This document shows positions 1-64,000 of a DNA stretch of 64,000 bases, piece after piece. Made by a program: the position numbers and the translations under genes. Numbering within the stretch: the stretch's first letter is position 1; the number at the start of each line of letters is the position of its first letter. Source of the stretch: a virus. The notes below the pieces were generated by a model. The model saw only the letters and a list, made by a program, of their open reading frames with translations, was not told where the DNA came from and ran no database searches. The stretch is taken from the IMG/VR virus record IMGVR_UViG_3300044701_004608, positions 1 to 64,000 of that record. The stretch is one strand, 5' to 3'.

Positions 1-411
1 CCATTCACGCTTCTCTACCCCACCCCGCAGTTCATCCACCCAGTCATCAGGCGTATCGGCCCAAGCCTTCGTGCCTCGCTTGACCATTTCCTCAAACTCA
101 TGTTCACGTTTTGCCGTTTCATCGACAGGTTCTTGGCTTATGTCGCTGGCGTGTACAGGTGCTGTATAGAGTGCTGTTCCTGGACTAAACAATTTGTCTT
201 TGTATATAGGCAAAATAACGCATTGTCCTCCGTAATAACCAGATACAAACGCCACAGGCTCTTGCTTCTCTGCCTCTGCGATGGCTTGGCGTAGTGGCTG
301 TATGGCTTTTGTTGCTCTACCAAGTTCATCGCTTGCTCTGCCAACATCAAGGCAAGTCTTTTGCCATGACTCCAAAGCCTCCAATGCTTGCTTCATTGCT
401 GAGATGCTCAT
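1..411 (-). CDS. Small phage protein, EPVAW/TAP family (3' end cut by window edge)
   Basis: Open from an ATG at 411 to the left edge without a stop; at least 137 residues. It begins MSISAMKQALEAL and carries EKQEPVAF, ALYTAPVHASDIS and an EKREW end, the same blocks as the gene at 1224-1715, so the two are paralogues. This family is common in proteobacterial phages, particularly those of Burkholderiales, and has no known function. The start lies 3 nt after the stop of the gene at 415-615, and it is the last visible gene of the coupled chain fed by the promoter at 2283-2312. Confidence 0.75.
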   Translation of the reverse strand, partial: MSISAMKQALEALESWQKTCLDVGRASDELGRATKAIQPLRQAIAEAEKQEPVAFVSGYYGGQCVILPIYKDKLFSPGTALYTAPVHASDISQEPVDETAKREHEFEEMVKRGTKAWADTPDDWVDELRGGVEKREW

Positions 412-414
412 AAT

Positions 415-615
415 CTATCGCTCATTGATATTCTCCAATCTTTCTCGCCACATCCTCATGGCGATATCCAACTGGCGGATTTGAGATAATCTTATATCAT
501 CCATGACGCCCATACCAATATACTCTGAGGTCATGTTCCGTTCAGTCATCTTCCAGAGTCGATCTCTCTTTTCTTGTAGTGTATCGAGCACTACATCATA
601 TTTTTCTTCTGTCAT
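415..615 (-). CDS. Small hypothetical protein, 66 aa
   Basis: Starts MTEEKYDVVLDTLQEKRDRL. The ATG at 615 overlaps the TGA of the upstream membrane gene (ATGA), which decides this start over a longer upstream reading. Charged, largely helical, with many Arg and Met; it could be a small coiled coil. No family recognised. Part of the coupled leftward chain. Confidence 0.65.
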   Translation of the reverse strand: MTEEKYDVVLDTLQEKRDRLWKMTERNMTSEYIGMGVMDDIRLSQIRQLDIAMRMWRERLENINER

Positions 616-803
616 TTGCCTTCCTTGGCGTCGCTGTGACCTATGATGTAGCCGAGGAACACGGCGAACAAGATGGCCACTATGGCTATCGCTGTACCGA
701 TGATGGGTCCCCAGTTCACGGTCTCGATCCGCAACCAAGAAGGCAGGATCAACACCACCCCTAACACCATGCCGATCAACAATGCTTGGAGGTCTTTTTT
801 CAA
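612..803 (-). CDS. Small two-TM membrane protein, 63 aa, TTG start
   Basis: Starts with TTG (KKDLQALLIG follows), overlapping the TGA of the upstream gene as TTGA and preceded by GGAGAAG. Two hydrophobic segments at about residues 6-22 and 33-52 are separated by a short Trp-containing loop; the tail is charged. Likely sits in the inner membrane. Function unknown; a small holin-like or superinfection-exclusion role would be a guess. Confidence 0.6.
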   Translation of the reverse strand: MKKDLQALLIGMVLGVVLILPSWLRIETVNWGPIIGTAIAIVAILFAVFLGYIIGHSDAKEGK

Positions 804-964
804 GAGTTCTTCTCCTTTTCCAATGCCGCTTCGATGGCTCGGACCAGTGCCATCACGGCCGCATCCACATCCACTTCGGGTTCTTGGATCCAGAGGTTGC
901 GGCCATCATAGGGAGAAAACGATCGCAGGGCCTCCAAGGCTTGCCCCATTGCTTTGATGCTCAT
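800..964 (-). CDS. Small hypothetical protein, 54 aa, EPVAW-family N-terminus
   Basis: Begins MSIKAMGQALEALRSF, clearly related to MSISAMKQALEAL at 411 and to the GTG-started paralogue at 1715, but lacks the C-terminal REWVGLTDEE block, so it is a short form of the same N-terminal helix module. The ATG at 964 overlaps the stop of the gene at 961-1227 (ATGA). Function unknown. Confidence 0.65.
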   Translation of the reverse strand: MSIKAMGQALEALRSFSPYDGRNLWIQEPEVDVDAAVMALVRAIEAALEKEKNS

Positions 965-1227
965 GTGTTCTTCTCCTTTAGTTTGGCTTGCGTTAGAAGC
1001 ACAATATCTGCGCTGCTTTCTTGTTCGTATATAGCTTCTATATCCTCATCCGTCAACCCAACCCATTCACGCTCAGGCTGCGCTAGTCGTTCACGCAGGG
1101 CTTCAAGTGTTTCGTCGGTGTGTTGTTTGCAACTCTCAAGTGCCGACTCAGGCCACACCCATTCGCCATAGTTATCCCAACCCTCAAGCGTATGCAACGC
1201 CATCTGCATTAGTTCACGGTCTGTCAT
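961..1227 (-). CDS. Phage protein with REWVGLTDEE motif, 88 aa
   Basis: Begins MTDRELMQMALHTLEGW and carries ALRERLAQPEREWVGLTDEDI, the signature of a large family of short phage proteins in Burkholderiales and enterobacterial phages. It shares the REWVGLTDEE and AKLKEKNT blocks with the neighbour at 1224-1715. Overlaps both neighbours by 4 nt, so translation is coupled. No biochemical function known. Confidence 0.75.
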   Translation of the reverse strand: MTDRELMQMALHTLEGWDNYGEWVWPESALESCKQHTDETLEALRERLAQPEREWVGLTDEDIEAIYEQESSADIVLLTQAKLKEKNT

Positions 1228-1715
1228 GTATTCTTCTCCTTTAGTTTGGCTTCTGCGTTTCGTATTGAAACTTCACAGCATTCTGGATATTCCCGTATCA
1301 AGAACACTTCCTCATCCGTCAGCCCAACCCATTCACGCTTTGGTGGTGCGGTGTAAAGTGCCTGAACTGTTCGCAAACCTTTTGTTTGCTCAGCAGACTC
1401 AAGAAAACGCCAGTGCGGTGTGCGATCCCAAAAAGTGCCAGTTTCATACATCCACGCCACAGGCTCATGTCCACATTTTGCCGTTTCATCGACACGTTCT
1501 TGCGATATGTCGCTGGCGTGTACAGGTTGTGGTTCACGGTGACTTATCGGTTCGCCGTCCTCAAAGTAAACCTCACGCAATATCCATCCGTCTTGCTTCT
1601 CTGCCTCTGCGATGGCTTGGCGTAGTGCGGTAACTGCCTCATAACTTATGATTGCCTGCTCATCGTTTATCCACTTCAAAGCGTCCAATGCTTGCTTCAT
1701 TGCTGAGATGCTCAC
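1224..1715 (-). CDS. EPVAW/REWVGLTDEE-family phage protein, 163 aa, GTG start
   Basis: The GTG at 1715 is chosen because it gives SISAMKQALDALKW, matching the paralogue at 411, is preceded by GAAGGAA, and overlaps the stop of the tiny gene upstream (GTGA). Blocks in order: N-terminal helix, AIAEAEKQ, VHASDISQE, EPVAWMYETG, ALYTAPPKREWVGLTDEE, AKLKEKNT. The gene combines the N-terminal module of 1-411 with the C-terminal module of 961-1227. Function unknown. Confidence 0.75.
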   Translation of the reverse strand: MSISAMKQALDALKWINDEQAIISYEAVTALRQAIAEAEKQDGWILREVYFEDGEPISHREPQPVHASDISQERVDETAKCGHEPVAWMYETGTFWDRTPHWRFLESAEQTKGLRTVQALYTAPPKREWVGLTDEEVFLIREYPECCEVSIRNAEAKLKEKNT

Positions 1716-1795
1716 TTGGATTCCTTCCATGCTCGATCTTGACATTCTTTCCAGGTCCGGGCCAGCCACTCTTGCCATTCTTTTGCTGTCATCAT
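1712..1795 (-). CDS. Micro-ORF, 27 aa
   Basis: MMTAKEWQEWLARTWKECQD and a short Lys/Glu tail; Trp-rich amphipathic helix. AGGAGAAG lies just upstream, the ATG overlaps the stop of the upstream gene and its own TGA overlaps the next GTG. The unbroken coupling on both sides supports a real translated peptide. No known family. Confidence 0.5.
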   Translation of the reverse strand: MMTAKEWQEWLARTWKECQDRAWKESK

Positions 1796-1953
1796 CGAAC
1801 TTCTCCTACGAATTGTCTATAGAATTGGATCTCGATTGCCAAAGCCTCGCGGAACTCCTGTGTGCCGGGCTGGTATCCAAACGCTCGCACATTGGCCTCG
1901 CATTCACGATACAAGGGCATCTCTCTTTTCAGCAGTTCAGGTGCGGTCATCAT
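1792..1953 (-). CDS. Small hypothetical protein, 53 aa
   Basis: MMTAPELLKREMPLYRECEA start, then a mixed helical sequence ending FVGEVR. ATG at 1953 overlaps the TGA of the gene at 1950-2252 with GGAGG upstream. Member of the coupled chain; not recognised. Confidence 0.6.
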   Translation of the reverse strand: MMTAPELLKREMPLYRECEANVRAFGYQPGTQEFREALAIEIQFYRQFVGEVR

Positions 1954-2252
1954 GCTGCCTCCAATTCAATAACTTTAGCGGGGTACTGGATCGAACCTTC
2001 GTATTCCAGTTGGCTACGCTCGAAGTCGGTGACATAGTCATCGGCCACCAACTCCCAGTCCAGGATGTACTCTTCGGTGAACTCACCCGAATACTCGATC
2101 TGGCCACGCACCTGCTCGACCAAGAGCCCAGGAGCCCGGGTACACGGGTCCACGTTCAGGATGAAGTAGTCCTCGCCGCCCTTGAACTTCCAGTAAGGCT
2201 CTTCGGCGGTACCGTAGTTTTCGCGATATTGTGTGGTGATCAGGATCTTCAT
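1950..2252 (-). CDS. Conserved phage protein, 100 aa (MKILITTQYRENYG)
   Basis: First gene of the leftward chain, about 30 nt downstream of the sigma70-like promoter at 2283-2312. The N-terminus MKILITTQYRENYGTAEEPY followed by WKFKGGEDYF is seen in hypothetical proteins of several T4-type and other large phages. Rich in Glu, Tyr and Asp; predicted soluble and beta-rich. Function unknown. Confidence 0.75.
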   Translation of the reverse strand: MKILITTQYRENYGTAEEPYWKFKGGEDYFILNVDPCTRAPGLLVEQVRGQIEYSGEFTEEYILDWELVADDYVTDFERSQLEYEGSIQYPAKVIELEAA

Positions 2253-2282
2253 CTTCGCTCCGTTCGTTTACTGTATGCTTAT

Positions 2283-2312
2283 ATTATAACCGAAATGGCC
2301 ATTTCTGGTCAA
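2283..2312 (-). promoter_or_regulatory. Sigma70-like promoter, TTGACC-N18-TATAAT
   Basis: Minus strand: -35 TTGACC at 2307-2312 and -10 TATAAT at 2283-2288, 18 nt apart. Drives the chain of small genes from 2252 leftward. The leader contains CATACAGTA, also found after the promoters at 2525 and 13610. Confidence 0.8.
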
Positions 2313-2318
2313 CCGCCC

Positions 2319-2492
2319 TTATTTTTGGGGTTTTGGGCCCACACCGCAGGCGTAGAAGAAGCGATCTTGATCGAAGCGGCTGTTGGCTTCTCGGCAGGCT
2401 GACGCCACAGCGATGGCCGCTTGCAAGCGAGCATGTGGGTCCAGGATCGAGTCGATGTATCGGGCGAGCAGTTCAAAGTGTTTCTTAGACAT
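2319..2492 (-). CDS. Small conserved phage protein, 57 aa (FDQDRFFYACGVG)
   Basis: MSKKHFELLARYIDSILDPH followed by a helical stretch and NSRFDQDRFFYACGVG near the end. This N- and C-terminal pattern (KKHFE ... FDxxRFxxACG) is typical of a widespread short phage/plasmid protein family of unknown role. Own promoter at 2525-2553 with leader CATACAGTA. Confidence 0.75.
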   Translation of the reverse strand: MSKKHFELLARYIDSILDPHARLQAAIAVASACREANSRFDQDRFFYACGVGPKPQK

Positions 2493-2524
2493 ACTGTGGC
2501 TCCTAGTAGTTACTGTATGCCTAC

Positions 2525-2553
2525 ATTGTATGGAAATGGGAATTATTGGTCAA
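2525..2553 (-). promoter_or_regulatory. Sigma70-like promoter, TTGACC-N17-TACAAT
   Basis: -35 TTGACC (2548-2553), -10 TACAAT (2525-2530), spacer 17 containing ATTCCCATTT, a block shared with the promoters at 13610 and 58220. Drives 2319-2492. Confidence 0.8.
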
Positions 2554-2558
2554 CCGCG

Positions 2559-2625
2559 AAACTCAATAGAAACCATTAGTAATGTTGCGCTACAGCATAA
2601 ATACTAGTAGAAACCATGAGTTTCT
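2559..2625. repeat. Imperfect direct repeat and small inverted repeat between divergent promoters
   Basis: TAGAAACCAT occurs twice (near 2567 and 2608) about 41 nt apart; the second copy forms AGAAAC-N5-GTTTCT (2609-2625). It sits between the leftward promoter at 2525 and the rightward gene at 2659, an operator-like position. A late-type CATAAATA (plus strand) is at 2596-2603. Confidence 0.35.
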
Positions 2626-2658
2626 GCCCTATACAAAAATCTCACGAGGAAAAAGAAA

Positions 2659-2793
2659 ATGAAAAAAATATTGAAATCTATCGCTTGCTTTTTTGAAAGC
2701 ATGGCCCGGGCCCGTGCAGCCGCTGAACTTTCTCGAGCTGGCAAACACGAAGCGGCTAGGCGTGTTATTTCGGAGAAGTGCGAATGCTGTTAA
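2659..2793 (+). CDS. Small phage protein, 44 aa
   Basis: MKKILKSIACFFESMARARA start, then AAAELSRAGKHEAARRVI and a Cys-rich tail (KCECC). Short proteins of this form (RARAAAxLARxGxHxxAR) recur in marine T4-type phages. Preceded by GAGGAAAAAG. Its 3' end overlaps the next gene by 10 nt. Function unknown. Confidence 0.65.
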   Translation: MKKILKSIACFFESMARARAAAELSRAGKHEAARRVISEKCECC

Positions 2794-2915
2794 AATGGTT
2801 AGATGATTTCATGCGTCGTTGGACGCAGAGTGAAATGGACCGATTCTTTGAAGGGGTGAACCCGGAATCTGTCAAGGACATCGACAAATTCTTAAGGAGC
2901 AAAGGATGGCTATGA
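2784..2915 (+). CDS. Small hypothetical protein, 43 aa
   Basis: MLLKWLDDFMRRWTQSEMDR start; amphipathic helix with Trp and Arg, ending FLRSKGWL. Overlaps both neighbours, with GGAGAAG upstream inside the previous gene. Not recognised. Confidence 0.55.
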   Translation: MLLKWLDDFMRRWTQSEMDRFFEGVNPESVKDIDKFLRSKGWL

Positions 2916-2983
2916 CCAATTGGTGGCCCGTCACGGACGAAGAATGGGAACAGTTAAACTATCCCCGGAACAAGCAGAAGTGA
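2906..2983 (+). CDS. Micro-ORF, 25 aa
   Basis: MAMTNWWPVTDEEWEQLNYP then RNKQK. Overlaps the stop of the previous gene; AAGGAGCAAAGG lies upstream. Last gene before the palindromic terminator at 3006. Confidence 0.45.
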   Translation: MAMTNWWPVTDEEWEQLNYPRNKQK

Positions 2984-3005
2984 TTTCTGCTTTTTTCAAC
3001 TTACC

Positions 3006-3037
3006 TATCTACGACTAGTCGTAGATACGGCTTTTTC
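3006..3037 (+). terminator. Palindromic hairpin followed by T-run
   Basis: A perfect 22-nt palindrome (arms TATCTACGACT/AGTCGTAGATA, 3006-3027) followed by CGGCTTTTT. Ends the small plus-strand genes 2659-2983. Confidence 0.7.
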
Positions 3038-3115
3038 TGGTGATAACATTGATCTAATAAGCGAGTAGGAAAAAAGACTACAGCTTTAGTAATTTGCGAT
3101 TTAGACAAAGATTTT

Positions 3116-3123
3116 CATAAATA
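3116..3123 (+). promoter_or_regulatory. T4-like late promoter CATAAATA
   Basis: CATAAATA 36 nt before the ATG at 3159, matching the T4 late consensus TATAAATA at 7 of 8 positions; no -35 is expected for this class. Confidence 0.6.
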
Positions 3124-3158
3124 ATTGAGTAAAATACTTTGATCAAAGGATTACCCCC

Positions 3159-3353
3159 ATGCCTTGGAAATTAAAAGAACAAGTCTTAGCAAAAAGAACG
3201 CTGGATCCATTGGATATAAAATTTTTCAACGTCGAAAAAGATACGCCTTTTGAGTCAGCTGAACAGACGAATAACCCCGCATTCACAAGAGTATACAATG
3301 CCGATGGCTTATCTTTGTTCGTGCCTACTGCATCATTAGAGCAAGTTGCCTAA
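3159..3353 (+). CDS. Small hypothetical protein, 64 aa
   Basis: MPWKLKEQVLAKRTLDPLDI start, soluble mixed sequence with no signal peptide. Preceded by AAGGA and a late promoter. Followed 14 nt later by 3368-3793, suggesting co-transcription late in infection. Not recognised. Confidence 0.65.
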   Translation: MPWKLKEQVLAKRTLDPLDIKFFNVEKDTPFESAEQTNNPAFTRVYNADGLSLFVPTASLEQVA

Positions 3354-3367
3354 GGAGATTTATAATA

Positions 3368-3793
3368 ATGACATACTCTCTAATTAGTAAATTTTATAAC
3401 CAGACACAGAATTTATTTTTCGAAACCGCACCAGAAAATGCCTCTCTATTGGGCCGGTTCGCAGAAATGAAGGCTTCAATATCGTTGAAGCATAACTATG
3501 ATTTCCACCTTGTTAGCAGAACAACTACTCAAGAATCCGACGGAACATGGGTATATACCATCACTTCTACAAATATTCCCACAGTAGAAGACGCCGAGAC
3601 TAGATATCAGGATCAGTTGAATGCCTCATTTTGGCAAGATCATATTTTCGAGTGGAACAAAAACAACAATGTTAAATCAAGGACCGAGATCGTAGATTCG
3701 TCAGGTAATCTGGTTAAGTTGTTGCATGACAATCGCAGTATTGGAGTAGCGGGCTCTGGCCCGAGTGCTTGGGCTCCTTACGTTCCTGCCTAA
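3368..3793 (+). CDS. Hypothetical protein, 141 aa
   Basis: MTYSLISKFYNQTQNLFFET start. Alternating hydrophobic/polar strands (DFHLVSRTTTQESDGTWVYT) suggest a beta-rich soluble fold; the C-terminus is Gly/Ser/Pro-rich (SGPSAWAPYVPA). AAGGAG upstream. The late promoter context fits a virion protein, but no family is recognised. Confidence 0.65.
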   Translation: MTYSLISKFYNQTQNLFFETAPENASLLGRFAEMKASISLKHNYDFHLVSRTTTQESDGTWVYTITSTNIPTVEDAETRYQDQLNASFWQDHIFEWNKNNNVKSRTEIVDSSGNLVKLLHDNRSIGVAGSGPSAWAPYVPA

Positions 3794-3800
3794 ATCGTTC

Positions 3801-3838
3801 TCTATGTTGGTTTTTGGTTAGACGCCAAAAACCAACAT
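3801..3838 (+). terminator. 15-bp stem hairpin without T-run
   Basis: Arms TATGTTGGTTTTTGG and CCAAAAACCAACATA around a 7-nt loop. Strong stem between 3793 and the late promoter at 3853; it may terminate or protect the 3' end of the upstream mRNA. Confidence 0.55.
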
Positions 3839-3852
3839 AAACTCTCAAATCA

Positions 3853-3860
3853 GATAAATA
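3853..3860 (+). promoter_or_regulatory. T4-like late promoter GATAAATA
   Basis: GATAAATA 43 nt before the ATG of the DctP-like gene, whose own SD is AGGAGAAAT. Confidence 0.55.
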
Positions 3861-3903
3861 TTACTAAGGATCTTTCGATCCCTAAATCCTAGGAGAAATA
3901 AAA

Positions 3904-4845
3904 ATGACACAACCTTTGAAACTTCGTTGGGTACTTGCGCATATACCTTACGATCTTTTCCTTCGTTCTGCCAATGCTTTTGCTCGTGCTGTTAAAGAAA
4001 AAACTAACGGTGCGATCGAAATCGAAGTATTAGGTAAGAAAGAATGGGAACAGCAATACAATAATGGTAAAGAAGTTGGCAACTTTGGTTTTCTGAAACT
4101 GTTGTCGAGCGGAGCCATTGAAATGAGCCAGACATATTCCACAGTACTGGGTCATGTAAATAAAGACTTTTTCGTACTTGACATGCCTTTCTTGTTTGAG
4201 AACCATGAGCACGCCGCTCGCGTTCTTGATGGCGAAGTTGGTCAGCAGTTGATGAGCAGCCTAGCTGAGACATCGGGCACACGTGGCCTGGCATTTACAT
4301 ACTCAGGTGGTTATAAGATGATGGCCGTTAACAAGCGTGCCGAAAGCATCAATGACCTGAAAGGCCAGACACTACGTTGTGGCAACAGCCCTGTTTCTAA
4401 AGCTACATTCGAAGCCATCGGTGCTAATCCTTTCCCCAAAGGTGTTGACGGATTCGCTGATTCTGTTACAGCAGGCGAGTGCGAAGGCGGCGAGAACGTG
4501 TTCCCACGTTACTTCCGTAGCAATGTAAACAAGGTAACAAATACTGTCGCTAATACCGAGCATGCTTTGTTCCTGACAAGCATCATCATCAGTGAAAAAG
4601 TTTGGAACCAGCTCACAACTGAGCAGCAAGAGATCCTGCGTGAGTGCGCCGAGATCGCTGCCAAGGAAGAGCGCCACGAGAGCCTAGTAGACGGTGCTGC
4701 TGCTGTTGAGCGTTGCGCCCAAGAAGGTATCGAAGTCATTGAGTGGAGCGAAGAAGCTATCGCTGAATTCAAGGCTGCTGTACAACCTGTTTACGAGCAG
4801 TTCGAGGAATATGCTGATATTGTAGCTAAGATCAAGAATGCCTAA
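3904..4845 (+). CDS. TRAP-transporter solute-binding protein (DctP family), no signal peptide
   Basis: 313 residues. The family binds C4-dicarboxylates or other organic acids in the periplasm for TRAP (DctPQM) transporters. Seen here: LKLRWVLAH near residue 5, FARAVKEKTNGAIEIEV (about 26-43), FLFENHEHA (about 98-107), and the central MAVNKRAESINDLKGQTLRC block (about 140-160) with the GANPFPKG and GGENVF region that follows, all in family order; length is typical for the mature protein. Oddity: the protein starts directly at the mature part, with no Sec signal or membrane segment, so as encoded it would stay in the cytoplasm or virion. AGGAG precedes the ATG and a late promoter lies at 3853. 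No DctQ/DctM is nearby. Confidence 0.85.
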   Translation: MTQPLKLRWVLAHIPYDLFLRSANAFARAVKEKTNGAIEIEVLGKKEWEQQYNNGKEVGNFGFLKLLSSGAIEMSQTYSTVLGHVNKDFFVLDMPFLFENHEHAARVLDGEVGQQLMSSLAETSGTRGLAFTYSGGYKMMAVNKRAESINDLKGQTLRCGNSPVSKATFEAIGANPFPKGVDGFADSVTAGECEGGENVFPRYFRSNVNKVTNTVANTEHALFLTSIIISEKVWNQLTTEQQEILRECAEIAAKEERHESLVDGAAAVERCAQEGIEVIEWSEEAIAEFKAAVQPVYEQFEEYADIVAKIKNA

Positions 4846-4863
4846 TTAGGTTTTGAGATCATG

Positions 4864-4890
4864 AAAAAGCCCGCCTAAGCGGGCTTTTTT
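4864..4890. terminator. Bidirectional rho-independent terminator
   Basis: AAAAAGCCCGC-CTAA-GCGGGCTTTTT; A-run on one side and T-run on the other, between the converging DctP-like gene and tctC. Serves both strands. Confidence 0.9.
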
Positions 4891-4902
4891 ATTGGCTACG
4901 GT

Positions 4903-5760
4903 TTACTTCTTTTTCCAGTAATGATTGTAGACGTTATCGACATGCTCTCTCACTGAGTTCACGTCTTTGCCTGCGATGCTCTTAGACTTGGTATCAGCGA
5001 AACCGTTCTGCTCGATAGATGCCAAGAAGTCTTTGTCTTGTCCGGCCGCTTCTACTGCTTTCTTCACACCACCGTTGCCATTGGTATGGATCATCTGGAT
5101 GATCGGTAATGTAGGTACCTTCATGCCCTTGAATGTATTGCCGATGAACTTAGGAGAACGTGGGTCATAATCATACACACATTCGATCTCCCCACGCTTC
5201 TCAGGTTCGTTCACTACGCCTGCGCCAATGATGCCGTAGTCGATGTCACCGGCTAACACAGCGGCCAACACGGTCTTGGAACCGGAATAAGGCACACCAC
5301 GTAATTTACGTTTGCCACCATTGAGGTCTTCGAACAGTCCGTCACTGAGGATCACTGAAGCGATGCCTACCGTAGTAGGTTCATCGCCGAACCCTTTCTT
5401 GTTCCCGGGCTTCCGGCAGAACTTGAGATAGCTCTTGGTGATCAGCGTGGTGTTGTTAGGTGTAGCACTGAACTCACAAGACACATCTTTGTTCTTGGCA
5501 GCGATAGCCACGTCTGCGTTGTAGACCATGACAGCATTCTTGGTGCTTTTATATTTGGAGTCAGCGTCGGCGCACGAACTGGCTTGATAGAACTCTACGT
5601 CGTATTTTCCGTTTTTGCGCAAAGCGTCTTCGTAGCTTTTAGCGAACACAGTGGCCGGGCTCGCTTTGTTGCTGGGGTTGATCACCGTGATGGTCTCTTT
5701 CGCATGGGCCAGAGAAGCGACAGTGATCATTGCCACAGCGAGGATGGTTTTCTTGAACAT
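4903..5760 (-). CDS. tctC: Tripartite tricarboxylate transporter solute-binding protein (TctC/Bug family)
   Basis: 285 residues. N-terminal Sec signal (MFKKTILAVAMITVASLAHA, cut after AHA) directs it to the periplasm, where the family binds carboxylates and hands them to TctAB. After the signal, ETITVINPSNKASPATVFAK corresponds to the start of the mature lobe; GVPYSGSKTVLAAVLAGDIDYGIIG (about residues 155-180) matches the ligand-site region. Three or more Cys residues suggest disulfides. It lies 11 nt after tctA in the same transcript. Such proteins are hugely expanded in Burkholderiales, which hints at the donor. The small TctB subunit is not present nearby. Confidence 0.85.
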   Translation of the reverse strand: MFKKTILAVAMITVASLAHAKETITVINPSNKASPATVFAKSYEDALRKNGKYDVEFYQASSCADADSKYKSTKNAVMVYNADVAIAAKNKDVSCEFSATPNNTTLITKSYLKFCRKPGNKKGFGDEPTTVGIASVILSDGLFEDLNGGKRKLRGVPYSGSKTVLAAVLAGDIDYGIIGAGVVNEPEKRGEIECVYDYDPRSPKFIGNTFKGMKVPTLPIIQMIHTNGNGGVKKAVEAAGQDKDFLASIEQNGFADTKSKSIAGKDVNSVREHVDNVYNHYWKKK

Positions 5761-5771
5761 CGGGGTTCCTT

Positions 5772-7079
5772 TTAGTAAAAATATATATTGTAGAATTGTA
5801 GCACGGTCCAGATGAGTCTGTCACCGAACATTATACCAAAGATAAGCAATATGGGATTCGCTTTAAAGTATTTAAGTACGGTCCCTATCACGGTGAAAAA
5901 AACCAATAACGATACATAGATCAGTAAAGTGGTCTCGTTGAAATACATATCTGCCACGACCATTGCGGAGATGATCGCGAATAACAACCATTTGCTCTTT
6001 CCGTACAGCCTTTTGACCACGGAAACATAGATATCGATGAACTTCGTGCTGAGCAAAAAGTAAAAGACAGTAGCTAACATCGCTGTCGCTATCACGGTAT
6101 CAAACACAGTCAATCCAGAAAAATAATGACTGCTTTGTGCGGCCAGTGTAGGTATATCTACGTTTTTGATATCCATCACGTTGCTGATGATCAATGCCGA
6201 AGCGGTGATAGGCAGACCCATCACGAAGAACGGTAAGAACATCATGACCACCCCGGGGTTGTTCGCTGTCTCGGCGGCCACTACTTGTTGGAACACACCT
6301 TGCCGTCTATGGGCATGATATGCGGCCGCTGACGCTGTTTCTGCCGCAGGCCCAGGCACGCTACCAGCGAAAAGTCCTATGACCGTGCTTTTGATTATAG
6401 TCCACCAGGTGCGGTCATCGCTGGCACTGGCTTGATAATGTGTCGGTGCCTTGCCGTCTGCGTGTAAACGATCGAAGATCAGATCTGGTATGATCATTAG
6501 CCCTGCGACTAAAAGGAAGAACGAAGTGTTTTCGAACAACTGTTGTATCTGATACCACCAAGTCGGCAAGGCATAGTTATTAGTTGGTCCTAACGCTATG
6601 CCCACTAACAATAAGAACAATGCTATCAAAGGACGACGATCCGTGGCCGCGAATAACGAAACCACTATCAAGAATATCGCTAGTGTGAAGTTGACGCTGG
6701 CCAAGACATGGCTCATCCCCGACAGCCAATGATACGCTGACCATACTACTGCTAATGCCACCACTCCTGCGAAAAGACTACCTTTAGCAGTCTGATACAG
6801 CAAACGGTTGCGTTCTTCTAGCGTCATTGACTTCAAGTCATTGATGTATACTAGACTAGATGCTTCGCCCGGTATGCCGAGCGTGATGGTGCTCACTGAA
6901 CCAAAGAACTGGCTACCGATCGCGGCAGTAGCCCAGAACACCAACAAGAGCTCTGGGGGCCAGAAACTATGTAGGGCATACACTAAGAAGCCAGCGAAAT
7001 ATATCGGAAAGACAGAAAACAATCCCAGCAGGATACCAACGAGTAGCCCTAGTAGTACAACCGATATAACTGAAATCAA
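5772..7079 (-). CDS. tctA: Tripartite tricarboxylate transporter permease (TctA family)
   Basis: 435 residues with about ten hydrophobic segments; inner-membrane channel subunit of the TctABC secondary carboxylate transporter, driven by ion gradients. Family marks: GSVSTITLGIPGEASS in the N-terminal half (about 56-72) and GSVPGPAAETASAAAYHAHR (about 236-256), the repeated Gly/Pro-rich TctA motifs. Slightly shorter than the usual 490-500 residues, but begins and ends inside hydrophobic segments without visible damage. Followed by tctC; preceded 2 nt away by an alpha/beta hydrolase. No tctB is visible. Confidence 0.85.
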   Translation of the reverse strand: MISVISVVLLGLLVGILLGLFSVFPIYFAGFLVYALHSFWPPELLLVFWATAAIGSQFFGSVSTITLGIPGEASSLVYINDLKSMTLEERNRLLYQTAKGSLFAGVVALAVVWSAYHWLSGMSHVLASVNFTLAIFLIVVSLFAATDRRPLIALFLLLVGIALGPTNNYALPTWWYQIQQLFENTSFFLLVAGLMIIPDLIFDRLHADGKAPTHYQASASDDRTWWTIIKSTVIGLFAGSVPGPAAETASAAAYHAHRRQGVFQQVVAAETANNPGVVMMFLPFFVMGLPITASALIISNVMDIKNVDIPTLAAQSSHYFSGLTVFDTVIATAMLATVFYFLLSTKFIDIYVSVVKRLYGKSKWLLFAIISAMVVADMYFNETTLLIYVSLLVFFTVIGTVLKYFKANPILLIFGIMFGDRLIWTVLQFYNIYFY

Positions 7080-7081
7080 AT

Positions 7082-8035
7082 TTAGTTCGCTCTTATAAAA
7101 TCAGTGATTCCGGAGATCAATTCATCCTCGACCCCACGGAATCCATGATGTCCCATTGAAAAATGGGGAAGCCCGGGGTCAATGCCACCGTCGATGGGTA
7201 AGTATTTTGTGACCTTGGCCCCTGATCTTTCTAAAATCGTGACAGCGATTAATTCGTCAGTGACTAACGCTCGATCTCTGATATGTTGCACAGTCATTAA
7301 TGGTATCTCTACTTCTTTCTGGAAATATTGCAATTTGTCAAGGCAATATCTCCAGGTGCTTCTCCAGCTCGGACTGGCCAAAATCATTCCAGAGATTTTT
7401 GTATGATCTTCTATCGTATCGTAAAACCTAGCCAGGAATTCACAGGCATTACAATGCCCAATAGTCCATAGTTGATTGTTCTCTCCCATTAGATTTTTAA
7501 TCTGCTCTAAAATCATAAAAAAATCTCGGTAGGCACTTAACAATCTTCCTTGCTGGGTATCGGGCGCCTTATCTGCCACGTAGGATAATTTATCCCATGG
7601 AAGATTTTTAAATTTTAAATTTTCTGTGACCCTAGTCCAGGCCCAGCCGAGTCCGTGGTCAAAATCTATCACTACAAGATTGATATCGTCGGGCCAACGA
7701 GCGAACAGATTCATAGGCAATATCATACCTCGAGGATAAATTTTTGTGTCGACAGCAAAGATCCTTCCAGCACCGCCGTGCAAGAAAATCGCTGTTTTAG
7801 AATTGTTTGGGTTCATCTTGACAAGAGCACGGTGTTTTCTTTTTGTACCTGTTATTGGATAAGGGCAAAAATCACCGTAGGTCGTTGATAAGAGTTCAAG
7901 GTCTTCGTCTGTGAGTATTTCTCCATGTTCAGACGGAAGATCGGGATCAAAGTCTTTTTTCCCCCAACCCTTAGAGTTTGACAAGTCTAGATTAAATTCT
8001 TTTTCCATTGAAGTTTGCCTATTCGAAAGGAGCAT
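7082..8035 (-). CDS. Alpha/beta-hydrolase-like protein
   Basis: 317 residues. FLHGGAGRIF (about 84-93) is an oxyanion-hole motif, IGHCNACEF (about 192-200) sits at the nucleophile elbow with Cys where most family members have Ser, and MGHHGFRG near the C-terminus supplies a candidate catalytic His. Cys nucleophiles are known in dienelactone-hydrolase types, so it may still be active. No signal peptide. The first ATG (8035) has no Shine-Dalgarno; an internal ATG at 8008 follows TAGG and may be the true start. Lies just downstream of the tmRNA gene and 2 nt before tctA. Substrate unknown. Confidence 0.6.
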   Translation of the reverse strand: MLLSNRQTSMEKEFNLDLSNSKGWGKKDFDPDLPSEHGEILTDEDLELLSTTYGDFCPYPITGTKRKHRALVKMNPNNSKTAIFLHGGAGRIFAVDTKIYPRGMILPMNLFARWPDDINLVVIDFDHGLGWAWTRVTENLKFKNLPWDKLSYVADKAPDTQQGRLLSAYRDFFMILEQIKNLMGENNQLWTIGHCNACEFLARFYDTIEDHTKISGMILASPSWRSTWRYCLDKLQYFQKEVEIPLMTVQHIRDRALVTDELIAVTILERSGAKVTKYLPIDGGIDPGLPHFSMGHHGFRGVEDELISGITDFIRAN

Positions 8036-8043
8036 AAAGATAA

Positions 8044-8376
8044 GGCCCGGTTCTTTGGGTGATAAGGAAGAACCGGAAAAAGACCTCAGCTATGCCTTAA
8101 GCGGCGATAGCGAATGAACTGTCGTTTGCAGTTACTTGTTTTGCTTCTTCGGCCAGGAAACCCCAACCCTACGGTTTTCACATTACCGCGCTGTCCACTC
8201 CGCTACTCCTTGCCCTGTCGAAACCAGGTCCGGCCCATCAGAAGAAAACTTAGAACCTTTCACAGTGGCAACCATTTCTGGTTATGCCCGGGCCGCGGAC
8301 CCGCTAAATTTTCTTTTGGTGGACCGGGCGGGAATCGAACCCGCGTCCAGAACACATTTTGCTTCGCTTCATACAG
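8044..8376 (-). ncRNA. ssrA: Permuted two-piece tmRNA (ssrA), tag ANDSSFAIAA
   Basis: On the minus strand the acceptor part comes first: T-arm GCGGG-TTCGATT-CCCGC and an acceptor strand ending CCGGTCC-A-CCA (3' end at 8317, CCA encoded). After an 80-nt spacer the coding piece starts at 8236 with GGGCCGG, which can pair with CCGGTCC (7 bp, one G-U), then ACCTGGTTTCGAC, the conserved tmRNA 5' motif. The tag frame 8129-8097 reads GCA AAC GAC AGT TCA TTC GCT ATC GCC GCT TAA. This is the circularly permuted layout known in alphaproteobacteria, some cyanobacteria and some betaproteobacteria. A hairpin (8048-8076) closes the 3' end. It would rescue stalled ribosomes and tag products for Clp proteolysis. 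Confidence 0.92.
8048..8076 (-). terminator. Hairpin at tmRNA 3' end
   Basis: CCGGTTCTT/AAGAACCGG around an 11-nt loop, directly after the coding piece and followed by GGCCTTATCTTT. Probably the 3' end or processing structure of the tmRNA precursor. Confidence 0.6.
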
Positions 8377-8390
8377 CGATACTATTATTT

Positions 8391-8425
8391 ATTATACACC
8401 CATCGGTCCGAAAGTCAACTGACTT
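8391..8425 (-). promoter_or_regulatory. Sigma70-like promoter of ssrA, TTGACT-N16-TATAAT
   Basis: -10 TATAAT with a TG extension (about 8391-8396) and TTGACT 16 nt upstream, overlapping the stop of the gene at 8415-9236. Lets the tmRNA be made independently of upstream genes. Confidence 0.7.
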
Positions 8426-9236
8426 TGGGTAGTTTGCCCGTACAGATCAAGTTGCTGGCGATGTAGCCAACGATACCTGACAGCATCAATGAAGCAGTCT
8501 GTGGGCTCAACCAAGCATATGGTGTCTTGATAACTGCTTGACTCATAACAAACGTGATAGCGGCGATGAGATCATCTTTGTGCTTTTCACCTACACCTTT
8601 TCTAACATCGGGAATGTGCCAGATCATATCAACCAAGAATGATGAGCAAGCATTACATTGAGTCATGACCACTGTGCGGGTCAGCGCACCTTTGGCCATA
8701 GCAGTAGCAGTTGCGGCGCACATTGGTGCGAACATGGCAGTGGTTTCACCTTCGGTGGCTGGGTTGTTTAGGCTTGCGGCAAAGGCACCAGTGATGGCGC
8801 TACTGACGCCGATCAGGCATGCGTTTTCAGCAAGGTATTCGCCCATGTCAACTAAACTGTCGCCAACCATGACAGCACCATCTTCGATCGCACTACCAGC
8901 GGTTTTCAATCCGGCGACGAATTCATCACTGGCATAGTTGGCTTTCTTGGCAGCATCGTTGTAGGTGTCAACAGCGGCTTGCTCAGCAGGCTTCAGCACC
9001 GTCTTGGTGATGTCGTTGATGGCCTTGGTGCTTTCCTTGGCGATCTGGTCTGCGGTCTTGTTGAGCGTCTTGGCGCAATCATTGACCACATCCTCTACTG
9101 TGTCCGTGGCATCTGTGAACGCTTTGCCTATGTCCTTGCCAGCATCTACCACTGCGTTGCCTACATCCTTGGCCCCATCGGTGATGGACTTGCCTACCTT
9201 TTTCCAACTCTTTTTGCTGAACGGATTGAATCCCAT
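8415..9236 (-). CDS. Amphipathic helical protein with hydrophobic C-terminal half, 273 aa
   Basis: N-terminal half is a run of 11-residue-like amphipathic repeats (KSITDGAKDVGNAVVDAGKD and similar up to about residue 110), resembling LEA-type or apolipoprotein-like helices. The C-terminal half holds two or three hydrophobic segments and five Cys residues. It starts MGFNPFSKKSWKKVGK after AAGGAA. A membrane-binding or virion-ejected role is possible; no family recognised. Confidence 0.7.
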   Translation of the reverse strand: MGFNPFSKKSWKKVGKSITDGAKDVGNAVVDAGKDIGKAFTDATDTVEDVVNDCAKTLNKTADQIAKESTKAINDITKTVLKPAEQAAVDTYNDAAKKANYASDEFVAGLKTAGSAIEDGAVMVGDSLVDMGEYLAENACLIGVSSAITGAFAASLNNPATEGETTAMFAPMCAATATAMAKGALTRTVVMTQCNACSSFLVDMIWHIPDVRKGVGEKHKDDLIAAITFVMSQAVIKTPYAWLSPQTASLMLSGIVGYIASNLICTGKLPKVS

Positions 9237-9254
9237 GTGTTTTTCCTTTTTATC

Positions 9255-9386
9255 TTATTCGTAAGGCTTTAGAAAATCATCGCCTTTGAAGTCTTCATCA
9301 AACTTGCTCCAGTCATACGTTGCTACTTTATAAATCCAATAAGCGTGTAGCCCAATGATCAGGAGAGCGAGAATTAAATTTGACAT
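9255..9386 (-). CDS. Small single-TM protein, 43 aa
   Basis: MSNLILALLIIGLHAYWIYK start gives one membrane segment (about residues 3-19), followed by an acidic tail. Ends 18 nt before the gene at 8415-9236 and begins 7 nt after 9394-9609, so it fits the operon. No family. Confidence 0.55.
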   Translation of the reverse strand: MSNLILALLIIGLHAYWIYKVATYDWSKFDEDFKGDDFLKPYE

Positions 9387-9393
9387 AATGTTA

Positions 9394-9609
9394 TTATAAA
9401 CTTTCTTGTTGCTTTACCTCGACTAGATCCACGATATGGACATAACCTTGTACTTTGACTTCGGGATCGTCGTCACAGATCAACCAGACATGCCCACCCA
9501 TCTCATCTTCGGGATGGTAGTGGCAGATGCGGAACACATGTCCGCGGTAAGCATCGTAATAGGGCTTGTAAGGTTCTTCGAAAACTCGGTCACAAAAACG
9601 GTATAGCAT
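9394..9609 (-). CDS. Small hypothetical protein, 71 aa, start codon inside a hairpin
   Basis: MLYRFCDRVFEEPYKPYYDA start; acidic, His-rich middle (ICHYHPEDEMGGHVWLICDD), possibly metal-binding. The ATG (9609-9607) lies in the right arm of a 15-bp hairpin (9605-9640) just after ahpF, so translation from read-through mRNA should be blocked. Confidence 0.6.
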   Translation of the reverse strand: MLYRFCDRVFEEPYKPYYDAYRGHVFRICHYHPEDEMGGHVWLICDDDPEVKVQGYVHIVDLVEVKQQESL

Positions 9610-9646
9610 GGCTCTAAGTTTACAGACTTAGAGCCATGCTGTCAAT
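9605..9646 (-). terminator. 15-bp hairpin with embedded promoter, covers start codon
   Basis: Perfect arms AGCATGGCTCTAAGT/ACTTAGAGCCATGCT with a 6-nt loop. TTGACA at 9641-9646 and TAAACT 17 nt later form a possible promoter whose transcript would start in the right arm and so escape the hairpin. Acts as attenuator of ahpF and switch for 9394-9609 (inference). Confidence 0.6.
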
Positions 9647-9648
9647 GA

Positions 9649-11160
9649 CTAATTTCGGATGATGTAATCAAAAGCACCTAAAGCGGCATTAGCGCCCGAA
9701 CCCATGGAAATGATGATTTGCTTATACGGAACATTGGTACAATCTCCCGCGGCAAAAACACCTTCCATAGTAGTAGCGCCGTGTCCGTCGGTGATGATCT
9801 CACCGTAGCGAGTGCGATCCACTGCACCTTCCAACCAGTCAGTGTTGGGTACTAAACCGATCTGTACAAACACACCTTCTAAGGCCAAGTGCTGTTGGGT
9901 ATCAGTGTCACGTTCCACATAAGTGATACCCGTCACACGTTCGTCACCTTTGATCTCTCGGACTTGTACATTGGTGCGGACAGTGACATTAGGCAGACTC
10001 TTGAGTCGATCCTGTAGTACAGCGTCGGCCTTGAGTTTGGGCATAAATTCAAACACAGTGACATGACCTACGATACCTGCTAGGTCGATGGCTGCTTCTA
10101 CACCGGAATTACCACCACCTATGACAGCAACATGCTTGCCCTTGAATAGTGGTCCATCACAGTGTGGGCAGTAGGCCACGCCGCGATTCTTAAACTCCTC
10201 TTCGCCGGGAACGCCTAGGTTACGCCAGCGGGCACCAGTAGCGATGATCACTGTCTTTGATTTTAGCGTAGCACCTGATTCTAGTTCCACCTTGATCTGG
10301 CCGTTCTTCTCGATCTTTTTGGCACGCTGTAGGTTGAACACATCTACGTCGTACTCTTTGACATGCTCTTCTAACTGTGCCACGAGTTTAGGACCTTCTG
10401 TGTACTTGGTACCAATGAGGTTTTCGATGCCCATGGTGTCCATGACCTGTCCGCCAAAGCGTTCAGCTACGATGGCAGTACGGATGCCTTTGCGAGCCGC
10501 ATATACAGCAGCCGATGCTCCAGCAGGGCCACCACCTACTACAAGCACATCATATTCACGACCGTCGATGTCTGAAACATCTGCGGCTGATCCCAACTTG
10601 GCCAGGATCTCTTCGATGGTCATGCGGCCTGATCTAAACGATTCACCGTTGAGCCATACACTAGGCACAGCCATGATGTTGCGGTTGGTGGCTTCTTCTT
10701 GGAAAGCCGCACCGTCGATCATAGTATGAGTGATGCCAGGGTTCAGCACAGCCATGGTATTGAGTGCCTGGACTACATCGGGGCAGTTATGGCAAGTGAG
10801 ACTGATGTAAGTCTCGAAACGATACTCGCCACGCAGGGCTTTGATCTGTTCGATGACTTTGTCGTCGATCTTGGGTTTACGTCCGCTGACTTGTAACAAG
10901 GCCAAGATCAAACTAGTGAACTCGTGTCCAGTGGGCACACCTGCGAATGTGATGCGGTCTCCCACACGGAAACTAGGGGTGCGAGGCAGTTGGCCTGGCT
11001 CGATGGTGATCAAGTCTGTCATACCTGCGATCTCATGTAAGAGATCTAACATGGCTTGGCTAGTCTCGTCTAAGCCGGCACGCACCGTGATGGCAACAGG
11101 ACCCTCGAGCAGTTTGAGATACTGCTCGAGTTGGCTACGGATAGTCTGGTCCAATAGCAT
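9649..11160 (-). CDS. ahpF: Alkyl hydroperoxide reductase subunit F
   Basis: 503 residues, near the E. coli AhpF length (521). N-terminal double-thioredoxin domain with TCHNC (Cys123/Cys126); FAD site VGGGPAG (about 208-214); redox CPHC (Cys331/Cys334); NAD(P)H site VIGGGNSG (about 346-353). It passes electrons from NADH through FAD and two disulfide centres to AhpC. All key residues are present, so it should be active in the cytoplasm. It starts 2 nt after the ahpC stop, and the pair is expressed from the dual promoter at 11807-11835. Confidence 0.95.
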
Positions 11161-11162
11161 AA

Positions 11163-11726
11163 TTAGATCTTACCTACGAGGTCAAGACTTGGTGTCAATG
11201 TTGCGGCACCTTCTTTCCACTTAGCAGGGCAGACTTGACCTGGGTTAGCGGCTGTGTATTGTGCGGCCTTTAGTTTACGTAGAGTTTCCTGTACGTCACG
11301 AGCGATCTCGTTTGAGTGTACTTCGGCTGTCTTGACGATACCGTCTGGGTTCACGACGAATGTGCCGCGGAGTGCGAGACCTTCGCTGTCGATGTGTACA
11401 CCAAAACCACGTGTCATTGTATGTGTGGGATCGCCTACGAGAGGAAACTTGGCCTTGCCAACAGCAGGCGATGTTTCGTGCCATACTTTGTGGCTGAAGT
11501 GTGTGTCAGTTGTGACGATGTAGACTTCGGCACCCATCTTCTGGAACTCGGCATAGTTATCAGCGGCGTCTTCGATCTCTGTTGGGCAGTTAAATGTAAA
11601 TGCCGCAGGCATGAAAATGAACACATTCCACTTGCCTTTGATCGACTCGCTAGAGACTTCCACGAACTTGCCATTATGGTAGGCTTGTGTTTTAAACTCG
11701 GGTACTGCTTGATTAATAATAGACAT
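11163..11726 (-). CDS. ahpC: Alkyl hydroperoxide reductase subunit C (2-Cys peroxiredoxin)
   Basis: 187 residues, same size as the E. coli enzyme. Peroxidatic Cys47 lies in [11 protein letters not shown], resolving Cys166 in GQVCPAKW; reduces H2O2, organic hydroperoxides and peroxynitrite, then is recycled by AhpF, encoded next. [10 protein letters not shown] and [16 protein letters not shown] match the family core. One of few complete bacterial-type antioxidant systems expected on a phage. Upstream are both a sigma70-like promoter and a perfect T4-type late promoter, suggesting expression throughout infection. Confidence 0.95.
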
Positions 11727-11806
11727 ATCGGTTTTTCCTTTTTCGTTGAGGTAAAGATAACATACTTGGGCATTTCGATTTCCAAGATGTTTTGTTGCGT
11801 TGCGTT

Positions 11807-11835
11807 ATTGTACAGATATTTATAATAGAAATCAA
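11807..11835 (-). promoter_or_regulatory. Overlapping early (TTGATT-N17-TACAAT) and late (TATAAATA) promoters of ahpCF
   Basis: -35 TTGATT 11830-11835, -10 TACAAT 11807-11812; the spacer itself contains TATAAATA (11817-11824), the exact T4 late consensus. The 80-nt leader to ahpC holds no clear gene. Confidence 0.65.
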
Positions 11836-11904
11836 CTATTTTTCAGTCATTTTCCATTTTATTTTCCTATGGGACTAATAGCCTGCGCTAATATCACAGC
11901 CAAA

Positions 11905-11928
11905 CAAAAAGGCACCCGAAGGTGCCTT
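11905..11928 (-). terminator. Rho-independent terminator of 11949-12176
   Basis: AAGGCACC-TTCG-GGTGCCTT then TTTG on the minus strand. The rest of 11727-11948 holds only the ahpC promoter region; no gene seen. Confidence 0.8.
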
Positions 11929-11948
11929 CCTCCCTGCTCACAGGATCA

Positions 11949-12176
11949 TCAGGTTTGGCTGACGAAACGGTTGAGCTCTTCGGCTTTGGCCACGATGTCG
12001 TTGGCTGTAGGGAAGTCTGGAAGTGTGGGATAAGGCAAGGATCCACGATTGGCGTCTGTGAGTTTAGAATGGAATTCTTCTCTCAGTGCCTCCCGTTGTT
12101 GGAAGACCGGGGTCTGTAGGATTTCGTTTGCCAGTTTGAGAAGCTCGAGGCGGACCTCGTAGGGTGTTTTGCTCAT
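11949..12176 (-). CDS. Conserved T4-type phage protein, 75 aa (YPTxxDIxxKAxELxxFV)
   Basis: MSKTPYEVRLELLKLANEIL start and the C-terminal FPTANDIVAKAEELNRFV block are shared with the larger protein at 54341-54730 (EVLRMARTLL ... YPTEAQILERAEQLLKFV), so these are paralogues. The family recurs in marine T4-type phages; function unknown. Own terminator downstream. Confidence 0.75.
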   Translation of the reverse strand: MSKTPYEVRLELLKLANEILQTPVFQQREALREEFHSKLTDANRGSLPYPTLPDFPTANDIVAKAEELNRFVSQT

Positions 12177-12268
12177 GGTTTAACTCCTTTCTGTGTGTGT
12201 ATGTGTGTAAAACACGAGCGCGACTGTTGTCGCAATGATACTTATCCCACAGATCTTATACCCATAAA

Positions 12269-12297
12269 AAAAGGCACCTATAGGGAAGGTGCCTTTT
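12269..12297 (-). terminator. Rho-independent terminator of 12315-12653
   Basis: AGGTGCC/GGCACCT-type stem (arms 12269-12279 and 12287-12297 in plus coordinates) followed on the minus strand by a T-run. Confidence 0.85.
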
Positions 12298-12314
12298 GGT
12301 TGGAGCGAGTGCTG

Positions 12315-12653
12315 TTAAGCGGCTTCGCCTTGTGCGTCAGCGACGCGAGCTTTGATAGCATCCATCGAAGGCTTGGCCTTGACTTTGGTTGCCTTGGCTT
12401 TGACTACGCCGTTGTATTTGGCATCGGCGTTGTCGATGGCCTCTTTGAACTCTGCCTTAGAGTAGAGGTCAGTGGTTTTGAGATGCTTGACCAAGTCGCC
12501 TTTGGTCATACCAGCAGGCAGTTCAACAAGATTGATATCGCTATCAGTCTTGGCCAACACTTTGACACGGGTCATGTCAGTGGCGAAACGAACTTTGTAG
12601 ATGCCACCAGCAGATTTAGAAACACCACCAACTTTGAACAGTTTGTTAGTCAT
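12315..12653 (-). CDS. Conserved phage protein, 112 aa (MTNKLFKVGGVS)
   Basis: MTNKLFKVGGVSKSAGGIYK then VRFATDMTRVKVLAKTDSDI and LVELPAGMTKGDLVKHLKTT; this N-terminal block is recurrent in marine T4-type phages. The C-terminal third is Lys/Ala-rich (VVKAKATKVKAKPS), like nucleic-acid-binding tails. Small, basic and under a strong promoter with terminator, as expected for an abundant early protein. Function unknown. Confidence 0.75.
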   Translation of the reverse strand: MTNKLFKVGGVSKSAGGIYKVRFATDMTRVKVLAKTDSDINLVELPAGMTKGDLVKHLKTTDLYSKAEFKEAIDNADAKYNGVVKAKATKVKAKPSMDAIKARVADAQGEAA

Positions 12654-12717
12654 TTAAGACTCCTTTTGATTGATTGAAGTTTACACAAACACATGCCGTC
12701 ATTGACAGCATATCCAT

Positions 12718-12746
12718 ATTGTAGTTGAAATTGATTTTGGTGTCAA
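12718..12746 (-). promoter_or_regulatory. Sigma70-like promoter, TTGACA-N17-TACAAT
   Basis: -35 TTGACA 12741-12746, -10 TACAAT 12718-12723. Drives 12315-12653, which has AAAGGAGT before its ATG. Confidence 0.8.
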
Positions 12747-12775
12747 CCACTTTTTGGATTCTTTATGCCCAAAAA

Positions 12776-12904
12776 TTACTGGGCGAGTTCCTTGCTCTTG
12801 GATTGGATAGTCTGTACGCCATTGTCAAGTAGTTTGGCGACGCCAGAAAACCCAATCGTACAGATCACGATACCTACGATGATACCGGCTACGAATCTAA
12901 TCAT
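12776..12904 (-). CDS. Small membrane protein, 42 aa
   Basis: MIRFVAGIIVGIVICTIGFS start: one TM helix with Gly spacing, then SGVAKLLDNGVQTIQ and a polar end. AGGGAAATAAA upstream; begins 1 nt after the lipoprotein gene stop. Similar micro-membrane proteins are common in T4-type marine phages. Function unknown. Confidence 0.6.
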   Translation of the reverse strand: MIRFVAGIIVGIVICTIGFSGVAKLLDNGVQTIQSKSKELAQ

Positions 12905-12905
12905 T

Positions 12906-13046
12906 TTATTTCCCTACCTTTTGGAGAGAGTTGCCCACGCTCGAGACGTCTTGTCCGAGCCCATTCACGAAACCAGTCGCGGTGCCTTTTACGGTGCCAC
13001 AGGCCTGGAGAGCTACTGCGGCGAATACTACTACGAACCAACGCAT
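12906..13046 (-). CDS. Entericidin-like small lipoprotein, 46 aa
   Basis: MRWFVVVFAAVALQACGTVK: signal with lipobox LQAC, Cys16 as lipidation site. The mature part CGTVKGTATGFVNGLGQDVS resembles entericidin EcnA/EcnB (CNTxxGxGxD), small membrane lipoproteins of bacterial antidote/toxin pairs. Strong SD AAAGGAGG and the promoter at 13080-13108. Could alter the outer membrane; the entericidin link is by pattern only. Confidence 0.6.
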   Translation of the reverse strand: MRWFVVVFAAVALQACGTVKGTATGFVNGLGQDVSSVGNSLQKVGK

Positions 13047-13079
13047 ATGACCTCCTTTTGATCTGTCAGCGTTACCATT

Positions 13080-13108
13080 ATTTTAAAAGATTCTGGTTTT
13101 CTGGTCAA
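13080..13108 (-). promoter_or_regulatory. Sigma70-like promoter, TTGACC-N17-TAAAAT
   Basis: -35 TTGACC 13103-13108, -10 TAAAAT 13080-13085; overlaps the 3' end of the gene at 13083-13313. Confidence 0.7.
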
Positions 13109-13313
13109 CCGTTTGATCGATCTTTAGAAACTTGTATACGATCTGGGTCTTGATCATGTTTGGTACAGATTGGTATGGGAACTCGGCCTTAAAAGGACAC
13201 CCACTCACACCCCAGCTACCGTTTTCGAAAAAATCGCGAGCGATCTTGATGTGCTTCTTGTTCGAGATGTCAAAGGTCTCACGGACACGAGTTTTCAGGA
13301 CATTAGTTTTCAT
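13083..13313 (-). CDS. Conserved phage protein, 76 aa
   Basis: MKTNVLKTRVRETFDISNKK then a segment WGVSGCPFKAEFPYQSVPNM and C-terminal IVYKFLKIDQTV. Such short proteins (CPFxxEYPYxxIPxM) recur in T4-type marine phages next to the family at 13310-13579. Overlaps that gene by 4 nt. Function unknown. Confidence 0.65.
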   Translation of the reverse strand: MKTNVLKTRVRETFDISNKKHIKIARDFFENGSWGVSGCPFKAEFPYQSVPNMIKTQIVYKFLKIDQTVDQKTRIF

Positions 13314-13579
13314 TGAAACTCCAGCATATTGATGGGCACATTGTATCGAATGCTACCACAGCCCACGATGGCTTTCTTGATCTTCACACTTTCCACGACA
13401 CCAGTGACTCGGCTACCGTAACGGTCTTTAAAATAGACACGGACGCCGGGACGCAGGTCTTGCTTGACCTCGTGGGTCAATTGAGCACGGGCGAAAGTGA
13501 TGGCCTGAGCGATAGCGTTGAGTTCATTATTAGTGAAACCATTGTATTTGATCTCACGGATGATGTCTTCGGCTGTCAT
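13310..13579 (-). CDS. Conserved phage protein, 89 aa (GFTNNELNAIAQAI)
   Basis: N-terminal helices with YNGFTNNELNAIAQAITFAR, then LRPGVRVYFKDRYGSRVTGV and a final VPINMLEF strand, suggesting an SH3-like beta barrel (KOW-like: GxxVxFxxRxGxxxxGxVxxI). The family is conserved in cyanophages and other marine T4-type phages without known role. AGGAG SD, leader CATACAGTA, promoter at 13610-13638. Confidence 0.75.
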   Translation of the reverse strand: MTAEDIIREIKYNGFTNNELNAIAQAITFARAQLTHEVKQDLRPGVRVYFKDRYGSRVTGVVESVKIKKAIVGCGSIRYNVPINMLEFQ

Positions 13580-13609
13580 GTTTACTCCTGTTTTTTACTG
13601 TATGTCAAT

Positions 13610-13638
13610 ATTGTACGAAAATGGGAATTTCGGGTCAA
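13610..13638 (-). promoter_or_regulatory. Sigma70-like promoter, TTGACC-N17-TACAAT
   Basis: -35 TTGACC 13633-13638, -10 TACAAT 13610-13615; spacer contains ATTCCCATTTTCG as at 2531 and 58226. Followed by CATACAGTA in the leader. Confidence 0.85.
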
Positions 13639-13665
13639 CCAGAATCTGTTGTAAAAAAGCCACAA

Positions 13666-13692
13666 AAAAACCCTTGATTTACAAGGGTTTTT
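13666..13692 (-). terminator. Rho-independent terminator of the capsid-cargo operon
   Basis: AAAAACCCTT/AAGGGTTTTT stem with 7-nt loop, T-run on the minus strand, 22 nt after the GH19 stop. Confidence 0.85.
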
Positions 13693-13713
13693 AAGGGGAG
13701 TTTTTGGGGTCGT

Positions 13714-14490
13714 TTATTTCATTGCCACTTGCATATAACTCTTAAAGTTTTCTTTGCGATCCTGTAGTCCATTGAGACTTGGATTGATGGGCTTGGTCAC
13801 GTCCGTAACGTCGTGATAATTATCCACGTTTGGTTGTACACGATGTTTCCAGAACCAGACAGCGATCTGTGCAGCGATCTCTGGTTTCTCTGCGAGCTCA
13901 GGATGCTTCTCTAGTGGAAGATTCAATTCTTGACCGGCACGACGGTAATTGTCTCTACCAGTGAGTTGTATGTATCCGCGGCCTTTGTATCTAGCACCAT
14001 CGCCAGCATACTTGTTGCCTAAAGCACGAGCTTTCTTAGGAGCATGCTTTGGATCATACTTACGGAAATCTAGGCTACCGCCGATCTCGCGTAGTGTCTT
14101 GAAGTCCAGTGTTTCGTGGGCGCATTGTGCCATGAAGGCCGCGAGCTCTGTGCCTTTGATTCCTGAATCCTTGGCTGTCTTTAGCAAGACATACTCTAGT
14201 TTGTTTCCGGTAATGGGTTTGACGTCTACTTTTTTGGGTTTGGTCTGACCAGCTTTGGCCACCGAGGTCTTGGGTGCGGGTTGTGTGACAGGTTTGACAT
14301 CTTGCTTTGGAGCAGGTGCTGTCACTGCGGCCGCGGCCTGTGGTGCTTGCTTAGGAGAAGTCAGTGCTTGTTTAGCCATCAATGCCCCAGTTCCTGTGGC
14401 AGCGATAGTTCCAGCCATGGCTAGGTTGGCCAGTTGTTCTCTCCAACCTTCGTCTAACTGTTCTTCTATGATAAACTCTTGTGCTCGCAT
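13714..14490 (-). CDS. GH19-type lysin with capsid-targeting leader
   Basis: 258 residues. Leader MRAQEFIIEEQ (cut expected after I-I-E, residues 7-9), a Pro/Ala/Lys linker to about residue 95, then a GH19 lysozyme/chitinase-like domain: AAFMAQCAHETLDF with the acid residue, YKGRGYIQLTGRDNYRRAG, PEIAAQIAVWFWK. This domain cleaves peptidoglycan in many phage endolysins. The leader suggests packaging inside the head and delivery with the DNA rather than use at lysis. Last gene of the cargo operon, 4 nt after the next upstream gene. Confidence 0.85.
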   Translation of the reverse strand: MRAQEFIIEEQLDEGWREQLANLAMAGTIAATGTGALMAKQALTSPKQAPQAAAAVTAPAPKQDVKPVTQPAPKTSVAKAGQTKPKKVDVKPITGNKLEYVLLKTAKDSGIKGTELAAFMAQCAHETLDFKTLREIGGSLDFRKYDPKHAPKKARALGNKYAGDGARYKGRGYIQLTGRDNYRRAGQELNLPLEKHPELAEKPEIAAQIAVWFWKHRVQPNVDNYHDVTDVTKPINPSLNGLQDRKENFKSYMQVAMK

Positions 14491-14494
14491 ACTA

Positions 14495-15400
14495 TTACTT
14501 ATTCTTCCCAGCCTTCATATTAGCACACCAGTGATACATCTTGCCCTTTTCTCCACCGTACTTACGAGCCTTGGCTCTTAAATCAGTTACTGATCCGGCA
14601 CAACTAGCACCTGCACGTTTTACACGTCCAGGACGGCTTTTACCTTTGACCTTGCCATCAGCAAAGTTTTCTTCGATTGAACTTTGCTCGTAGAGTCGGT
14701 ATAATTTGTAAGTAGTGGAACCAGCAAAGTCTGATATGTCTGCTTCGTAGCCCATGGCACTGGCATAACGACGGACCAAACTTGTGTATAAATTTGATCT
14801 ACTGCCAGCCTTTTGTCCAGGCTCAACATCTTTGTTGGCACTGAAATATAATTGCTCGGGTTTTCTTTTTTCAATGAATTGTGCGATAGCCGCTAGTACT
14901 GTGGCAAACACACGCTGAGCATCGCCTGCGCCTGTGACTTCTTGACTGTTGTCGCGCCAAAACTCCACACTGTAAATGCCTTGGCCATTGTCATCATAAT
15001 CCTGGTTAAACATGATGCTCAAATTTGATCCATCAGGCAAGCGAGCCAGCGCATCTACACTTTCGTCGGCATCGCTCTTCGACCATTTGATAGGGTAAGG
15101 TTGATCCAAAGATTCCATAATACCAGTGGCACGACGTAGTCTTAAATCGTAGTCTACATCGCTTTCATAGTTGGCAATATAGTCAGCGTAATAGCGTTGG
15201 GCTTCCGCAGGTGTATTGGCTTCGAACTTGTGGACTATTTTAGTAGGGTGTTTGGCATGATATATTTCATAACCTTTGTTAAGTCTATCACGCACACGAG
15301 CCATGCGTTCTAATCTTGCGTCAACTTGACGGCCAGCACGACTTAGATAGCGTTCTAACTGTTCATCGCTGATTTCGTTGATAAATTCTTTTGCTCTCAT
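14495..15400 (-). CDS. Capsid-targeted protein with C-terminal KMYHWCANMK motif
   Basis: 301 residues. Leader MRAKEFINEIS with I-N-E cleavage consensus. The middle (about 120-235) shares a pattern with the gene at 15975: a strand, a helix (RVFATVLAAIAQFIEKR), FSANKD, then SRSNLYTSLVRRYASAMGY. The C-terminus has RPGRVKRAGASCAGSVTDLR and KMYHWCANMKAGK, a small Cys/His/Trp motif seen at the end of other T4-type marine phage proteins. Likely an internal head protein; biochemical role unknown. Confidence 0.7.
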   Translation of the reverse strand: MRAKEFINEISDEQLERYLSRAGRQVDARLERMARVRDRLNKGYEIYHAKHPTKIVHKFEANTPAEAQRYYADYIANYESDVDYDLRLRRATGIMESLDQPYPIKWSKSDADESVDALARLPDGSNLSIMFNQDYDDNGQGIYSVEFWRDNSQEVTGAGDAQRVFATVLAAIAQFIEKRKPEQLYFSANKDVEPGQKAGSRSNLYTSLVRRYASAMGYEADISDFAGSTTYKLYRLYEQSSIEENFADGKVKGKSRPGRVKRAGASCAGSVTDLRAKARKYGGEKGKMYHWCANMKAGKNK

Positions 15401-15978
15401 AGGCTAAAAGGATCCAGTATGACGATGTGTCCATCGGCTCTTCGAGCTAGGTTCTCCACATTAGATAGGTCCAATGGTGCCCAACCTCCCAAAGCGGCCA
15501 CTAGTTCGTCGGTGGCCATAATCAACCCGGTTATTTCGTCGGGGTTTAGTCCTGCGGGTATTTTGTTTTTGTCTTGGAATTCGCCTACTCGATCTCTATC
15601 AATAGCTGACATCAATTTTTCGATGTAGTCTAAGATGTCATCGTCGTTGGATAGATAGTTTGGTAGATATTCCATTTCATACAAAAAATATGTTTCTCCG
15701 TCTACAGTGAATTCTCCAGAATTATATATCTTTGGATAGTAAGGATTGCGCTGGTTGCGGACAAAAAAGTCTACATATCTTTTTACTATGTCTTCTCTTT
15801 CGGATTCGCCGGTACCCAGTATTTTGACCACTGTTTGTCTAGGACTCAGGAAAGCCATTTGATCTCTCCCCTCGCCAATGAGTTTATATCCACGCTGTAT
15901 GAAATACTGTTGGATACGATCACTGACAGTGAGTTCGTCGGGGTAGTTGACTTCGCGAACAAATTCACTGGCTCTCAT
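15397..15978 (-). CDS. Capsid-targeted kinase-like protein
   Basis: 193 residues from the ATG at 15978, which overlaps the upstream stop (ATGA) and gives the leader MRASEFVREV (V-R-E). Features like a small kinase fold: GEGRDQMAFL (glycine-loop-like), VVKIL (possible Lys), YFLYEMEYL (hinge), PLDLSNVENLARRADGHIVI and LDPF (catalytic-loop and DFG-like). The Asp is one residue further from the Asn than usual, so activity is uncertain. If active it could modify host targets on entry, as T4 Alt does by another chemistry. Inference only. Confidence 0.55.
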   Translation of the reverse strand: MRASEFVREVNYPDELTVSDRIQQYFIQRGYKLIGEGRDQMAFLSPRQTVVKILGTGESEREDIVKRYVDFFVRNQRNPYYPKIYNSGEFTVDGETYFLYEMEYLPNYLSNDDDILDYIEKLMSAIDRDRVGEFQDKNKIPAGLNPDEITGLIMATDELVAALGGWAPLDLSNVENLARRADGHIVILDPFSL

Positions 15979-16418
15979 CGCTTGGGCTCCCAGACAAATA
16001 CAGTCATGTCTCCTGGTACGATCTCCAGTTGCCACCGATCGCCCAAGATGTCTTGGATCACTGGCACGAAATATCGCTTGTACAGCTCGATGCGGCTGGC
16101 ACCTTTGGCCGTGAATGTGACCTTAGGCGGTCGTGCTGATTTCATGTACTGGGGCAACTGTTCGCGGACGATCTTCAGCACTGTGCTGAGGATGCGTATC
16201 ACCGATCCACTGGCTTTTGTGGCCCGGGGTGGTGCTTCGTAGTTTTGATTCACTGTGAATGTGATCTGTAGACTGTCATTTATAGGGCTACGATCAAAGA
16301 AAACATCCACCCATTGGCCGTCTACTGTGGCATGGAACAGGCTACGCCGCCTGCGACGATTGGGTTCGTATTCGCTAGGCCGATCACCTATCTCTCGTAG
16401 GAACTCGCCGGCCCTCAT
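15975..16418 (-). CDS. Capsid-targeted small protein, 147 aa
   Basis: Leader MRAGEFLREIGD with L-R-E. The rest holds beta strands, a helix (VIRILSTVLKIVREQLPQYM), FTAKGASRIELYKRYFVPVI and LEIV, the same order as in the middle of 14495-15400, so both probably share one fold. Overlaps the neighbours by 4 nt and 1 nt. Function unknown. Confidence 0.65.
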   Translation of the reverse strand: MRAGEFLREIGDRPSEYEPNRRRRRSLFHATVDGQWVDVFFDRSPINDSLQITFTVNQNYEAPPRATKASGSVIRILSTVLKIVREQLPQYMKSARPPKVTFTAKGASRIELYKRYFVPVIQDILGDRWQLEIVPGDMTVFVWEPKR

Positions 16419-18847
16419 TACCTCATCTCCGGCACTACTTCGACTTCTTGTCCGGCTAACTCGGGGTGGTTGCGTCCTAACCAGCCAGCGGCAAATCTGT
16501 TAGCATCGTGCTGGCTGTTGCCTATGCCACCAAATCTGTGTAGCACACGGCCGTCAGCATTCTTGATCAGCCATTGGCCTGTCCACTCGCCCTGTGGTTG
16601 GGCGGCACGCTGTTGTTCACGTTCCTGATCTTGCTTATAATACATTTTTTCATCGTCAGTGGCCAGTCTAGCACGGGCATCCTCGTGCCCAAAGTCGCTG
16701 TCGATCATGGCGGCTGTCTGGATGGCTTGGGCTTGGCTACGGGCCGTGACGAACTTGTATTTGCTGTGTAGGTTCACACGCCACAGTTGCTCACCCACAT
16801 CTTTGGTGCTACGAGTCACACGCTTGGCCAACTCAGCACGACGGTTGATCTGTTTCTTTGGCTCTGTGGCCTGCGGATTCTCGACGTCGATTGGAACATC
16901 CTCGTCACCTTGCTTGGCACGCAACACAGTCTCGGCCCACTGGCGCTTGAGCTCTTCACCGGTGATATCACCTGCGGAATAGTTAGCGAACAGTTGCATG
17001 AAAGGATTGTTGGGGTCGTCTTTGGTCAAGACTTTGTAGAGTTTCTTAGCGTATTCTTTTCTATATAGATCGGGTCTGCCGGCTATGCTCATGGCATATG
17101 CTAATCTTAGCATAGTGTTTTCTAGTATGCCGTCGATCTCGCTTTCCTTAGAGAGATAATCGCCGCCGGGGCCGCGGAATTCGATATAGCCATCGTGCGG
17201 ATGGACGCTCATATACTTGTCGCCCAACACACCACGCTGTAATTCACGATCTGCGAGTTCGATGAGATTAGATTTCATCAGTTCCATCACACCCTCGATT
17301 TGCTTGGGGCCGGCGTTCCTCATGCTGGAGATCTTCTGCGTGAGTCTTTCATAGGCAGACTTGGTATAGTAGTTGCCGGAGCGGCCAAACTTTTCAAGTA
17401 GATCCTTATCGCCCATGAACAGGATCAGTTTGATGGGATCAACATCGCCACCTTTAAATGGCAACGAAACACCCATATGTATGCCCGTGGAACTATTAGT
17501 GTAGGCATCACCGGAACCATTGGCCCAGTCAATGACCTTCATCAGTTGTTCTATGGCTTCGGGTAACGGCATAGGTGGAGACACCACTTCTAGGCCGTAG
17601 TCTGTGCTGTCGTCGGGATCAAGGCTTGAGTCAGGTTCCAATACATACCATTCGCCACGACGGGTGCCGTGATAGCCACTGCTCACACGTACATCTAGAC
17701 CAGTTGCACGTTCAAGGCTATTTCCAATATCGTCCCAATCTCGGCTTCCGCCGTTGCCATCACCGCCACGATAGTAAGGCCAATCCACTTCATAGGAGTT
17801 AGAGACGTCACTCATCCAGCGATAGTTTTCAGCCAGCCAATCTTCTTCCGAGGCTTGGCTGTCACGGAAATCATCCCAGGACTCTTCTTCGGCCTGTTGA
17901 TACCACTCGCCTTGGCTTTCAAAATCACCAAGGCGATCAGTTTCAAAATTATCACGTGCTAGTTCTTCTACTGCTGTGTCTTCGGCGTCTTCGCCCAGTT
18001 CCTCTCGAGCACGATCCATGTATCCATCTTCGACATCGGGCCAGATATTGTCTTGTACCCAATCGTTGTACACATTCTCGTCCCAGTAGTCATTGTAGAA
18101 TGATTCTCTCTGCCAGTCCTGCCAATCTTCGTACATGCTATTGCGTAGTCGATTGGCAGCGTTGCGTCCTATGCCATCGCCACCTTGGAAAAAGTCGATC
18201 ACCGATTCGATGCTATAAGCACGCTCGTCAGTGTCGTAGTCGGGTTCATATTCTTCGTCATCGTCGCCGTTTTTGGTATCACGGAATATCAGCTCTGCTT
18301 CAAAGCCAGCACGAATGCCTTCGGCTTCAGGACTGTTAAGGAATCGTCGGAATGCCGATGGCGACATCTCTACTTCGTCTAGGATCTCTTCGTTAATGGC
18401 AAAGTCTCGGGTCGGCTTCGCGGTCTTGACTATCTTGTATCGGCTTTGTTCGTTGCCGAGCCCGGCTAGTTCGTCGCGAGCAGACTGCTCGTCGTCGTGT
18501 GTGCTCAATGTGTCACCGGATTCTCGATCACGGATGGCGAATCGTGTTTCCTGACTTTCTCCGATAGCCTTCTGTAGTGTGAGATAGTGGAAACGACCCA
18601 ATGGAAGTTGGAACTTGCGAGCGATCATCTCTAGGTCATTGAGTAGCTGGCGTGTGAGACGACTCTTGTTTTTTTGCTTGGCTAAAAGTTCAACGGCCTG
18701 TTGCATGGATTCCACGCTGTTGTTGCCAGTGACTCCCAAGATGTCATTCAAAGCATCACGGATGTCGGTATCTTTCTCGATGGGCTTGCCAGCCAAGGTG
18801 TAGTACTGTGCTTCGCGTAGTTTCTTGTTTATCTCACGGAACTTCAT
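16418..18847 (-). CDS. Large amidoligase-like protein of the cargo operon
   Basis: 809 residues. N-terminus MKFREINKKLREAQ, a variant leader with L-R-E at 10-12. A highly acidic Asp/Glu/Trp/Tyr region (about 200-350) is flanked by EAELIF (about 183) and by YGLEVVSPPMPLPEAIEQL ... TGIHMGVSL (about 430-490); together these match the split core of the putative amidoligase family (COOH-NH2 ligases, ATP-grasp-like relatives found in phages). PHDGYIEFRGPGGDYL follows. The C-terminal 150 residues are Arg/Gln-rich. May ligate amines to carboxylates, e.g. in cell wall or protein modification; substrate unknown. Confidence 0.65.
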   Translation of the reverse strand: MKFREINKKLREAQYYTLAGKPIEKDTDIRDALNDILGVTGNNSVESMQQAVELLAKQKNKSRLTRQLLNDLEMIARKFQLPLGRFHYLTLQKAIGESQETRFAIRDRESGDTLSTHDDEQSARDELAGLGNEQSRYKIVKTAKPTRDFAINEEILDEVEMSPSAFRRFLNSPEAEGIRAGFEAELIFRDTKNGDDDEEYEPDYDTDERAYSIESVIDFFQGGDGIGRNAANRLRNSMYEDWQDWQRESFYNDYWDENVYNDWVQDNIWPDVEDGYMDRAREELGEDAEDTAVEELARDNFETDRLGDFESQGEWYQQAEEESWDDFRDSQASEEDWLAENYRWMSDVSNSYEVDWPYYRGGDGNGGSRDWDDIGNSLERATGLDVRVSSGYHGTRRGEWYVLEPDSSLDPDDSTDYGLEVVSPPMPLPEAIEQLMKVIDWANGSGDAYTNSSTGIHMGVSLPFKGGDVDPIKLILFMGDKDLLEKFGRSGNYYTKSAYERLTQKISSMRNAGPKQIEGVMELMKSNLIELADRELQRGVLGDKYMSVHPHDGYIEFRGPGGDYLSKESEIDGILENTMLRLAYAMSIAGRPDLYRKEYAKKLYKVLTKDDPNNPFMQLFANYSAGDITGEELKRQWAETVLRAKQGDEDVPIDVENPQATEPKKQINRRAELAKRVTRSTKDVGEQLWRVNLHSKYKFVTARSQAQAIQTAAMIDSDFGHEDARARLATDDEKMYYKQDQEREQQRAAQPQGEWTGQWLIKNADGRVLHRFGGIGNSQHDANRFAAGWLGRNHPELAGQEVEVVPEMR

Positions 18848-19542
18848 AGTGTAAGGTCTCTATCTTGTAATTTCAGTGCGGCTTTCGCGATCATGTCGAT
18901 GGCACCCATGTTGCGCAGGGTCTTGAATGTGAGGTTCTCTACTCCGAACTCGCCACCGGACTCTAGTCCGGCTTTCCGCATGTCGCGCAGTCGCTTCAAT
19001 ACCATTTTCAAATCGTCGGCCGATTCGGCATGCTCCATGCTCTTGCGTATCAAGTTCAGCATCGACTTGACTTTGAGTTGTATGGCGCGGCCATCGATCT
19101 CGGGTTCATCATGTTGGGGTTCTTTGATCCACTCGTCGTTCATTAGGCTATACATGCCACCCGAGTGTGGGGGATTGTCATCGTCTTCGATGTAGAGTTC
19201 GATCTCGTGATCCTGGATCATGATGTCGTGGGCATCGTTCCAGATCTTCTTCTTGGCATTGTAGAAGTTTTCTGCGATGTCAGGACATCGTAGGCTGTCG
19301 TAGTCAGTGACCACATGTAGGTCGAAATCGCTGAAGCGATTCCAGTTGTAGTTGGCGTTAGATCCTGTCAGCACTATGTCTAGGACTTGGAAATTCGGTA
19401 TCTCAAGATACTCCACGAACTGCTTCGCTACTTTCAGCAAGTGTGCGCGGATCTCAGGTCGGAGGCTGGTGCCTTGCCAGGCCACTGGATTCAGTGTGTC
19501 GTTGTAGCGTGTGGTCTGGGCCAACAAGTCTCGTGCGTTCAT
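18844..19542 (-). CDS. Pol-beta-type nucleotidyltransferase-like protein
   Basis: 232 residues. VLTGSNANYNWNRFSDFDLH (about 58-78) carries the GS ... SDxDLH motif of Pol-beta-superfamily nucleotidyltransferases, and IELYIED may supply the third acidic residue. Starts MNARDLLAQ, a weaker leader-like N-terminus. It opens the cargo operon; its start overlaps the nuclease stop by 1 nt (TAATG). Could transfer AMP or another nucleotide to a target. Confidence 0.65.
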   Translation of the reverse strand: MNARDLLAQTTRYNDTLNPVAWQGTSLRPEIRAHLLKVAKQFVEYLEIPNFQVLDIVLTGSNANYNWNRFSDFDLHVVTDYDSLRCPDIAENFYNAKKKIWNDAHDIMIQDHEIELYIEDDDNPPHSGGMYSLMNDEWIKEPQHDEPEIDGRAIQLKVKSMLNLIRKSMEHAESADDLKMVLKRLRDMRKAGLESGGEFGVENLTFKTLRNMGAIDMIAKAALKLQDRDLTL

Positions 19543-20345
19543 TATCTTTTACAGGTCTTTTTCTTGTCGTCGGCCACTGTCTTGTAATCGATGTTCCAGA
19601 TTGGGGCCTTGGTTGTCTTATTTACCGCTGGCGATAACGGGAAGTTTATACCGCTAAAACGCTCGATGTCAGCGATGGTAGTCTGTACGCGGCCGAGATC
19701 TTTACCAAGATCTTCTCGATGTGGGAATATGAAAGCCAAGGCTTCGTTGGTGCGCTGGTCCACGATGATCTTGAAGAAGCCCTTGGGCACCACCACACCA
19801 GATCCGATCTTGGGATCTGTGGCTGTGTCATAGATGGCGCCAGCATAGACGATCAAGGTAGTTTTGCGTTCAAACGCCCAAGCACCTGTGGCTGTCTCCA
19901 ACAGTTTCCATATGCCGCGATTGAGTCCGGGCAACTGTGGCATCATGTTAGTCATCAGGAACGATTCGTATTCCACCATCTCTGCCCAGCTCTGGTGTGC
20001 GTCGTTGGCCAAGTGACCTTTGTCGTAGCCGGTGCCGGCATAATCTTGTGGAGAGGCAGAACTAGGGATATATTGGTTCCTAGTGAAACCATCTGTTCGT
20101 GGCCAGCAACCGTTCACGCGATCATGGCGGACTTGCCAGGCGCCCCACACAGGGATCTTGGCTTGATTGTCATGCCCAAGATAATAGCCTTCACGGCATT
20201 CGTTAGTCACAGATGGTTTTTGGCTTTTAGGAGTGCCCCAAGGTGCGTGTATAGCACAGGCTGTTTCGGGAAGTGGAGCTCGCTGTTGCCAAGCCCAGAC
20301 CGGGGAAGTTAATAGAAATACTAATGCTAGTAGAACGCGACGCAT
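19542..20345 (-). CDS. Secreted DNA/RNA non-specific endonuclease (NUC1/EndA family)
   Basis: 267 residues from the ATG at 20345, chosen for AAGGA spacing and for the signal peptide MRRVLLALVFLLTSPVWAWQ. Catalytic region GTGYDKGHLANDAHQSW holds the DxGH variant of the DRGH motif, with LMTNMMPQLPGLNRGIWKLLE providing the metal-binding Asn and following helix. The family cuts DNA and RNA with Mg2+. Export to the periplasm suggests degradation of incoming or extracellular DNA. Late promoter at 20371-20378. Confidence 0.85.
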   Translation of the reverse strand: MRRVLLALVFLLTSPVWAWQQRAPLPETACAIHAPWGTPKSQKPSVTNECREGYYLGHDNQAKIPVWGAWQVRHDRVNGCWPRTDGFTRNQYIPSSASPQDYAGTGYDKGHLANDAHQSWAEMVEYESFLMTNMMPQLPGLNRGIWKLLETATGAWAFERKTTLIVYAGAIYDTATDPKIGSGVVVPKGFFKIIVDQRTNEALAFIFPHREDLGKDLGRVQTTIADIERFSGINFPLSPAVNKTTKAPIWNIDYKTVADDKKKTCKR

Positions 20346-20370
20346 ACTTGATCCTTTTTGGTAGATCAAG

Positions 20371-20378
20371 TATTTATC
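20371..20378 (-). promoter_or_regulatory. T4-like late promoter GATAAATA
   Basis: Minus-strand GATAAATAC, 25 nt before the nuclease ATG. Confidence 0.6.
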
Positions 20379-20385
20379 GTAGCAG

Positions 20386-20988
20386 TTATTTCAGTGCGAC
20401 TTCCGTGTAGTCGTAGTTGGCCATATGGCCCCAGCTCTGGGATATACGCTTTTCGCTGTCGTCTGCGTCCAATATCACACGCAATAGACGTGCTCCGTTT
20501 GAGATATGGAAACGTGCCACGGGATCTCGCTTGTTTTCCAGGAATTCACGCAAGCCAATGACATCAGGGCATTCGTCAAAGTTTTCACGAAGCGTGGGGA
20601 TAGGACTCATAGTAGTGAAATGCCGGATATCGGGATATTTTTCGCGTATGATCTCTGCGGCTTCTAACACCAAGTCAGCACCGATATTTTTGGTAGAAGA
20701 TTCCACGTCTGTGCGGAACACAGAATAGAAGATAGCGTGTGTGGCCTGCTCGATGGGCACGATGTCAGAGCCGATGTCTAAGATATCGCTGATCTTGTCG
20801 GGCAAGCCACGAGTATATGCTACGCAGAGCACAGCGATAGGTAGTCGGTTTTCTGTGCGGAAGAAGATCTCTCGATCTTCTTTGGTCCTGCGTTTTACAG
20901 GTCGATCTTCACTGATCCCGTGGACTGGGTCCTGATGTAGATACTCTAAATAAGAGTCTGCTCCGGGGAATAAGTGATTCACTATCAT
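20386..20988 (-). CDS. Malonyl-CoA decarboxylase-like catalytic domain
   Basis: 200 residues. Blocks in family order: [20 protein letters not shown] (about 49-68), [10 protein letters not shown] (82-91), [16 protein letters not shown] (117-132), [13 protein letters not shown] (159-171) and [12 protein letters not shown] (183-194). These match the C-terminal GNAT-like domain of malonyl-CoA decarboxylase (HxxNGA and SxGxMxNYxY are its hallmarks, including the catalytic His). The N-terminal helical domain of the cellular enzyme (about 460 residues total) is missing. It could convert malonyl-CoA to acetyl-CoA or act on another acyl-CoA. Overlaps clpP by 4 nt. Confidence 0.75.
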
Positions 20989-21581
20989 ACTTCTCTTTTC
21001 TCGATGATCTTGTCGATTAGACCGTAGGCCAAGGCTTCCTCGGCGGTCATGAAGTTGTCGCGTTCCATGTCGGGTACAAACTCTTCGTAGGTCTTGCCGA
21101 TGCTGTTGTGCTTGACATAGAGTCCGGTCAGGAAACGCTTCATGCGCATGATCTCTTCGACCTGGATCAGCATGTCAGTGGCTTGTCCACGAGCACCACC
21201 CAAGGGTTGGTGGATCATGTGTCGAGCATGCGGTAACATGAGTCGCTTGCCGGGTGCGCCAGCAGTGGCCAGCAATGAACCCATGGAGCAAGCCTGGCCC
21301 ATCACGATGGTCGACACGTCGGGCTTGATGAACTGCATGGTATCATAGATGGCCATGCCGTCGGTGATGCTCCCGCCCGGGCTGTTGATATAGAACAGGA
21401 TGTCAGAATCGGGGTCTTCGGCCTCCAGGAACAACATCTGGGCTACCAGTAGCGATGCTGAGTGTTCGTTGACATCCGTGTCTAGGATGATAATCCGCTC
21501 TTTGAGCAAGCGGCTGTAGATGTCATAGGCACGTTCGCCGTTTGAGGTCTTTTCTAATACAGTTGGTACAAAGTTTGGCAT
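20985..21581 (-). CDS. clpP: ATP-dependent Clp protease proteolytic subunit (ClpP, first copy)
   Basis: 198 residues, normal ClpP length. Catalytic Ser in [10 protein letters not shown], His in HMIHQPLGG and Asp in MERDNFM are all present, as are [12 protein letters not shown] and the handle helix. Forms tetradecameric chambers fed by ClpX or ClpA. Second of two ClpP homologues here; the radical SAM gene lies between them. Its start overlaps the radical SAM stop by 28 nt, indicating tight co-expression. Confidence 0.95.
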
Positions 21582-22693
21582 TTTTCACCCATCCGTTGAT
21601 ATAATTCAGGAAATGTCTCAGGGAAACTCTGATCCCTGTGTTTGTCTAGTATTTTAACATAACGCATCAATATGTCAAGCCTATCACTGTGATCATCGGC
21701 CCACATGGCATCCAAAATAGGCAATAGAGCCGGGTCTCGACAACGCTCAGTGATGGCCTGTTTGGCTTCCTCAGGCAATACCGTTATGGAATATTGCTCG
21801 GGTCGGGACACCAATCCGAGGTAAGGATCGGGCAGGCCTTCCCGCCTACACCATTCTATGAACTCAGGTAGGTGCCAGATGGTGAAAACGCTGACGCTGT
21901 GGCTTATGGATATCTGTAGGTTAGGCAACACCGAACGGAGTCCATCATTGAAGTACTTGACGTTCATGTAGACTTCTTCCCAGTTCGCGGGCCAACGATT
22001 GTATTCGAACACACCATAGATGCCATCGATGCTGATCTGGAGATCCACTTTCTTGAACTGGCTCCAGCGTTCCAATAGTTCGGCACAGGGCATCTGTGTA
22101 CCATTGGTGATATAATGTAAGCTGACTTCTGATGCTCCATGACCGATGATATGATCCAAGAAGTCGATATGCTGTTCTTTGCCGGCTAGGAAAGGCTCGC
22201 CACCAGGAAACTCTATGTGCTTGACCTTCTCTAGTAAGGCTTTGATGTGCCGCATGAAGTGGTCGTCACGGTAGTAGCGTTGGTGACCGTAGATCTTGAT
22301 CTCGGGAAAGTTTGCGGCCAGCTTGCGGCTTTCTTGTCCCCACTTGCTGGAAGCATGGCTACCACATATTCGGCAGGCTAGATTACAGGTGTTGCCAAAA
22401 GGCAAGCTGATCACCGCGAGATAGTCATGATCAGGTTCCTGCTCTTGGAAAACATACTGCCAGTCCAGTTGTCGCTTGCTGGGCAGGCCGGAATCTTCAT
22501 CTCGCCAGCAACGAGCACAACCTGCGGGCCGTTCACCTCGTTCAAAGGCCTGCTTGAGTTCTTCAAGCTCGTTGCTGGCGAAATAGCCTTGTAGGTCGTG
22601 TGCTATAGGGTGGGAGTATTTACAGCAGGGTTTGAAATCGCCTTGCGGACTGATGTCAAGCCCCACCCAGGGGTGGTGGCATAGTGACATCAC
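21554..22693 (-). CDS. Radical SAM protein (twitch/SPASM-like)
   Basis: 379 residues. Radical SAM cluster CNLACRIC (CxxxCxxC, about residue 106) with FGNT before it; PGGEPF corresponds to the GGEP SAM-binding motif and ITNGT to a following strand. An N-terminal Cys-rich part ([23 protein letters not shown]) looks like an auxiliary Fe-S site, usually found at the C-terminus in SPASM/twitch enzymes. Proteins of this architecture occur in many large marine phages; the substrate is unknown. Sits between two clpP genes. Confidence 0.85.
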
Positions 22694-23271
22694 TTCTTTA
22701 CGCGACGTTTGTGGACTTCGGCGACATGATCGCAGAGTCCGAGTTTGAGTGCTTCTTGGGCACTAAGATAGACATCATGCGGTGGTAACAAATGTTTGCG
22801 GATGTTTTCGTCAGAAAGGTTGGTACACACACGATAGTGATTGAGCATGCGCTCTTGTGTGAGTTCATACTCTTTGACCACTGCGAACAGTTCGTGCTCT
22901 TTGCCCGATGTGCCCCAGGAGAACTGGTGACTTAGGATCGAAGTGTTCGGGGTGAGCACCCGGCGACCAGCCGTGCCAGCCAGGAATATCAGCAATCCGC
23001 ATGAAGCGATACAACCTAATCCCACGGTCTTGATAGGGATGGTGCTGGCGTTCATGACGTCGATGAGCGCGAACCCATCCACTACCGAACCACCGTCCGA
23101 ACAGATCATCAGGATCAGTTCTTTCTTTTTGGTCTTCTGGACATGATTCTCGATCAAGATCCATTCGATCACGGGTTTGACATTCTCTTCGTTGATGTCT
23201 CCCATGAGGACGAAAATACCTGCGTCCTGTGTGCTTAACTCCGGGGTATCGTTGTAATTTTCTTGTGGCAT
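22690..23271 (-). CDS. ClpP-like protease subunit (second copy)
   Basis: 193 residues. ICSDGGSVVDGFALIDVM replaces NSPGG, GCIASCGLLIF holds the likely nucleophilic Ser, SHQFSWG the His, and HDVYLSAQEAL a candidate Asp. More divergent than the copy at 20985. May form mixed rings with it, or a separate protease. Driven by a promoter nested in the terminator hairpin at 23287-23349. Confidence 0.85.
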   Translation of the reverse strand: MPQENYNDTPELSTQDAGIFVLMGDINEENVKPVIEWILIENHVQKTKKKELILMICSDGGSVVDGFALIDVMNASTIPIKTVGLGCIASCGLLIFLAGTAGRRVLTPNTSILSHQFSWGTSGKEHELFAVVKEYELTQERMLNHYRVCTNLSDENIRKHLLPPHDVYLSAQEALKLGLCDHVAEVHKRRVKK

Positions 23272-23286
23272 ATTATATGATCAAAA

Positions 23287-23349
23287 AAAATGTTGGAACG
23301 GCGCTACTTAGACTATTATATAGCATACATAGCGCCGAGCCAACATTTT
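23287..23349 (-). terminator. Two-step hairpin terminator with embedded promoter
   Basis: Outer stem AAAATGTTGG/CCAACATTTT and inner stem CGGCGCTA/TAGCGCCG end the lipoprotein gene at 23373. Within it lie TTGGCT (23338-23343) and TATAAT (23315-23320), 17 nt apart, pointing to the clpP-radical SAM-clpP genes. Confidence 0.75.
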
Positions 23350-23372
23350 TTGGCTAAAACTCTATGGCGGAT

Positions 23373-23951
23373 TTACTCGCTTTTCTCCTTCTGCTGATCC
23401 AATTCTTTGAACTCAGCATCGCGACGGGTGATAGCCAAACGAGCCTGGCGGTTAGCTTCTTTGGTAGTCGCCAACACATTAGCCTCGCCCATCGGGAGTG
23501 CTACTAGCACATAAGCACGGAAACGGGTGCCGTCGCGAACCATTTTAGTATCAGTGACGTCTGCGCCCGTGATATCCACGTTAGGGCACATGGATTTGAT
23601 GGCCGTGGTATTGAGCTGGGTGCTGGTGCGCTCGGTATCCGTCCGGAATACTTTGGTCTGGCTCTTCACTTTGCCGCCTGCGGCCATACAGATGCCTTCG
23701 AACGCATTGGTGCGAGCGATGCCCAAGGCCATGTTGTAATCGCCCGAAGTAGCCGTCCCTGACGCATATACAGCATCTTTGGATTTGGGCAGTTCTGTCA
23801 TCCATTTTGGTGCTTGGTCAAGAGCACGATCGACGGCCTTTTCCTGGCGCTCACGTGCGTCTTCGGCACGTTTTTCATAGATGTCAGTGGTGCCACAACC
23901 AGTGAGGATGGCGCCGATAGCAGTTACTAGGATAAGACGTTTCATGTTCAA
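23373..23951 (-). CDS. Outer-membrane-type lipoprotein, LPP20-like
   Basis: 192 residues. Signal and lipobox (MKRLILVTAIGAILTGCGTT; Cys of LTGC). Then a charged helix (RAEDARERQEKAVDRAL) and a domain with YASGTATSGDYNMALGIART, the repeated Ala-rich pattern of LPP20/DUF-type lipoproteins, ending KEANRQARLAITRRDAEFKE. ATG at 23945 (second Met) is also possible, with AAGGAAGAT upstream. Promoter at 23980-24008. Probably exported to the host envelope; role unknown. Confidence 0.7.
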   Translation of the reverse strand: MNMKRLILVTAIGAILTGCGTTDIYEKRAEDARERQEKAVDRALDQAPKWMTELPKSKDAVYASGTATSGDYNMALGIARTNAFEGICMAAGGKVKSQTKVFRTDTERTSTQLNTTAIKSMCPNVDITGADVTDTKMVRDGTRFRAYVLVALPMGEANVLATTKEANRQARLAITRRDAEFKELDQQKEKSE

Positions 23952-23979
23952 ATCTTCCTTTAGGGGTTACGATAGTGTA

Positions 23980-24008
23980 ATAATAGCATTTAATGATTTA
24001 TTGGTCAA
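23980..24008 (-). promoter_or_regulatory. Sigma70-like promoter, TTGACC-N17-TATTAT
   Basis: -35 TTGACC 24003-24008, -10 TATTAT 23980-23985; overlaps the 3' end of 23998-24447. Confidence 0.7.
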
Positions 24009-24447
24009 CCATGGGTTGCCAGCGATCTATGACGGGTTTAGCCCGTTTTCCATCGTAGCATCTTTGGCCCTGGCTGTACCCATTTTGGGTGGAATCACGG
24101 ACGGTCACGCATCCTGCGGGTTTTGGCGTGTTTGGACAGTAATTTTCCAGATCACGGATATAACTACGGATCACCGCTTGTGTGCGCCGATCGTATACGT
24201 TCCTGCGCTCATCATATGTCCCATCCATCAACGACCAGATAGTGCCTCCGATGCTAGTAACGGCCATGGAATCGCGTTGCTGTTCCCAATTCGAAGGCAT
24301 CTGGGCCCGTAACCACGTCATTTGTTCTTCTTTCCGGCTACAATCGGGCACGAAATGGTTCAGATCATCTATACTCATGCGCCGGGTATCATCAGCATAA
24401 CAAGCCACGGAGATCGCCAAAAGTGGCACCATCCAAAAACGCTTCAT
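23998..24447 (-). CDS. Exported Cys-containing protein, 149 aa
   Basis: ATG at 24447 overlaps the stop of the lipoprotein gene (ATGA). Signal MKRFWMVPLLAISVACYADD. FVPDCSRKEEQMTWLRAQMP resembles MAPDCQNRDRQIRYLTELKK in the neighbour, so the pair share a motif. Further Cys residues near 100-135 suggest disulfides. Periplasmic; unknown role. Confidence 0.6.
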   Translation of the reverse strand: MKRFWMVPLLAISVACYADDTRRMSIDDLNHFVPDCSRKEEQMTWLRAQMPSNWEQQRDSMAVTSIGGTIWSLMDGTYDERRNVYDRRTQAVIRSYIRDLENYCPNTPKPAGCVTVRDSTQNGYSQGQRCYDGKRAKPVIDRWQPMVDQ

Positions 24448-24674
24448 TGGCAATATCCTTTCAGGCGAGAGATATAGAAATCTAACTTTCGATCGGCTAG
24501 GTATGGATCTTCGCTAGGGTGTGGCTCATACTTTTTGAGTTCGGTGAGATAGCGTATCTGGCGGTCGCGATTTTGGCAATCGGGCGCCATGCCCATGAGG
24601 GTGTTGGATGGGGGACGATGCTGGGCACAGCCCACCAAGGCAACCAAAAATAAAGGCACTAGGAACGATCTCAT
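24444..24674 (-). CDS. Small lipoprotein, 76 aa, leaderless
   Basis: MRSFLVPLFLVALVGCAQHR: lipobox LVGC. The mature part holds the PDCxxxxxQIxxL motif shared with 23998-24447. Promoter TTGACT-N17-TACAAT (24681-24709) ends exactly 6 nt before the ATG, so the mRNA probably starts at or next to the start codon and has no SD. Confidence 0.7.
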   Translation of the reverse strand: MRSFLVPLFLVALVGCAQHRPPSNTLMGMAPDCQNRDRQIRYLTELKKYEPHPSEDPYLADRKLDFYISRLKGYCQ

Positions 24675-24680
24675 AGTGCC

Positions 24681-24709
24681 ATTGTATGCGTATATTATTT
24701 TCTAGTCAA
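24681..24709 (-). promoter_or_regulatory. Sigma70-like promoter for a leaderless gene, TTGACT-N17-TACAAT
   Basis: -35 TTGACT 24704-24709, -10 TACAAT 24681-24686; 6 nt separate the -10 from the ATG at 24674. Confidence 0.75.
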
Positions 24710-24897
24710 ACGATTTCGGGGATTTTGGGCGAAAATTCAATTTTTGGGTCAACCAAACGATCGGTATAAGGGTTGTAGTAATAGACTTGGTTGTCGGGCC
24801 CACGGAATGGACCATGTAGGACGGGGTGCGGCCCCCAGCCATCTAGCATGAAGCCTTTTTCGAAATCTTTCAATACCCTCGAGGAGTAAATAGTCAT
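24706..24897 (-). CDS. Small conserved phage protein, 63 aa
   Basis: MTIYSSRVLKDFEKGFMLDG then WGPHPVLHGPFRGPDNQVYY and NPYTDRLVDPKIEF. Pro/Gly/Tyr-rich, soluble. An in-frame GTG at 24960 would add 21 residues; the shorter ATG start is preferred because the conserved-looking part begins there. Function unknown. Confidence 0.6.
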   Translation of the reverse strand: MTIYSSRVLKDFEKGFMLDGWGPHPVLHGPFRGPDNQVYYYNPYTDRLVDPKIEFSPKIPEIV

Positions 24898-24979
24898 TGA
24901 ATGCTTTCGTATTAGTCGAACAACATTCTTACTTAATGTCGTTATAGTTTTATTAAACACTATTAGAAAGGGAAAGTCA

Positions 24980-25336
24980 ATGAGTGCCTACTGGGGCTAT
25001 CACCTGATGTTGGACTGTAGCGGGTGTACTGGAATCGACAGCAAAGAAAACATCTACAATTTCACCAAGGACTTAGTCCGTCGCATCGACATGGTCGCGC
25101 ATGGCGAGCCAATCATCGAGTATCTGTTACCCGGCGATCCCAAACAAGGTTACAGCATGTTACAGTTGATCACTACCAGCAACCTGTCGGGCCACTTCAT
25201 GGAGCTCGACGGGACCGCTTACTTTGATGTGTTCAGTTGTAAAGAGTTCGATATCGAGACGGTCAAACAGATAGTCACGGAATACTTCTCACCCGCCAAG
25301 ATGCGTGTGAACTTCTTGACTAGACACGCCGATTAA
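24980..25336 (+). CDS. speD: S-adenosylmethionine decarboxylase-like protein (SpeD, phage type)
   Basis: 118 residues, typical of the phage SpeD type. WGYHLMLDCSGC, HGEPIIEYLLPGD, QLITTSNLSGHFMELDG and AYFDVFSCKEFDI match in order; the Ser in TTSNLSGH is the expected self-cleavage site that makes the pyruvoyl cofactor. It would supply decarboxylated SAM for spermidine synthesis; the enzyme is a known cyanophage auxiliary gene. AAAGGGAAAG upstream. It is a lone plus-strand gene, converging with the DUF3445 gene and overlapping it by 17 nt. Confidence 0.85.
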   Translation: MSAYWGYHLMLDCSGCTGIDSKENIYNFTKDLVRRIDMVAHGEPIIEYLLPGDPKQGYSMLQLITTSNLSGHFMELDGTAYFDVFSCKEFDIETVKQIVTEYFSPAKMRVNFLTRHAD

Positions 25337-26099
25337 GGAACCAGTCTCGCACATAGCCGAGACCTTTGTAGTCTAGGACGTTTGGGGTCATTGACATTAT
25401 GCTGTCGATGACCTTTTGTTTTTTCTCTTCGTCCCGGAAGGTATCTCGCAACGGCTCCATATACACACGGATCAAGAATAGTGCCGCCCGGTCCTCCACA
25501 GGGATGGTCACTTGACGCTCCACACGGAACCACATGTCATCTAGCGTCTCCGAAGTCCAGGGTTCGCACACACTGGGATGGCGAGCCAATCTCGATCTGT
25601 TGGCGATGGTCCATACATGTCGTATGAAAGGTCCGCGGGTGGTGATCATCTTGGCGATGTGTCCAGCGGCTTTGTTGACTGTTTCAAAGTCAGGCACGGG
25701 TTCGTGTATTTCCAAGAAGGTCTTGTTGGCTTTGGTGCGTGGATCCCAGCCCGATGGCAAACACACCGACAGGATCTGCGCTGATAGGTCACCGTTTTTG
25801 TTGGGAGCCCATATCACGAAATCCTCTTGTAGTGCTCGCGTCAACTGCCACACAGGTGCGTCACCTTCGATCATAGGCGCCCGGGGATCAAACTGTCGTA
25901 ATGCTCTCACCGCCGAGTATACCAAGTCCACCGAAGCAGAGTCGCCATAGACAGGCCCATAGTTTTCTAGTTTGGCGTCTTGATATCTTTGGAAGTCTCG
26001 ATCTTCAGTGAGTATGGGCTCACCAGGTTGCCATGGCCGCATGTGTGGCCGCATGGCATAAGGTGTCTCGACAGGGAACGGGATACTACCTGAAAACAT
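25320..26099 (-). CDS. DUF3445 family (heme-dependent oxidative N-demethylase-like)
   Basis: 259 residues from the ATG at 26099. Matches seen: IPFPVETPYAMRPHMRPW (family PF..P..RMGLRP), LTRALQEDFVIW, CLPSGWDPRTKANKTFLEIH then EPVPDF, RHVWTIANRS and FRVERQVTIPVEDRAALFLI then RVYMEPL. These are the core blocks of DUF3445, of which characterised members are subunits of heme-dependent oxidative N-demethylases. The usual extra subunits are not nearby. Overlaps uvdE by 14 nt. The host substrate is unknown. Confidence 0.75.
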   Translation of the reverse strand: MFSGSIPFPVETPYAMRPHMRPWQPGEPILTEDRDFQRYQDAKLENYGPVYGDSASVDLVYSAVRALRQFDPRAPMIEGDAPVWQLTRALQEDFVIWAPNKNGDLSAQILSVCLPSGWDPRTKANKTFLEIHEPVPDFETVNKAAGHIAKMITTRGPFIRHVWTIANRSRLARHPSVCEPWTSETLDDMWFRVERQVTIPVEDRAALFLIRVYMEPLRDTFRDEEKKQKVIDSIMSMTPNVLDYKGLGYVRDWFLNRRV

Positions 26100-27099
26100 A
26101 ACTAGAAAAATCGTCTCGTGCCAGGTTCTTGGCTTTTGATTCGCACATGATATCGGCATACTCAGAAAACTCAGCGGCCCACTCGTTGACAGCGCGGTTC
26201 CAATAGAAGTCCGAATGCGCTCGTAACTTGGCCTTCTTGTGGCCTTGCGCTAGGAGAGATTGAAAATCCGGGCGAGTGTTACTACAATGATCAATGAGCA
26301 CATCCTCGCGACTGACGGAATAATGGACCACAGGACGAACGCCGCGCCAACTATCACGGACACGTTGAAAGCGAGGATCTTTAGGGGTGATGTATTCTCC
26401 GGCACTGTTGATCCAATGATGATGTATGTCTAGCACCAAAGCGAGATGGTCTGCCAGTTCGAGTGAGGATTCGATTCCCCAGGACATCTCGTCGTTTTCG
26501 ATAGTAATACAGTTTCGCGCCTCTGGTGAGAGACGCCCAAGGACGTCGAGGATACCGGCTGGACCGCGTTTACCCGCGATGTGGACATTGATCTTAAAGT
26601 CCTGAAATCGTTTACCGTACCCCATCCAACGGGCCATATCTGCATGATATTCAAACTCCTCTATAGAGTTATTTACGATGCCTTCTGACTCAGAAGCCAA
26701 AACGCAAAACTGGCCAGGGTGGAAACTAAGACGAACATCCCTCTCGCGAGCCATATCGCCCACGGCGGCAAATCTTCTTTCGCACTCACTCCTAACGTCG
26801 GGCCTCCGCCAAAACTCGCGCCAATCGCGGTGAGTATATACAGGCAGTATATCGCTGCCGAGTCGAACCATCCTATGAGTTTCATCATATTCTCCCACTC
26901 GTTTTACTAATGCTTGTACAGCGTCGATGTTCTTGATCATCAAGTCCCAGAGTCGTTGCTCTGCTTCTCCACGCGACTGCCTGCTGAGCCAAGCGACCGT
27001 GGTCGCACCGGTATTGAAACCTTCTACGTTTTCGTAGAGTTTTTTTGGATGTGCTTGTACATATTTACAAGCGAAACCTATGCGGGGAGATGTAAACAT
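26086..27099 (-). CDS. uvsE: UV damage endonuclease UvdE/UvsE, leaderless
   Basis: 337 residues. Metal-binding TIM-barrel family that nicks 5' of UV photoproducts. RIGFACKY start, RLGSDILP, RLSFHPGQFCVL, DFKINVHIAGK, ITIENDEMSWGI, LVLDIHHHWIN and KLRAHSDFY carry the His/Glu/Asp metal ligands in order. Fits a phage exposed to sunlight. -10 TATACT ends 6 nt before the ATG, with no SD, so translation is probably leaderless. Confidence 0.92.
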   Translation of the reverse strand: MFTSPRIGFACKYVQAHPKKLYENVEGFNTGATTVAWLSRQSRGEAEQRLWDLMIKNIDAVQALVKRVGEYDETHRMVRLGSDILPVYTHRDWREFWRRPDVRSECERRFAAVGDMARERDVRLSFHPGQFCVLASESEGIVNNSIEEFEYHADMARWMGYGKRFQDFKINVHIAGKRGPAGILDVLGRLSPEARNCITIENDEMSWGIESSLELADHLALVLDIHHHWINSAGEYITPKDPRFQRVRDSWRGVRPVVHYSVSREDVLIDHCSNTRPDFQSLLAQGHKKAKLRAHSDFYWNRAVNEWAAEFSEYADIMCESKAKNLARDDFSSYVFR

Positions 27100-27105
27100 G
27101 ATGCT

Positions 27106-27134
27106 AGTATAGCATCGAAGGGAATATTAGTCAA
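27106..27134 (-). promoter_or_regulatory. Sigma70-like promoter for leaderless uvsE, TTGACT-N17-TATACT
   Basis: -35 TTGACT 27129-27134 (inside the 3' end of the fibre gene), -10 TATACT 27106-27111, 6 nt from the ATG. The spacer carries AATATTCCC, like other promoters here. Confidence 0.75.
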
Positions 27135-28194
27135 TGATTCCGAAATTGGCCCATTTTGCGCCACCCAAACAGACCCAACCCATCGGGCCACCGAGACTGG
27201 GGTTAGCGTTAAACACCACTGTGCCTTTGGTGCTTTCATGACTAGGTGCCTGAGTAGAACTGGAAAAGGTCTGTGAACCAATTTTCAGTTTATCGATCTT
27301 TGTAGAGCCATCTGTTTCACAGATGATATTTTCTTTATTGTTACTGCTAACGATCACACGCTGAGCCCTTGGAGTATTGATCCAAGTGGTGTCTTTGTAT
27401 CGTTTACCAATTTGTAATTCAGTTTCCTCGTCCCATACAGCCAAAGCAGAACTAGGATCCATGGTGTTGATGCCCACACGTTTCTTAGAGGCATACAAAC
27501 TTTCGCCGAGCAAAGACTCGCCGTTAACCTGTAGTTGTTTAAGTACGCCCACAGTCTGTAAGCTACTATCTGTGATCGATGGCATGAGTTGACCGTTGCG
27601 TATGACTTCTTTGCCGTCGACTTTGATGGTGGTAAGATCTAGACCGTTCTTCTTGATAGATTCAAACAGTATATCACTGTAATCTTCAAACAAAGAATGA
27701 TCGAGACTGGCTTTGACCTCGTTGGAACTGTAAGTCACTAAATTTTTAAACATAGGGCTGTCTACAGGTATTATGCCGCGGACGATCACATCCCCTTCTA
27801 ATGTAGTCAAGCCTTTGACATTTAGTTCTTTAACAACCAACGTGTTTTCTACCACGGTGTTGTTGTCCATGATTGTGACTTGGCAATCGGTGGCCCGGTC
27901 ATCAATGCCGGTACTACCAAACCCGGCGATGATACCACCGTTTATGTTATCGCCAGAGAGTTTTTGGCCTTTAAAGTTCAGTGCAGATAATGGTATTGAT
28001 TGGTCTGGAAAATCCAGAGTTCGTAGATTTTCTTTGATGACTTTGCTAAAAGCATCAACGGTGAGTTGGTCGAATTTTTCTGACCGCTCGGCAATAGCAT
28101 TAGTCAAGGCAGTTTCTATATCTGCCTTGATGTTTTCAATGACTTGTTTTGTTATGCCGTCTATCAGTGATTTGAGTTGTTTTTCAATATCCAT
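27127..28194 (-). CDS. Tail-fibre-like virion protein, 355 aa
   Basis: N-terminal coiled coil (about 1-60), then IPLSALNFKGQKLSGDNING, GGIIAGFGSTGI, repeated beta stretches (VVENTLVVKELNVKGLTTLE), KKRVGINTMDPSSALAVWDE and a C-terminal GGPMGWVCLGGAKWANFGII. GI(N/G)T.DP.. ALxV is typical of fibre and appendage proteins. Probably a late structural gene and host-recognition part. Overlaps 28184 by 11 nt. Confidence 0.7.
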   Translation of the reverse strand: MDIEKQLKSLIDGITKQVIENIKADIETALTNAIAERSEKFDQLTVDAFSKVIKENLRTLDFPDQSIPLSALNFKGQKLSGDNINGGIIAGFGSTGIDDRATDCQVTIMDNNTVVENTLVVKELNVKGLTTLEGDVIVRGIIPVDSPMFKNLVTYSSNEVKASLDHSLFEDYSDILFESIKKNGLDLTTIKVDGKEVIRNGQLMPSITDSSLQTVGVLKQLQVNGESLLGESLYASKKRVGINTMDPSSALAVWDEETELQIGKRYKDTTWINTPRAQRVIVSSNNKENIICETDGSTKIDKLKIGSQTFSSSTQAPSHESTKGTVVFNANPSLGGPMGWVCLGGAKWANFGIID

Positions 28195-28933
28195 CGTCTT
28201 CGTCGAATCGTATGCTAATTACATGTTCGTAATTCTTTTTGATTAAGCTCTTGTACATGAGATTCTTGTGTACTGTGAATCCCGCGGCTCCCGCATCATG
28301 CGAAAACTTGGCTAGTTGTTTGAAGTACATCGTCCTACGGCTGAACGGCCCCCAGGTGCGGAGAGAACCATTTTTCTCGATTTCATGTACCTGTGTAGTC
28401 CAGTGTGCGCGATCTTTGATATCCCAATCGTGTATTTCGATGTACGACGTGTAGTCATTACCATTACGCACTAATGCTGGTATACTGAATTCTCGATCTT
28501 TGAAGTCGAGATTCTTGTAATCCTTTAAAGTACTTATCACGAATTCTTTGGCTAGGCTACATAAAAATTTGATCTGCTCTTGCTGGTCGGCGTCTGACGT
28601 CGCGAAAGTGAAATACTCCTCTAGCGCGATCACGCTGTCAAATGCTTTGACATGATTCCCGAGCTCAGACGGATCAATATATGTGTATTTAATTTTTTGG
28701 GAATCCAACCACTCTCGGCAAGCTTCTGTGAGCTGTGTGGCATAGATATTTTTCACAGAGCAACCGATGATGCTGGGTGTGAACCCAACATATAAAACGC
28801 TGTTGGGCATCATGTTGTGGTACCCGCCAACTTCCCGCAGGATCTCCTGCTTTCTTGCGATAGCATCTTGTGGTTTTGTGTTGCGTTTTAGGGCTTCTAA
28901 TGTAGCCTCTGTGTATCTTGCGAATTGAGTCAT
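28184..28933 (-). CDS. Methyltransferase-fold-like protein next to fibre gene
   Basis: 249 residues. VLYVGFTPSIIGCSVKNIYA could be motif I and following strand, KYTYIDPSELG motif II, FDSVIALEEYFTFA motif IV and FVISTLKDYKN motif V of a class I SAM-dependent methyltransferase; the Gly-rich loop is weak, so binding is uncertain. Similar proteins lie beside fibre genes in marine T4-type phages. A late-type CATAAATA (28968-28975) lies 35 nt upstream. Confidence 0.5.
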   Translation of the reverse strand: MTQFARYTEATLEALKRNTKPQDAIARKQEILREVGGYHNMMPNSVLYVGFTPSIIGCSVKNIYATQLTEACREWLDSQKIKYTYIDPSELGNHVKAFDSVIALEEYFTFATSDADQQEQIKFLCSLAKEFVISTLKDYKNLDFKDREFSIPALVRNGNDYTSYIEIHDWDIKDRAHWTTQVHEIEKNGSLRTWGPFSRRTMYFKQLAKFSHDAGAAGFTVHKNLMYKSLIKKNYEHVISIRFDEDDGY

Positions 28934-28967
28934 ATCCCTTGATTTTTCTTTTTAAATATCGCTTGAA

Positions 28968-28975
28968 TATTTATG
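28968..28975 (-). promoter_or_regulatory. T4-like late promoter CATAAATA
   Basis: Minus-strand CATAAATATTC between the amidinotransferase stop and the gene at 28933. Confidence 0.55.
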
Positions 28976-29882
28976 GCTGGCGCACAATATCAAGAGTGAC
29001 GCAATGGAACCCTCCTCCCAAGGTCCTGCTGTGCCGTAAGCGGTGTGGGATAACCGTGATGCCGCGGCTTTCAAGAGTACGTCGCAGGTCTGCTTGATCA
29101 GCATCCATGACCACTGTGTCCGGGGATAGACTCAGCATGTTGAGCGCGATCCACTTGCTGGCATAGGGGTATTCGTGGAACCCTTGTGGCACTACATCTT
29201 CCACCCATATCTTGTCCCACCCGTCAAACACTCGGGGGCAGGTGTTGGGAGTGACACGGCTGGCGTTCAACAACACCAAGCCTTCACGCAGTGGCACGAT
29301 GGTGGAGTCGATGTGTACCCCGGCATAGAAGTTACAGAGTTCTATGCGTACATTTGGAACGTTCTGGCACAGCCATTCATATGCGGCACGATTTCCCGAC
29401 GCCGATTCCAGGAACAACCAATCGTCGTTGAGTCTACAGATGTTGGCCGCATCTAACACGAGTCCTTGATCGCGTGGCATTTCGTATACATCACGAGCAC
29501 GCTCAACGACGAAATCTAGTGCTTCGATCTCCATGTCGCGGCAAGGATACATCATAGCTGCATCAATGACACGGCTACCGTGTATCACCAAGCGATCTCT
29601 AGGACAATAGTTGTACATACCGCCACGAGCCACGAAATCCATATCGCGTGGTCTATGGACTATCACACCTTCTTCTTCGAGGATGTCGCTCAATACTTCA
29701 AGGTCTTCGTTGGCTTCTTCGATGATCCAAGCAGGAACCGGACCCGAGGGCACAGGCGTTTCTTTCCATAACGTCTTTTCGCTTTCTTGTGCGAAAACAG
29801 GATCGCTGGAGGGCCAATTGGCATTGGTAGCAGAGCCGACTACTACTTCTCGTAGCCGGTCCCATTCGTTGAAACTGTTCAT
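28971..29882 (-). CDS. Amidinotransferase-family protein
   Basis: 303 residues, the glycine/inosamine amidinotransferase (arginine-modifying, pentein) fold. FNEWDRLREVVVGSA at the N-terminus, RPRDMDF, ARGGMYNYCPRDRLVIHG, the catalytic-region GVHIDSTIVPLREGLVLLN with the active His/Asp, and GGGFHCVTLDIVR with the nucleophilic Cys near the end. It would move an amidino group from arginine to an amine. Related genes occur in cyanophages. Overlaps the oxygenase-like gene by 4 nt. Confidence 0.85.
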   Translation of the reverse strand: MNSFNEWDRLREVVVGSATNANWPSSDPVFAQESEKTLWKETPVPSGPVPAWIIEEANEDLEVLSDILEEEGVIVHRPRDMDFVARGGMYNYCPRDRLVIHGSRVIDAAMMYPCRDMEIEALDFVVERARDVYEMPRDQGLVLDAANICRLNDDWLFLESASGNRAAYEWLCQNVPNVRIELCNFYAGVHIDSTIVPLREGLVLLNASRVTPNTCPRVFDGWDKIWVEDVVPQGFHEYPYASKWIALNMLSLSPDTVVMDADQADLRRTLESRGITVIPHRLRHSRTLGGGFHCVTLDIVRQP

Positions 29883-30394
29883 AGATGTCCTGTGACTTGT
29901 AATGTATATCTAGGAGTCAGCCCTATATTAGCGGCCATGTGTGGCGTATCATACGTCCATTCAACGGTAGCGCCCGGGCTCCAATTCACATAAGGTCTAC
30001 CATCGTACTCGGCATAGTGGCCGGGTTGCCAACCTTCTAGGAATATCACCGCACGACGTATAGTTTGTTCTCGCCCTTGTAGTCCAAATATATCAATATA
30101 CTTAACATATCTGTCTTGGTGTGTAGGTAGCACTACGCCTGGCATCATGCGATAGTAACTGGTACCGATGTCTTGCCAACCTTTCGCTTGGAATATCTCG
30201 ATGATCTTGGCATTCCATTCGGGCTGTGGCTTACGCATATCACATAGATCACCGGTGAAAGGGCCGCGGTAGCCCAACTCCTGCCAGGTAGTCACATCGT
30301 CGGGCGCATTGAAGTCTTCGTTAGCATAATCTAATGCTTTGAAACTATCGTCCCAGAACGGAGTGGTGGTATAGTAAGTGACGGAATGTGTCAT
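29879..30394 (-). CDS. 2-oxoglutarate/Fe(II) oxygenase-like protein
   Basis: 171 residues. PTHQDRYVKYIDI gives HxD, DTPHMAANIG the distal His, and TPRYTLQVTGHL the Arg that binds 2-oxoglutarate; a double-stranded beta-helix like aspartyl/prolyl hydroxylases. GWQPGHYAEYDGRPYVNWSP sits between the ligands. Common in T4-type marine phages, target unknown. Overlaps both neighbours by 4 nt. Confidence 0.7.
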   Translation of the reverse strand: MTHSVTYYTTTPFWDDSFKALDYANEDFNAPDDVTTWQELGYRGPFTGDLCDMRKPQPEWNAKIIEIFQAKGWQDIGTSYYRMMPGVVLPTHQDRYVKYIDIFGLQGREQTIRRAVIFLEGWQPGHYAEYDGRPYVNWSPGATVEWTYDTPHMAANIGLTPRYTLQVTGHL

Positions 30395-31620
30395 CGGTTC
30401 CTTGTGTTTCCATAGTGTACGACACGATAGCGTGTGTCGTCAACAGGATAAGATCTCCATGGATCTACTATGATGCTGCCAGTAGCCATCTCTACATACA
30501 ATTCTTGCGCAGCTTGTTCGCCACTATAGCCGTAAGTGACACCACGATTGTGTGCCAAGAATGCTATACCTAGCACAGGTCCCTCGATGTCGTCGCCGGT
30601 GAGTGGATCGCAATAAGAGAATTTGGCACCTAGCTTTTCTAAGTAGTGTCCTATCAATAGGCTGTAACTACCATCGATATAATCGACATCGGGTTTGTAG
30701 GCTTTGCCCATGATGATGATGGGAAGGCGGCCACCTTGCTGTAGATAGTTGAGATAGAGGGCGATGTTCTTGGCTTGTTGTTCGCGAGCATGTATGATGG
30801 TGTCAAAGATATCGTACCCGAGATTAAGGTTCTCAGCAAGGTAGCGTAGCGCGATGTTGTCACGGGGATGGCAAGGACCTGCGTCACCCATGCCTGCGGT
30901 CATGTACTTGGGACTCATGATGCGGATAGTGCTCTTGGCCAATGCGTCGGTGACTACATCCACGTTGATGTTGCCGATCTTCATGGCCACATCTTGTATC
31001 ATGTTGACCAGGCCGATCTTGGCCGAGATGAAGGTGTTGTAGAACACCTTGATGCTTTCGCATTCTTCCCAGGTACCGATGATATAGCGCGGATCGTTCT
31101 CCATGAGTGGGCGGTAGAAATCGACCAGTTCACCGGCTTCGGCAGTGGTGTCTCCATCGTGTGTGCCGATCATGACCATCTCGGGATTGACCATGTCCCA
31201 GGCCACTGAACCCATGGCGATGAGATAAGGGTTGTAGACGAACCTGGCATTGGTGATACAAGGATATAGTCTCTTCCTTACAGTACCGGGTAGTACAGTA
31301 GAGATCAGGACCACGATCTGATCCTTGGTCACATGCGCATTGACATCACGGAGGACTTGTTCTACGATATCGTAGTTGAAGTCTCGGTTGTCGAGATGGC
31401 TAGTTGGTTCCCTGCCATCGTATCGTTCTTCGTGTGGAGTTTGTACCGCTACGAAAATAAATTGTTTGTCGTGTACCGCTTCTTCAAGGGTATTGGCTAT
31501 TTTGATCACTTCGCTAGACCGTGGATAAATATCATACCCAGTGACATCATAGCACTTAGACATAGCTTCTGCACATGGTAGTCCTAACTTACCTATTCCG
31601 ATAAACCCCACTTTTAGCAT
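30391..31620 (-). CDS. UDP-glucose/GDP-mannose dehydrogenase family
   Basis: 409 residues. Rossmann start VGFIGIGKLGLP, catalytic-centre GDAGPCHPRDNIAL (Cys of the GxCxPxD motif) and C-terminal MGKAYKPDVDYIDGS are diagnostic. Oxidises a UDP- or GDP-sugar to the uronate with NAD. In a phage it points to modification of host or virion glycans, together with the divergent glycosyltransferase and the cytidylyltransferase at 47265. GGAGACC upstream. Confidence 0.9.
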   Translation of the reverse strand: MLKVGFIGIGKLGLPCAEAMSKCYDVTGYDIYPRSSEVIKIANTLEEAVHDKQFIFVAVQTPHEERYDGREPTSHLDNRDFNYDIVEQVLRDVNAHVTKDQIVVLISTVLPGTVRKRLYPCITNARFVYNPYLIAMGSVAWDMVNPEMVMIGTHDGDTTAEAGELVDFYRPLMENDPRYIIGTWEECESIKVFYNTFISAKIGLVNMIQDVAMKIGNINVDVVTDALAKSTIRIMSPKYMTAGMGDAGPCHPRDNIALRYLAENLNLGYDIFDTIIHAREQQAKNIALYLNYLQQGGRLPIIIMGKAYKPDVDYIDGSYSLLIGHYLEKLGAKFSYCDPLTGDDIEGPVLGIAFLAHNRGVTYGYSGEQAAQELYVEMATGSIIVDPWRSYPVDDTRYRVVHYGNTRNR

Positions 31621-31622
31621 AT

Positions 31623-32783
31623 ATGGTCTCCATTAATTATTGGTATAAAAAACTCTACGATGGGTTCTTCAAAGATCTCAAATTTGGGATGTTCGTCAAT
31701 TCTGACTATTTGCACCATGATCCTTTTTACATTTTTTCTCGAGTCCCGCATGATGAAAAAATCTTACACGACAAACAGACTATAGTATTCTTCGATCAAG
31801 AACCTTTTGAACGAAGGTTTATGGATTCTGCATTACGTCCCGATCCCACGAACGAGAATCTCAACTCTCAGTGGGCACGGTATTATACATTTCTTAAATT
31901 TTTTGTAGTCAGCGAAAAATCACGTGACATAGACTTGTTCTGTAAAAGCAGATCTCTAGAAAAAATTTATTACTTTTCTCATGCATTACTGGCCAACGAT
32001 TGGTATAGAAATTACTGGAAAGATGATATCAATATCGAATTCGAACATGAATATTTATTTGTAAATTACCAACATGTTTTAAATCCGAAGAGGTCTTATA
32101 GAGTTGATTTTATGTGTCGTGCCAATGATTGTGGGCTGCTTGATCATGGGCTGACAAGTTTTAAGAGCCCTGGGATCAACGAAATAGATAACATATTAAA
32201 ACAAACTCCAGAATTTTCTGAAGAAAGTTGGGCGATTTATAAAAAAAATCAACACATACTCGACAAAAATTATATAATCGACACTAAAGATCCCCATGGG
32301 GCTTTAAGTACATCCATAGACATTGAGAATTCAAAAAAATGTTTTTTACATGTGGTGTCAGAAACAGTTTACTATAGTAAAAAACTCCATCTCACTGAAA
32401 AGGTTTTTAAACCAATAGTGATCAAGCAACCATTCGTATTACTTGCGGCGCCAGGAAACTTAGATTATCTGAAAAGTTACGGATTTAAAACTTTTTCCAA
32501 TTATTGGGACGAAAGTTACGACAGCATCGAAGATCCCGGGCAAAGAATGGCGGCCGTGATAAAAATACTAGAAAATCTGAAATCTATGTCTTACAAACAA
32601 AGAGTTGAGATGAAAAAAGACATGCAGGACATTTTGCAATATAATTTCGATCATTTCTATCATGATCTTAAACATATTGTAGCCGACGAATTCATCACTA
32701 ATTCCAAAGAATCTTTCAGTAAATTTAATATCAACATCTCCGACGATCATTGGAAAAAACTCTATAAGATCCTGACTTTCTAA
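31623..32783 (+). CDS. Glycosyltransferase-like protein, AT-rich
   Basis: 386 residues. KLHLTEKVFKPIVIKQPFVL then LAAPGNLDYLKSYGFKTFSN and YWDESYDSIED is the C-terminal signature of a phage/bacterial glycosyltransferase family (fucosyltransferase- or exostosin-like). The N-terminal half is Tyr/Phe-rich without clear motif. Base composition is lower in GC than its neighbours, suggesting separate acquisition. Divergent from the dehydrogenase (2 nt apart) with no SD visible at the ATG. Confidence 0.65.
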   Translation: MVSINYWYKKLYDGFFKDLKFGMFVNSDYLHHDPFYIFSRVPHDEKILHDKQTIVFFDQEPFERRFMDSALRPDPTNENLNSQWARYYTFLKFFVVSEKSRDIDLFCKSRSLEKIYYFSHALLANDWYRNYWKDDINIEFEHEYLFVNYQHVLNPKRSYRVDFMCRANDCGLLDHGLTSFKSPGINEIDNILKQTPEFSEESWAIYKKNQHILDKNYIIDTKDPHGALSTSIDIENSKKCFLHVVSETVYYSKKLHLTEKVFKPIVIKQPFVLLAAPGNLDYLKSYGFKTFSNYWDESYDSIEDPGQRMAAVIKILENLKSMSYKQRVEMKKDMQDILQYNFDHFYHDLKHIVADEFITNSKESFSKFNINISDDHWKKLYKILTF

Positions 32784-32796
32784 AAAGTCGTCTATC

Positions 32797-32804
32797 CAAT
32801 AAAT
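32797..32804 (+). promoter_or_regulatory. T4-like late promoter AATAAATA
   Basis: AATAAATACC 32 nt before the ATG at 32836, followed by AAGGAGCTGGT as SD. Confidence 0.6.
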
Positions 32805-32835
32805 ACCAGTATAAAAATAAAATCAAGGAGCTGGT

Positions 32836-33114
32836 ATGGATTTCTTCAAACTCGTAGCCGAAGTAGGCTTTCCCATCGCGGCGGCCTGTGCTGGCGGTTA
32901 CTTCATCTTCCTAACACTTAAATTCATCCTGGCCGGGGTCATGAGCTCGGTATCGGGATTAAGTGGTATTATTACTGCCCTAGACAATCGCGTCAAGACC
33001 ATGAACCACGATGTCATACGCATCGACACAGTGGTATCTAACGCCCTAGGACTCAAGCCCGACACTAACCGTATCGCTAGAGCTGACGGCAAGAACGACG
33101 CACGTAGAGACTAA
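32836..33114 (+). CDS. Small membrane protein, 92 aa
   Basis: MDFFKLVAEVGFPIAAACAG start, one TM helix (about 10-34) and a second weaker one, then TALDNRVKTMNHDVIRIDTV, a coiled-coil stretch. Paralogous to 33799-34164, which shares GFPI(A/V)AA and the (D/N)xDxIRxxxxV pattern. Holin-like or membrane scaffold; not proven. Confidence 0.65.
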   Translation: MDFFKLVAEVGFPIAAACAGGYFIFLTLKFILAGVMSSVSGLSGIITALDNRVKTMNHDVIRIDTVVSNALGLKPDTNRIARADGKNDARRD

Positions 33115-33115
33115 G

Positions 33116-33262
33116 ATGTATTCAGATCCACTGTTTGAATCGTTCCTAGTATTCTACTTGTTAGAGTGCTTGGTTTTGTTTTCGGCCTGGTATCTCTATT
33201 ATAGAGAACCTAAGAAAATAGAGAAAAAAATATATAACCCATGGGGGTTTTGGAAAGAATAA
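33116..33262 (+). CDS. Small single-TM protein, 48 aa
   Basis: MYSDPLFESFLVFYLLECLV start, TM at about 8-27, basic cytoplasmic tail ending IYNPWGFWKE. Its TAA overlaps the next ATG (TAATG). Not recognised. Confidence 0.6.
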   Translation: MYSDPLFESFLVFYLLECLVLFSAWYLYYREPKKIEKKIYNPWGFWKE

Positions 33263-33453
33263 TGTTACACCTCGATTACACTTGGGACCTATCCGAAAAC
33301 GGGATATTGCTCGACGAAGAACTCAACATAGATCGCCTAGGCTGGCGCGGCGGCGATTATTTCCAACTAGTCAACATCAACGGCCGGGCCATGTTACGCA
33401 AAGTAGACCCATTGGTCAAGTTCCTCAAAGACGGAGAAAAAAATGAAAACTGA
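33262..33453 (+). CDS. Conserved phage protein, 63 aa (LDYTWDLSENG)
   Basis: MLHLDYTWDLSENGILLDEE then LNIDRLGWRGGDYFQLVNIN and GRAMLRKVDPL. The ATG at 33262 is favoured because it is coupled to the upstream stop and matches the usual start of this family, found in many marine T4-type phages. Small beta-rich soluble protein; role unknown. Confidence 0.7.
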   Translation: MLHLDYTWDLSENGILLDEELNIDRLGWRGGDYFQLVNINGRAMLRKVDPLVKFLKDGEKNEN

Positions 33454-33601
33454 TTTCAACAAGATGGCTATATGGTATGACTCGGACATGCTCAAGTTTG
33501 CGCTGTTTGGCGCATTCGTTGGGTTCATAGTCGGCGTAGGTGTAGGATATGAGCTAGGGTTCAAGCCCGTGGTGAATACTGTAAGATACTTGATAGGATG
33601 A
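33443..33601 (+). CDS. Small membrane protein, 52 aa
   Basis: MKTDFNKMAIWYDSDMLKFA start and one Gly-rich TM helix (GAFVGFIVGVGVGYELGF). GGAGAAAAA SD lies in the previous gene, which it overlaps by 11 nt. Not recognised. Confidence 0.6.
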   Translation: MKTDFNKMAIWYDSDMLKFALFGAFVGFIVGVGVGYELGFKPVVNTVRYLIG

Positions 33602-33613
33602 TAGGAGTAAAAA

Positions 33614-33802
33614 ATGAATGAACTTTATATCAATCATACGATCGCAGAATACCTATTCATGGTTTTGTGGATGGCATTCGTGTGTTTAATCATATACACA
33701 TATGTCAGAGTCAATGATCTTAAAGAACAGAGAGATTATTACAGATATCTACAGCAGATCAGAGAGCAGGCTTATAAAATTGATAGAAATCGAGGTGTAT
33801 GA
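33614..33802 (+). CDS. Small membrane protein, 62 aa
   Basis: MNELYINHTIAEYLFMVLWM start, TM about 13-30, then a basic helix (NDLKEQRDYYRYLQQIREQA). AGGAG upstream; overlaps the next gene by 4 nt. Confidence 0.6.
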   Translation: MNELYINHTIAEYLFMVLWMAFVCLIIYTYVRVNDLKEQRDYYRYLQQIREQAYKIDRNRGV

Positions 33803-34164
33803 TGGATTTAGTAGCGATGATCAACAAATACGGCTTCCCCATCGTGGCGGCCGGTGGCATGGGATACATGATATACTATGTGTGGACTTGGGCCACCAAA
33901 GAAGTCAAGCCTGTACTCAAAGAAGCCAACACCGTGCTGATCGCGCTGATCGATCGCATCCGCATGCTGGACAACGATCTCATCAGACTCAATCAAAAAG
34001 TTGACGTAGTGTTACACCTGCGTGGCAAGATCATCGAAGGTGAGCGTGTTATCGAACAGCAGAAGACCGAGCGTGAAGCTGGAGAGAAATTCAAACAAGC
34101 TATATCCGAAACTGATCAAGACAAGCAAGACGATAAGAAAACAGCGTCTGCCGGCGAAGGTTAA
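33799..34164 (+). CDS. Membrane protein with coiled coil, 121 aa
   Basis: MMDLVAMINKYGFPIVAAGG: one TM helix followed by LKEANTVLIALIDRIRMLDN and a long charged helix (REAGEKFKQAISETDQDKQD). Paralogue of 32836-33114. Proteins with the ALIDRIRMLDNDLIRLNQK block are shared among marine T4-type phages. A holin or inner-membrane role is possible. Confidence 0.65.
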   Translation: MMDLVAMINKYGFPIVAAGGMGYMIYYVWTWATKEVKPVLKEANTVLIALIDRIRMLDNDLIRLNQKVDVVLHLRGKIIEGERVIEQQKTEREAGEKFKQAISETDQDKQDDKKTASAGEG

Positions 34165-34286
34165 TCCTTACGGCAAATGCTGGAGTTCACCGACTTCCCT
34201 ATGTTCGCATAGGGAAGGAAATACAGTTCTAAAAATACCTTAAGCCAATAGTCAAACGCCCTGGTCCATACATCATATCCGTACAT
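34161..34286 (-). CDS. Small protein, 41 aa, downstream of cyclase
   Basis: ATG at 34286 with AAGGAGCAGGCC before it, reading MYGYDVWTRAFDYWLKVFLE then LYFLPYANIGKS and a polar end; one amphipathic/hydrophobic helix. It overlaps the plus-strand gene end by 4 nt and contains the hairpin at 34194. Good SD but short, so moderately supported. Confidence 0.45.
   Translation of the reverse strand: MYGYDVWTRAFDYWLKVFLELYFLPYANIGKSVNSSICRKD
34194..34217. terminator. 10-bp hairpin with TTCG loop
   Basis: CTTCCCTATG-TTCG-CATAGGGAAG. On the plus strand it follows the small membrane gene cluster. UUCG-loop hairpins without long U-runs end several T4 transcripts. Confidence 0.65.
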
Positions 34287-34300
34287 GGCCTGCTCCTTGT

Positions 34301-36355
34301 TTACTTCTCGTGCGCGATGAACTCACCGTTCCAGTTATTAGGTAAGTTCTGCTCCTTCATGAACTCGCAACGTTCGATCCAGATCTTGTAATACTTGTCC
34401 ATCTGTCCACCGAACGAACCTTTCATCTTCTTACACATGGCTGCGGTCTCATCGAACTTTTTCTGTTTATATAAGGCATGCATCTTTTCATGTTGCTCTC
34501 GATCTTTGGTCCAATCTTCTCCGTTAGGACGTAAGGCTGTGTAGATCAAGTCTGCTACAGTCTTGCCTTTTGGCTGTAAGTTGTCTAGCATCAAGTAGAA
34601 GAAGTCGTCTTTAGTACGGTTGTATGTCTCGGCACCAATGATACACAATACGCCATATGCTTTACAACGTGCTTCTAGACGTGCGGCGGTTGAAACCATG
34701 TCGCCTAAGATGTCGTAACTGTGTCTATCAGTCGATCCCATCTCGCCGATAAAGCCAATACCAGTGTTACAACCCCAACCCATTGCGGCTGGTGGTAAAC
34801 CTTGTGCTTCCATTTCTTTAGTGTAGGCATCTACAGCATCTAACATCTGTAAGCCAACGGCAACGATCGTGCGAGCATGGTTAGGATCTTCGATCGGAGC
34901 ACCATGAATGTGCATACTCGCGTCACCTACATACTTGATGACCATGCCTTTGTTGTCCATGATAGGACGACTGATGGCATCCATGTAGCCGTTCATGTAT
35001 TTGCCGAGGCCAGCGACGTCATCACCATAGTGTTCACCAATGGGAGTGAAGCCACGCAGGTCTGAGAACATCACCGACACATCTTTGCGCACACCACGCT
35101 TGATCAAGTCGGGATCTTTCTGTAGCATCTCTACCACTTCTTTGCTACAGTATCCTGCGAACTGTTTTTTTATGGCTTGCTTCTGTAAGAACTCACTTAC
35201 AAACTTAACACCATAGGTGTGAAGAGCAACAAGCAAAAGACCAACAGTAGGTGCCGTCGCGTCGATGAGCACGTTTCGTGTAGTAAACATCCACCAAGAA
35301 CAAACAGCATAGGCAACGAGCCCAAGAATAGTTGTTGCGATACCGACATAAGTCCACCTCGATATTATTATTATTGTCAGAGATAGTGCCAGGAAAGCAG
35401 CCAGCTCAGCCATGTCGGCCCAGCCAGGTCGTTGAATATGGACGTTGTTAAACATCGTGCCGATCACAGCGGCTTGCACAGTTTGTGGCCACACGGATCC
35501 CTGTGCTGTGGCAACAGGGTTAGATAGGCCGGCGGCAGCGGTGCCCACGATCACTACAGCGCCACCTAGGTCTTGCGGTAGTTCAGTGAGCCCAACCGAT
35601 TTTGAAGTCTGGCTCCAGTCTATCCATATACGACCTAAGTCGTCTGTAGGTATGACGCCAAACTTGGGAATACGCATCTTCTCTACACCTAGCTCGTTGA
35701 GCTTGGCTTGGAAGTTGGGGTCACCAGCAATGACTCTCAGCACTTCCATAGAGAGTGCGGGATATACTTGATAGCCGGCTTTGTCGGGGACCGATACTAA
35801 TAACGGCATGCGGCGTGTGACGCCATCCACTTCAGGGAATGTGGTAGTGAGTCCCACACCCACGGCAGAGTTTTCCAGTCGTGGTATGTTGGCTATGATG
35901 CCGTCTACTGTGGGCAGTCGATCAGCGAACTGTGCGCCGATGATAGCGGCGCCAGGACTGCGTGGTTCGTTCTTGCCTTTAGGTGCTGCCACGTTGGGCA
36001 ATATCACTGGCAGTTCTCGCATGGCCTGTGACAGACGAGCATCGCCGCCGGAACGATCCGCCTCGGGCATCAAGACATTGAACACCACCAAGCCAGCACC
36101 GCGCTTGTAAAGGTCTTCGATGATGTTGGCGTAGATCTGACGAGGGAATGGCCATTGGCCATAACGCTCTAGCGCGGCTTCGTCGATGTTGACGGTGTAG
36201 ATATTGTTTTCTGTGGGAGTCTTGCTGGTGATCAGCGTGTCGAAGTATCTGAGTTTTATGCTTTCTACAAAGACAGGATTGGCGAGTATTGTAATTGCTA
36301 GAAAGACAACAGTGACCAGTGCCCACAGTGGGCTGAGTGCTATTTTTTTGAACAT
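34301..36355 (-). CDS. CHASE2-sensor adenylate/guanylate cyclase (class III)
   Basis: 684 residues from the ATG at 36355. N-terminal TM, CHASE2 extracytoplasmic domain (about 25-300: RYFDTLITSKTPTEN, GQWPFPRQIYANIIEDL, IDWSQTSK), three TM helices (about 320-400), then a class III cyclase domain: VMFSDLRGFT (metal Asp), KYVGDASMHIHGAP (Lys and second metal Asp), GIGFIGEMGSTDRHSY, LGDMVSTAARLEA. The Asn usual in GDxVNxAARLE is Ser; the Arg remains. It would make cAMP or cGMP in response to an outside signal. CTAAATA lies 4 nt before the ATG and no SD is seen. Confidence 0.85.
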   Translation of the reverse strand: MFKKIALSPLWALVTVVFLAITILANPVFVESIKLRYFDTLITSKTPTENNIYTVNIDEAALERYGQWPFPRQIYANIIEDLYKRGAGLVVFNVLMPEADRSGGDARLSQAMRELPVILPNVAAPKGKNEPRSPGAAIIGAQFADRLPTVDGIIANIPRLENSAVGVGLTTTFPEVDGVTRRMPLLVSVPDKAGYQVYPALSMEVLRVIAGDPNFQAKLNELGVEKMRIPKFGVIPTDDLGRIWIDWSQTSKSVGLTELPQDLGGAVVIVGTAAAGLSNPVATAQGSVWPQTVQAAVIGTMFNNVHIQRPGWADMAELAAFLALSLTIIIISRWTYVGIATTILGLVAYAVCSWWMFTTRNVLIDATAPTVGLLLVALHTYGVKFVSEFLQKQAIKKQFAGYCSKEVVEMLQKDPDLIKRGVRKDVSVMFSDLRGFTPIGEHYGDDVAGLGKYMNGYMDAISRPIMDNKGMVIKYVGDASMHIHGAPIEDPNHARTIVAVGLQMLDAVDAYTKEMEAQGLPPAAMGWGCNTGIGFIGEMGSTDRHSYDILGDMVSTAARLEARCKAYGVLCIIGAETYNRTKDDFFYLMLDNLQPKGKTVADLIYTALRPNGEDWTKDREQHEKMHALYKQKKFDETAAMCKKMKGSFGGQMDKYYKIWIERCEFMKEQNLPNNWNGEFIAHEK

Positions 36356-36359
36356 CAAG

Positions 36360-36366
36360 TATTTAG
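36360..36366 (-). promoter_or_regulatory. Late-promoter-like CTAAATA abutting the cyclase start
   Basis: CTAAATAC then 3-4 nt and ATG, so a late transcript would begin at or very near the start codon. The rest of 36367-36464 holds no gene. Confidence 0.5.
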
Positions 36367-36464
36367 TGGTGCTCACTTCCGGGGTCCACGGTAGCGAATC
36401 GCTTTCCCCGCGCCAGCAGCCGGCGCACACTACGGTAACTTAATACCGGTCCTAAGGTGTGTCC

Positions 36465-37172
36465 TTATGGGGTCTTGACTCGAGCAAGACCCACGATCTC
36501 TAGCATCCTGATATACATCCAGCCTATGTCAAACTCCCACCACTTGTCGCTTAGTTTCGCCGAAGCAGGGCTCTTATGGTGGTTATTGTGTAGTTCTTCG
36601 CCGCCGACGATGATGCCAAACGGTGCGATGTTAGTGGACCGATCACCAGTCTCATGATTCCTATATCCTATGAAATGTGCCAATCCATTGATGACGCCAG
36701 CGGCCCAGAAGGGTATCCAAGCCATCTGTACCAACCACATCACTATGCCCCAGCCATGGAACAAGTATGTCTCTAGGACCAGCAGGGCAGTGATGCCCCA
36801 CTTGCTGTGGCTGCTGTAGATGTTGCGTTCCACCCAGTCATCGGGCGTGCCCACACCATAGGCTTCGACCATGGCCGAGTTCTTGCTGGCATCGTTGTAG
36901 AGCCACGCACCGCCAAACAGCACACGCCAGATACCGTAGACATGTGGTGAATGTGGATCACCTTCGCCTTCGGTGAAGCGATGATGCTTGCGATGTATGG
37001 CCACCCATTGCCGAGTGACCATACCTGTGGTCAGCCACAACCAGAATCGCATAGCGTGGCTGACTACTGGGTGTAGTTCTACTGCGCGGTGTGCCTGGCT
37101 CCTGTGTAGGTAGATGGTCACACACGCGATGGTGATGTGTGTCATCACCAATACTAAAATAAGTTCTGTCAT
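36465..37172 (-). CDS. Membrane fatty-acid desaturase (acyl-CoA/acyl-lipid delta-9 type)
   Basis: 235 residues. Three His boxes: HRSQAHRA (HxxxxH), HRKHHRF (HxxHH), ELHNNHHKSP (HxxHH), which bind the di-iron centre; membrane segments lie around them. Shorter than cellular enzymes (about 300-380), with the N-terminal TM region trimmed but the catalytic core complete. It would introduce a double bond into host fatty acids and alter membrane fluidity. Starts 1 nt after the stop of 37174-37815. Confidence 0.9.
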   Translation of the reverse strand: MTELILVLVMTHITIACVTIYLHRSQAHRAVELHPVVSHAMRFWLWLTTGMVTRQWVAIHRKHHRFTEGEGDPHSPHVYGIWRVLFGGAWLYNDASKNSAMVEAYGVGTPDDWVERNIYSSHSKWGITALLVLETYLFHGWGIVMWLVQMAWIPFWAAGVINGLAHFIGYRNHETGDRSTNIAPFGIIVGGEELHNNHHKSPASAKLSDKWWEFDIGWMYIRMLEIVGLARVKTP

Positions 37173-37173
37173 A

Positions 37174-37815
37174 TTATTTCCAAGTTACCATCTTGAAGCG
37201 TTCGTCGGGCATGCCCACGAACTGACACTTCCAATGGCTTTGTGCGAAGTAGTCTAAGTCATACCACTCGCTTTTCCGTTCCAACATCCTTTTCGCTACA
37301 TCGTCCCAGTCCAGTTCGCCAAAACGCATTTCAGCGAAACATTTGAGATCCAGCATCTCGTTGTGGTCGAAGCAGTCGTATTCCCAGTGTAGGACTTCGA
37401 AGCAGTTGCCTTCGCAGTCCACCCAGTCCACAGAGAAGTCCACCCCCCACTTGGGTCGTATGGCCAACAGTTTGTGGCACAGTGGCATGTCTCGAGTCCA
37501 GCGTTCTAATTGTTTCTTCGCCTCGCCAGCATAACCTTTGCGCTCATACAGGTTGCTGTGATTCAATGTGGCACCTACCACGCTCTGGCGATCTTGCTCG
37601 AACCAGTCTTGCCGGATGGCATTGCGATGCGGATGCTCACCAGTGAAGTGGCAATGATTGGCCCTGGCATATCTGCGCTCGATGGCTGTGAGATCATAAC
37701 CGGTCTGGTCGAACATCACGAAGTCATCGGCGATGGGCATGAACATCATTGAGTCTATGGGCATGTTCCAGAACCCGTCAGGGTTGAAACTGGTGCCTCG
37801 ATTCATCAAACGCAT
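37174..37815 (-). CDS. Hypothetical protein, 213 aa
   Basis: ATG at 37815, 1 nt after the upstream stop. MRLMNRGTSFNPDGFWNMPI; Trp, His and Cys-rich (HCHFTGEHPHRNAI, WGVDFSVDWVDCEG, LHWEYDCFDHNE), suggesting a metal-binding soluble protein. Not recognised. Confidence 0.6.
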   Translation of the reverse strand: MRLMNRGTSFNPDGFWNMPIDSMMFMPIADDFVMFDQTGYDLTAIERRYARANHCHFTGEHPHRNAIRQDWFEQDRQSVVGATLNHSNLYERKGYAGEAKKQLERWTRDMPLCHKLLAIRPKWGVDFSVDWVDCEGNCFEVLHWEYDCFDHNEMLDLKCFAEMRFGELDWDDVAKRMLERKSEWYDLDYFAQSHWKCQFVGMPDERFKMVTWK

Positions 37816-37816
37816 C

Positions 37817-38212
37817 TTACAATGTATCTCGTTGGACCCACTGCTGTTCGTACTTCTTGGGCACGGACTTCTTCTGCTGCCCGGGTTGTTCGCCGGTATA
37901 AGGAGCGATCTTGGTGCCAGTGGCCGTGACACAGAAAGCGTCTTCGGCCACACGCTCAACCAAGCTCCAAGTGCCCGATTTGGGATTGGCGAACATGATG
38001 GTCACGAACTCCATGCTCTGGCCACCAACTTCGCGACCCGCGAGCATCGACATCATGGGCTGTTCTTCATATTTTGCCAAGACTGCGCCCAGGGCTTGTG
38101 TGGTCATGCAGTAAGCGTCAAACTTCACTGTTTCCACTTTGGGTGCTTCTTTTTCCTGGGCTGTAGCGATGCTGCCTGCTAATAGCGCCAACACCAATAG
38201 TAATCTTTTCAC
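37817..38212 (-). CDS. Exported protein, 131 aa, GTG start
   Basis: GTG at 38212 with AGGAGAAG SD and TAAATAA upstream (38229-38235). Signal peptide KRLLLVLALLAGSIATAQ then EKEAPKVETVKFDAYCMTTQ; two Cys. Mature part about 110 residues, periplasmic. It lies between the desaturase block and ExbBD; role unknown. Confidence 0.6.
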   Translation of the reverse strand: MKRLLLVLALLAGSIATAQEKEAPKVETVKFDAYCMTTQALGAVLAKYEEQPMMSMLAGREVGGQSMEFVTIMFANPKSGTWSLVERVAEDAFCVTATGTKIAPYTGEQPGQQKKSVPKKYEQQWVQRDTL

Positions 38213-38228
38213 GACCTTCTCCTGGTTA

Positions 38229-38235
38229 AAGTTAT
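38229..38235 (-). promoter_or_regulatory. Late-promoter-like GTAAATAA
   Basis: Sits about 20 nt upstream of the GTG-start exported protein at 38212, which has its own SD (AGGAGAAG). Confidence 0.45.
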
Positions 38236-38664
38236 TTACCGTGGGTCCTTTGGCATCGCCGCGGTATGATCCCATTGATAGAACTCGAAAGGACTCTCGG
38301 GTTCGTCTTTTTTGCCCTTCATCTGTATTATCCGGCCTTTTTTGGCTTCTTTGACCGCTTGTCCCACTTTTTCTTGGTTCTTTTCGGTCCAAGGTATCTG
38401 ATGTAGTCTCGGGCCTTCTTTGTCGATGACCCAGATGTATATCCAAGGTTTGGCGTTGACGCCGTGTACTAATCTGCTGCCTTCCTGGGGCATGCTGGCC
38501 ACTGGTCGGCCCCGGATCTCGTCAAGGGCTTGCCAACTGAACCCTATACCAAACACCAGCAAGGGCGTCAGCAACAGCGTCAGCACGAAACTGCGATAGC
38601 GTATCAGTATGGTCAGCAACAATATCGCTAGAGTGAGGAATGAAGCCACGGCCAGCCAGATCAT
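38236..38664 (-). CDS. Membrane-anchored protein, 142 aa
   Basis: Two N-terminal TM helices (MIWLAVASFLTLAILLLTIL and SFVLTLLLTPLLVFGIGFSW), then a soluble domain with KPWIYIWVIDKEGPRLHQIP and a Lys-rich stretch. Similar small membrane proteins appear near ExbBD-like pairs in marine T4-type phages. Overlaps 38661 by 4 nt. Function unknown. Confidence 0.6.
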   Translation of the reverse strand: MIWLAVASFLTLAILLLTILIRYRSFVLTLLLTPLLVFGIGFSWQALDEIRGRPVASMPQEGSRLVHGVNAKPWIYIWVIDKEGPRLHQIPWTEKNQEKVGQAVKEAKKGRIIQMKGKKDEPESPFEFYQWDHTAAMPKDPR

Positions 38665-39299
38665 GGGTTTATCCTTTCGCCGGGCGGCGGCAATGTTTCC
38701 AGTGGGATGGCGCTACGGTCGGTCTCCGCGACCGTCGATACGAATCCATTGACATCCACAGTGAACGAATAATAGTTGTGTGCTTCTCCGCGGGCACCAA
38801 AATTGACGGTCTGCTGATAGATGATCTTGTAGGGATTGATCTTGAGCACTTCCACACGCACGGGTATGGGTGCTGAGATGTCTTGGTTAACGCGGTATAG
38901 GTGTCCGGATATCAAGTATTCGCCAGGCACTATGCCGCGTATGCTGACCGTCTCTTTGTTGCCCTCGACCATGACTTCTTGGCCATTGACCATCACGGTG
39001 TCGTTGAAACTGCCGAGGTCATCGCGGTCCAAGTTCATGAGCCCGGCTTCTTTGTTGCGGAATCCCACACGGTTGCCCATGGGATCTGCTACCCATAGAT
39101 CCATGTCGTTCTTGTCTGAGTCGGGCCATTCCATGGTGATCATGAACTCGGCCTTGGCCTTGATGTCGTTCTTCTTGGCCACGGGATTGATCATCAGGAA
39201 AGCCACCAGGAACAGGAACACGAATCCCACCAGGATGTTGAAAAGTAGATCTATGAACGCTATGGTGCTTTTGTAGCGGTCTTCACTGAGCATCGGCAT
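38661..39299 (-). CDS. ExbD/TolR-like protein
   Basis: 212 residues. MPMLSEDRYKSTIAFIDLLF then NILVGFVFLFLVAFLMINPV: a single N-terminal TM with Asp in FIDLLFN, the proton-pathway Asp of ExbD/TolR. A periplasmic beta-rich domain follows (WPDSDKNDMDLWVADPMGNR). Usual ExbD is about 140 residues, so the periplasmic part is extended. Overlaps the ExbB-like gene by 17 nt; the pair should form an ion-driven motor. Confidence 0.75.
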   Translation of the reverse strand: MPMLSEDRYKSTIAFIDLLFNILVGFVFLFLVAFLMINPVAKKNDIKAKAEFMITMEWPDSDKNDMDLWVADPMGNRVGFRNKEAGLMNLDRDDLGSFNDTVMVNGQEVMVEGNKETVSIRGIVPGEYLISGHLYRVNQDISAPIPVRVEVLKINPYKIIYQQTVNFGARGEAHNYYSFTVDVNGFVSTVAETDRSAIPLETLPPPGERINP

Positions 39300-39786
39300 G
39301 GTCACGCCCCTCGTGGTAGTCGAGGACATGCTCGAGATTGACCAGTTGACTCTTGAGGAATAGGCTCGAGATGAGTCCCACCAGGGTGGTGTAGAGTGCA
39401 GTGCTCATGCCCAGGGCCATGTCAGCGAGAGCACGCTGTAAGGTGGCGGTATCGGCGACATTGATGCCCGAGAAAGTGGTGCCCAGCATCAGCAAGAATC
39501 CAGCCACTGTTCCAATCATGCCCACGGCCAGCATGGACTCGCTGAGGAACCAGCCTATCTTGATGTGATAGTTGACATTGGTGACAGTGATGTTATAGTG
39601 CCAGATGCCAGCGGCTATGGTGGATACCACCCATAGAAACAAGATCACGAAACTCAGTTTGGTCTGATCAGCCGCCCACAGTTCGTCGTAGGCACCGAAA
39701 TAGCCCACGACCATAAAAAATAGCCCCTGTAAACAGACCAGGAGCCACCAACGAAGGAAACTGGCTCTGATATATTTCATGTCCAT
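39283..39786 (-). CDS. MotA/TolQ/ExbB-like proton channel protein
   Basis: 167 residues. Four hydrophobic segments; ESMLAVGMIGTVAGFLLMLG and ALADMALGMSTALYTTLVGL are the conserved MotA/TolQ/ExbB helices. AATAAATAC lies directly before it; the start may be the second ATG at 39780 (MKYIRASF). With the ExbD-like partner it would convert proton-motive force to mechanical work across the envelope, here next to curli secretion genes. Confidence 0.8.
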   Translation of the reverse strand: MDMKYIRASFLRWWLLVCLQGLFFMVVGYFGAYDELWAADQTKLSFVILFLWVVSTIAAGIWHYNITVTNVNYHIKIGWFLSESMLAVGMIGTVAGFLLMLGTTFSGINVADTATLQRALADMALGMSTALYTTLVGLISSLFLKSQLVNLEHVLDYHEGRDHADAQ

Positions 39787-39790
39787 GTAT

Positions 39791-41713
39791 TTATTGTCCT
39801 TGCGTCACAGTTATGGCCGCACAACTAGCGGTAGCACAATTGTGAGTTATAGAATAACTCTGTTGAGTAGAACCGCTCTGTGTGGCCGTTACACTGGTGG
39901 CACCACCTGTGAGTTCTATCCGTGCCATGTGATTGGCCGAGCCGCTCTGTGTGAGATTCACTGTTTTGTTGCCGCCTGCGAGGTTTATTTCGGAATAGTG
40001 ATTGCCTGTGCCGGTTTGATTTATGGTAAGGCTATTTGAATCGCTGTTAACGGTGGCTAATACACCTTTGCTGCCGCCAGTGCTGTTCTGTGTCAGCCCA
40101 ACGGTATTGGAACCACCTGTGAGATCTAATTCCACATAATTGCTGGAGGAATTCGTGGTGGTTTGATTTGTGGTCATGGAGTTATTGCTGCCAGTGATGT
40201 TGGCTTCTAGATAGTTCTTGCCACCATGTTGTGTCACAGAGATAACATTGGAGTTTCCTATCTGTTCGATGATGACTCGGCTGTCGCCCACTGCAGAAAA
40301 TACTCCTGCTCGGGTGGCAAATCCGCTGTTGGCATCAAATGGAGTGCTTACCCCGCCGCAGCATAGGTCACTGGGATTTGACACAGAACCAGATCCAGTG
40401 GCTGTTGAAGTGGCTGTACTACTGGATTCATAGTAAAAGGTGATCTCAGCGATCTGCATGCTGTCGCAGTTCAATCCACAACCGTCACCGGCCTTGGTGG
40501 TGGGGAAGAAAATATAGTAATAGATATAAGGAGTGGCGTTGGTCACTGAGATCATGCTGCTGGTGGTTTTCCTATCATCGGTCAGTGATAGATTTCCTTC
40601 TCCCAGCAGAGTCCAGGTCACACCGTCGTTGGAGGCATACAACTTATAACTGGTGGGATCTCTACCGGGAAAATCGTTGGCTGTTGTTAGAGTAAATCCA
40701 GTTATGACTTTACCGATGTTCAACTTCACTGTGACTCCGGCGTTCTTCTTGTCAAAGTTTAGATACTTGGTATCAGGGTCGTTGTCAAAGGCCTTGGCAG
40801 CATCTTCACCCGCAGGACTGTTGTTCGATGTGGGATAGTGATTGGTGATCCAGACATTCTGGCTGATGCCTGAATTGTAAACAGCAGTGGGCACAGATGG
40901 AGAGGGCGGTGGCGGAGCATCCGATCCTGGATTGGGATTTACTGGAGTGAATGTTTGTCCGTTCAATGAGGTTGTTCCCTGCACTTCGTCTACCAGCAGG
41001 ATGGGACTTAGTGCGGTATCACCTAGATTGAATGATGTGAAACCCAACACATAGGTTCCCGACACTGGCACAGTGAATGTGGCCACTTGCCAACCCGTGG
41101 CACCATAACTGCCTGTGGCATAGTTTCCTGTGCCGGGATTGGTAAAACCCAGCAAAGAATATCTCTGTTGTTTGTTGTTGAGAGTGGGAGTGATATTGCC
41201 GTCGGTGCTGTGGACCAGACTCATGATAGATCCGTCGTTGAAGGGAGTGTAGTCTGTGGAAAGATACTGCCAGGCCATGGTATAGGTCTGTCCTGCCTGC
41301 AAGGTGATCTCTCGCTTCATGTAGGAGCCTGTGGTGGGAGTTGGATTACCTCCTCCGCCGTTCTGCGATTGATAAGTCAGCATGTTTTTGATCGCGGTGT
41401 TTTCCACACCTGATAATCCCAGGCCCGAAGTGATCTGGTCAAAGGCCAAGCCGCCGCCTTGTATGCTGGCCATCTTGGTTCCATAGGGAGTGATGTTCCA
41501 GGTTAGGCCGCCACCAGGACTGTAGTTGGTGACGCCAGTGACCACGCTGACTCCCACACCATTTGGATTCCACCCGGTGGCTGACTGTGTTCCTGTGGTT
41601 CCACCAATCTGCCACTCTGCACCTAGACCGTTTTCGAATCCATAGTTGGCGTTGGCCAGCGCGGAGTGTAACACAGACAGTATCCCAAATAAAAAAATCA
41701 GTAGATTTTTCAT
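39791..41713 (-). CDS. Secreted curlin-repeat adhesin with discoidin-like domain
   Basis: 640 residues. Signal MKNLLIFLFGILSVLHSALA; a beta-sandwich domain (about 20-240); a Pro linker SDAPPPPSPSVPTA; an F5/8 type C-like domain (about 285-440, FDNDPDTKYLNF, YKLYASNDGVTWTLLGEG); then repeats with the curlin pattern (GNSNVISVTQHGGKNYLEAN, SNTVGLTQNS, NSLTINQTGTGNHYSEINLA, NKTVNLTQSGSANH). A fusion of sugar-binding domains to an amyloid-type repeat tail. ATG overlaps the FecR gene stop. Probably exported via CsgG. Confidence 0.8.
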   Translation of the reverse strand: MKNLLIFLFGILSVLHSALANANYGFENGLGAEWQIGGTTGTQSATGWNPNGVGVSVVTGVTNYSPGGGLTWNITPYGTKMASIQGGGLAFDQITSGLGLSGVENTAIKNMLTYQSQNGGGGNPTPTTGSYMKREITLQAGQTYTMAWQYLSTDYTPFNDGSIMSLVHSTDGNITPTLNNKQQRYSLLGFTNPGTGNYATGSYGATGWQVATFTVPVSGTYVLGFTSFNLGDTALSPILLVDEVQGTTSLNGQTFTPVNPNPGSDAPPPPSPSVPTAVYNSGISQNVWITNHYPTSNNSPAGEDAAKAFDNDPDTKYLNFDKKNAGVTVKLNIGKVITGFTLTTANDFPGRDPTSYKLYASNDGVTWTLLGEGNLSLTDDRKTTSSMISVTNATPYIYYYIFFPTTKAGDGCGLNCDSMQIAEITFYYESSSTATSTATGSGSVSNPSDLCCGGVSTPFDANSGFATRAGVFSAVGDSRVIIEQIGNSNVISVTQHGGKNYLEANITGSNNSMTTNQTTTNSSSNYVELDLTGGSNTVGLTQNSTGGSKGVLATVNSDSNSLTINQTGTGNHYSEINLAGGNKTVNLTQSGSANHMARIELTGGATSVTATQSGSTQQSYSITHNCATASCAAITVTQGQ

Positions 41714-42759
41714 CGGTTCCACTGCCTTATGGTTATCTTGGTAGACCCATCGCCGGTGACCCGTGTATGTAGGTCGTTGTCGTTGATGGATATGCTGTAA
41801 GTGACATTGTCTTGTAGTTCGCCCGACTTCACTGAGATAGTGTTGCCTTTTTCGGGATCGTGACGCCAGTAATAGTTGCGACCTTTTTCGTTGCCGCATT
41901 CGTTGAATGGGTAACAGTTGTCGTTCCGGCTGGATTCGTTGCTTTTATTCTCGGCACTGGCATCTACCAATAACTTCGTAGAGGACTCATCCGATTTCGC
42001 TTTCTGATCCCGGGCCGATTTCTTATCTTCATCCTCTCGGGCTTGTTCTTTCTCGCGATCTTTTTCTTTAAGTTGTTCATCAATACCATCGGGCTTGACC
42101 AAGTTCATGTCGTTGTTGATCAAAGCTATGTCGGGAATGACCGCTACCGGTGGTAGTGGCGCGGCATCTGAAGAAGCTACATATGTGGCCGTGAACGCTT
42201 GGTTCAAGCTCACCATGCCTGCGGCCGTTTCCACATCGATCTGGCCCACTGTACAGTTGTCAGCGATGCGATAGTTGTTAGTATTACGAGGATCTTCACA
42301 GCTGGGCAATAAAACGACCACAGAGCGTCCTGCTTCATCCACGGTCATGGAGAAGTCAGTGCCGCGCACAGCGATGGTGGCCGTGGGTGTCTTGAGGTTC
42401 ACTGCCTGTCGGTTGGTCTTGGCTATCTGGCCCGAAGTGTATTTCACTGTGCCTAGTGCCACTTTCATGGCCAGTTTGCCAGCATCGCTGGCCTTAGGGT
42501 CAAACACGAAATCGTCGATGACCAATCGACTGTTGGCTGTTATCTTTACCTTTGTGTTGTCTTGGAAAGTCAACCCGGCTTCAGTGGCCGATCCCACTAC
42601 TACGAGATCGTTGCTTTCGATGCCGGACTGTTTTGTTATCTGTGATGTAGCAGAACCGCGTTTGACGCTCGCGTTGGCACCTTTGAGTTCAGTTACCGAG
42701 CCTATAGAAGCCCATGAACTCACAGATGCCAACAGTAATAACGAGCATATCCAACGCAT
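41710..42759 (-). CDS. FecR-domain exported protein
   Basis: 349 residues. Signal MRWICSLLLLASVSSWASIG, FecR domain (about 25-140: GSATSQITKQSGIESNDLVV, LTFQDNTKVKITANSRLVID, NLKTPTATIAVRGTDFSMTV), then an Asp/Glu/Lys-rich helix (KEKDREKEQAREDEDKKSAR) and a C-terminal beta part. FecR-domain proteins without a TM are often secreted surface proteins next to CsgG/curlin genes. Overlaps curlin and adhesin genes by 1-4 nt. Confidence 0.8.
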   Translation of the reverse strand: MRWICSLLLLASVSSWASIGSVTELKGANASVKRGSATSQITKQSGIESNDLVVVGSATEAGLTFQDNTKVKITANSRLVIDDFVFDPKASDAGKLAMKVALGTVKYTSGQIAKTNRQAVNLKTPTATIAVRGTDFSMTVDEAGRSVVVLLPSCEDPRNTNNYRIADNCTVGQIDVETAAGMVSLNQAFTATYVASSDAAPLPPVAVIPDIALINNDMNLVKPDGIDEQLKEKDREKEQAREDEDKKSARDQKAKSDESSTKLLVDASAENKSNESSRNDNCYPFNECGNEKGRNYYWRHDPEKGNTISVKSGELQDNVTYSISINDNDLHTRVTGDGSTKITIRQWNR

Positions 42760-43424
42760 TAGTTTCCAGTGATCACTGTCACTGTGTTCGAGTTACCGTT
42801 AGTGTTGATGCTGACGATAGTATCAATGCTTCCCGACTGTGTGACGGAATGCGTATTAGAAGTTCCTGTGACTGCGGCTGTCAATGTATGGCCACCACCT
42901 GCTGATGTGCCCGACATTGTATGTGTGAACTGGTTGCTGTCGCCCAGGATGGTGATCGAGGCTGAACTGTTGTCAGTCTGGATGTCCTGAGATACTGTGT
43001 TGCTGTTGCCAGTGATGCTAAGGCTGTTAGTGATGGCAGAACCTTTGATGGTCTGTGTCACTGTGTTGCTGTCGCCTTGTATAGTTGTAGTGCTTGTCAC
43101 TCCTGTACATGCAGTAGTTCCGTCACCGCAAGTCATGGTGATGGCGTTAGTGTCGCCAGTCACTGACTTAGTGATAGTGTTGCCAGAACCTGTGACAGCG
43201 TAAGCCAGCGTGTTTGAATCGCCGGTTTGTGTCACGGTCATTGAGTTGTTGCTGCCAGTGATGGTAGCGTCAACGCTGGAAGTACCCACAGAGTTGAGCG
43301 TACCAACTTGTGTTATGCTGATGGTGTTACTGCCACCAACCTGCTCGATATACACTGAGTTTCCTGCATGGGCCACGGTGAATGACATCGCCACCGCTAA
43401 ACCTATCAGTGTTCTTTTAAACAT
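42759..43424 (-). CDS. Curlin-type amyloid subunit (CsgA/CsgB-like)
   Basis: 221 residues. Signal MFKRTLIGLAVAMSFTVAHA, then about nine imperfect 20-23-residue repeats with N-x-(I/V)-x-(I/V)-x-Q/T: GNSVYIEQVGGSNTISITQV, NNSMTVTQTGDSNTLAYAVT, DSNTVTQTIKGSAITNSLSI, NSNTVSQDIQ, TSNTHSVTQSGSI. This Asn/Gln/Ser ladder builds the curli beta-solenoid. Directly upstream of the fecR-like gene and downstream of csgG. Confidence 0.85.
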   Translation of the reverse strand: MFKRTLIGLAVAMSFTVAHAGNSVYIEQVGGSNTISITQVGTLNSVGTSSVDATITGSNNSMTVTQTGDSNTLAYAVTGSGNTITKSVTGDTNAITMTCGDGTTACTGVTSTTTIQGDSNTVTQTIKGSAITNSLSITGNSNTVSQDIQTDNSSASITILGDSNQFTHTMSGTSAGGGHTLTAAVTGTSNTHSVTQSGSIDTIVSINTNGNSNTVTVITGN

Positions 43425-43466
43425 GCTTTATCAGAGGCGTTAAACCTCCGCTCCTTCATTTTATGT

Positions 43467-44618
43467 TCAATCGTCTAAACGACTGAATCTGCTTTTATGT
43501 ACCCAACCGGTATTGCCGCTATATTCGACGAATACCCAGTCTCGTTTCTTTTCTAGGACCACGACACGCGACCCGGGTTCAAGCCTTGTTGTCTTTTCAC
43601 TGTCCGTGATAGGCTGGCTCCGCAGGTTAGACCAATCTTTGATCTCACCTGTTTTTTTGATGGGCACAGCTTTCTGTTGAGGTACTACTTTTTCAGTTGT
43701 GGGTGAGGGCGGAGTTTCTTTTTCAATTTTCTTTTCTGTTACTGGAGAAGCCGCAGGAGCGGGTGCTACTTTGACTTCTTCTTTTTTTGGTTCAACCTTG
43801 GGTGTTTCTGTCAATGGTGTAGCCACGACCACTGGTTTACGATACTGCCAATGTCCTTTTTTCTCGCCTTGCTTGATCATCTCGATCACGGCGGCGTGGA
43901 TGGCTAGTTGTACTGCGCTGTTCATGCTTTCGTTGCTGGCGGCACCAGTTTCAAGTTCCAGTGCTTTAGTGCCAAGATCATAGAAGCGTAGCACGCCCAT
44001 CTTGTCTTGGAACGACACTACGGTTTTCTTGATCGTGACTGCTGTGAGAACTTCACCGCTGGCCACAGAAACAGCACGGAGACTAATCACGATCTCGTCC
44101 TGGCGATATTCTGTGCTGGCCCCGATGCCTAATAATCTAGCGCCCGAGCCACCACTGATCACGTTGCTGTCATAACCTACGATACCACCTTCAAGTATCA
44201 GTCCTGCGAACACCATAGGAGGCAATGCCTGTGCGTCCTTGCCTTGATAGAGTTCGCGCATCTGGCGTATGAGCTGGCGTTCCTTGACGATGTTGTCTAG
44301 GCCGCCACGCTCGACTACTTTAAACCAACTGCCGTTGCCTACTTCCTGTAAGCTACGGATGAGATAGTTGTCAGCACCTTGTGTCACAGCCGAGCTCAAT
44401 GATGCTAGAGTCTGGCTGGCTTTGCGTTGACCTGTTAAGTCACGGAAACTGTAGACGGCCACGGTGATAGCACCACCTTGTGGTGGTAACAGTTGTTCTT
44501 GGTTCAATAATACTGGTTGTGTGGCTTCAGGTTGATCGATGGTACGAACTTGTTTAGAAATCGTAGAGCATCCAGCCAACATGGATATCACTGCGAGTGC
44601 TAGGATAGTCTTCTTCAT
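43467..44618 (-). CDS. csgG: CsgG-like curli secretion channel with C-terminal SH3 domain
   Basis: 383 residues. Lipobox SMLAGCST; CsgG domain to about residue 250 (VAVYSFRDLTGQRKASQTLA, SSAVTQGADNYLIRSL, FKVVERGGLDNIVKERQLIR, GLILEGGIVGYDSN, ISLRAVSVASGEVLTAVTIK). The outer-membrane nonamer exports curlins. Then a Pro/Lys/Glu linker (about 260-325) and an SH3-like domain (NLRSQPITDSEKTTRLEPGS, WVFVEYSGNTGWVHKSRF), absent from E. coli CsgG (277 aa) and likely able to bind cell wall. ATG overlaps csgF stop by 4 nt. Confidence 0.9.
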   Translation of the reverse strand: MKKTILALAVISMLAGCSTISKQVRTIDQPEATQPVLLNQEQLLPPQGGAITVAVYSFRDLTGQRKASQTLASLSSAVTQGADNYLIRSLQEVGNGSWFKVVERGGLDNIVKERQLIRQMRELYQGKDAQALPPMVFAGLILEGGIVGYDSNVISGGSGARLLGIGASTEYRQDEIVISLRAVSVASGEVLTAVTIKKTVVSFQDKMGVLRFYDLGTKALELETGAASNESMNSAVQLAIHAAVIEMIKQGEKKGHWQYRKPVVVATPLTETPKVEPKKEEVKVAPAPAASPVTEKKIEKETPPSPTTEKVVPQQKAVPIKKTGEIKDWSNLRSQPITDSEKTTRLEPGSRVVVLEKKRDWVFVEYSGNTGWVHKSRFSRLDD

Positions 44619-45076
44619 GGCGCGATCCATCCAAAGTCACCGATGGGCACAGACACGGTAGTGACATTACCATTGTTGTCTGTGATAGTCATGGTGATGG
44701 TCTGTCCATCACTGGTGTAACTGATAGATCCGCCATTGAAACTGAAAGAACCATTGACTTGTGTGCCTTGGCCTTCGAATAGTTTTTCTGTGATCTGGCG
44801 TGCGAGTTCGTTGTAGACGCGGCTTTCCAAGTTGGCAATGAATCGTGCCATAGTGGTGTTTTTGGCGTCTTGCTCGGCTTTCAAGTCAGCGGCTTTCTTC
44901 TCGGCTGCGATAGCGAGTTTGCGGCTGAGTTCTTGATTATAGATAGTCAGGACATGGCTCGAGTAGCCGATGCCAGAAAATGCGGGTGAGTTAAATTGAT
45001 GTACTAATTCACTTGCTACTATACTGCTCGATATCACACAGCTCACGACCGCTATTGTAATTTTTTTTGCGATCAT
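44615..45076 (-). CDS. csgF: CsgF-like curli assembly factor
   Basis: 153 residues. Signal to about residue 22, then SELVHQFNSPAFSGIGYSSH, the CsgF N-terminal segment that plugs the CsgG pore (LVYTPVNPSFGG in E. coli), FIANLESRVYNELARQITEK and a C-terminal VNGSFSFNGGSISYTSDGQT with ITITD-like strands. First gene of the curli transcript. Its SD AGGAG lies in the arm of the hairpin at 45078-45110, with a late promoter in the loop. Confidence 0.85.
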   Translation of the reverse strand: MIAKKITIAVVSCVISSSIVASELVHQFNSPAFSGIGYSSHVLTIYNQELSRKLAIAAEKKAADLKAEQDAKNTTMARFIANLESRVYNELARQITEKLFEGQGTQVNGSFSFNGGSISYTSDGQTITMTITDNNGNVTTVSVPIGDFGWIAP

Positions 45077-45077
45077 T

Positions 45078-45110
45078 TGTCTGCTCCTAATATTATTTAA
45101 GGAGCAGACA
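45078..45110 (-). promoter_or_regulatory. Hairpin hiding csgF SD, with late promoter in its loop
   Basis: Arms TGTCTGCTCCT/AGGAGCAGACA (11 bp), loop TAAATAATATT. Read-through mRNA should fold and hide AGGAG; a transcript from the loop motif (TTAAATAA) would lack the left arm and be translated. Confidence 0.65.
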
Positions 45111-45128
45111 TTGCTTTATATTATGCTG

Positions 45129-45431
45129 TTATTTTGTGCGACTCAATATTTCGTCGTAGAATGAATCGAGTTCTCCGCCGAACTTGCCATAAAGTGTCTT
45201 AGACAACTCCTGACAGGTTTCGTAGTCGTTGTCTCGGGCCGCAGCAACAAACTGCTGGTGCAATTTCTTAGACTCGTCAAGTCCGATGAGATCACCGAGT
45301 TTTATTTTATCTGCGGTGACTACACAAAATGCTTCAACAGTCTGTCCTTCGACTACAAACGATTCTAGTTCAAGTACTGTGTGCTTCTTAGCCACTTCTT
45401 CGGCTATGTGACGATGTAGTATTATTTGCAT
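45129..45431 (-). CDS. Conserved phage protein, 100 aa
   Basis: MQIILHRHIAEEVAKKHTVL then LESFVVEGQTVEAFCVV and LYGKFGGELDSFYDEI. The same pattern is found in T4-type marine phages. Soluble, acidic. Ends just before the hairpin of csgF; starts 5 nt after the PP-loop gene. Confidence 0.65.
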   Translation of the reverse strand: MQIILHRHIAEEVAKKHTVLELESFVVEGQTVEAFCVVTADKIKLGDLIGLDESKKLHQQFVAAARDNDYETCQELSKTLYGKFGGELDSFYDEILSRTK

Positions 45432-45436
45432 GAGTG

Positions 45437-46717
45437 TTATCCTAAATCGTATCCTTGACTATGGAAAATTTTGTATGATTTAGGAAATCTAAAACGATGA
45501 TTGGGTGTTTTAAAAAATGAAGGAAATTGTTCGTGATTGGGGTAGACAAAATCCTTGAACATATTAGAAAATTTTGTCCTATTATGATCGCCGATCCATT
45601 CCCAGTTAAACCAGTCAGGGTCCACCTGCATGGTTTTAGCGGCATTGATCATGTAGGCCTGGGAGGCATCGGTGTTTGATCCATAGAACCATTCATCTCT
45701 TTTAGTAAAGTAAATGCCAGTGACGCTTTTTTCGTTACTGAATGTGTCCAATGACCAATAAGGATATATTATAGTCTTGACATGTTCATTAGTGAGACGC
45801 CGGTCATTGAACCAAACAAGAGATTCAGCAACTTCGTACCCCCAACGATTTATTTTAGAAAATTGTTCGATTAGTGCTTGATTTTGGGGGTTTAACAAAT
45901 GTTTTTTGATTTCGTGGCATTGCTTGATGACTAATTCGGGAAGATCGGGAGTCCAATAAAAAAACTCACTGTGGTCTGTTTCTCGATTATACATCTGAAA
46001 GTTAGCTGGCGCACTATGATCAATGATGTCATAAAAACTAGCTGACCATTTTCCGTCACGATATCTCACTGAAGGTTTGTCGGTAGCATGTATGATCGCT
46101 AATTTTTTACCTGACTCAATGATCTTTTTGTAATCATCAATGTAGAGTCTTAGGTCTGCGCGGCAGACATTTTGTATACTAGCACAAGCATTACCATAAT
46201 AGATAAATTCAAATTTAGCTTCGGGATGATCTTTCCAAAATTGAAATTGAAATTCGGTGAGATCAACAAATCTATGTTTGACGTTTGGAAATTTTTCTTT
46301 GACCAATTCTCCATAAGGATGTGCCACTTTCCATATCTCGGCATTTTGAAAAGAATCCTTGTCGCCTTTGTTGCCTTCATAGGTATGCCAACTTAGCAGT
46401 TCGTCAATAGGAATATCATTTTTCAAGAAAGCCATGAGAGCATTGTGGCTGTCCGATCCACCGCTGAAGGCTAGAACAAGATAGTCGTATTTGTTTCTTA
46501 ATTGCTCGGCTCGCCGGCGATAGAGATCTAACAACGATTCGCTGGGTTCAATGGCCCAGTTATAACAGGAAAAAACTTCGTCGTTGAAATTCCAGCGTGG
46601 CTTTTTTTTAGATTGTTCAGATACTACTATAGCATCATATTTGCTGTAGGTTTTGTAGTCGCCAACTTCGTAATAACCAAATCGATTCTTATCGCTATTA
46701 GGGTGGAAGAGTTTCAT
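45437..46717 (-). CDS. PP-loop ATPase-like protein (asparagine-synthase/QueC-like)
   Basis: 426 residues from the ATG at 46717 (coupled to the exonuclease stop, ATGA). LVLAFSGGSDSHNALMAFL (about 82-100) is the SGGxDS PP-loop that adenylates a carbonyl or carboxyl group. AIEPSESLLDLYRRRAEQLR precedes it, and VCRADLRLYIDDYKKI and NRWGYEVAESLVW follow. No glutaminase domain, so not a full asparagine synthetase. Lower GC than its neighbours. Confidence 0.7.
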   Translation of the reverse strand: MKLFHPNSDKNRFGYYEVGDYKTYSKYDAIVVSEQSKKKPRWNFNDEVFSCYNWAIEPSESLLDLYRRRAEQLRNKYDYLVLAFSGGSDSHNALMAFLKNDIPIDELLSWHTYEGNKGDKDSFQNAEIWKVAHPYGELVKEKFPNVKHRFVDLTEFQFQFWKDHPEAKFEFIYYGNACASIQNVCRADLRLYIDDYKKIIESGKKLAIIHATDKPSVRYRDGKWSASFYDIIDHSAPANFQMYNRETDHSEFFYWTPDLPELVIKQCHEIKKHLLNPQNQALIEQFSKINRWGYEVAESLVWFNDRRLTNEHVKTIIYPYWSLDTFSNEKSVTGIYFTKRDEWFYGSNTDASQAYMINAAKTMQVDPDWFNWEWIGDHNRTKFSNMFKDFVYPNHEQFPSFFKTPNHRFRFPKSYKIFHSQGYDLG

Positions 46718-47247
46718 CTTAGTTTTTTGATATTGTGTTCTCGGTAAACCTGCTGTACACCTTGTGCTTGATACACGCAATCGGCCAGGGCATTGTGGTG
46801 TCCTACTCGACCTTTTGCCCTTGGATCGCCGAGGACTCCAAATAGTGTGCGGCTGTCTCGTATCTGCCAAAACTGCCACGGAGTAGGCCAGCCATACTGG
46901 CGATAGATATTTTCAAGGATCGCGATGTCAAACACGGGGCCTTGTGCCCATATGTTATTTACACCTACAAGGAAACGGTTCAATTGTTTGTACATCTCTT
47001 CCACAGAGACACGATCATTTTCGCCAATGGCTTCTTCGCGTACCGCTTCGTCCTGTTTCATCCACCATTGTAGAGTGTCTTCCTGGACTTCTCGGCCACG
47101 TGCGATCTGTTCGTCGGCGTCTACCCGCAGATACAGTCCGGGGCCAGGTTCATCAGATGAGTAAGGGTCAAATTTAACCGCGCCCAGAGTCAGTATCACG
47201 CAATCGGGGCGGGTTCCTAGTGTTTCGAGGTCAAGCATCACATCCAT
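46714..47247 (-). CDS. DEDD-type 3'-5' exonuclease, leaderless
   Basis: 177 residues. MDVMLDLETLGTRPDCVILT (DxE), GPVFDIAILENIY (third acid) and HHNALADCVYQA (HxxxxD) give the DEDDh set of DnaQ-like exonucleases, similar to small phage exoribonucleases. A consensus promoter (TTGACA-N17-TATAAT) ends 6 nt before the ATG and there is no SD, so a leaderless mRNA is expected. An early role in RNA or DNA turnover is likely. Confidence 0.85.
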   Translation of the reverse strand: MDVMLDLETLGTRPDCVILTLGAVKFDPYSSDEPGPGLYLRVDADEQIARGREVQEDTLQWWMKQDEAVREEAIGENDRVSVEEMYKQLNRFLVGVNNIWAQGPVFDIAILENIYRQYGWPTPWQFWQIRDSRTLFGVLGDPRAKGRVGHHNALADCVYQAQGVQQVYREHNIKKLR

Positions 47248-47253
47248 ACGGAT

Positions 47254-47282
47254 ATTATATGCTATTATTTTGATTGTGTCAA
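47254..47282 (-). promoter_or_regulatory. Full-consensus promoter TTGACA-N17-TATAAT
   Basis: -35 TTGACA 47277-47282, -10 TATAAT 47254-47259; the ATG at 47247 begins 6 nt later. Confidence 0.85.
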
Positions 47283-47744
47283 GAGTTTTTGGCTTTCGGC
47301 GGCCACTACCCGTTTACGCAGGCTCGAACTGGAAAAACTATGGTCCCGGCCATTGAAAATGATTTCGATGCAGCGATGTTCACATTCATCTCGACCAGTG
47401 AAATGTTTACCTTCGTATTCCACACCCAACACCCGCACATCAATTGGAAGTATCAGTAACAAGTCTACGAGATCTTGTTCGGTTTGGTAGACCACCACTT
47501 CGTCCACATAACGGCAAGCAGCCAATTGGATCTGGCGTTCTACGATGCTTTGTACCGGAGAATTTTTAGTATCAGGACGGTCGATGGTGGGATCAGTCTG
47601 TAAGCCAGCGATGAGATAATCGCAATGGTTCTTGGCTTCGGCCAACATAGCGATATGCCCGGCATGTAGCATGTCAAAGGTAGAGAAGGTTATGCCGATC
47701 CTCTTGCCCTGGGCTTTGAGGTCTTTGATGTGGTTGAATATCAC
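47265..47744 (-). CDS. Cytidylyltransferase-like protein (TagD/RfaE2-type)
   Basis: 159 residues. ITFSTFDMLHAGHIAMLAEA holds the HxGH motif; VRVLGVEYEGKHFTGRDECE and SFSSSSLRKRVV (ISSTxxR-like) complete the nucleotidyltransferase family. It would activate glycerol-3-phosphate or a heptose/sugar phosphate with CTP/ATP, feeding surface glycans. Overlaps clpS by 4 nt. Confidence 0.8.
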   Translation of the reverse strand: MIFNHIKDLKAQGKRIGITFSTFDMLHAGHIAMLAEAKNHCDYLIAGLQTDPTIDRPDTKNSPVQSIVERQIQLAACRYVDEVVVYQTEQDLVDLLLILPIDVRVLGVEYEGKHFTGRDECEHRCIEIIFNGRDHSFSSSSLRKRVVAAESQKLLTQSK

Positions 47745-48058
47745 TGATCAGCTTCGAGTTTGACTTGTAAAGGGAAACCGTTGTTACGGGCGAGTAGTGT
47801 GACTTCGATGCCTTTTTGTTCGGCGATCTCAAAGGGCAACACCGCTACTACAGCAGATCCGTCACTATGGATACGGACGGTGATGTCTTGGGCCCGGTCT
47901 TCGTCGTAATCGAAGATAGCTTTAAGGGTTTCGATGACGAACTCCATTGTAGTTGTCTCGTCATTGATATAGATCACCTTGAAGAAGGGCGGCTCTTTGA
48001 TGGAAAGGTCTTCGGCGATTCGGGGTCTCACGATAGTTTCAGTTTTTGTGTCTGCCAT
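47741..48058 (-). CDS. clpS: ClpS-like N-end-rule adaptor
   Basis: 105 residues from the ATG at 48058. PPFFKVIYINDETTTMEFVI, EDRAQDITVRIHSDGSAVVA and VTLLARNNGFPLQVKLE match ClpS, including NDxxTxMEFV that binds N-degrons and the IHxxG strand. It delivers substrates to ClpAP. A phage copy complements the two ClpPs and ssrA here. TTAAATACTGG upstream resembles a late promoter. Confidence 0.9.
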   Translation of the reverse strand: MADTKTETIVRPRIAEDLSIKEPPFFKVIYINDETTTMEFVIETLKAIFDYDEDRAQDITVRIHSDGSAVVAVLPFEIAEQKGIEVTLLARNNGFPLQVKLEADQ

Positions 48059-48115
48059 GTCATGTCCAGTATTTAATCGAAAGTCAAACAAGGGCGGGTC
48101 TCCCCGCCCAGGGCA

Positions 48116-48556
48116 TCACTTAGCAAAAGTGATGGCGATCTTTTTAGGCTTCTTCTCCTCGGGAACCACATGCTCGAGTGCTACACTCAAGATACCATTC
48201 TTGACTGTGGCGGCACGCACTTCCACGTTGTCTGCCAGGGTGAATCTGCGAACGAAACTGCGAGCAGAAATACCACGATGCAGATACTCAGGAGTATCTT
48301 CCTGCTTGGCACGCTCACCGGCCACGGTCAGCACGCCATCTTTGAGCTCAACGTCGAGTTCTTCTTCGTTGAACCCAGCCACTGCTACTTCGACCACATA
48401 ATGTGCGTCGTCGAGCTTGACCACGTTATAAGGAGGATAGTTATCGCCTTTGCTGTTAGCGAAAGTGCGATTCAGTTCCTCAAACATACGGTCGAAGCCG
48501 ATAGCATGGCGGTGTAATGTAGGAAGATCAAAAGTGGAAAAAGTATATTGTGTCAT
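48116..48556 (-). CDS. Small heat-shock protein Hsp20/IbpA type
   Basis: 146 residues. YPPYNVVKLDDAHYVVEVAV then GFNEEELDVELKDGVLTVAG and HRGISARSFVRRFTLADNVE then VKNGILSVALEHVVPEEKKP form the alpha-crystallin domain; AKQEDTPEYL is the loop. ATP-independent holdase; found in many cyanophages, often for virion assembly. AAAGGAG SD; perfect TATAAATA at 48624-48631. Confidence 0.95.
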   Translation of the reverse strand: MTQYTFSTFDLPTLHRHAIGFDRMFEELNRTFANSKGDNYPPYNVVKLDDAHYVVEVAVAGFNEEELDVELKDGVLTVAGERAKQEDTPEYLHRGISARSFVRRFTLADNVEVRAATVKNGILSVALEHVVPEEKKPKKIAITFAK

Positions 48557-48594
48557 AATATTCTCCTTTATTAAGCAAGTATGACGTTAATGAA

Positions 48595-48631
48595 ATGTAG
48601 CCCGACCATCGGCGCTACATATGTATTTATA
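48595..48631 (-). promoter_or_regulatory. Late promoter TATAAATA and 5' leader hairpin of hsp20
   Basis: TATAAATA at 48624-48631 equals the T4 late consensus. The leader then folds as ATGTAGC/GCTACAT with inner CCGA/TCGG (48595-48620), about 40 nt before the ATG. Confidence 0.7.
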
Positions 48632-48656
48632 CAGTTTTATTTGGTGAATGTCAAGA

Positions 48657-49001
48657 CTATTGTAAGTCTTCGTTGGGATCATCGTCCAATTCTTCGCGGG
48701 CGAGATTCAACATGATTTGGTATTGTTCCCAGGCGTGTTGCACAGCAGGGTGTGTTTCACGGATGCGTTGGTCGGCACGGTGTTGATCCAAAATCTCGCG
48801 ATCTTCCAGCCAGCCACTGATTCCATCCCAGTTGGTGCCATCGAGTGTTATGGTATCTACTGTGTTTATGGTGTATGCGGGCTGTGCAGCGGCGTAATCG
48901 GAAATATCGATAGTGATATTGCTATCTGACAGATCGATGACGCAATCTGCGGATTCTGCGCCAGACTCGGCGGTGAAGATGAAGACGTCTTTATCGTCCA
49001 T
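48657..49001 (-). CDS. Conserved phage protein, 114 aa
   Basis: MDDKDVFIFTAESGAESADC start; acidic beta-rich half, then ETHPAVQHAWEQYQIMLNLA and an acidic tail. The WEQYQIML(A/N)LA block recurs in marine T4-type phages. ATG overlaps the rpsU-like stop (TGATG). Function unknown. Confidence 0.65.
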   Translation of the reverse strand: MDDKDVFIFTAESGAESADCVIDLSDSNITIDISDYAAAQPAYTINTVDTITLDGTNWDGISGWLEDREILDQHRADQRIRETHPAVQHAWEQYQIMLNLAREELDDDPNEDLQ

Positions 49002-49249
49002 CAATATAGACGTTTTGGTAGGCTTTCGTCGCGCAGTTTTTTCTGCCAGCGATTTTTCGCTGCCGCTTTCTTTTTCTTGCGGGTCACGTTGGGTTTCTCG
49101 TAAGTTTCACGATCACGGAGATCTTGTAGTTTTCCGCTTTCCATGATCTTCTTTTTGAATTTCCGGAGAGCTTTTTCCACATTACCATCTTGCCCCACGA
49201 AAACTGTGGAACCCATAAGCCTGCGATAAGGATCTTTGTTATATGACAT
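49001..49249 (-). CDS. rpsU: Ribosomal protein bS21-like
   Basis: 82 residues. STVFVGQDGNVEKALRKFKK (bS21 VxVxxxExxExAxRRFKR), SGKLQDLRDRETYEKP and NVTRKKKKAAAKNRWQKKLR. bS21 contacts the SD-antiSD region of 30S; phage versions could replace the host protein and shift initiation. CTAAATACTTATTGAT lies right before the ATG with no SD, so translation may itself be SD-independent. Confidence 0.9.
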   Translation of the reverse strand: MSYNKDPYRRLMGSTVFVGQDGNVEKALRKFKKKIMESGKLQDLRDRETYEKPNVTRKKKKAAAKNRWQKKLRDESLPKRLY

Positions 49250-49264
49250 ATCAATAAGTATTTA

Positions 49265-49273
49265 GCAAAATAA
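49265..49273 (-). promoter_or_regulatory. Late-promoter-like CTAAATA next to rpsU start
   Basis: CTAAATAC followed by about 9 nt and the ATG at 49249. Confidence 0.45.
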
Positions 49274-49300
49274 TATAGTACTATTTAGATTTTCGCAAGA

Positions 49301-49690
49301 CTATTCGGACAAATCAATCTTTTGCTGATTCTGTATATAAAGTAAAAAATATTCTTGTGCCGATTTGATGTGCTTGGCGGTTGATAGGAATCTTTTTGGG
49401 CCATAATGATAGGCTTTTTGGTGTTCAACTAAACGGTCTTTGATGGGAGAAATCTTTGAGGGTTCAGTATTGATCAACACCGTATCTACTAAATTAAACA
49501 CAGTTTCCAACCATTTAAGATCGTCAAAGATATCAGCATAGAGATAGACATCAAAGTCTGTTCCGGCAGTTTTACATATCATGCCTAAGTCTAATACAGT
49601 TTTTTGATTGGGGTCAATAACCAATACTGAATGGTTTTGTCTTTGTTCTAATTCGAGTATGTCTGGGGGGCTGATAAAGTTACTATGCAT
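49301..49690 (-). CDS. Hypothetical protein, 129 aa
   Basis: MHSNFISPPDILELEQRQNH then SVLVIDPNQKTVLDLGMICK, a Rossmann-like alternation, and SAQEYFLLYIQNQQK. Similar proteins pair with the membrane coiled-coil gene in marine T4-type phages. Overlaps it by 8 nt. Function unknown. Confidence 0.6.
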   Translation of the reverse strand: MHSNFISPPDILELEQRQNHSVLVIDPNQKTVLDLGMICKTAGTDFDVYLYADIFDDLKWLETVFNLVDTVLINTEPSKISPIKDRLVEHQKAYHYGPKRFLSTAKHIKSAQEYFLLYIQNQQKIDLSE

Positions 49691-51356
49691 TTTTTCCCGA
49701 AATTTTTAGATATTCATCAACTTGTGCTCGTTCGATATCATTAAGATCATCGCGGTCGTATTCACCGGATTTAATGCGTTCAACGAGATGCAGTATATAT
49801 TGTTCGTTATAGGCATAAGAATCTGTGGATTTTTTATCAACCTCTATCCACTTAGTGCCGTTCCATTTGAAGAGTTTGCTTGGCAAGTAATCTACTCGAA
49901 GATAGAGATCTCCTTTGTTGGGATCGCTAGGGAAGCCGCTACCGAAACTGACCTCACCGCCGGACAGTGGCACATCATTGACATCAGCTACCAACGAAAA
50001 CTCTTCTTCGAGATTTTTTGGCATCGTTGTTAGCTGTGATTTTTGTTTAAATTGGTTGAGTTCATTGATGGCTTGTTCAGCGGCTATCAAGGCTTCTTCC
50101 ATTTGCACATGCAAATCATTTTGTTGCTGTCTTAGGTCTTCAATCTCTTTGTTTTTCTTTTCGATCTCAACCGAGAGCACCGAATTGCGCTCAGTAATTT
50201 CAAAATTTTCTTTCTTTCTTTGATCTGCTATCTCTATAAAAGACGTGAGTTCAGTATCAATAGTCCTGATCGCTGTTTCAAATTCTTGGATCTCAGAGTT
50301 TAATTTTTCTATATGTTGAGTCTGCTGGCGTATAGTTTCTTCGTAGGCGATCTGTTGTTGTTCGATTTCTTGTATGGATCGTGCCTGATCAATTATAAGA
50401 TCAACATCGATTTCGGGTTCGATCTGTTGTGCTAGTTCGTTAGCACGATCAAGGTCGGACAGATCTTCATTCGCCACTGGTGCTTGCGCCAGTTCGTTAC
50501 CCTCCTCTTTCTCGATCTCTTTTTTCCTCATCACTTCTCGATGATGGTCTTCGGTTTCAAAGTTTATTCCTTTAGCCCATTCGATCTGTTTGCTACCGGC
50601 AAGGATCAGCACGATAGCCAGTGGGTCGAACACTAGAACGATGAGTATGATCACCCAGCGCACGGCTTTTTCTAGTGTATTGGTATCAGGATTGTCACCA
50701 TAGATCAGTGCGGCCACATATTTCACAGGACCCACTTCGGCTTCGATCTTGCGAAGATCTTTGGCTATAGGTGCTTTCTGTTCTTGTAACTTTACGATAT
50801 TGGCCTGGGCCTGTTCGACTTGCTTGGTTAGTGCGGCACGATCTCGGGCCTGCTGTCTGCGGATCTGTAATGAGCGTTCAGCCGCACTATTAAGTTTAGT
50901 GGAACCATCTTTTAATTTAACTTCTTGATCCCCACTGGCGATGACACCATTGACGGCGGCGTCCATCTGTTTGATGACTGCTTGTGCGTTGGCGATATTA
51001 TCACGCTCGATCTTGATCTTCTCATCGATGAGTGCTACCTGCGCGGCCACATCACCGGTGGGTACAGTCTGATCGAGGTGTGCCTTGGAAAGGAACCCAA
51101 AGATGCCCATGCTGGTGAGTAACATCAAGAAAGCCAGGGCAGGCACTAGATAACATTTATATGTCCAGGTAGCTCGACCCCAGTTGCGATGCAACCATAC
51201 AGCAGTCATGAGCTTGCCGGCCTCGAGCGCACCGCCCATGATCACGATGGGCCAGAAAGCCGCCGCGAATATGGCTGTGAGACCTAATATGGAGTAATAG
51301 GCAGCGACCACAGAAATCACTATGGCCACTGCCAGAGTCGCTATACCTAAAAACAT
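49683..51356 (-). CDS. Membrane protein with long coiled coil, 557 aa
   Basis: Three N-terminal TM helices (about 1-95, with GGALEAGKLMTAVWLHRNWG), a coiled coil, another TM (about 232-252), a long coiled coil (about 300-450) and a C-terminal LYLRVDYLPSKLFKWNGTKW domain. TTAAATACATAATC precedes the ATG without SD. Conserved in T4-type marine phages; possibly acts on the host inner membrane late in infection. Not assigned. Confidence 0.65.
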   Translation of the reverse strand: MFLGIATLAVAIVISVVAAYYSILGLTAIFAAAFWPIVIMGGALEAGKLMTAVWLHRNWGRATWTYKCYLVPALAFLMLLTSMGIFGFLSKAHLDQTVPTGDVAAQVALIDEKIKIERDNIANAQAVIKQMDAAVNGVIASGDQEVKLKDGSTKLNSAAERSLQIRRQQARDRAALTKQVEQAQANIVKLQEQKAPIAKDLRKIEAEVGPVKYVAALIYGDNPDTNTLEKAVRWVIILIVLVFDPLAIVLILAGSKQIEWAKGINFETEDHHREVMRKKEIEKEEGNELAQAPVANEDLSDLDRANELAQQIEPEIDVDLIIDQARSIQEIEQQQIAYEETIRQQTQHIEKLNSEIQEFETAIRTIDTELTSFIEIADQRKKENFEITERNSVLSVEIEKKNKEIEDLRQQQNDLHVQMEEALIAAEQAINELNQFKQKSQLTTMPKNLEEEFSLVADVNDVPLSGGEVSFGSGFPSDPNKGDLYLRVDYLPSKLFKWNGTKWIEVDKKSTDSYAYNEQYILHLVERIKSGEYDRDDLNDIERAQVDEYLKISGKNA

Positions 51357-51360
51357 GATT

Positions 51361-51370
51361 ATGTATTTAA
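51361..51370 (-). promoter_or_regulatory. Late-promoter-like TTAAATA next to start of 51356 gene
   Basis: TTAAATAC then 6-7 nt and ATG; no SD. Confidence 0.45.
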
Positions 51371-51415
51371 CCCTAGAGTTGTTAAAAAATATAGTAGCAG
51401 AAACTCAGAGATAAA

Positions 51416-51625
51416 TCAACCGAGAATAGTAGGTTTCCACGCCAAACACCAGTATTCTGGACGTACTGGTGCGAACCAGCGACGGCACTGCCCAGAATCG
51501 AAATAGCCGCAATTACCACAGGCTTGGCTTCCCGGTGTTACACCGGGCACACCCGAAAGCTGATATTCGGGCGGCAGCTTTGGGCATATAGGTGTGCCAT
51601 CGGGATACAGCCTCTGGTCACTCAC
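51416..51625 (-). CDS. Small Cys-rich protein, 69 aa
   Basis: QACGNCGYFDSGQCRRWFAP and YWCLAWKP: CxxC, C and C in order, resembling HiPIP-type [4Fe-4S] or zinc-binding small proteins (CxxCxYFxxxxCxxWxxxVxxxxWCxxW). It overlaps the neighbour by 8 nt. Role unknown. Confidence 0.6.
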   Translation of the reverse strand: MSDQRLYPDGTPICPKLPPEYQLSGVPGVTPGSQACGNCGYFDSGQCRRWFAPVRPEYWCLAWKPTILG

Positions 51626-52400
51626 TGGACGCCTCCGTGAAACGATCTGGGAACTGCAGGACTATGCCTTTGGCGAATATGTCCGAAAACGCTGGCGTGC
51701 CATCATACTGTCCGGCCAGGATGATACGGTGCGCTGTGTCCACCGCTTCGATATCGGCAGGCCAGTTTTTGCTGACGCGGGCACGACATTGTTCGATCCA
51801 GGCCTGGAGCACTTTGCCAAAGATGGCCTTGACCACATCGGCGGGCCAGTGCTGGGGGTTGGCTTTTTGTGCGAAGTTGGCGAAATCGTCGAGTTCGGCA
51901 TCGACTTTCTTGACTAAGGCATCGATGTTGCCGCCTTTCTTGAGCGTCTGCACGATCTCTAGTACTGTGAGTACAAACGATCTCATGTATTGTGCCAACT
52001 GTTTGCTGGCTACTAATCCATAGTAGGGGCGAACCGAGTCACCGATCTCGTCGATGTTTTGGAACAGTTGCTCTTCGACCACGGCCAAGTCTTCGCCGTT
52101 GTGCAAGGCGCTGGTGATGTAGTTGCGCAGTCTCCACAGGTATCTAGCCCAGATGGTGCGCTGGTCCATGCGCCAAGTCACAGCGGGTTCTGTGTTGAAC
52201 ACCGATATCGTGCCGGGCACATACATGGCTGTTTCTGTGACCACTACGCCGTTGCCGTTGGGGTTACCGTTGCCGTTGGTGTAGCCGTTGCCGTTAGTGT
52301 AGCCGTTGCCGTTGAGTTTGACGCCGTTGATGGCTTCCAGGGCCAAGGGATGATCAAAGTGTTCTTCTTTGATGGTGTGTGTTATGAGTTTGTAAACCAT
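51618..52400 (-). CDS. Hypothetical protein with NGNG repeat, 260 aa
   Basis: N-terminal region followed by about five Asn-Gly repeats (residues about 30-50), then a helical domain ending FAKGIVLQFPDRF. The C-terminal half is paralogous to 56341-56955 (FASGIVQQSPDRF, both starting MVYK). The DNA repeat covers about 52250-52320. Neighbours suggest virion association. Confidence 0.6.
   Translation of the reverse strand: MVYKLITHTIKEEHFDHPLALEAINGVKLNGNGYTNGNGYTNGNGNPNGNGVVVTETAMYVPGTISVFNTEPAVTWRMDQRTIWARYLWRLRNYITSALHNGEDLAVVEEQLFQNIDEIGDSVRPYYGLVASKQLAQYMRSFVLTVLEIVQTLKKGGNIDALVKKVDAELDDFANFAQKANPQHWPADVVKAIFGKVLQAWIEQCRARVSKNWPADIEAVDTAHRIILAGQYDGTPAFSDIFAKGIVLQFPDRFTEASSE
52250..52320 (-). 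repeat. Tandem Asn-Gly-coding repeat
   Basis: Repeated CCGTTGCCGTT(G/A) units of 12-18 nt encoding NGNG with Tyr-Thr insertions. A slippage-prone site that could vary in copy number. Confidence 0.65.
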
Positions 52401-52415
52401 TTTAAATCTCCTTTG

Positions 52416-52937
52416 TTAAGATTGTTGTACATTGGCGATGACCCACCATGCGCCGTTTTGTCCCAGCAGAGTCACTGACTCATAGGGTTGTTGCAATTCA
52501 AGTTCTTGATCTCTGCCTTCGAGATCGTTGCCACCTTGTGGGATGATCTTGGTCTTGTAGCCGCCGGGGCCACGCTGGTCCTTGATGATCAGGATCCTAC
52601 AGATGGCACCTATCACTGGCAGTTTGATATCCACTGTCTTGCCCACGGATGGTTTGACGACTCCGATGTAGTAGTCATCGCTTTGTACCGTGTAGTCGGC
52701 GTTGACATAGCGTGTGACGCAGTTGTGATTACCCCCGCCACCGTTGGCGCTCAATGTACCATCGGCGGCCACTGTGAGACCTGTGCCGACCTTGACCACG
52801 CCCAGATCAGTGGTGGTGGCGATGTCAGCATCGATTTCAAAGTCCACGTTGCCAGCAGGCGCTGTAGGATCCGGAGGTATGCTTTGTTTCAAGGCTCGCC
52901 CTGCTCGCACTGCGGTGGGTGCGCGGAAGTAACTCAT
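52416..52937 (-). CDS. Small virion-like beta protein, copy 1, 173 aa
   Basis: DLGVVKVGTGLTVAADGTLS, then YTVQSDDYYIGVVKPSVGKT, CRILIIKDQRG and YESVTLLGQNGAWWVI. The last part equals the beta-domain of 52947 and 53906. Such domains are typical of fibre or appendage tips. Starts MSYFRAP; 9 nt after the next upstream gene. Confidence 0.65.
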   Translation of the reverse strand: MSYFRAPTAVRAGRALKQSIPPDPTAPAGNVDFEIDADIATTTDLGVVKVGTGLTVAADGTLSANGGGGNHNCVTRYVNADYTVQSDDYYIGVVKPSVGKTVDIKLPVIGAICRILIIKDQRGPGGYKTKIIPQGGNDLEGRDQELELQQPYESVTLLGQNGAWWVIANVQQS

Positions 52938-52946
52938 GATCGCTCC

Positions 52947-53339
52947 TTAGACCACGTGCCATTCCGTGCCACGGAAGATGAAACTCACTGATCCGTAAGT
53001 CACGGTGTTGACGAAAGTGGCAGATCCATCGATGGTCTCGCCGCCAGTACCTTGGATGGTGATGTTGCCGGATCCTGGGCCCAGTTCGTCTTTGATGATG
53101 AACATCTTGCCATCGGTGCCAGTGGGCAGCGTGATGGTAGTGGCCACAGCCGAGTTCACTCCGATGTAGTAGTCATCGTTGGTGGCCGCGTAGTCCACTG
53201 TGACCACTGTAGTATTGTAGATGGGATTGCTGGGCGAGCCGCCTGTGACAGAGATCACGCCCCCGGTGATGGTTATTCCTGTGCCGGCCTGTACTAGGCC
53301 GAAATCTGTGGTTGATGCTAAAGGTACTTTGTATGACAT
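52947..53339 (-). CDS. Small virion-like beta protein, copy 2, 130 aa
   Basis: DFGLVQAGTGITITGGVISV then VDYAATNDDYYIGVNSAVAT, KMFIIKDELGPGSGNITIQG and YGSVSFIFRGTEWHVV. Paralogue of 52416 and 53906. AAAGGAAAAC upstream. Confidence 0.7.
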   Translation of the reverse strand: MSYKVPLASTTDFGLVQAGTGITITGGVISVTGGSPSNPIYNTTVVTVDYAATNDDYYIGVNSAVATTITLPTGTDGKMFIIKDELGPGSGNITIQGTGGETIDGSATFVNTVTYGSVSFIFRGTEWHVV

Positions 53340-53351
53340 GGTGTTTTCCTT

Positions 53352-53906
53352 TTATAGTTGTATGATGGTGCATCTCACGCTGGGTGTCGCTGGTCGGATG
53401 GGCCCAACTTGTGCAGGTGTAGTCAACAATCGCATGTTGACATCAGTGCTTTGCCAAGCGACCTGTATGTTGTCGCCGGCGTTTAACGCCACGGTGAAAT
53501 TCCACGACGCCACCAACACTCCCACGGTGCCTTCCACTGACACCTGAGAGTTGGTATTGGGATAGGCTGTGCCATTGCGTATCAGCCATAGGTCTGCGAG
53601 ATCCGTCCCAGCGTCGGTCTTGTCGATCTGTATCACGAACTGGAAGTTGTAGTTGGCATCCTTGCTCACAGTGATCTGGGAGCCACCCACCAATGTGATG
53701 CCCACGTTGATGGCAGAGTTGTCAAATGTGATGATGTTGACAGCGTTGGCCACTGGGTTGGTCTGTGTCTGTGTGCTGAAAAAGTAGGCTTGATCCAGCA
53801 AGGCCACCGGCACCACGCTGATCACCCCATCAGTGACAGACAGTCCGGAGCCGGACTGTACCACTCCATAGTCACCGGCGGTGCTGATGGGCTGCTTGTA
53901 GGTCAT
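53352..53906 (-). CDS. Small virion-like beta protein, divergent, 184 aa
   Basis: DYGVVQSGSGLSVTDGVISV gives the same N-terminal block as copies 1-2, but the C-terminal part differs: a jelly-roll-like domain (C1q/TNF-like: FDNSAINVGITLVGGSQITV, NYNFQFVIQIDKTDAG, VEGTVGVLVASWNFTVALNA, GDNIQVAWQS). ATG overlaps the 53906 stop (TAATG). Domain swap on a shared N-terminus. Confidence 0.65.
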   Translation of the reverse strand: MTYKQPISTAGDYGVVQSGSGLSVTDGVISVVPVALLDQAYFFSTQTQTNPVANAVNIITFDNSAINVGITLVGGSQITVSKDANYNFQFVIQIDKTDAGTDLADLWLIRNGTAYPNTNSQVSVEGTVGVLVASWNFTVALNAGDNIQVAWQSTDVNMRLLTTPAQVGPIRPATPSVRCTIIQL

Positions 53907-54340
53907 TACACCACGTTCCATTCCGTGCCGTTGAACACCAGGGTTATGCTGGCATAGTCGGTGTTGAGCACATAAGTGGCAGCACCATCTATGGTGTTGC
54001 CGTTGCCGGACACTGTTATGTTGTTGGTGTTGGCGTCACCGTCGATGTCCTTGATGATCAAGACCTGTCCCACGATGGGACTGGCTGGCAGCACCACAGT
54101 AGCTGGTGCCGCTATGTTCACGCCCAGATAGTAGTCTCCGGGTTGCACGGCGTAGGGCGTGGAATTCACTATCGTGACATTGACCGGGCTGGGACTGCCA
54201 GTGAATGTGCCTAGATTGATGAAGTCATTTCCCCAGCCACCAATGCTGTTGTTGAGTTGTGACACTGGCGCAGGGCGTGCTACGGGTAAGAGACCCGGGC
54301 GGCGTGGGCGGAATATTATCGGGCTGTAGTACTGGAACAT
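53906..54340 (-). CDS. Small virion-like beta protein, copy 3, 144 aa
   Basis: Arg/Pro N-terminus, then PYAVQPGDYYLGVNIAAPAT, QVLIIKDIDGDANTNNITVS, GNTIDGAATYVLNTDYASIT and FNGTEWNVV. Shares the C-terminal domain with 52947 but lacks its N-terminal block. Confidence 0.65.
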   Translation of the reverse strand: MFQYYSPIIFRPRRPGLLPVARPAPVSQLNNSIGGWGNDFINLGTFTGSPSPVNVTIVNSTPYAVQPGDYYLGVNIAAPATVVLPASPIVGQVLIIKDIDGDANTNNITVSGNGNTIDGAATYVLNTDYASITLVFNGTEWNVV

Positions 54341-54730
54341 TTATTTTTCCTTGTTTTCGTCAATGATGTCTTGTGCGGTCAACACCTGTTTGACCTTGTT
54401 GATTTTTTTGGTCACTTCGTCCAAATTGGAGAATAGTGGGCCGGCCGCGGGTGCTTGTTCCACTGGTTCTTCAACTTCTGATTCTTTGTCGTCAACGACG
54501 AACTTGAGAAGTTGTTCGGCCCGCTCTAAAATCTGTGCTTCTGTGGGATAAGGTGCGAATGGTGGATATGGCAAGCGTTCCCGGCGAGTTTTCCACACCA
54601 GATCAGCATCTGCCAACCACTTGTTGTGATCTTCGGCGCGCTTGTTGATGTATTCTTCGTTGAGGAGGGTGCGCGCCATCCTCAAGACCTCCATCCTATG
54701 TTTGGCTAGTTCAATGTCCTTGTCTATCAT
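54341..54730 (-). CDS. Conserved phage protein, 129 aa
   Basis: ATG at 54730 overlaps the upstream stop (ATGA). IELAKHRMEVLRMARTLLNE ... YPTEAQILERAEQLLKFV is paralogous to 11949-12176; a Glu/Pro-rich linker and KINKVKQVLTAQDI follow. Unknown. Confidence 0.65.
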   Translation of the reverse strand: MIDKDIELAKHRMEVLRMARTLLNEEYINKRAEDHNKWLADADLVWKTRRERLPYPPFAPYPTEAQILERAEQLLKFVVDDKESEVEEPVEQAPAAGPLFSNLDEVTKKINKVKQVLTAQDIIDENKEK

Positions 54731-54930
54731 TGTTGTCCCCAATCACTGCGGTTCCATAATCTTTCATGTATGATATAACTGATAGAGTTGATCACCAGTG
54801 TGGCAGCTCCTATCGATAGTCCTTTCCAGGGATCTCCAGTCACTACCCAACCCACTGTGCTGTTAGTGATCATCATCCAGATCCTCCAGGTCAGAGTTTT
54901 GACTGCTGTGCGTGTCAGTGTGTCTGTCAT
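54727..54930 (-). CDS. DUF2061-like membrane protein, 67 aa
   Basis: RTAVKTLTWRIWMMITNSTV then GWVVTGDPWKGLSIGAATLV and YIIHERLWNRSDWG match the DUF2061 pattern (KTxTWR ... TGxxxxAxxIG ... HERxWNRxxWG). Two TM helices. Overlaps both neighbours by 4 nt. Role unknown. Confidence 0.8.
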   Translation of the reverse strand: MTDTLTRTAVKTLTWRIWMMITNSTVGWVVTGDPWKGLSIGAATLVINSISYIIHERLWNRSDWGQQ

Positions 54931-55178
54931 TGCCAGCGATCTAGCACGATAATCAGCACAGAGATCAAGGCTGTGGCTATTGAAACTGCTGTACCCACTA
55001 CCTTGATCGTCTCTTGTCGATGGTGGTCACGATATTCTTTGAGCCGGGCCAGATCGTGTTCGGCCTCATCTATTCGTTTCTCGAGTGCCTGGTATCGTTC
55101 ATGGCACAATTCTACATGTGCCTCAAGGTTGTCGCGCTCGATGCCGAGATACTTTTTGGCTGTGACCACAAAACTCAT
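54927..55178 (-). CDS. Coiled-coil protein with C-terminal TM, 83 aa
   Basis: MSFVVTAKKYLGIERDNLEA, a helix HERYQALEKRIDEAEHDLAR and a TM near the end (VGTAVSIATALISVLIIVLD). Similar to small tail-anchored phage proteins. Unknown. Confidence 0.6.
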   Translation of the reverse strand: MSFVVTAKKYLGIERDNLEAHVELCHERYQALEKRIDEAEHDLARLKEYRDHHRQETIKVVGTAVSIATALISVLIIVLDRWQ

Positions 55179-55182
55179 TGTG

Positions 55183-55443
55183 TTAACCCACTACAGTTGG
55201 TGTAGAAGTCTGCGCAACGGTATCCATGTCGCCGGTGTTTATCAAACGCTGACCTGACACTGCACTACGGTTGTAGTTGCCTACAAATGTGTTGTTGGCA
55301 CTTTGTACCGCGCCTACCCCAGGATAACCGTATCCCACACCGTATCCGCCAAATCCATAATTTGGCCATCCCCAGCCGCCCCATGGGTAACGACGGTGAG
55401 CAAAGCTACCGTAGAAGGGGTGGTGATGATATAAACTAAACAT
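55183..55443 (-). CDS. Gly/Tyr-rich protein with QTSTPT tail, 86 aa
   Basis: MFSLYHHHPFYGSFAHRRYP then Gly/Tyr/Trp-rich (GGWGWPNYGFGGYGVGYGYP) and a tail GQRLINTGDMDTVAQTSTPT, which matches the tail of 55660-56223. Low complexity; probably structural or surface-associated. Confidence 0.6.
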   Translation of the reverse strand: MFSLYHHHPFYGSFAHRRYPWGGWGWPNYGFGGYGVGYGYPGVGAVQSANNTFVGNYNRSAVSGQRLINTGDMDTVAQTSTPTVVG

Positions 55444-55462
55444 ATTCAATCTCCTTGTTAAA

Positions 55463-55489
55463 AGACGAGCAGGGATCACCCGCTCGTCT
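55463..55489 (-). terminator. Hairpin terminator
   Basis: AGACGAGC/GCTCGTCT with 11-nt loop then TTTTAA on the minus strand; ends 55498-55644. Confidence 0.75.
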
Positions 55490-55497
55490 ACTCTCAA

Positions 55498-55644
55498 TTA
55501 CCAGTAATAGGGACCGTAACCCCCACCGTAGTAGGGATAACCGTATCCATATCCCCAATATGGGTAGGCTAAGCCCCCATAGTAAGGATAACCAATACCG
55601 GCTGCCAGGTAAGGCCTGGCGTAACCCCAGGGCCTATAGAACAT
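55498..55644 (-). CDS. Gly/Tyr/Pro-rich micro-protein, 48 aa
   Basis: MFYRPWGYARPYLAAGIGYP then YYGGLAYPYWGYGYG and YPYYGGGYGPYYW. About one third Tyr, one quarter Gly. GGAAGAGACC upstream. Resembles adhesive or phase-separating low-complexity peptides; role unknown. Confidence 0.55.
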   Translation of the reverse strand: MFYRPWGYARPYLAAGIGYPYYGGLAYPYWGYGYGYPYYGGGYGPYYW

Positions 55645-55659
55645 GGTCTCTTCCTCCGA

Positions 55660-56223
55660 TTAAGTGATCGAAGTTGGAGTCGATGTCTGTGTAGTACCTG
55701 TCATGGTTCCGGTATTGACCAGACCTTGGCTAGAGATTGCACTGTTCAGTGCGTTGATAGCGGCTACGCTGTTAGCGCTCTGGTAAGCACTGACAGCACC
55801 ACCGTAGGCTAGACCTAGACCACCATAGAGACCGTTAAGACCTGTCAGAGCTGTGTTGGTATTGATCAGAGCCGTGTTGAGGTTTTCACGGTTGATGCCG
55901 TTGATGAGCTGGCGTGTGAGTTCAGCTTGACCCATCACAGCTTCGCGTGTGCGAGCAGCTTCTTGCATGACGAGTGCGTCAGTGCGAGCGGCGGCCAACA
56001 TAGCGGCTGTGTTAGCATCATTTACTGCCTGCTTGGTAGCAGCCAGTGCCTGGTCCGTGTGGAATGCTGTTTGCATAGCACGGTTGTTGATGTCGTTGCT
56101 TTGTGCGACTTGAAGTTTGTAGTTTTCGAAAACGCTGTCAGAAACTTTTGTGTTTACGGCCTGGATCTGTGCGCTCAGGGCGTAGAAAGGATCTGTTGTG
56201 AATGCTCCTGTTACATCTGCCAT
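55660..56223 (-). CDS. Helical protein with QTSTPT tail, 187 aa
   Basis: MADVTGAFTTDPFYALSAQI then an Ala/Thr/Asn-rich helical rod (NNRAMQTAFHTDQALAATKQ, RTDALVMQEAARTREAVMGQ), a Gly-rich hydrophobic part and SSQGLVNTGTMTGTTQTSTP, shared with 55183-55443. AAGGAG upstream. Could be an abundant structural protein. Confidence 0.6.
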   Translation of the reverse strand: MADVTGAFTTDPFYALSAQIQAVNTKVSDSVFENYKLQVAQSNDINNRAMQTAFHTDQALAATKQAVNDANTAAMLAAARTDALVMQEAARTREAVMGQAELTRQLINGINRENLNTALINTNTALTGLNGLYGGLGLAYGGAVSAYQSANSVAAINALNSAISSQGLVNTGTMTGTTQTSTPTSIT

Positions 56224-56248
56224 TTTAGTAGTCTCCTTGTAAATGGTG

Positions 56249-56271
56249 TTATACCGGACGTCCCGGTATAA
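56249..56271 (-). terminator. Hairpin TTATACCGG/CCGGTATAA
   Basis: 9-bp stem with GACGT loop, between the end of 56341-56955 and 55660-56223; followed by AC. Possible mRNA 3' structure or leader hairpin of the next gene. Confidence 0.5.
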
Positions 56272-56293
56272 TTACTTAGAAGCAAATGGCCAA

Positions 56294-56317
56294 GAAAAAG
56301 CCAGGCTTGAGCCTGGC
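56294..56317 (-). terminator. Rho-independent terminator of 56341-56955
   Basis: GCCAGGC-TCAA-GCCTGGC followed by TTTTTC on the minus strand. Confidence 0.85.
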
Positions 56318-56340
56318 CTAGTACTTGAGTGATGCGATGA

Positions 56341-56955
56341 TCACGTTGCTATGGCAAATCTATCGGGACTCTGTTGTACTATCCCCGAAGCAAACACATG
56401 GGCCAATTGTCTAGCTGTGTCGAAGCATCTGTCAGTCGCAGTGAGATCCTCGTTCCAGTTTTTAATCAACCTCATATTGATCTGCGAAAACCATGTCTCT
56501 ACTAAATCCATCAATTGATTTTTGATATTGAGCATGTTCCATGCTCCGGGATTGAGTGTAGACATGAGATCAAATAATTCAGATGCACTGTTTTTTAATT
56601 TAGTCACTAAATCCTGCACGAACATGTCTGTGTTGATATTAAAATTTACCGGAGGTTTCTTGATATAATCTAACAACTGTATCATTTCAGTAGTCTGTGC
56701 CTCCATGATAGTACGCCATCGCTGTGCTGAATCAGTACCATAGTAATCATTGATGGTATCGAAAAAATCAGAGATGTTAGCCATGACCCATTCTCTCGTG
56801 ACTGGCATCTCAGGCATCCCATTCATTACAGCTACTAGGTGGCTACGATTTCGCCAGACATAATCGTTCCAGAGGTCGCGGGACCTGGCATGGAAATTGC
56901 CTACTTTGGCAGGATCTTCTTGGAAGTATTGTGTTGTGGTGACTTTGTAAACCAT
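56341..56955 (-). CDS. Hypothetical protein, 204 aa, paralogue of 51618
   Basis: MVYKVTTTQYFQEDPAKVGN, WNDYVWRNRSHLVAVM, then helices ending FASGIVQQSPDRFAIAT. The C-terminal end and MVYK start match 51618-52400. It follows the LuxR-type gene by 2 nt, so the two are co-transcribed. Function unknown. Confidence 0.6.
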   Translation of the reverse strand: MVYKVTTTQYFQEDPAKVGNFHARSRDLWNDYVWRNRSHLVAVMNGMPEMPVTREWVMANISDFFDTINDYYGTDSAQRWRTIMEAQTTEMIQLLDYIKKPPVNFNINTDMFVQDLVTKLKNSASELFDLMSTLNPGAWNMLNIKNQLMDLVETWFSQINMRLIKNWNEDLTATDRCFDTARQLAHVFASGIVQQSPDRFAIAT

Positions 56956-56957
56956 TT

Positions 56958-57638
56958 TTATAACCTCGCTCCATTGTTGACTGCCAGGGCCAGTTGTGTA
57001 CGGTTCCTGACACCGTATCGTTTCAAGATGGCACTGACATGTATTTTCACTGTGCTTTCTGATATGTTGAGTTGGCGTGCGATGGCTTTGTTTGACAAGC
57101 CTCGTTCGCACAACAGTTTCTGTACTTCTTGCTGACGATCTGTGAGTGTGACTTCGTCGCTGTGCGATTTGGTGTCTGCTTTAGAAGTCTGCTCCATACA
57201 TTCACGGGGCCAGAAATCCTGACCTTTGGTGAACATCTCTTCATAGGCTCGCTGATTCAGATAATAGTCGAAATCGTCGATGTGTGGGATCACTCCCGAG
57301 ATGCCCATGTCCTTGAATGCTTTGACCTGTTGCCGTGTCAAGGGAGTCCTTAATAATACCAGGAATTTGCTATCCACTTCGCCGAATCGACAATCAAGGA
57401 ATATCTTGAAACCCAGCACGAGGTCCCGGAATCGTTCGTTAAATTCATCGACGATGTTTTGATCGATGGAGATGAACTTGGGGGGCGAGTCGAGATGGGA
57501 GATGAACCCAAACGCTTGCCTGACATTGTTGGCCGACAAGGGTTGGAACCCAAACTGTTTGCCTCGGTCATTGAATACCTGTGATTGTTTTAGATTCGCA
57601 GAGATCCTCAATCCCAGTGGTGTGTTTTCCGTGTGCAT
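56958..57638 (-). CDS. LuxR-type (NarL/FixJ) transcription regulator
   Basis: 226 residues. C-terminal [59 protein letters not shown], a full LuxR/GerE helix-turn-helix. The N-terminal half (about 1-140) alternates like a receiver ([31 protein letters not shown]), but no clear phospho-Asp is seen, so it may sense in another way or be constitutive. AAAGGAATTC SD. Palindromes at 57736 and 57773 flank its promoter, suggesting autoregulation. Confidence 0.85.
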
Positions 57639-57735
57639 TAGAATTCCTTTTCTTACATAGATACTTACATCGTAGAAGCCAAGGAAAACTAGTACTTGGA
57701 CGCGGGTCATACTTCATTAGGGTCTCGGTATGACT

Positions 57736-57788
57736 GTTGTATACAAAGATACACGATATTTTTTCACAGTCAATACTCCCGGGAGTAT
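57736..57788 (-). promoter_or_regulatory. Promoter and palindromic operators of the LuxR-type gene
   Basis: -35 TTGACT 57768-57773, -10 TATCTT 57746-57751 (16 nt). A perfect 16-nt palindrome ATACTCCCGGGAGTAT (57773-57788) ends at the -35, centred near -42; a second palindrome TTGTATACAA (57736-57745) lies near the start point. The remaining parts of 57639-57880 hold only the terminator at 57842. Confidence 0.6.
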
Positions 57789-57841
57789 GTATTTCGTCGT
57801 GCGGCACAACACGCATTAAGATATTTTGACACATCCACCAC

Positions 57842-57867
57842 AAAAAAAAACGGCACCTTAGTGCCGT
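57842..57867 (-). terminator. Rho-independent terminator of the GIY-YIG gene
   Basis: CGGCAC-TAAG-GTGCCG followed by nine T on the minus strand. Confidence 0.9.
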
Positions 57868-57880
57868 CAATAACTATATG

Positions 57881-58213
57881 TCAGTGTGTGTTGAGACTTG
57901 GTGAATATTGCCGAATCAATTCACGCTCACGGGCATGGGCGGGTTTGCGTCCACGCACGATCTCGATGAGACCGTAAGTGTGAGCTTCGGGGCCATGCTC
58001 TCTAATACTTTCGCATAGTGCCCATGACTTGTTTTCGGTGAGTGCTCTGCGGATGTGCTTCTGGATGCGGATTTTAAGAGCGCGGCGTACTTGGCTACCG
58101 CACACAGTGATGCCGATATACTGCTCGCCAGTCTGGGTGTTAGTGATACAGTAGACAGCATGTTTGGTGTCCTGTCTACGGCGTCTTTTTGGGGTGGGAT
58201 TTCTCATTTCCAT
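57881..58213 (-). CDS. GIY-YIG endonuclease-like protein, leaderless
   Basis: 110 residues from the ATG at 58213. AVYCITNTQTGEQYIGITV holds the GIY-YIG pair (VYC ... YIG), KIRIQKHIRRAL the Arg region, and HARERELIRQYSPSLNTH the Glu and Asn. A compact single-domain nuclease with a basic N-terminus (RNPTPKRRRRQDTK). -10 TATAAT ends 6 nt before the ATG with no SD. Three palindromes lie upstream of the -35, so the gene is probably regulated. Confidence 0.8.
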   Translation of the reverse strand: MEMRNPTPKRRRRQDTKHAVYCITNTQTGEQYIGITVCGSQVRRALKIRIQKHIRRALTENKSWALCESIREHGPEAHTYGLIEIVRGRKPAHARERELIRQYSPSLNTH

Positions 58214-58219
58214 AATAAT

Positions 58220-58248
58220 ATTATACGAAAATGGGAATAATTGGTCAA
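58220..58248 (-). promoter_or_regulatory. Strong promoter TTGACC-N17-TATAAT
   Basis: -35 TTGACC 58243-58248, -10 TATAAT 58220-58225; spacer with ATTCCCATTTTCG. Leads a leaderless gene. Confidence 0.85.
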
Positions 58249-58253
58249 CCAAA

Positions 58254-58336
58254 AGGTTAGTATGCGCTAACCTATTGATTTTGGGGGGTTAGTGTGTACT
58301 AACTTAGTATTACCTCGGGTTAGTACACACTAACCA
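58254..58336. promoter_or_regulatory. Array of three GGTTAGT-N4-ACTAACC palindromes
   Basis: GGTTAGTATGCGCTAACC (58254-58271), GGTTAGTGTGTACTAAC (58298-58314) and GGTTAGTACACACTAACC (58319-58336). Spacing is about two and four helical turns. Placed just upstream of the promoter at 58220; typical of an operator array for a dimeric regulator. Confidence 0.75.
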
Positions 58337-58374
58337 ATCGCGTTCGCAATATTATTACTATTTGGTCAACCTGT

Positions 58375-58590
58375 TTAATGTAGTGTCCGTTGTCCACCGA
58401 ACTCGTCGATGCCAAACATAGCCAGCAGTTCTATCACGGACTCGGGTACTTCTGTCACGTCGGCCGCATGTGGGATGAAGACGCTTTTGAGTTCCCCATC
58501 TGGACCTAATATAAAACCGTAATCACCTTCGCCTAATTCATCATCGAATGCGTCACCAATGCTGATTTCATTTTCCTGATCTTTTAACAT
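58375..58590 (-). CDS. Conserved phage protein, 71 aa (YGFILGPDGELKSV)
   Basis: Acidic; DYGFILGPDGELKSVFIPHA and VIELLAMFGIDEF recur in marine T4-type phages next to the metalloprotease gene. Overlaps it by 23 nt. Function unknown. Confidence 0.65.
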   Translation of the reverse strand: MLKDQENEISIGDAFDDELGEGDYGFILGPDGELKSVFIPHAADVTEVPESVIELLAMFGIDEFGGQRTLH

Positions 58591-59194
58591 GGTCTGGCTC
58601 CAGTCGTTTTAGATATTTAACTATTTCTTTTTCGAGTTTTCGTACTATATTTGGATCGGCCACGAAGAGTCCTTCGTAGATTTTGTACATGGCTGTCTCG
58701 TGATAATCGATACCGTGTACTAGAGAATCTGCCGCGATGCTGAATCCGTATGCTTCGATCTCTTCAGTGGCACCTAGATATTCTTGTTCGTTCTTGGTCG
58801 CGGGGTCAGTGTCCTCGCTGATATACGGACGATTTTTTTCTTTCTTGTGATGCTGTTTTTGATGTACATGTTCGTGGCCTACGCATTCCGCGACATCAAA
58901 GGCTAGTCTCTCCCAATCGATGATGTCAACGAAATATACTTCTTGTTGGGGGTGGTAGCAAAGATCTATATCTATCGATGGCTCGCCGACTGATTCGTTC
59001 CAACAATCATATATCCCTGCCACTAATATCATGTCCGGAGCGACCGCTTCATCTCTCACGGTACGGAAACGGTATTCGTGCCCGTGTACTGCCCGGCGCA
59101 ATATCTTCGTGATATCAGACGGTGACTTTTTTTGACCATGATACCTACCAGGGATATCTAGTATCCTGCGGTACAGGTCAAAAAAGTCGTACAT
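58568..59194 (-). CDS. Putative zinc metalloprotease, 208 aa
   Basis: CVGHEHVHQKQHHKK holds HExxH (about 112-116) and EYLGATEEIEAYGFSIA the downstream Glu, the gluzincin-type metal set; the same layout is seen in proteins of cyanophages. No signal peptide. Ends in a Lys-rich tail. Confidence 0.65.
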   Translation of the reverse strand: MYDFFDLYRRILDIPGRYHGQKKSPSDITKILRRAVHGHEYRFRTVRDEAVAPDMILVAGIYDCWNESVGEPSIDIDLCYHPQQEVYFVDIIDWERLAFDVAECVGHEHVHQKQHHKKEKNRPYISEDTDPATKNEQEYLGATEEIEAYGFSIAADSLVHGIDYHETAMYKIYEGLFVADPNIVRKLEKEIVKYLKRLEPDHVKRSGK

Positions 59195-59201
59195 CTATCT
59201 A

Positions 59202-59507
59202 TTATTTGAAAAGTATCAGTGCCATCAACGATGCTTGGATCACGAAACCGATGCTGATAGTGATCATTATCACCAGGTCTTTGACTAATATAGATCTGAT
59301 GAAATATAACAGCAATGATGTCCATACGAAAAACACGACATCTATGCTTGGTACTTTATCAGTCAGTCCTTTGAGCACGGCCAGCAGGCTTGGGATAGTC
59401 GCCGCATGTAACATCACGACAGCGAGCCAACCCATGGTGTCTGCGCCCATGCGGCCGAGATTGGTTTTAAGATAATTCTTTGCGGTATCAAACAATGATT
59501 TAAACAT
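59202..59507 (-). CDS. Membrane protein, 101 aa
   Basis: About three TM helices (TMGWLAVVMLHAATIPSLLA; SIDVVFFVWTSLLLYFIRSI; VIMITISIGFVIQASLMALI). Conserved in marine T4-type phages. Overlaps the SleB-type gene by 1 nt, so it could be the partner holin. Not proven. Confidence 0.6.
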   Translation of the reverse strand: MFKSLFDTAKNYLKTNLGRMGADTMGWLAVVMLHAATIPSLLAVLKGLTDKVPSIDVVFFVWTSLLLYFIRSILVKDLVIMITISIGFVIQASLMALILFK

Positions 59508-60106
59508 CAGATATCCTTACTTTTATCTTTGTAAAAAATATGTCTACCGATCTTGGTGATCTTTTCTTTGTTCCAGCGAGGGTTGACATAATCGGCATGA
59601 TAATACAAGGCGCTATTGAGTCCGGGAAGTCTAAAGTTTTCTAATAGCACACGTTTGGCTACATCATAGCTTTCTTGGTAGACCGTATCATTGACTGGTC
59701 GCTGGCGATGCGTGCCATCACAGTACCAGCTGAACTGGCAGACCACTTTTTCATAGACGATATTCTTTTGATAAACTACCTGGCAGATCTCGCTGGGGAA
59801 TTGTCCCGAAGCGGCCCGGTTCAATGTCACTTGGGCGACTGCTACTTTGCCTTCGAATGATTCATATCCTGCTTCTTTGTAGATATTCATCGCCAAGCAT
59901 GAAAGTTGTTTGTCCCGGTCGGCCATGGTCACGAAATTCTGTTTCCAGGGTGCGCCGGACGATTTGAGTTTGTCGAACTTGTGATCAGTCACGAAGGTGA
60001 TCACCGAAACTGCTAATACCACAGAGACGAAGGCCATGAATACTTCTACCAACATCTCCACTACTTTTGAAGTCGACGAATCATCTGCTAATGTTACGAA
60101 TTGCAT
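59507..60106 (-). CDS. SleB-type cell wall hydrolase, signal-anchored
   Basis: 199 residues. TM at about 18-41, then a hydrolase_2 (SleB) domain: CLAMNIYKEAGYESFEGKVA, VAQVTLNRAASGQFPSEICQ, QFSWYCDGTHRQ, YYHADYVNPRWNKE. The acid in IYKEA is the likely catalytic Glu. A lysin with an N-terminal membrane anchor (SAR-like); AGGAGAACG SD. Confidence 0.85.
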   Translation of the reverse strand: MQFVTLADDSSTSKVVEMLVEVFMAFVSVVLAVSVITFVTDHKFDKLKSSGAPWKQNFVTMADRDKQLSCLAMNIYKEAGYESFEGKVAVAQVTLNRAASGQFPSEICQVVYQKNIVYEKVVCQFSWYCDGTHRQRPVNDTVYQESYDVAKRVLLENFRLPGLNSALYYHADYVNPRWNKEKITKIGRHIFYKDKSKDI

Positions 60107-60161
60107 TGTTTTCGTTCTCCTTTTTTAAGAGTCTAAGTTATGTAGTGCTCTATAGTGATAG

Positions 60162-60209
60162 AAAAACACCGCTATAACCCAATATAATAGTATATTATAG
60201 CGGTTTTTT
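60162..60209. terminator. Bidirectional hairpin terminator
   Basis: CCGCTATAA/TTATAGCGG with A and T runs on either side; ends the putative baseplate gene on the minus strand. Confidence 0.75.
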
Positions 60210-60247
60210 AGTACGAAATCAAGGTTTTCTGGGGTTTTAATCTGGGC

Positions 60248-62233
60248 TTATGTAGCCAGATTACGGCCTTCGTAGAGAGCGGCGATCACAGCATCACCAC
60301 CTCTGGAATCTGCGGATAGGCCCAATTCTTCGATGAATCGGCCCAAACCTAAGTTCTGTTTGTCCACACCATATTGATGTAGTTTTTCAGCGAAACCGGT
60401 CACTCCCATATATCCAGTGGGGCCATCGTATTTGAGATTTATGCTGGCGGCGGTGAGTGCGCCTTGCTCTTGATCCAGCGCCATTTGTATCTGGGCCAAC
60501 GCTTTATTGACTTTATCTACATCAACTGGATTTGGTAATGTCTTCGAAACAGAAACTAGATATTGTAGATGCTCGAGTATAGGGCCCTCTGAGGATATAG
60601 ATCCCAACATCTGGAATACGCCCGGAGTTCCGTTTGGTGTGGCTGTTGCTGGAACAGGTGGCTCTTCGGGGCGCGGAGAACCGATAGCCGCCAGATCAGG
60701 CAGACCACGATTCAGACGTTCAGTGTTCACACGATCCCAAACGATATGGTCATCACCGGTATAAGTGAGATCCTCGTCAGGTGTTTTCGTGTACAACGAT
60801 GTATCGATGGCGCCACCGGCTGCGAATCCGTCCATCTTTAATGGAATGCTAGGGACGCCAGGTATGTTAGGTACCTTGGGTATATGTCCGGGCATCGATG
60901 GTGCGCTGAGATTTTTAGGAATGCTTATACCCGACAAGGAGAACATCTCCGATAGCCCTTCCCGTGACTCGTCGGGTACCAATGCTTCATTCATCGGTGG
61001 CAGGGATAACGATGTAAATTTACCTTTGAGAGAATCGCTGAGTTGGCTGAAATCGGGAGGGGCTGCCATGAGATGCTTGAGATCAGGGACTTTAGTTCCA
61101 GAAAGTTTTTTCCCGATATCCGAGAAATTTCCAGTACCAGCTACTGTTTGTAATCCAGCGCCTAACGACGACATATCTCCGCCACCGGAAAAACTGGTAG
61201 ATGATGCTTCTGCATCTTTCTCAGGTTGTGGGGATCCAATCTCTTCTAGCCCGGGCAAGTTTCTTTTAAGACGCTCAGCATTGACCCTCTCCCATACGAT
61301 ATAATCGTCCCCGGTGTAAGTGAGATCCTCGTCGGCGGTTTTAGCATAAAGTGCTCCTGTAAACGGGACATCAAATTTTGGAGCGCCGGCTGCTGATGGT
61401 GTCGCTGACAACGCGGCCGGAGAAAGTACTTTAGAAGCATCAAGCGCATCGCCAAGATTACCTAGTTTTTCTACTGGGAATCCGGTCGACCTTCCTACCG
61501 CTAAAAGGTCGCTGCCCCCGACTTCCGACAAGACTTTTTTCAAAGTAGTTTCGTCATCGTCTGACAGGTCGTTGATATCAATGCCTGCGCTCGATAGTCT
61601 TTCAGTGACCGAACTAGGTAATGCTCCTTGGGCACTGAGGTTCTTAATCAATGATGAAGCTTTGCCTAAGTCAGCTAGGGAATTAGTATCATACATAGAA
61701 CCAAATCCCTTGAGGTTGTCCCCCAACTTGGACATAGCAGCGGCTCCGCCGGGGAAAGAACCAGTCTTGCCGCCTGTGACGAGATCCTGAATATTATTGA
61801 TGTTGGGACCAAAGTCAGTGAATGATTTAAAAGAGTTTAAGGCCGCGGCCGAATCTAATATACCATTACTAGTGGCAGATGCCCCGCTCGATGCCTGGAA
61901 GATACTGACGAATCTTCGTATCGCTTGTTCATCGGGTACGATCTGATATGTTCCCTGGTCATCGAATTGGACTGTGCCTAACAAACGTCCAATACGTGCT
62001 CGAAGATTACCTAGAACGACCGACCGTGGTAGATCTGCTAAATCTGATGCTCCAGGCCATAACTCGGTCACTGTTGGTTCTTCGCCTTCGGCGACAGGAG
62101 TACTACTCGTACCAGTCCACTCTTCGAGCTTTTTACAATCCACGATAGCATCTAGTATGTCTCTAGATGGTGCTAGTCCATCACCTTTGAGCAGGAAATC
62201 CATCGCTAATAAAACTATAGGAGTCTGTGCCAT
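60248..62233 (-). CDS. Putative baseplate/tail structural protein with duplicated module
   Basis: 661 residues. Low-complexity Ser/Gly/Leu/Pro-rich with two near-copies of a 40-residue block: LYAKTADEDLTYTGDDYIVW (about 294) and LYTKTPDEDLTYTGDDHIVW (about 486), each followed by VNxERLxRxLPxLxxIGSPxPE. C-terminal helical domain to ALYEGRNLAT. Lies before the PAAR gene, as do large uncharacterised baseplate proteins in marine T4-type phages. Confidence 0.65.
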   Translation of the reverse strand: MAQTPIVLLAMDFLLKGDGLAPSRDILDAIVDCKKLEEWTGTSSTPVAEGEEPTVTELWPGASDLADLPRSVVLGNLRARIGRLLGTVQFDDQGTYQIVPDEQAIRRFVSIFQASSGASATSNGILDSAAALNSFKSFTDFGPNINNIQDLVTGGKTGSFPGGAAAMSKLGDNLKGFGSMYDTNSLADLGKASSLIKNLSAQGALPSSVTERLSSAGIDINDLSDDDETTLKKVLSEVGGSDLLAVGRSTGFPVEKLGNLGDALDASKVLSPAALSATPSAAGAPKFDVPFTGALYAKTADEDLTYTGDDYIVWERVNAERLKRNLPGLEEIGSPQPEKDAEASSTSFSGGGDMSSLGAGLQTVAGTGNFSDIGKKLSGTKVPDLKHLMAAPPDFSQLSDSLKGKFTSLSLPPMNEALVPDESREGLSEMFSLSGISIPKNLSAPSMPGHIPKVPNIPGVPSIPLKMDGFAAGGAIDTSLYTKTPDEDLTYTGDDHIVWDRVNTERLNRGLPDLAAIGSPRPEEPPVPATATPNGTPGVFQMLGSISSEGPILEHLQYLVSVSKTLPNPVDVDKVNKALAQIQMALDQEQGALTAASINLKYDGPTGYMGVTGFAEKLHQYGVDKQNLGLGRFIEELGLSADSRGGDAVIAALYEGRNLAT

Positions 62234-62234
62234 G

Positions 62235-62522
62235 TTAACCTCCTATATCTACATCAGGGCTTCCAGCAGCAACGATGTGACCACATTCAAATGGGTCTCC
62301 GACTCGCGCGGCGGCACGGCCTTCAATGAATACTGTTGACGATGCCGCCACGATGGGATTAGGCACATGCGGTGGGTGAGGAGGACCATAAGGCGCATGG
62401 TCTACGTCTAAGCTGCCTATAATAGCCGCAGGAAGACCGTTAGTAAACACGGTAGTAGCGACGTCGGCGTTGACCATTCCGTCACTATTATCTGGGTCTG
62501 TTTTTCTTGCGGCCGCCGGCAT
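62235..62522 (-). CDS. PAAR-repeat spike-tip protein
   Basis: 95 residues. PAAR pattern: AARKTDPDNSDG, VFTNGLPAAIIGSLDVDH, IVAASSTVFIEGRAAARVGD, GHIVAAGSPDVDIGG. Caps the tail spike of contractile phages and often binds metal. 1 nt after the putative baseplate gene. Confidence 0.9.
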   Translation of the reverse strand: MPAAARKTDPDNSDGMVNADVATTVFTNGLPAAIIGSLDVDHAPYGPPHPPHVPNPIVAASSTVFIEGRAAARVGDPFECGHIVAAGSPDVDIGG

Positions 62523-62812
62523 TATAGTGCGATTCCCGTTGTAGTCTGTATGTAATGATTCTTGATCGCATCGCTGGTCAATGCCATCATCATGATATGT
62601 TGACGCAGTAATTCGATAGGCTTACCATTGTCCACGCTGAACATCACTGGCATGATTCCCAGACCGTTTTGATTAGGGATTACCACGAAGGGTTTTTCGA
62701 TCTTGAATCCGTCGCTGATTTTTTCCGTGACTTTGGCCACGATCTCGTCACCATTGACGAGCTTGAATGACACGACGTCATTGACGTCTATAGTTGAAGG
62801 GCTGATTAACAT
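62522..62812 (-). CDS. Conserved phage protein with Sm-like barrel, 96 aa
   Basis: VSFKLVNGDEIVAKVTEKIS then FVVIPNQNGLGIMPVMFSVD suggests an Sm-fold barrel, common in T4-type marine phages. Overlaps both neighbours by 1 nt. Unknown function. Confidence 0.65.
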   Translation of the reverse strand: MLISPSTIDVNDVVSFKLVNGDEIVAKVTEKISDGFKIEKPFVVIPNQNGLGIMPVMFSVDNGKPIELLRQHIMMMALTSDAIKNHYIQTTTGIAL

Positions 62813-63060
62813 TATCTTCCTAATCTCTCATTGAGTTCTTCTGTGGATAGTTTTGAAAGGCCCATCCAACCGCCTTCTACGAATAATTCACCGTCTTTAT
62901 AGATCTGTGGTACAGTACGATGATTCTGGCTACGCAAAAATTCTCTCGCAGCTTCGTCCTCTTCGATGTTGACTTCCTGGAAGTCGATACCACGGGCCTT
63001 TAGCAAATTCTTGGCGTTGACGCAGTAAGGGCACACGGTTTTTGAATAAACAGTCAGCAT
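62812..63060 (-). CDS. Glutaredoxin
   Basis: 82 residues. CPYC active site (residues 10-13), TVPQIY cis-Pro motif and GGWMGL. Donates electrons to ribonucleotide reductase, encoded next to it. Late-type GATAAATA sits in the loop of the hairpin at 63094. Confidence 0.95.
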   Translation of the reverse strand: MLTVYSKTVCPYCVNAKNLLKARGIDFQEVNIEEDEAAREFLRSQNHRTVPQIYKDGELFVEGGWMGLSKLSTEELNERLGR

Positions 63061-63093
63061 TTTTTACCTCTTTGTTATTGTTTTTCATAGGAA

Positions 63094-63134
63094 AAGCCAG
63101 CGCAATATCCTTGTTAGATATTTATCGCTGGCTT
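63094..63134 (-). terminator. nrdB terminator with late promoter in its loop
   Basis: AAGCCAGCG/CGCTGGCTT stem followed by TTTCC; the 23-nt loop holds ATAAATATC, pointing to glutaredoxin. Confidence 0.65.
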
Positions 63135-63144
63135 TCTTGGGGGT

Positions 63145-64000
63145 TTAAAGACTGAAACCTTTAAAGGTGTCGTTGGTGACGTCCTGTTTGGTTCCGCCTA
63201 TCACATAGGTGGTGATTTCAGTTTCTTGTGGTGCCACTTGTACTTCGGCACCGGCGATCCACTTAGCGGTCCATGGCAATGGGTTCGAGCCAGGTTTGAT
63301 GCCACAGTTGAGTCCCACAGCAGTCATGCGCTTACACAATACCCAGTCCACATAGTCGCAGAGAAGTTGCTTGTTCAAGCCGATCATGCTGCCGTCTTTG
63401 AACAAATATTCAGCCCAGGACTTTTCCTGCTCGGCGGCTTCGAAATAGATCTGTTCGCATTCTCTCTGGGTCTCTTCGCGGATCTCAGCAAACTCCGGGT
63501 CATCTTGTGGCAGCAATTTGAGTAAGGTTTGCGTGGACCCTAAATGTATGTTTTCATCCCGGCAGATGAGCTTGATGATCTTGGCATTGCCTTCCATCTT
63601 CTTGAGTTCAGCGAAGGCCCAGGAGCAAGCGAACGAAACATAAAAACGGATGCCTTCTAGGGCATTCACTGATGTCAGTGCCAACCACAGTTTCTTCTTG
63701 AGATCTCTGCGATCGACTACTACTGTTTGACCATTGACAGTGTGAGTACCTTCGCCCAAGACTTGATACCATTGGCTAGCATCGATGAGTTCATCATAGT
63801 AACGGCTGATGCCAACGGCACAGTCCACGATCTCTTTGGTGTCCAAGAGTTCGTCGAAGATCTTAGAAGGATCCGAATACACGTTACGGATGATGTGGGT
63901 GTAACTGCGACTGTGGATGGTCTCGTTGAACGCCCAAGTCTCGATCCAAGTCTCTAGTTCAGGTAGGCTGGCCAGTGGCAGGAATGCCAGATTGGGACTG
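63145..64000 (-). CDS. nrdB: Ribonucleotide reductase class Ia beta subunit (5' part beyond window)
   Basis: Reading is open to the right edge, which cuts the N-terminal part; 284 residues remain. AFNETIHSRSYTHIIRNVYS holds an iron-ligand Glu and His; FYVSFACSWAFAELKKMEGN and ICRDENIHLGSTQTLLKLLP (second Glu and His), and the C-terminal TYVIGGTKQDVTNDTFKGFS that docks into NrdA. Makes deoxynucleotides for phage DNA. Confidence 0.95.
   Translation of the reverse strand, partial: SPNLAFLPLASLPELETWIETWAFNETIHSRSYTHIIRNVYSDPSKIFDELLDTKEIVDCAVGISRYYDELIDASQWYQVLGEGTHTVNGQTVVVDRRDLKKKLWLALTSVNALEGIRFYVSFACSWAFAELKKMEGNAKIIKLICRDENIHLGSTQTLLKLLPQDDPEFAEIREETQRECEQIYFEAAEQEKSWAEYLFKDGSMIGLNKQLLCDYVDWVLCKRMTAVGLNCGIKPGSNPLPWTAKWIAGAEVQVAPQETEITTYVIGGTKQDVTNDTFKGFSL

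Follow-up and report, generated by a model that had tools for sequence, protein, structure and literature searches.

A complete circularly permuted tmRNA gene, very probably functional, in a virus contig

A complete circularly permuted tmRNA gene lies at about 8384 to 8041, on the minus strand, of the window, which is the whole stretch of 64,000 nucleotides analysed here (positions 1 to 64,000 of IMG/VR record IMGVR_UViG_3300044701_004608, a virus contig of 111,782 bases). Judged from its sequence, this phage ssrA gene has the rarer permuted (two-piece) form and is very probably functional. Scanning the whole window with cmscan at Rfam gathering thresholds yields two matches, both at this locus and both spanning the entire model. 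RF04321 tmRNA_permuted is found at 8378 to 8097 on the minus strand (122.9 bits, E 1.6e-23, model positions 1 to 213 of 213; cut-off 47 bits), and RF01850 beta_tmRNA at 8432 to 8041 on the minus strand (111.7 bits, E 3.7e-33, model positions 1 to 331 of 331; cut-off 84 bits). These matches are far beyond chance, and the best within the clan is RF01850, the beta type. ARAGORN also calls a permuted tmRNA (tmRNA*) at 8409 to 8006, minus strand, with the tag ANDSSFAIAA. An initial annotation, which gave no strand, had proposed a phage-encoded circularly permuted tmRNA with this tag and a covariance search with permuted models as a check; the covariance models, the tag, the acceptor pairing, the promoter and the phage flanks all agree with that proposal. 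The gene and its surroundings comprise the following features.

8317 to 8384, minus strand: acceptor (3' tRNA-like) piece, with T-arm GGACGCGGGTTCGATTCCCGC, acceptor strand CCGGTCC, discriminator A and encoded CCA
8237 to 8316, minus strand: spacer of 80 nt between the pieces, presumably removed on maturation
8041 to 8236, minus strand: coding (mRNA-like) piece, with 5' acceptor strand GGGCCGG, the TGGTTTCGAC motif, the tag frame and a 3' hairpin
8047 to 8076, minus strand: hairpin at the 3' end of the coding piece, 9 bp, perfect, CCGGTTCTT/AAGAACCGG
8097 to 8129, minus strand: tag reading frame, GCA AAC GAC AGT TCA TTC GCT ATC GCC GCT TAA, read as ANDSSFAIAA and stop
8391 to 8418, minus strand: sigma70-type promoter, TTGACT-16-TATAAT, 11 of 12 consensus positions
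8415 to 9236, minus strand: upstream ORF, 273 aa, function not assigned, with a 74% identical relative in viral contig L009
7082 to 8035, minus strand: downstream ORF, 317 aa, starting 6 nt past the end of the tmRNA model match
3904 to 7079: cassette of DctP (plus strand), TctC-like (minus strand) and TctA (minus strand) genes, with the same arrangement in viral contig L115

The order of the parts, with the acceptor piece ahead of the spacer and the coding piece last, is that of the permuted form. The 5' end of the acceptor piece, near 8384, is placed from the position of the promoter, while the last base of the CCA falls at 8317 and the first base of the coding piece at 8236, so that the spacer had been correctly located at about 8237 to 8316. 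Pairing of GGGCCGG with CCGGTCC, also proposed earlier, holds at all seven positions and includes G3:U70; the acceptor strand is followed by ACCA, the discriminator A plus CCA. G3:U70 is the alanine identity pair and is read by alanyl-tRNA synthetase. The ends of the spacer prolong the acceptor stem, giving arms at 8230 to 8253 and 8304 to 8327 (24 nt, 83% complementary). The tag frame closes with a stop codon after a hydrophobic-Ala-Ala end, and a tag that starts A-N-D and ends I-A-A fits ordinary ClpXP-type degradation. The minimum-energy fold of the whole gene is not striking relative to shuffled sequences (z of -1.48), under a fold model that holds neither pseudoknots nor a two-piece structure.

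The promoter directly upstream, which bears out the claim that the gene has its own, is the best among 12 promoter-like sites in 5.5 kb. The stretch that contains it aligns with the conserved 5' part of the RF01850 model, and its -35 hexamer shares bases with the upstream ORF at the stop end of that frame. The tmRNA gene thus fills the gap between two co-directional ORFs (8415 and 8035) almost exactly. The downstream ORF has no family match and no relatives among the viral contigs. Contig L009, the source of the relative of the upstream ORF, also has a permuted tmRNA, which lies elsewhere (144.7 bits, tag ANDNVYSEDLRLAA), and L115 also has a ClpP and an ORF that reads as DNA-ligase-like. The position of the tmRNA is not conserved, as in relative G002 it lies beside other genes.

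The initial annotation had raised the concern that this piece of the contig might be host DNA. The evidence points to phage DNA on both sides, and a host origin is unlikely, because phage-conserved genes lie to either side of the locus, G+C is even (47% in the first 12 kb, 48% in the remainder) and the contig fragment yielded no integrase. Beyond the window the contig encodes a tail-fibre-like protein, the large subunit of ribonucleotide reductase, a replicative helicase resembling DnaB, and a UvsW-like helicase with its best phage relatives (50 to 55% identity) in jumbo phages, for example Sinorhizobium phage Phosso. At its far end are 25 tRNA genes. Comparison with plasmids gave no match. 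Host-like genes do lie nearby (AhpC/AhpF, TctA and DctP), and tmRNA genes are common integration sites (PMC11915505), which could favor an assembly chimera with host DNA, or a host ssrA gene that was picked up at an attachment site when a prophage excised imprecisely and that the phage does not use. Either origin is very unlikely. No part of the gene is missing, and it sits tightly between two co-directional ORFs, one of which has a phage relative at 74% identity; this arrangement is unlike that of a residual attachment site. The 550 bases around it showed no repeat of the end of the tmRNA, and the TctA/TctC/DctP cassette turns up in further viral contigs. On the phage-conserved neighbors, the even G+C and the missing integrase, host DNA or a chimera was rejected as the source.

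Permuted tmRNAs are found in many other phages. Searching a phage collection with the tmRNA gene by blastn retrieves only Stenotrophomonas and Xanthomonas phages, over 15 to 16% of the query (the acceptor piece) at 78 to 86% identity. All four examined with ARAGORN and Rfam (the Marzo/Mendera group, DLP6, QDWS359 and Rb1) have a permuted tmRNA, scoring 103 to 137 bits with RF04321. A pattern scan of viral contigs adds 20 further loci, every one permuted by ARAGORN, and Melnitz, Pelagibacter phage HTVC008M and Phosso each carry one as well. The acceptor stem is paired at 7 of 7 positions, with G3:U70, in the window and at 24 other loci, four of them from the plain-blastn phage records; the search pattern imposed G3:U70 on the 20 viral contigs, and the four phage records have the pair without that constraint. 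The three acceptor pairs left free in the pattern show 2, 3 and 4 pair types with zero mismatches across 25 loci (window included), and this variation is real covariation. Tags end in [LIM]AA at 27 of 28 permuted loci from phages and viral contigs. The tmRNA of the window is a divergent copy, at most 76% identical to any sequence compared; it is not firmly placed in the tree, and other viral contigs score up to 182.9 bits with RF01850 as against its 111.7.

Several of these loci have features of their own. Two viral contigs (L022, 4248 to 4674, and L025, 2795 to 3221) encode a permuted tmRNA whose tag, ANADTFDFTAMSFTGNTVANDSRFALAA, is unusually long at 28 aa and looks as though a second tag start had been inserted ahead of an ordinary tag. 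The tag of L014 is ANDEKFALAA, the odd one given by ARAGORN being in the wrong frame. The permuted match of Phosso (349596 to 350198), which ARAGORN did not detect, extends over about 600 bases, suggesting a spacer of unusual length. The permuted tmRNA of Stenotrophomonas phage QDWS359 (2993 to 3571) is unannotated and overlaps a 'hypothetical protein' on the opposite strand that is probably spurious.

The gene of the window adds an example to an already published class of phage permuted tmRNAs. For instance, a two-piece tmRNA has been described in the Methylophilales (OM43) phage Melnitz, in a survey that counted 53 unique two-piece forms in phages, most of them marine or aquatic (PMC9004378). 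Another count gives 79 unique bacteriophage tmRNA sequences, with the permuted models merged into RF04321 (PMC11915505), and a tmRNA is listed in the Sinorhizobium jumbo phage AP-J-162 (PMC11242549). Melnitz, a T4-like myophage (PMC9004378), resembles the phage of the window in its permuted, phage-borne tmRNA and in its CsgG/CsgF curli genes (CsgG 48% identical). However, its tmRNA is alphaproteobacterial-like and has a glutamine riboswitch (PMC9004378), whereas that of the window is of the beta type with a sigma70-type promoter, and no riboswitch is found in the contig at gathering thresholds; the tags also differ (ANDNYVPVDYALAA in Melnitz, ANDSSFAIAA here). The Stenotrophomonas and Xanthomonas phage tmRNAs are likewise permuted, with three of four tags ending in IAA, but they group apart from the window in the tree, where support around the window is open. 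They usually lie among tRNA genes, and most either lack an annotation or have one that does not name the form. The one-piece tmRNAs of the mycobacteriophage Bxz1 group and Bacillus phage G are also phage-carried with a tag frame, but they are not listed as permuted (PMC4131195). RF01850 itself describes the permuted tmRNA of Betaproteobacteria, which the window matches over its full length and above the cut-off.

These comparisons bear on the proposal that the two-piece form marks the host lineage, which is not supported. Stenotrophomonas and Xanthomonas are gammaproteobacteria that probably have one-piece tmRNA genes, and their phages have permuted tmRNAs that match RF01850 and/or RF04321. 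Melnitz shows a mismatch too, with a tmRNA of alphaproteobacterial type in a phage of a beta/gammaproteobacterial host (PMC9004378). Since form and affinity do not fix the host in these cases, the form of a phage tmRNA is not a reliable guide to it, and the claim of host lineage is weak. AhpF was also considered as a host marker; its best matches among the genomes listed are Firmicutes (68 to 74% identity), which do not fit a beta-type tmRNA, and no host was read from it.

How the gene would work can be proposed from its parts, and here we infer transcription, processing, charging, activity and benefit. Host RNA polymerase would transcribe the tmRNA from the sigma70-type promoter, and the precursor would fold with its acceptor strands paired and that stem lengthened by the ends of the spacer. 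RNase P would then cleave ahead of G8236, and 3'-processing would bare the encoded CCA at 8317, leaving two RNAs joined by the acceptor stem. Host alanyl-tRNA synthetase would charge the molecule with alanine through G3:U70. During infection it could rescue, together with host SmpB, ribosomes that have stalled on mRNAs that are broken or lack a stop codon, adding the tag A+ANDSSFAIAA, whose hydrophobic-Ala-Ala end should send the product to host ClpXP-type proteases. The benefit to the phage is probably that ribosomes are kept free while host and phage mRNAs are cut.

A phage trans-translation system had also been proposed, and this stands only in part: the RNA comes from the phage, whose 111.8-kb fragment yielded no SmpB. 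A search for PF01668 gave no match in the 111,782 bases, nor in 17 other viral contigs compared, so no self-contained system with a phage SmpB is seen in this contig, which may be incomplete. As no SmpB was found in the fragment, the tmRNA would depend on the host, probably for SmpB, alanyl-tRNA synthetase and RNase P alike. An integrase or SmpB could lie beyond the limits of the fragment.

Other roles can be imagined for the same RNA. It might inhibit host trans-translation or serve as a decoy for it, for instance through titration of SmpB, and the tag-less tmRNA-like RNA of mycobacteriophage DS6A provides a precedent (PMC4131195, PMC11915505). This is extremely unlikely here, given that the window retains the tag frame, the stop codon and G3:U70, and that the [LIM]AA end, which a decoy would not need, is kept at 27 of 28 loci. 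The presence of two Clp-protease-family genes in the same phage (20985 to 21581 and 22690 to 23271) raises the idea of a private tag-and-degrade module, which is most improbable. ClpP does not follow the tmRNA: among 14 other records, all seven without a permuted tmRNA have ClpP, and six of the seven with one lack it. In addition, the contig yielded no ClpX-type AAA_2 gene, and phage members of the ClpP family are often annotated as head maturation proteases. A dedicated ClpP–tmRNA module was therefore rejected. It is also unlikely, if somewhat less so, that the phage tmRNA displaces that of the host in infection and that its tag reroutes rescued products, for instance to phage ClpP or away from host adaptors; if true, the phage would take over ribosome rescue and protein turnover. 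Rescue of stalled ribosomes with host SmpB is the reading preferred here.

The phage carries a number of other genes worth recording. The two ClpP-family genes lie either side of a radical SAM gene (20985 to 23271), and ClpP is frequent in the large-phage relatives examined, with or without a tmRNA. In the 3904 to 7079 cassette, DctP is a TRAP-type protein without an evident signal peptide (by eye), accompanied by the TctC-like protein and the TctA membrane protein. Relatives of TctA (67 to 68%) occur in three viral contigs (L114, L116 and L117), and the three genes are possible auxiliary transport genes. Adjacent AhpF-like and AhpC-like peroxide-defence genes are found at 9649 to 11726. A 709-aa protein with CHASE2 and adenylate/guanylate cyclase domains (34301 to 36430) is unexpected in a phage and could make a cyclic nucleotide signal in infection; it is followed at 36465 to 37172 by a fatty acid desaturase family protein (PF00487). 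At 42759 to 45076 are a curlin-repeat protein, CsgG with an extra C-terminal SH3 domain, and CsgF, which are also present in Melnitz and Pelagibacter phage HTVC008M.

The gene described here is a well-preserved addition to the phages that carry their own ribosome-rescue RNA, and the beta-type permuted tmRNA is spread across many different phages. Caution is needed in inferring a host from the form of a phage tmRNA. If the proposed activity is true, it would favor the view that large phages maintain productive ribosomes while mRNA decays, using a tmRNA of their own and SmpB borrowed from the host.
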